In this document: positions 1-5,166 of the stretch, piece by piece
Layout of the letters: every line of letters starts with the position of its first letter
Position numbering within the stretch: position 1 is the first letter of the stretch
From: Candidatus Undinarchaeales archaeon
GTDB lineage: Archaea > SpSt-1190 > JASMDC01
Length of the DNA stretch: 5,166 nt
NCBI GenBank assembly: GCA_030753015.1
Contig: JASMDC010000077.1
Span: forward strand, 1 to 5,166
Direction of reading: 5' to 3'
Notes under the pieces: generated by a model
What the model was told of the DNA's origin: nothing
What the model saw: only the letters and a program-made list of their open reading frames with translations
Database searches by the model: none
Translations under genes and position numbers: made by a program

Positions 1-103
1 CGACCGCCATGAACAGACCGACCATGAGGAGAGTCTTGGCGACGGGGATATCGATATCCCCCTCCTTATCTTTTTGCCGCTTCTTATGCGTCACTCTCCC
101 CAT
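1..103 (-). CDS. N-terminus of an unidentified membrane-anchored protein (partial)
   Basis: Only the first 34 codons are inside the window; the gene runs off its left edge. The ATG (101-103 on the minus strand) is preceded by AGGTGG at 113-118, with a 9-nt gap, which supports this start. The visible protein opens with a basic, hydrophilic cytoplasmic stretch (MGRVTHKKRQKDKEGD), then a hydrophobic run beginning PVAKTLLMVGLFMAV that looks like the first half of a transmembrane helix or signal anchor. It starts 20 bp after the stop of the oxidoreductase gene, so the two are probably co-transcribed from the promoter at 2056-2093. A second thioredoxin-family protein or a redox partner (VKOR/DsbB/CcdA-like) would fit the context, but nothing visible identifies the family. 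Confidence 0.7.
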   Translation of the reverse strand, partial: MGRVTHKKRQKDKEGDIDIPVAKTLLMVGLFMAV

Positions 104-112
104 GGTAGTCGT

Positions 113-118
113 CCACCT
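113..118 (-). promoter_or_regulatory. Shine-Dalgarno site of the partial membrane protein gene
   Basis: On the minus strand AGGTGG lies 9 nt before the ATG at 103, inside the short gap after the oxidoreductase stop codon (124-126). It supports translation of the second gene from a shared mRNA. Confidence 0.6.
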
Positions 119-123
119 GTCCT

Positions 124-2001
124 CTAAGCGACCTTGGCGAGTTCCTTGTCGATGACGTCCTTGAATACCGCGAACGGCTGGGCACCGCTGATCGAGAACC
201 CGTTCACAAAGAACGCCGGGGTTCCGGACACACCGTACTCCTGTCCGTCCTCGAGGTCCTTTTGAACCTCTTGGTTGTACTTGCCGCTGTCCACACAGTC
301 GTTGAACGTCGCTGTGTCCAGTCCAAGATCCGCTGCATAGCCCTTGAGCGTAGCATCGGAGACGTCCTGCTGGTTGGCGAATACCTTGTCATGGAATTCC
401 CAGAACTTCCCTTGATCATTGGCGCATCCGGCTGCAGAGTGAGCGTTCCGGGCCTGCGGATGTAGCTGGTCCAGGGGGAAGTCCCTTAACACGATCCGCA
501 CCTTGTCTGGGTACTCCTCCATGATCTGTTCCAGTGTTGGTAGGACACGTTGACAGAATGGGCACTGGAAGTCCGTGAACTCGATAATGGTCACTGGAGC
601 GTCCTCGGGACCCATGAAGGGATCATCGTCCACGCCCGGCGGTTGCAGGTACTTACCGGCACCGACCGCACCGGGGCTGACGACCCAGAGATCGCCTTTC
701 TTGGTCAGCACTTGGGCGACCTTATCGTAGTTACCCGCTTGCTGCACGCTCGAATCGAAGATGTACGCAGGAACGGCCTTTATATCGAGGTCCTCTATCA
801 TCTTCTTCCCCTCTGCAGAGGAGATATCTACATTGGTGACCTGGACCGTGGGGAAGAGCTGCGTACGGAAGACACCGATGAGCTCGGAAGGATCACAGGC
901 GTCACAGGTCTCGTCGTTCAGGACCGTGAGCTTCACGACCGGATCGTTGTCGCTCGCCCGCTCGCCGGTGAGGATCAACTCGATGACCTCTTCGAAGGCC
1001 GGGTAGGGCTGTGCTCCGGAGATCATCTCCTCCATGGGCCGTCCGTTCGCGTCCGTTCCCTGGATGAAGAAGCCCGGTGTACCGCTGATGCCCTTGGCCT
1101 GTCCTTCCGCCATGTCGTCCCTGACGAGCTGTGCCTTCTCATCCGAGTCCAGGCAGCTGTTGAATGTCCCGGTATCGAGGCCCAGGTCCGCAGCAAATCC
1201 CTTGAGGGATGATACCCCAAGGTTGTTCTGATTGTCGAAGAGTATGTCATGGTACTCCCAGAACTTGCCCTGGTCACGAGCACATTCCGACGCCTCTGCG
1301 GCCTTCTGGGCGTTCTCATGGAAGCCCAGCGGGAAGTGCTTGAAGATGACATTGACCTTGTCACCGTAGGTGGCCTTGATCTGTTCGATGGTCGGTACGA
1401 CCCGTGAACAGAACGGGCACTGGAAGTCGCTATACTCCACAATGGTGACCTTAGCTGTCCCGGAGGGGGCCGAGGGCCTCGGAGTGGCTGTGGGCGCTTT
1501 CGTCGGTGCCGCCGTGGGCGCCGCTGTCGGTTTGGGGGTCGCCTTCGGGGGGGTGCTCCCACCGGTCTCTTTCTGGATGATCGTGTCGACTGCCGACCCT
1601 TGGACTCCCATAAGCGCTAGACTCTGCTTTACGTCCTGTGCCGGGACACCACGTGCGAGCTGGTATTGCACGAAAGCCTCTACATTCTTGGCAGGGATCC
1701 CTTCTGCAGACGGTGCAGTGCCGGTGGCACCGACTCTTATACTGCCCATGGACAGTCCCACCGCCGCGATGACCATCACGGCGGCCAGCACCATCGCTGC
1801 GACCATCCAGGCGTTCGCTCCGTTCTCTGCGCTCTCCAAGCGGTCCTCGATCTCGTCGATCTCATCCTCGAGCTCTGTGAACCGACGGTTCATCTCGACA
1901 ATGCCTTCGTCCACTTCCTCGAGGCGCTCTTTCACAATCTTAAGAGATCCTCCGGAAGATCTCGCTTTTCCAGGCCGTGCGGCCAACTTCTTCTCAGCCA
2001 T
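124..2001 (-). CDS. Membrane-anchored DsbA-like thiol-disulfide oxidoreductase with three thioredoxin-fold domains
   Basis: Predicted extracytoplasmic dithiol oxidoreductase, 625 aa, much longer than a single-domain DsbA (about 200 aa). Order: charged N-terminus with a probable coiled coil (about 21-60, cytoplasmic), one TM helix (about 64-86), a small helical segment (about 103-145), a Pro/Thr/Ala linker (about 150-182), DsbA-like domain 1 (about 185-345; CPFC 195-198, Thr-cisPro in GTP 307-309), a smaller thioredoxin/glutaredoxin-like domain (about 354-435; CDAC 366-369, VP 410-411), and DsbA-like domain 2 (about 467-622; CPFC 480-483, GTP 593-595). Each DsbA domain has a further cysteine pair (C240/C283; C526/C569) at matching places, giving ten cysteines, all extracytoplasmic. 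The CPFC motif with Thr-cisPro matches the DSBA/BdbD family. The two DsbA domains are clearly homologous, implying internal duplication. The start is supported by AAGGTGA 7 nt upstream. Whether it oxidises, isomerises or reduces substrates cannot be told from sequence. Confidence 0.93.
   Translation of the reverse strand: MAEKKLAARPGKARSSGGSLKIVKERLEEVDEGIVEMNRRFTELEDEIDEIEDRLESAENGANAWMVAAMVLAAVMVIAAVGLSMGSIRVGATGTAPSAEGIPAKNVEAFVQYQLARGVPAQDVKQSLALMGVQGSAVDTIIQKETGGSTPPKATPKPTAAPTAAPTKAPTATPRPSAPSGTAKVTIVEYSDFQCPFCSRVVPTIEQIKATYGDKVNVIFKHFPLGFHENAQKAAEASECARDQGKFWEYHDILFDNQNNLGVSSLKGFAADLGLDTGTFNSCLDSDEKAQLVRDDMAEGQAKGISGTPGFFIQGTDANGRPMEEMISGAQPYPAFEEVIELILTGERASDNDPVVKLTVLNDETCDACDPSELIGVFRTQLFPTVQVTNVDISSAEGKKMIEDLDIKAVPAYIFDSSVQQAGNYDKVAQVLTKKGDLWVVSPGAVGAGKYLQPPGVDDDPFMGPEDAPVTIIEFTDFQCPFCQRVLPTLEQIMEEYPDKVRIVLRDFPLDQLHPQARNAHSAAGCANDQGKFWEFHDKVFANQQDVSDATLKGYAADLGLDTATFNDCVDSGKYNQEVQKDLEDGQEYGVSGTPAFFVNGFSISGAQPFAVFKDVIDKELAKVA
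1456..1554 (-). repeat. Low-complexity Pro/Thr/Ala linker coding region
   Basis: Encodes residues about 150-182 of the oxidoreductase, built from short degenerate units such as APTAAPTKAPTATP. It is a typical extended extracytoplasmic spacer that would lift the catalytic domains away from the membrane, and a possible O-glycosylation site (inference). Confidence 0.8.
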
Positions 2002-2008
2002 TGATCGT

Positions 2009-2015
2009 TCACCTT
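2009..2015 (-). promoter_or_regulatory. Shine-Dalgarno site of the oxidoreductase gene
   Basis: On the minus strand AAGGTGA lies 7 nt before the ATG at 2001. With transcription predicted to start near 2041, this mRNA has a leader of about 40 nt carrying a good ribosome site, unlike the two plus-strand genes, which appear leaderless. Confidence 0.7.
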
Positions 2016-2055
2016 GTAACCGGGGCCACTCTGAGAGCCCCTCGATCCATTGAAT

Positions 2056-2093
2056 ATGAAACCCTTTATAATCTAATCCGTGAAACCAGTTTC
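2056..2093 (-). promoter_or_regulatory. Promoter and operator of the oxidoreductase operon (copy 1 of the shared 38-bp element)
   Basis: On the minus strand this holds the palindrome GAAAC-N2-GTTTC (2082-2093), then CGGATTAG, then the TATA box TTATAAAG (2064-2071), then GGTTTCAT running to 2056. Palindrome centre to TATA centre is about 20 bp, close to two helical turns. With normal archaeal spacing, transcription would start near 2041. The same architecture and nearly the same sequence recur in the opposite orientation at 2767-2804. The palindrome is read as an operator and GTTTC at 2058-2062 as an extra half-site between TATA and start; occupancy there could block initiation, while binding at the upstream palindrome could activate or repress. 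Confidence 0.8.
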
Positions 2094-2126
2094 AAATCCA
2101 TGAAATCGTGCTTGTGCGAGAATACC

Positions 2127-2141
2127 GAAAGATGGATAAAC
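2127..2141 (+). promoter_or_regulatory. Probable promoter of the membrane-bound regulator gene
   Basis: A weak TATA-like GGATAAAC (2134-2141) is preceded by the purine-rich CGAAAGAT, which resembles an archaeal BRE. Its centre lies about 27 bp upstream of the ATG at 2165, predicting a start at or next to that ATG, hence a leaderless mRNA; no convincing Shine-Dalgarno is present at 2150-2164. It lacks the GAAAC palindrome of the flanking promoters, though a degenerate half-site (ATGAAATC, 2100-2107) lies nearby. The weak TATA suggests low expression. Confidence 0.5.
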
Positions 2142-2164
2142 CCATCGGGTCCTAGCGTGGAACG

Positions 2165-2746
2165 ATGGACATAGGACGGCTCCTTTTCCGCATCGGAATT
2201 ATCCTCCTCATCGTGTCGGCCATCAACATCGTCCTTATCAAGAACTTCACAGACATGGTGCAAGAGAGTCGGAAAGAAGCCTGTGCTCTGGCCTGTGCGG
2301 CAGGTAGCTGCCCCGACGATATGGTGGACGGGGTGAATATGGCGGAGACTCCCCTCACACCCATCGGCATCTCACGGCGCATCCTCTCTTGCAGTGACCA
2401 AGACCACGACCTCGGTACTCCCATCGAGACCTACGTCAGTATCATTACGGCCTGCATCTCCGCACTGGTGGGCATCATGATGATCGAAATCTCCCGCAGG
2501 CTCAGCTCTGAAGGCGTGGACGTGGCTAAGAAGATGGAACACATACTCGACACCCTTGAGGGCGAGGAACGTGAGGTGTACCGGCTCGTCACCGAGGCAG
2601 ACGGTTCGATCATGCAGAGTGACATCGTCAATAACACGAGTCTCACAAAGGTCAAGGTGACCCGTCTCCTCGACAAGCTCGAGGGCAAGGGGCTCGTTGA
2701 ACGGCGTAGGCGGGGCATGGGGAACCTCGTTGTGCTCAAGCACTAG
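2165..2746 (+). CDS. Membrane-anchored winged helix-turn-helix transcriptional regulator with a cysteine-containing external loop
   Basis: 193-aa predicted one-component regulator. TM1 spans about 6-25, an external loop about 26-88, TM2 about 89-108, and a cytoplasmic winged HTH about 130-193. Basic residues before TM1 (R5, R9) and after TM2 (R111, R112) support both ends being cytoplasmic. The C-terminal part fits a MarR-like winged helix: an EEREVYRLV helix, QSDIVNNTSLTKVKVTRLLD as the helix-turn-helix, then GLVERRRRGMGNLVV as helix end and wing. It resembles archaeal membrane-associated regulators of the COG2512 type (recognised from memory). The external loop holds C40, C44, C49 and C76, with C97 inside TM2; these could form disulfides or bind metal. 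The gene lies between two inverted copies of a palindromic promoter element, making it the obvious candidate to bind them. The ATG at 2165 is chosen because it opens just before TM1 and matches a leaderless start. Confidence 0.88.
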   Translation: MDIGRLLFRIGIILLIVSAINIVLIKNFTDMVQESRKEACALACAAGSCPDDMVDGVNMAETPLTPIGISRRILSCSDQDHDLGTPIETYVSIITACISALVGIMMIEISRRLSSEGVDVAKKMEHILDTLEGEEREVYRLVTEADGSIMQSDIVNNTSLTKVKVTRLLDKLEGKGLVERRRRGMGNLVVLKH

Positions 2747-2766
2747 ACCGCCTCAGTTGCCCCTAT

Positions 2767-2804
2767 GAAACCAGTTTCGCGGATTAGTTTATAAAGGGTT
2801 TCAT
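2767..2804 (+). promoter_or_regulatory. Promoter and operator of the ABC/DUF2318 operon (copy 2 of the shared 38-bp element)
   Basis: The palindrome GAAACCAGTTTC (2767-2778) is followed by CGGATTAG (2780-2787), the TATA box TTATAAAG (2789-2796) and GGTTTCAT (2797-2804). ATGAAACC at 2765-2772 and GGTTTCAT at 2797-2804 form a perfect 8-bp inverted repeat bracketing the TATA box. TATA centre to the permease ATG is about 27 bp and no Shine-Dalgarno is visible before 2819, so the mRNA is probably leaderless. Compared with the reverse complement of 2056-2093, 34 of 38 positions agree; two of the four differences are the central CA of the palindrome. Confidence 0.82.
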
Positions 2805-2818
2805 GTTCCTATCGGTAG

Positions 2819-3976
2819 ATGGATATATTCGGGCTTGCTATCAGGAACCTGGTCCGGCGCAGGAGCCGAACCCTCTTCCTCGTTCTGGGCATAGCTGTCA
2901 GCATCGCCACCGTGGTTGCCATGTTCGCGATCACGGCCTCGATGGAAGGGAAGGTTAACAGCGAGCTTGAGCGCTTTGGTGCCAATATTGTCGTCGTTCC
3001 GCGAAGCCAATCCATCAACCTCCAGTTCGGTGGTTTCGGGATGGGAGGTGTCTCCTTTGGATCCACCGATATCGATGCCGAATCGTTCGACCTCATCCAC
3101 ACGATCAAGAACAACGAGAACCTCGCCCACATCGCTCCGAAGGTCTTTGGTATAATCGAGGGGAAGACCGAGAATGAGCCAGTTATCATCGCGGGCGTGA
3201 ACTTCACAGAAGAACCGTCCGTGAAGGCGTGGTGGAACGTGAACGGCACGCTGCCTGAAGCGGAGCACGAGGCGCTCGTCGGGGCCGATGCAGCCGAGCT
3301 GTTCGGACTCGTTCCGGGGAGTACCATATCACTGAAGGGTCAAGAATTCACGGTCTCAGGCGTTCTCCAGTCCTCGGGTTCCACCGACGATAGCATAGTG
3401 TTCCTCCACCTGCCCATAGCCCAGGAGCTCCTGGACAAGCAGGGCGTGTACACCATGGTGGACGTCCGGGCGCTGTGCAACACATGCCCCATTGACGAGA
3501 TCACCAGACAGATCATGGAGGCAGTACCGGATGTGAAGGCGACACCTGTCAAACAGGTCGCTTCTGCCGAGATGGCGATCCTTAGCAGCGTACGTAACTT
3601 CTCGATGCTCATATCGTCAGTCATCATCCTCCTCAGCGTGCTGGGACTGGCGGGCCTCGTCCTCTCATCTGTGAACGAGCGCACCCGTGAGATTGGAGTA
3701 CTGATGTCGCTGGGATTCAAGGAGGGACAGATCGCCCGGCTCATCATCTACGAGACGGCTCTCATGGGCTTCGTCGGCGGTATCTTGGGGTTCGTCCTGG
3801 GTGTCGGTATCGCGGTACCTGTGGGCCCCTCCATCGTCGGGACCCCTATCATCCCCTCAGTCACATTCCTCCCCATCGCCATCGCCCTCTCCCTCTCGAT
3901 CACGCTGATCTCGTCGATATATCCCGCCCATCAGGCTGCGCACCTGCACCCATCGGACGCGCTGAGGGCATTGTGA
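2819..3976 (+). CDS. MacB/FtsX-type ABC transporter permease with an extracytoplasmic CxxC
   Basis: 385-aa integral membrane subunit of a type VII (MacB-like) ABC system. TM1 is about 18-40 after a basic N-terminus (LVRRRSRT), followed by a large extracytoplasmic MacB-PCD-like domain about 41-260, then TM2 about 263-285, TM3 about 314-336 and TM4 about 351-368. The FtsX signature region is clear: NERTREIGVLMSLGF (286-300) precedes TM3, and YPAHQAAHLHPSDALRAL closes the protein, as in LolC/MacB permeases. The external domain has a Gly-rich stretch (about 70-81) and the only two cysteines, C220 and C223, in LCNTCP. Such subunits usually act as dimers and transmit ATPase motion to the periplasmic side rather than forming a classical channel. 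Linkage to a DUF2318 protein suggests the permease type found in P19-like iron-uptake loci (inference). The ATPase gene follows after 11 bp. Confidence 0.93.
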   Translation: MDIFGLAIRNLVRRRSRTLFLVLGIAVSIATVVAMFAITASMEGKVNSELERFGANIVVVPRSQSINLQFGGFGMGGVSFGSTDIDAESFDLIHTIKNNENLAHIAPKVFGIIEGKTENEPVIIAGVNFTEEPSVKAWWNVNGTLPEAEHEALVGADAAELFGLVPGSTISLKGQEFTVSGVLQSSGSTDDSIVFLHLPIAQELLDKQGVYTMVDVRALCNTCPIDEITRQIMEAVPDVKATPVKQVASAEMAILSSVRNFSMLISSVIILLSVLGLAGLVLSSVNERTREIGVLMSLGFKEGQIARLIIYETALMGFVGGILGFVLGVGIAVPVGPSIVGTPIIPSVTFLPIAIALSLSITLISSIYPAHQAAHLHPSDALRAL

Positions 3977-3979
3977 GGT
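3975..3979 (+). promoter_or_regulatory. Shine-Dalgarno site of the ATPase gene, overlapping the permease stop
   Basis: GAGGT overlaps the permease TGA stop (3974-3976) and lies 8 nt before the ATG at 3988. It favours that ATG over the GTG at 3973, which would overlap the permease by 4 nt, and suggests translational coupling. Confidence 0.6.
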
Positions 3980-3987
3980 TATTTGAT

Positions 3988-4653
3988 ATGGTATTCATCG
4001 ATGTCAAGGGAGCGCGCAAGGAGTTCAACATTGGTGTTTCGATCATCGCCCTCAAGGACGTGACATTCTCCGTCGAACAGGGCGAGTTCGTCGGCATCAT
4101 GGGACCCAGCGGGAGCGGTAAGAGCACCCTGCTCAACATCGTGGGCGGTCTCGAGCAGCTGGACGGTGGTGCCGTGACCGTGGACGATATGGACATATAT
4201 GATACGACGTCCGCGACACTGGCGAACTACCGCAGGGAGTACGTGGGGTTCATCTTCCAGCAGTTCCACCTGATACCCACCCTCACTGCCGTCGAGAACG
4301 TATGCCTCCCCCTCATGCTCTCCGGCCTCCCCGGGGACGAACAGCTCGAGCGTGCGCGCGAGGTGCTCGATTGGGTGGGGCTCAAGGGATTGGAGGACCG
4401 CCTCCCCCATCAGCTCTCCGGTGGAGAGCAACCACGCGTGGCCATCGCACGCGCAACGGTCAATGAACCGCTCATCCTCCTAGCCGACGAGCCCACGGGG
4501 AACCTGGACTCGACAACGGGCGAGGAGATTATGAAGCTGCTCCGGCGGCTCAACGATAAAGGAACGACGATCCTCTTCGTGACCCATGACCAGCGTCTGG
4601 GGGCCGAGGCGGACCGCATTGTCAGGATCAAGGACGGTGTTGCACATGAGTAA
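3988..4653 (+). CDS. LolD/MacB-type ABC transporter ATP-binding protein
   Basis: 221-aa cytoplasmic ATPase partner of the upstream permease; length is normal for LolD-type subunits. Motifs with this start: Walker A GPSGSGKST (39-47), Q-loop glutamine Q91 in GFIFQQFHLIPTLT, ABC signature LSGGEQPRVAIARA (143-156), Walker B ILLADE (163-168) with catalytic E168, D-loop GNLD (171-174) and switch H200 in VTHD. All catalytic residues are present. The position after LSGGEQ, usually Q in this subfamily (LSGGEQQR), is proline here (codon CCA, 4432-4434). The ATG at 3988 is preferred because MVFIDVKG aligns with the usual family start and has GAGGT 8 nt upstream; a GTG at 3973 would add five residues. 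Its last 8 bases overlap the next gene. Specificity cannot be read from the ATPase; context points to an envelope metal or redox role. Confidence 0.94.
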   Translation: MVFIDVKGARKEFNIGVSIIALKDVTFSVEQGEFVGIMGPSGSGKSTLLNIVGGLEQLDGGAVTVDDMDIYDTTSATLANYRREYVGFIFQQFHLIPTLTAVENVCLPLMLSGLPGDEQLERAREVLDWVGLKGLEDRLPHQLSGGEQPRVAIARATVNEPLILLADEPTGNLDSTTGEEIMKLLRRLNDKGTTILFVTHDQRLGAEADRIVRIKDGVAHE

Positions 4654-5166
4654 AAGACGGAACAAGCGACGTAAGAATGCAGAACAGGACGACCTCCTCC
4701 AGAAGAAGCGAGATCGGCTCCACGGGAGCCCTCGACCGAGCTCCATGAACAAGTGGATCGCACCAGCGGCCCTATTGCTGGGTGTACTGGCCGTAGCGGC
4801 GTACGCCTTCTCCGGGGGGAACGATTCCCCTGCAATGGTCATCCTTCCCGCGGACGCGCCCCTCCCCGAGGGTGCCACGTCGACCGCGCTGGAAGCGGCC
4901 GAGGCGCCCGATACAGCGGGACCGACTGCCGAGGTAGAGAAAGCATATGTCTACGAACCACAGAAAGTCTCCTATTCCGGAAAGACCGTGTCCTTCAGCG
5001 AAATCGAACTGAGCGATGCTGGCGAGTACATCGAGATCCCGCTCGAGGACATCCTCGAAAAGAAGCTCGTGCGGTTCAACTACCAAGGGAATAAGCTCGT
5101 CCGCATGCTCGCATACGTGGCTCCTTCCGGCCGTATCGTGACCTCAGTGCGGGTGTGCGAGCCGTG
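4646..5166 (+). CDS. Membrane-anchored DUF2318-type predicted metal/Fe-S binding protein (partial, 3' end missing)
   Basis: 173 complete codons are visible before the window ends. The protein has a very basic cytoplasmic N-terminus (MSKRRNKRRK), one TM helix or signal anchor (about 37-56), a low-complexity Ala/Pro/Glu linker (about 60-100), then a folded external domain. The pattern from about 100 on (VSFSEIEL, EYIEIPLEDI, LVRFNYQGNKLVRMLAYVAPSGRIVTSVRVCEP) matches my recollection of DUF2318 proteins, where a CEPC motif is followed by a second CxxC (CxxCGTxW). The two leftover bases TG fit the next codon being Cys. These proteins are annotated as Fe-S or metal containing and accompany FtsX-type permeases, MacB-type ATPases and thioredoxins in P19/FTR1 iron-uptake loci. 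The start overlaps the ATPase gene by 8 nt, with AGGA (4631-4634) and GGTG (4636-4639) upstream. Function is inferred from the family; the metal site lies outside the window. Confidence 0.82.
   Translation, partial: MSKRRNKRRKNAEQDDLLQKKRDRLHGSPRPSSMNKWIAPAALLLGVLAVAAYAFSGGNDSPAMVILPADAPLPEGATSTALEAAEAPDTAGPTAEVEKAYVYEPQKVSYSGKTVSFSEIELSDAGEYIEIPLEDILEKKLVRFNYQGNKLVRMLAYVAPSGRIVTSVRVCEP

Follow-up and report, generated by a model that had tools for sequence, protein, structure and literature searches.

The window analysed here, an entire contig of 5,166 bp (C92) within a 3.85-Mb archaeal bin, carries two inverted copies of a 38-bp promoter/operator-like element on either side of a gene putatively encoding a membrane-bound regulator. 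This arrangement raises the questions whether one regulator acts at both elements, whether it is the protein encoded between them, as proposed in the original prediction, and to which signal it responds. Considering the distribution of regulator and element among other DPANN archaea, we propose with a probability of about 0.8 that the protein represents an uncharacterised family of transmembrane regulators which senses, on the outer side of the membrane, a Cu(I)-like metal or thiol stress and acts via this element, the ligand and the sign of the regulation being what we infer from sequence.

According to direct reading of the sequence the two elements agree at 34 of 38 positions, compared to a best inverted 38-nt match of 30/38 in 20 dinucleotide-type shuffles. 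In a repeat search the pair ranked first among the inverted repeats of the window (43 nt at 88%). The coordinates, the inverted orientation and the identity given in the original prediction were thereby borne out, and the flanking genes face outwards with the regulator between them as had been claimed (Table 1). Each element consists of GAAAC-NN-GTTTC, a stretch of 19 nt that includes a TATA box, and a further GTTTC. In its own direction copy 2 reads GAAACCAGTTTC-GCGGATTAGTTTATAAAGG-GTTTC-AT and copy 1 GAAACTGGTTTC-ACGGATTAGATTATAAAGG-GTTTC-AT. The palindrome had been placed about 20 bp upstream of the TATA box, which is correct from centre to centre but not for the intervening gap of about 11 bp. 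The minus-strand copy ends 56 bp before the gene of the DsbA-like protein; its palindrome, which precedes the regulator start by about 71 bp, could act on the regulator gene as well.

Table 1. Predicted genes and promoter/operator elements of the 5,166-bp window
Feature	Position	Strand	Remarks
DsbA-family protein, 625 aa	124..2001	-	predicted target of copy 1; one TM segment, two thioredoxin-fold domains, three CxxC sites
Promoter/operator element copy 1, 38 bp	2056..2093	-	faces the DsbA-like gene; palindrome, TATA box and third half-site; sequence seen directly; minus-strand reading 2093-2056: GAAACTGGTTTCACGGATTAGATTATAAAGGGTTTCAT
Copy 1 third half-site	2058..2062	-	GTTTC; between gene and TATA box
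Copy 1 TATA box	2064..2072	-	ATTATAAAG on minus; position kept in the 73 sites of relatives
Copy 1 palindrome	2082..2093	.	GAAACCAGTTTC (GAAACTGGTTTC on minus)
Membrane-bound regulator, 193 aa	2165..2746	+	two TM helices (TM1, TM2) joined by an outside loop with C40 and C49; winged helix (DUF7343, MarR-like) at the C-terminus
Promoter/operator element copy 2, 38 bp	2767..2804	+	GAAACCAGTTTCGCGGATTAGTTTATAAAGGGTTTCAT; faces the ABC/FtrD-like operon
Copy 2 palindrome	2767..2778	.	GAAACCAGTTTC
Copy 2 TATA box	2788..2796	+	TTTATAAAG; position kept in the sites of relatives
Copy 2 third half-site	2798..2802	+	GTTTC; ends 16 bp upstream of the permease ATG (2819), a spacing of leaderless type
MacB/FtsX-type ABC permease	2819..3976	+	first predicted target gene of copy 2
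ABC ATPase	3973..4653	+	second gene of the copy 2 operon
FtrD-like (DUF2318) protein, start only	4646..5166	+	cut by the contig end; profile comparison, probability 86%

The C-terminal 58 residues of the regulator (134-191) scored above the cut-off of DUF7343 (PF24034; 45.8 bits vs 27.6), and the winged helix also exceeded the Pfam MarR cut-off (26.9 bits vs 24.6). Hydropathy indicates two TM segments. The AlphaFold model (mean pLDDT 84.7) contains a helix at residues 3-48, a loosely modelled loop, a second helix at 86-130 and a confident winged helix at 134-191. The best Foldseek matches were mostly regulators of the MarR and ArsR types, aligned via the winged-helix part, and full-length fold matches were weak (TMq about 0.3). 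Among 52 regulators, a count in which a few rows represent the same gene fetched twice, both cysteines of the outside loop are invariant (52/52), accompanied by a histidine in 46 and by a methionine after the second cysteine in 43. The usual loop signature in the DPANN relatives is C-x-H-G-x2-C-P-M, whose cysteines correspond to C40 and C49 in the window protein; the loop of the latter (CALACAAGSCPDDM) lacks the histidine. The winged helix is nearly unchanged among the DPANN relatives, and the window regulator is rather diverged, with 28-38% identity to the others.

The distribution of regulator and element was analysed in 279 genomes of the Nanoarchaeota phylum, which includes the Woesearchaeota record G015, and in 146 genomes of the Micrarchaeota-containing phylum of G013. 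A strong regulator match (E <= 1e-28) was detected in 120 of the 279 genomes. The exact 36-bp pattern occurred 73 times in 69 of the 279, compared to a single occurrence of the reversed pattern used as a control. It was present in 67 of the 120 genomes with a strong regulator match vs two of the 159 without (Fisher p = 1.6e-28) and, in the second sample, in eight of 14 genomes with a regulator match vs two of 132 others (p = 3e-8), these p-values overstating the number of independent events since the genomes are related to each other. Conversely, among the 69 genomes with the pattern, 67 have a gene closely related to that of the window's regulator; the exceptions are a genome with a typical site and no regulator match (G126) and another with an atypical site (G264). 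Forty-nine of the 73 sites follow the regulator gene on its own strand at a distance of 0-150 bp, and the palindrome was found at 17 of 22 loci that had been identified by protein similarity alone, often directly behind the regulator gene. The exact pattern is missing from 53 of the 120 strong-match genomes, among them some in which the pattern has a single altered position (L100, L102) or its third half-site is degenerate (L104); at L091 and L103 no element was detected within the examined stretch.

The co-occurrence in both samples and the adjacency support the proposal that one regulator acts at both elements of the window and that it is the membrane-bound winged-helix protein encoded between them. 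Occurrence of the motif at many promoters of genomes lacking the regulator had been named as one of the observations that would speak against this, and the two samples contain just two such genomes each. We consider it strongly supported that the element is the operator of this regulator family, its binding by the protein being predicted from the genomic distribution.

The full pattern, GAAACNNGTTTC-N19-GTTTC, has three copies in the source genome, two of them in the window and one on another contig (C11:9879-9914). The regulon had been described as self-contained, which is not supported in view of this third exact site and of other genomes with sites on separate contigs; the motif scan of source genome and relatives envisaged in the original prediction added one copy in the former and the 73 sites in the Nanoarchaeota phylum. 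The bare palindrome GAAACNNGTTTC occurs at six places in the 3.85-Mb genome and is weak evidence when taken alone. On C24 and C73 it is accompanied neither by a matching third half-site nor by a promoter-like context, and on C32 it matches only with a poor third half-site. Since these places lack the remaining architecture, it is the 36-bp architecture that appears to discriminate. Searches at the genus and order level gave matches in the source genome only.

The C11 copy precedes a 51-aa ORF (L133, 5072-5227) which adjoins an ACT-domain gene; the product of the ORF contains a CxxxCC motif (CNDGCC) and matched no Pfam family. Furthermore, the source bin of 3.85 Mb has 5% contamination, while other genomes of its class comprise 0.6-1.1 Mb, so the bin may be composite.

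No function had been assigned in the original prediction; the predicted targets in the relatives point to the handling of metals and thiols. The 59 first genes behind the element, which were chosen by a script that at some loci skips a short heavy-metal-associated (HMA) gene for a longer one behind it, encode HMA (25), DsbD_2 (16), FtrD-like (5), cupredoxin (5), DUF411 (3), DsbA (1) and P-type ATPase (1) proteins. In 34 genomes, selected for having the element, a site precedes 79 of the 90 HMA domains in the whole genome by at most 5 kb, compared to a chance expectation of about 0.3%. Operons behind the element also include genes of CPC-type ATPases above the NCBIfam cut-off for copper translocation (TIGR01511), an assignment to copper that depends on this model, as the general heavy-metal model TIGR01525 scores equally or better. 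A VKOR-family protein is likewise encoded in element-led operons. The genomic association of regulator and element with putative copper chaperone and exporter genes is strong in the DPANN relatives.

The families of the window's DsbA and FtrD-like genes were detected under the element elsewhere in DPANN archaea as well (FtrD-like at L027, L031, L033, L034 and L061, DsbA at L123), the FtrD-like assignment in the window being based on a truncated protein that reached no Pfam family, probably because of its truncation. The 625-aa DsbA-family protein carries its third CxxC between the two DsbA-like domains, and its best NCBIfam match above the cut-off was the Rcas_1661 thioredoxin-like (seleno)lipoprotein family. 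The window's genome has a gene for an HMA-bearing CopA-type protein of 919 aa (C11; L134, C11:83500-90500) with no element copy nearby, so copper is argued from the relatives and not from the window's own genome. For the organism of the window, an envelope metal/thiol-stress regulon is the safest statement.

The regulator presumably functions as a one-component transcription factor which is anchored in the membrane by two helices. Upon metal or oxidant stress at the cell surface the two invariant cysteines of the outside loop would probably bind Cu(I) or a comparable soft metal, or else form a disulfide, and the signal may travel via TM2 to the cytoplasmic winged helix. A dimer is predicted to bind GAAAC-YR-GTTTC just upstream of the BRE/TATA region. 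A second protomer or dimer probably occupies the third GTTTC, which follows the TATA box at 24 bp from the matching half, and the bound protein would thereby straddle the box. The targets would serve repair and detoxification outside the cell, in the window by a DsbA-like oxidoreductase and the ABC/FtrD-like set and in the DPANN relatives by copper chaperones and CopA-exporter operons.

Some details of the operator in the relatives are relevant to the sign of the regulation. The centre dinucleotide, which was left free in the search, is TA in 62 and YR in 72 of the 73 sites, and the likewise free position 13 is A in 89%. The TATA box occupies positions 22-29 in constant register, and positions 25-36 form a degenerate second palindrome which is 24 bp from the first and overlaps the TATA box. 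Sites often stop 14-17 bp short of the start codon, a distance as in leaderless archaeal promoters; the palindrome is thereby placed just upstream of the BRE and the third half-site between TATA box and start. At one locus (G016:C15:7969-8028; L073) two divergent elements (7969-8004 on the minus and 7993-8028 on the plus strand) share a single 12-bp palindrome, which is flanked in both directions by a third half-site.

We read the two palindromes as a pair of putative binding sites that straddle the TATA box. This arrangement favours repression, and we lean slightly towards a repressor that is relieved by the signal. Taken by itself, the upstream site would be compatible with activation, by analogy with CopR of Pyrococcus furiosus (PMC7830388), whose motif is likewise directly upstream of the BRE region. 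A dimer in this place might recruit TFB/TBP on signal binding, and the archaeal membrane-bound regulators ArnR/ArnR1 are activators (PMC6396743). However, the third half-site is located at a fixed distance in the core promoter between TATA box and start, where binding of a protein would obstruct TBP or the polymerase, and activation seems a somewhat less probable alternative to repression. With regard to the signal, the same regulator-operator pair may respond to the thiol redox state by a disulfide in the loop, the metal genes being part of an envelope thiol-stress regulon. A disulfide requires no more than the two invariant cysteines, His and Met are missing from some of the regulators, and the targets include DsbA, DsbD-like and VKOR-family proteins as well as the DsbA-like protein with three CxxC sites in the window. 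On the other hand, HMA domains and CopA-type ATPases prevail in the operons, and a Cys-His-Cys-Met set of ligands is typical for Cu(I). We regard a redox signal in place of a metal as less probable but as a serious rival. Against our main reading, the right-hand operon of the window resembles FetABCDEF-type sets, which are linked to iron uptake in Campylobacter (PMC10783030). On balance we find it marginally more probable than its alternatives taken together that transmembrane factors throughout the DPANN archaea read extracellular copper or another soft metal via a minimal Cys-His-Cys-Met hairpin and act directly at one nearly invariant chromosomal operator, each being an extracytoplasmic metal sensor made up of one protein.

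It is improbable that the element is the operator of another factor and the regulator gene a mere neighbour in a metal-resistance cluster. Most sites lie in the regulator's own cluster, so adjacency and co-occurrence are partly one fact; yet sites are also located on contigs without the regulator in the window's genome and in G015, G092, G191 and G219, and no second co-varying factor is known, a statement made without a systematic search. In addition, four proteins of the Micrarchaeota-containing phylum (G308, G330, G336, G377) with longer reading frames match over the winged-helix part only, and their genomes carry the element, which points to the winged helix as specificity determinant. These four may represent sensor swaps on one DNA-binding domain. 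The inverted copies, which flank one gene at 671 bp, might also be taken for the terminal inverted repeats of a small mobile segment or the inversion sites of an invertible one, but no transposase or recombinase is encoded in the contig, and across DPANN archaea promoters carry the element as a single copy in which the register of the TATA box is fixed. This distribution of single copies rules out mobility as the main explanation, and we assign it a negligible probability.

Membrane-bound one-component regulators are a known class, from which the window family differs in domain order, sensor and operator. Transmembrane transcription regulators have been reported in 367 of 404 archaeal species (PMC10269533). 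The window regulator, like these, combines a DNA-binding domain and at least one TM region in one polypeptide; the text of that survey does not contain metal, copper, cysteine, MarR or DPANN, whereas the window family is distinguished by a specific conserved loop and an operator. ArnR/ArnR1 of Sulfolobus acidocaldarius, which control pili and archaella via boxes of the form TCGAC-N5-GTCGA, are likewise one-component regulators bound to the archaeal membrane; they have two TM helices, and their operator is an inverted repeat located upstream of the TATA box (PMC6396743). However, ArnR has an N-terminal HTH, a HAMP and a sensor domain and C-terminal TM helices, while the window regulator has the reverse order, with N-terminal TM helices, a short hairpin loop and a C-terminal winged helix. 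CopR of P. furiosus shares the archaeal origin and a semi-palindrome directly upstream of the BRE; it is copper-responsive with copA as a target, forms an octamer, contains a TRASH domain and recognises TTNNCAWWWTGNNAA (PMC7830388). In contrast, the window regulator is membrane-anchored, gave no TRASH-domain match in Pfam and has the operator GAAACYRGTTTC. With MarR and DUF7343 proteins it shares the winged helix, but its N-terminal half is a TM hairpin in the place where the soluble MarR proteins have their dimerisation helices.

The accessory genes FetABCDEF of the iron uptake system FetMP in Campylobacter resemble the window in combining an ABC permease, an ATPase, a DUF2318/FtrD-like protein and a thioredoxin-type oxidoreductase (PMC10783030). 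The window set differs in being archaeal, in having one permease and no FetM/FetP on the contig, which ends at 5166, and in the divergent orientation of the DsbA-like gene. Furthermore, in place of the Fur site of the Campylobacter cluster (PMC10783030), its promoter carries the element. A search of openly licensed PMC papers found none with GAAACTAGTTTC or DUF7343; an earlier description is possible.

Two-component systems are common for extracytoplasmic metal sensing in bacteria. If our reading is correct, two helices and a loop of about 10 residues would constitute a very small design for this purpose. Transcription regulation in DPANN archaea is, to our knowledge, almost unstudied, since these organisms are hard to culture; here the sequences of several DPANN phyla suffice to name a regulator, its putative operator, the promoter geometry and the predicted regulon, and the pair is accessible to tests with purified protein and DNA. 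The location of the element before genes for copper handling and sulphur redox reactions in dozens of DPANN archaea suggests a widespread, undescribed form of surface metal-stress sensing. It also links copper chaperones and CopA operons to DsbA, DsbD-like, VKOR and FtrD-like proteins of unknown role and thus provides a functional lead for uncharacterised families.

Related-looking uncharacterised DPANN membrane proteins are encoded behind the element at L020 (4244-4906), L111 (799-1485), L113 (799-1485), L122 (752-1468), L125 (773-1477) and L127 (758-1453); scanned singly, those at L020 and L113 gave no family match. Directly behind the element, genes for small Cys-rich and HH/Met-rich proteins were also detected (L024, 4254-4490; L078, 2127-2342; L101, 2081-2323; L055, L073, L128, L129), and these proteins are possibly metal-binding.

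Follow-up and report, generated by a model that had tools for sequence, protein, structure and literature searches.

The regulator locus and its flanking elements

The window analyzed here, that is, the whole stretch of DNA studied, is an entire contig (C92) of 5,166 bases from a 3.85-Mb archaeal MAG. It encodes a 193-residue regulator (2165..2746, forward strand), in which a transmembrane (TM) hairpin is followed by a C-terminal winged HTH (wHTH). Divergent from it, on the reverse strand, lies a gene for a membrane-anchored tandem DsbA-like oxidoreductase (124..2001; 625 aa) with CPFC, CDAC, and CPFC motifs. Downstream on the forward strand are genes for a MacB/FtsX-type ABC permease with CNTC at residues 220 to 223 (2819..3976; 385 aa), an ABC transporter ATPase (3973..4653; 226 aa), and the N-terminal part of an FtrD-like protein (PF10080/DUF2318; 4646..5166), the last being cut by the contig end. 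The CDAC motif of the DsbA-like protein is in its middle domain, and one membrane-anchored chain carries three potential redox motifs. In the PDB, the oxidoreductase matches chains whose names are suppression of copper sensitivity protein, copper resistance protein, and metal resistance protein, a likeness to Scs-type thiol-copper proteins.

Pfam gave no FtrD match for the ORF at 4646-5166 at an E value of ≤1 because the gene is cut. Its identity was recovered with a family HMM (i-E of 6e-5) and hhalign (probability of 88), both of which match the ORF to the N-terminal half of FtrD-like proteins. The sole FtrD-like match in the genome is a C-terminal half that opens another contig, C34 (L182:3-194). 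The two halves are complementary, with a few residues missing between them, and C34 continues after the FtrD half with a 2xHMA membrane protein and then a DsbD_2 protein. As no exact overlap was found between the ends of C92 and C34, the join is one that we strongly infer from the complementary FtrD halves and the gene order of the family; the operon order is probably permease, ATPase, FtrD, HMA, and DsbD.

In the regulator, hydropathy places TM helix 1 at residues 7 to 25 (2183..2239) and TM helix 2 at residues 91 to 109 (2435..2491), separated by a loop of about 62 residues, and a winged helix of the DUF7343/MarR type occupies residues 133 to 191 (2561..2737), all on the forward strand. An AlphaFold2 model built from 68 sequences (mean pLDDT of 86.6) has helices at residues 3 to 45 and 87 to 130 and the winged helix at residues 133 to 191, with low confidence for loop residues 51 to 80. 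The second helix is unbroken from residue 87 to residue 130 and leads into the winged helix. The external-loop segment from C40 to C49 (2282..2311) contains the codons of C40 (2282-2284), C44 (2294-2296), and C49 (2309-2311); in the model, helix 1 has C40 and C44 at its outer end, and C49 follows shortly after it. A fourth loop cysteine, C76 (2390..2392), is within an insertion private to the window regulator (1 of 68 sequences), and a fifth, C97, is inside TM2. The two-helix anchor, the loop of about 60 residues with C40, C44, C49, and C76, and the wHTH are present, by hydropathy, AlphaFold2, and Pfam, as the original prediction had them; so are the neighbors that it named, the divergent DsbA-like protein with CPFC/CDAC/CPFC, the CNTC permease, the ABC ATPase, and the truncated FtrD-like protein.

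The best Pfam match is to DUF7343 (PF24034) at residues 134 to 191, with an E value of 5.5e-12 and 45.8 bits against a gathering cutoff of 27.6, while the MarR match is marginal (26.9 bits against 24.6). Structure comparison shows that the wHTH fold resembles MarR, ArsR, and CodY. The N- and C-terminal helices around the wHTH by which MarR-type proteins dimerize were not found in the model, as the chain stops two residues past the wing and the helix before the wHTH is an extension of TM2. Pfam found no TRASH domain in the regulator or its relatives. No matching NCBIfam model extends beyond the winged helix, and the best scores of the window protein are far under the cutoff. The family means for Lys plus Arg are 5.6 after TM2 versus 1.3 in the loop; this enrichment of positive charge behind TM2 fits the predicted topology, with the loop outside and the winged helix inside.

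A 43-nt inverted repeat, with arms at 2052-2094 and 2766-2808 that are 88% complementary, brackets the regulator gene. The repeat contains the palindrome GAAACYRGTTTC, a spacer CGGATTAG, a TATA-like sequence TTATAAAG, and then a GTTTC half-site. In the promoter of the DsbA-like gene, the composite element (2056..2093, reverse strand) reads as palindrome GAAACTGGTTTC (2082-2093), CGGATTAG, TTATAAAG as TATA box, and GGTTTCAT. The second copy (2767..2804, forward strand), inside the repeat arm 2766-2808, is in the promoter of the permease operon. With 3 mismatches allowed, the 38-nt composite has just two copies in the 3.85-Mb genome; since the pattern was derived from these two copies, their zero-mismatch score is given by construction, and the informative part is that there is no third copy. 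The CopA of this genome is encoded on another contig, and no operator like those of the window was found beside it. The other three genomic GAAACYRGTTTC sites (L071 to L073) show no clear tie to metal genes.

Among family members elsewhere, the perfect GAAACNNGTTTC palindrome is also found upstream of L162, L166, and L169, with none for 19 permuted patterns. The palindrome TATAACANTGTTATA fits seven other loci within two mismatches at the same place upstream, compared with a permuted maximum of three. A universal GAAACYRGTTTC operator for the family was rejected because no more than 4 of 91 upstream regions contain the exact sequence (0 for the permuted patterns, n = 19). Palindromic motif EM over all upstream regions returned mostly AT-rich promoter sequence. 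Upstream of the distant members L048, L171, L172, and L173, repeated TGAAACC half-sites stand beside TATA-like sequence, which suggests a common GAAACC operator class among distant members. For the window, the duplicated operator is a suggestive sign of transcription regulation from the membrane. From the position of the regulator between the two elements and from its family, we infer that it binds these candidate operators.

A DPANN family with two invariant cysteines

When the regulator was used as a query against GTDB genome contigs, 22 loci were returned, all titled archaea and nearly all from DPANN groups, including Woesearchaeota, Nanoarchaeota, Micrarchaeota, Aenigmatarchaeota, and Parvarchaeota. 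The same regulator is encoded on JAAOXV010000051.1, a contig of a genome that was deposited under the name Candidatus Altiarchaeota. In 156 genomes of one phylum, a profile search recovered about 57 relatives of full length. All 68 aligned relatives match DUF7343 at an E value of ≤0.001, and the regulator is a member of an unnamed family of DPANN archaea.

Cysteine is present at C40 and C49 in 68/68 aligned relatives. These two are the sole fully invariant positions of the N-terminal 125 residues and rank top in conservation outside the wHTH. The original prediction had counted all four loop cysteines into the sensor; C40 and C49 hold that place, whereas conservation is lacking at C44 (Cys in 2/68) and C76 (1/68); the candidate sensor is therefore a Cys pair, and a four-cysteine site of the zinc-knuckle type is out. 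C97 is likewise found in only 1/68. The spacing of the pair spans 4 to 13, most often 5 or 6, and Pro directly follows the second Cys in 53/68 relatives. The three-Cys form of the window regulator, C-x3-C-x(4-7)-C, recurs in L044, L144, L156, and L168. No conserved metal ligand was found among the relatives besides the two Cys: His (54/71) and Met (39/71) are common but not universal, and the window regulator lacks the CxHGxxCPM form. Judged from the alignment, Cys conservation in the family exceeds chance, and functional constraint on the external cysteines is supported.

Because the first family profile was built from Cys-containing members and risked circularity, a separate tree was made from the winged-helix region alone; it rests on few columns, and many of its forks are weak. 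Its main clade (support, 92/92) has 79 rows, 77 of them with the Cys pair. The two pair-less rows in it are the sisters L042 and L167, with no copper gene found nearby. The other Cys-less proteins, L045, L046, L047, L169, L170, and L171, are outside the main clade. All eight Cys-less paralogues have the same plan of two TM helices and a wHTH and are mostly found beside MacB-type ABC transporters, the permeases of which contain no Cys. An exported protein of about 300 aa is common to the neighborhoods of L045, L046, L169, and L171.

Gene neighborhoods and the candidate signal

We counted HMA proteins, P-type ATPases, and FtrD-like or DUF411 proteins encoded within 5 kb of the regulator as copper-type genes. 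Such genes are found at 51 of the 81 Cys-pair loci versus 0 of the 8 Cys-less loci; a stricter tally gives 49/81, as L129 and L166 were counted only through an ATPase without CPC. Fisher tests on single classes were modest (P-type ATPase, P = 0.019; HMA, P = 0.048), given the small number of Cys-less loci. The neighboring genes match the Pfam families HMA, E1-E2 ATPase, FtrD-like, DUF411, DsbD_2, and cupredoxin, and the usual gene order is regulator, HMA protein 40 to 70 bp downstream, FtrD-like protein, and CopA-like ATPase. As a genome-wide control, HMA domains were mapped in 36 genomes; of 22 HMA clusters, 16, as counted from the listed places, are no more than 5 kb away from the regulator, with about 0.25 expected (binomial P of ~7e-27). 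Of the nearby P-type ATPases of the DKTGT type, 33/37 have CPC before DKTGT and one more has CPH; CPC is the motif of soft-metal pumps. The ATPases with neither motif (L124, L129, and L166) may, from their sequences, not be metal pumps.

Several of these neighborhoods have features of their own. An N-terminal YHS-type domain replaces HMA in the neighboring P1B-ATPases of L132, L135, L137, L140, L141, L142, L146, and L161, and at L128 (8320-9825) HMA, DsbD_2, and cupredoxin domains are joined in one protein adjoining the regulator. The neighbor clusters c1, c3, and c4 (e.g., L142:7618-8163, L144:6459-6953, and L165:3411-4241) are recurrent and have no Pfam match above the cutoff; one of them has an HCPLC motif behind a signal-like helix. 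They may be novel metal/thiol proteins that DPANN archaea export.

DsbA-like genes lie within 5 kb at 19/81 Cys-pair loci and 0/8 Cys-less loci, a difference that is not significant alone (P = 0.19). In L062, L118, L134, L145, L152, and L155, the neighbors are DsbA-like only, which counts against the copper reading. The original prediction had proposed to test whether the four loop cysteines are conserved in orthologues and co-occur with the oxidoreductase; two cysteines are conserved, and the co-occurrence, at only 19/81 loci, is less common than that with copper genes, at 51/81. Copper or another thiophilic metal is thus a better first guess for the signal than general disulfide state. The refuting case that it had named was sought, and no Cys-less orthologue was found in a copper/Dsb context; the Cys-less paralogues sit by Cys-free MacB-type transporters. 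As MacB-type ABC genes also accompany these paralogues, the ABC part of the window context is not diagnostic.

The main rival of the copper reading is a thiol/disulfide sensor, in which a reversible external C40-C49 disulfide, set by the co-regulated DsbA-like protein, would read the oxidizing state outside. The divergent DsbA-like gene has the same operator as the permease operon, no DsbA-like gene lies within 5 kb of the Cys-less paralogues, and Cys pairs are also found in the DsbD_2 and FtrD neighbors. The variable spacing of 4 to 13 residues is easily met by a disulfide, and CadC and ToxR provide precedents. However, copper genes are the commoner neighbors, and the link of Dsb genes to the Cys pair is not significant by itself; we consider this reading plausible but less likely than that of a copper sensor. 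The two readings overlap because copper stress itself harms exported disulfides.

Alternatively, a permanent disulfide between C40 and C49 would have a structural role in stapling the hairpin, while something else, such as membrane state, a partner protein, or a transporter, would be sensed by the regulator. The pair-less paralogues retain the two-helix and wHTH plan beside ABC transporters, which indicates that this plan can sense without Cys. The presence of the pair, however, tracks copper genes, and in L042 and L167 pair and copper context are absent together; a purely structural role is, in our estimate, quite improbable.

It is very unlikely that the sensed metal is iron, within a FetMP/FetABCDEF-like iron system: a two-thiolate site is a poor site for iron(II), no FtrC/FetM permease was detected among the window genes, and the HMA proteins, CPC-type ATPases, YHS-ATPases, and DUF411 proteins across the relatives indicate copper. 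Iron would be possible in the window itself, as its permease, ATPase, DUF2318/FtrD, and thioredoxin-type proteins match the parts of the Campylobacter jejuni fet cluster and the set resembles the fetMP-fetABCDEF arrangement, in which, according to the part of the account drawn on here, ABC permease, ATPase, DUF2318, and thioredoxins occur together (PMC10783030). That cluster is Fur controlled, and the same part of the account describes no transmembrane wHTH.

A proposed direct copper sensor across the membrane

The invariant Cys pair, the linkage to copper genes, the operator duplication, and the predicted fold and topology are consistent with a one-component sensor of extracytoplasmic copper, or another thiophilic metal, acting through the external Cys pair, a reading to which we assign a probability of about one-half. 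Against it stand the want of a conserved ligand beyond the two Cys, the relatives with DsbA-like neighbors only, the fet-like gene set of the window, and the placement of CopA on another contig with no such operator found next to it. The two-helix hairpin would display C40 and C49, helped in the window protein by C44, on the outer face, where the pair would clamp Cu(I) or a similar thiophilic metal through two thiolates. Metal binding would alter the hairpin, and the continuous TM2 helix (residues 87 to 130) would pass the signal on by shifting the spacing or orientation of a putative cytoplasmic winged-helix dimer. The dimer would act on the GAAACYRGTTTC operators adjoining the TATA boxes, the occupancy of which would change. 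Its targets would be the divergent DsbA-like gene and the MacB permease-ATPase-FtrD-HMA-DsbD operon, and the outcome would be control of extracellular metal handling and thiol repair. Copper and thiol inputs may both act, since copper oxidizes thiols. The original prediction of a transmembrane thiol or metal sensor that directly regulates transcription holds as to the membrane-anchored one-component type and the thiol/metal context, with candidate operators on both flanking promoters, but not as to a four-Cys sensor.

The mechanism had also been called unusual, and it is, but precedents exist in the bacterial CadC, ToxR, and TcpP and in the archaeal membrane-bound ArnR. CadC, ToxR, and TcpP have an N-terminal OmpR-type wHTH, one TM helix, and a large periplasmic domain, an architecture that was not found in our regulator, which has a C-terminal MarR-like wHTH, two TM helices, and a short loop. 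Like it, they are membrane anchored, and their extracytoplasmic Cys pairs influence activity (PMC3096576, PMC3483227, and PMC7017273). ArnR and ArnR1 of Sulfolobus are similar in being archaeal, membrane-bound one-component HTH proteins with two TM helices; they differ in an N-terminal HTH, a HAMP and sensor domain, and a role in archaella and pili, and the part of the source consulted describes no Cys loop (PMC6396743).

The class of transmembrane transcription regulators is well known and occurs widely among bacteria and archaea (PMC10269533), and the window regulator has both of its features, TM regions and a DNA-binding domain in one chain. The main text of that source does not contain the words copper, cysteine, MarR, or DUF7343, whereas the present family has two TM helices and an invariant external Cys pair. 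Copper binding by two cysteines has a parallel in Escherichia coli CueR, in which C112 and C120 of one loop bind Cu(I) linearly; as in other metal loops of the MerR family, two Cys ending a short loop bind a soft metal, with similar geometry (PMC9909328). CueR, however, has a cytoplasmic MerR fold, and no homology with our regulator was seen. The archaeal copper regulator CopR adjoins copA but has an N-terminal HTH and a C-terminal TRASH domain, which is absent here, and no membrane anchor is mentioned for it (PMC7830388). In the literature searched, which left most subscription papers outside, we found no description of this regulator family or of an archaeal membrane copper regulator. The family is a new variant within the known class of transmembrane regulators and apparently undescribed.

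Extracytoplasmic copper is usually sensed by two-component systems such as CusRS/CopRS. Tentatively, and with somewhat less than even confidence, we propose that the members of the family sense copper directly across the membrane and serve many DPANN archaea as their main copper regulators. An external two-Cys clamp would control the cytoplasmic winged helix, and neither a kinase nor a second protein would take part. The analysis gives a predicted function to a family labeled only DUF7343/MarR and names its likely ligand residues and a candidate operator in the window. It also suggests that these archaea regulate metal homeostasis and thiol homeostasis outside the cell together. If the proposal is true, a single protein of 160 to 190 aa, able both to read the outer face and to contact DNA, would come close to the smallest copper signaling device possible, and such a small device would suit the reduced genomes of DPANN archaea.
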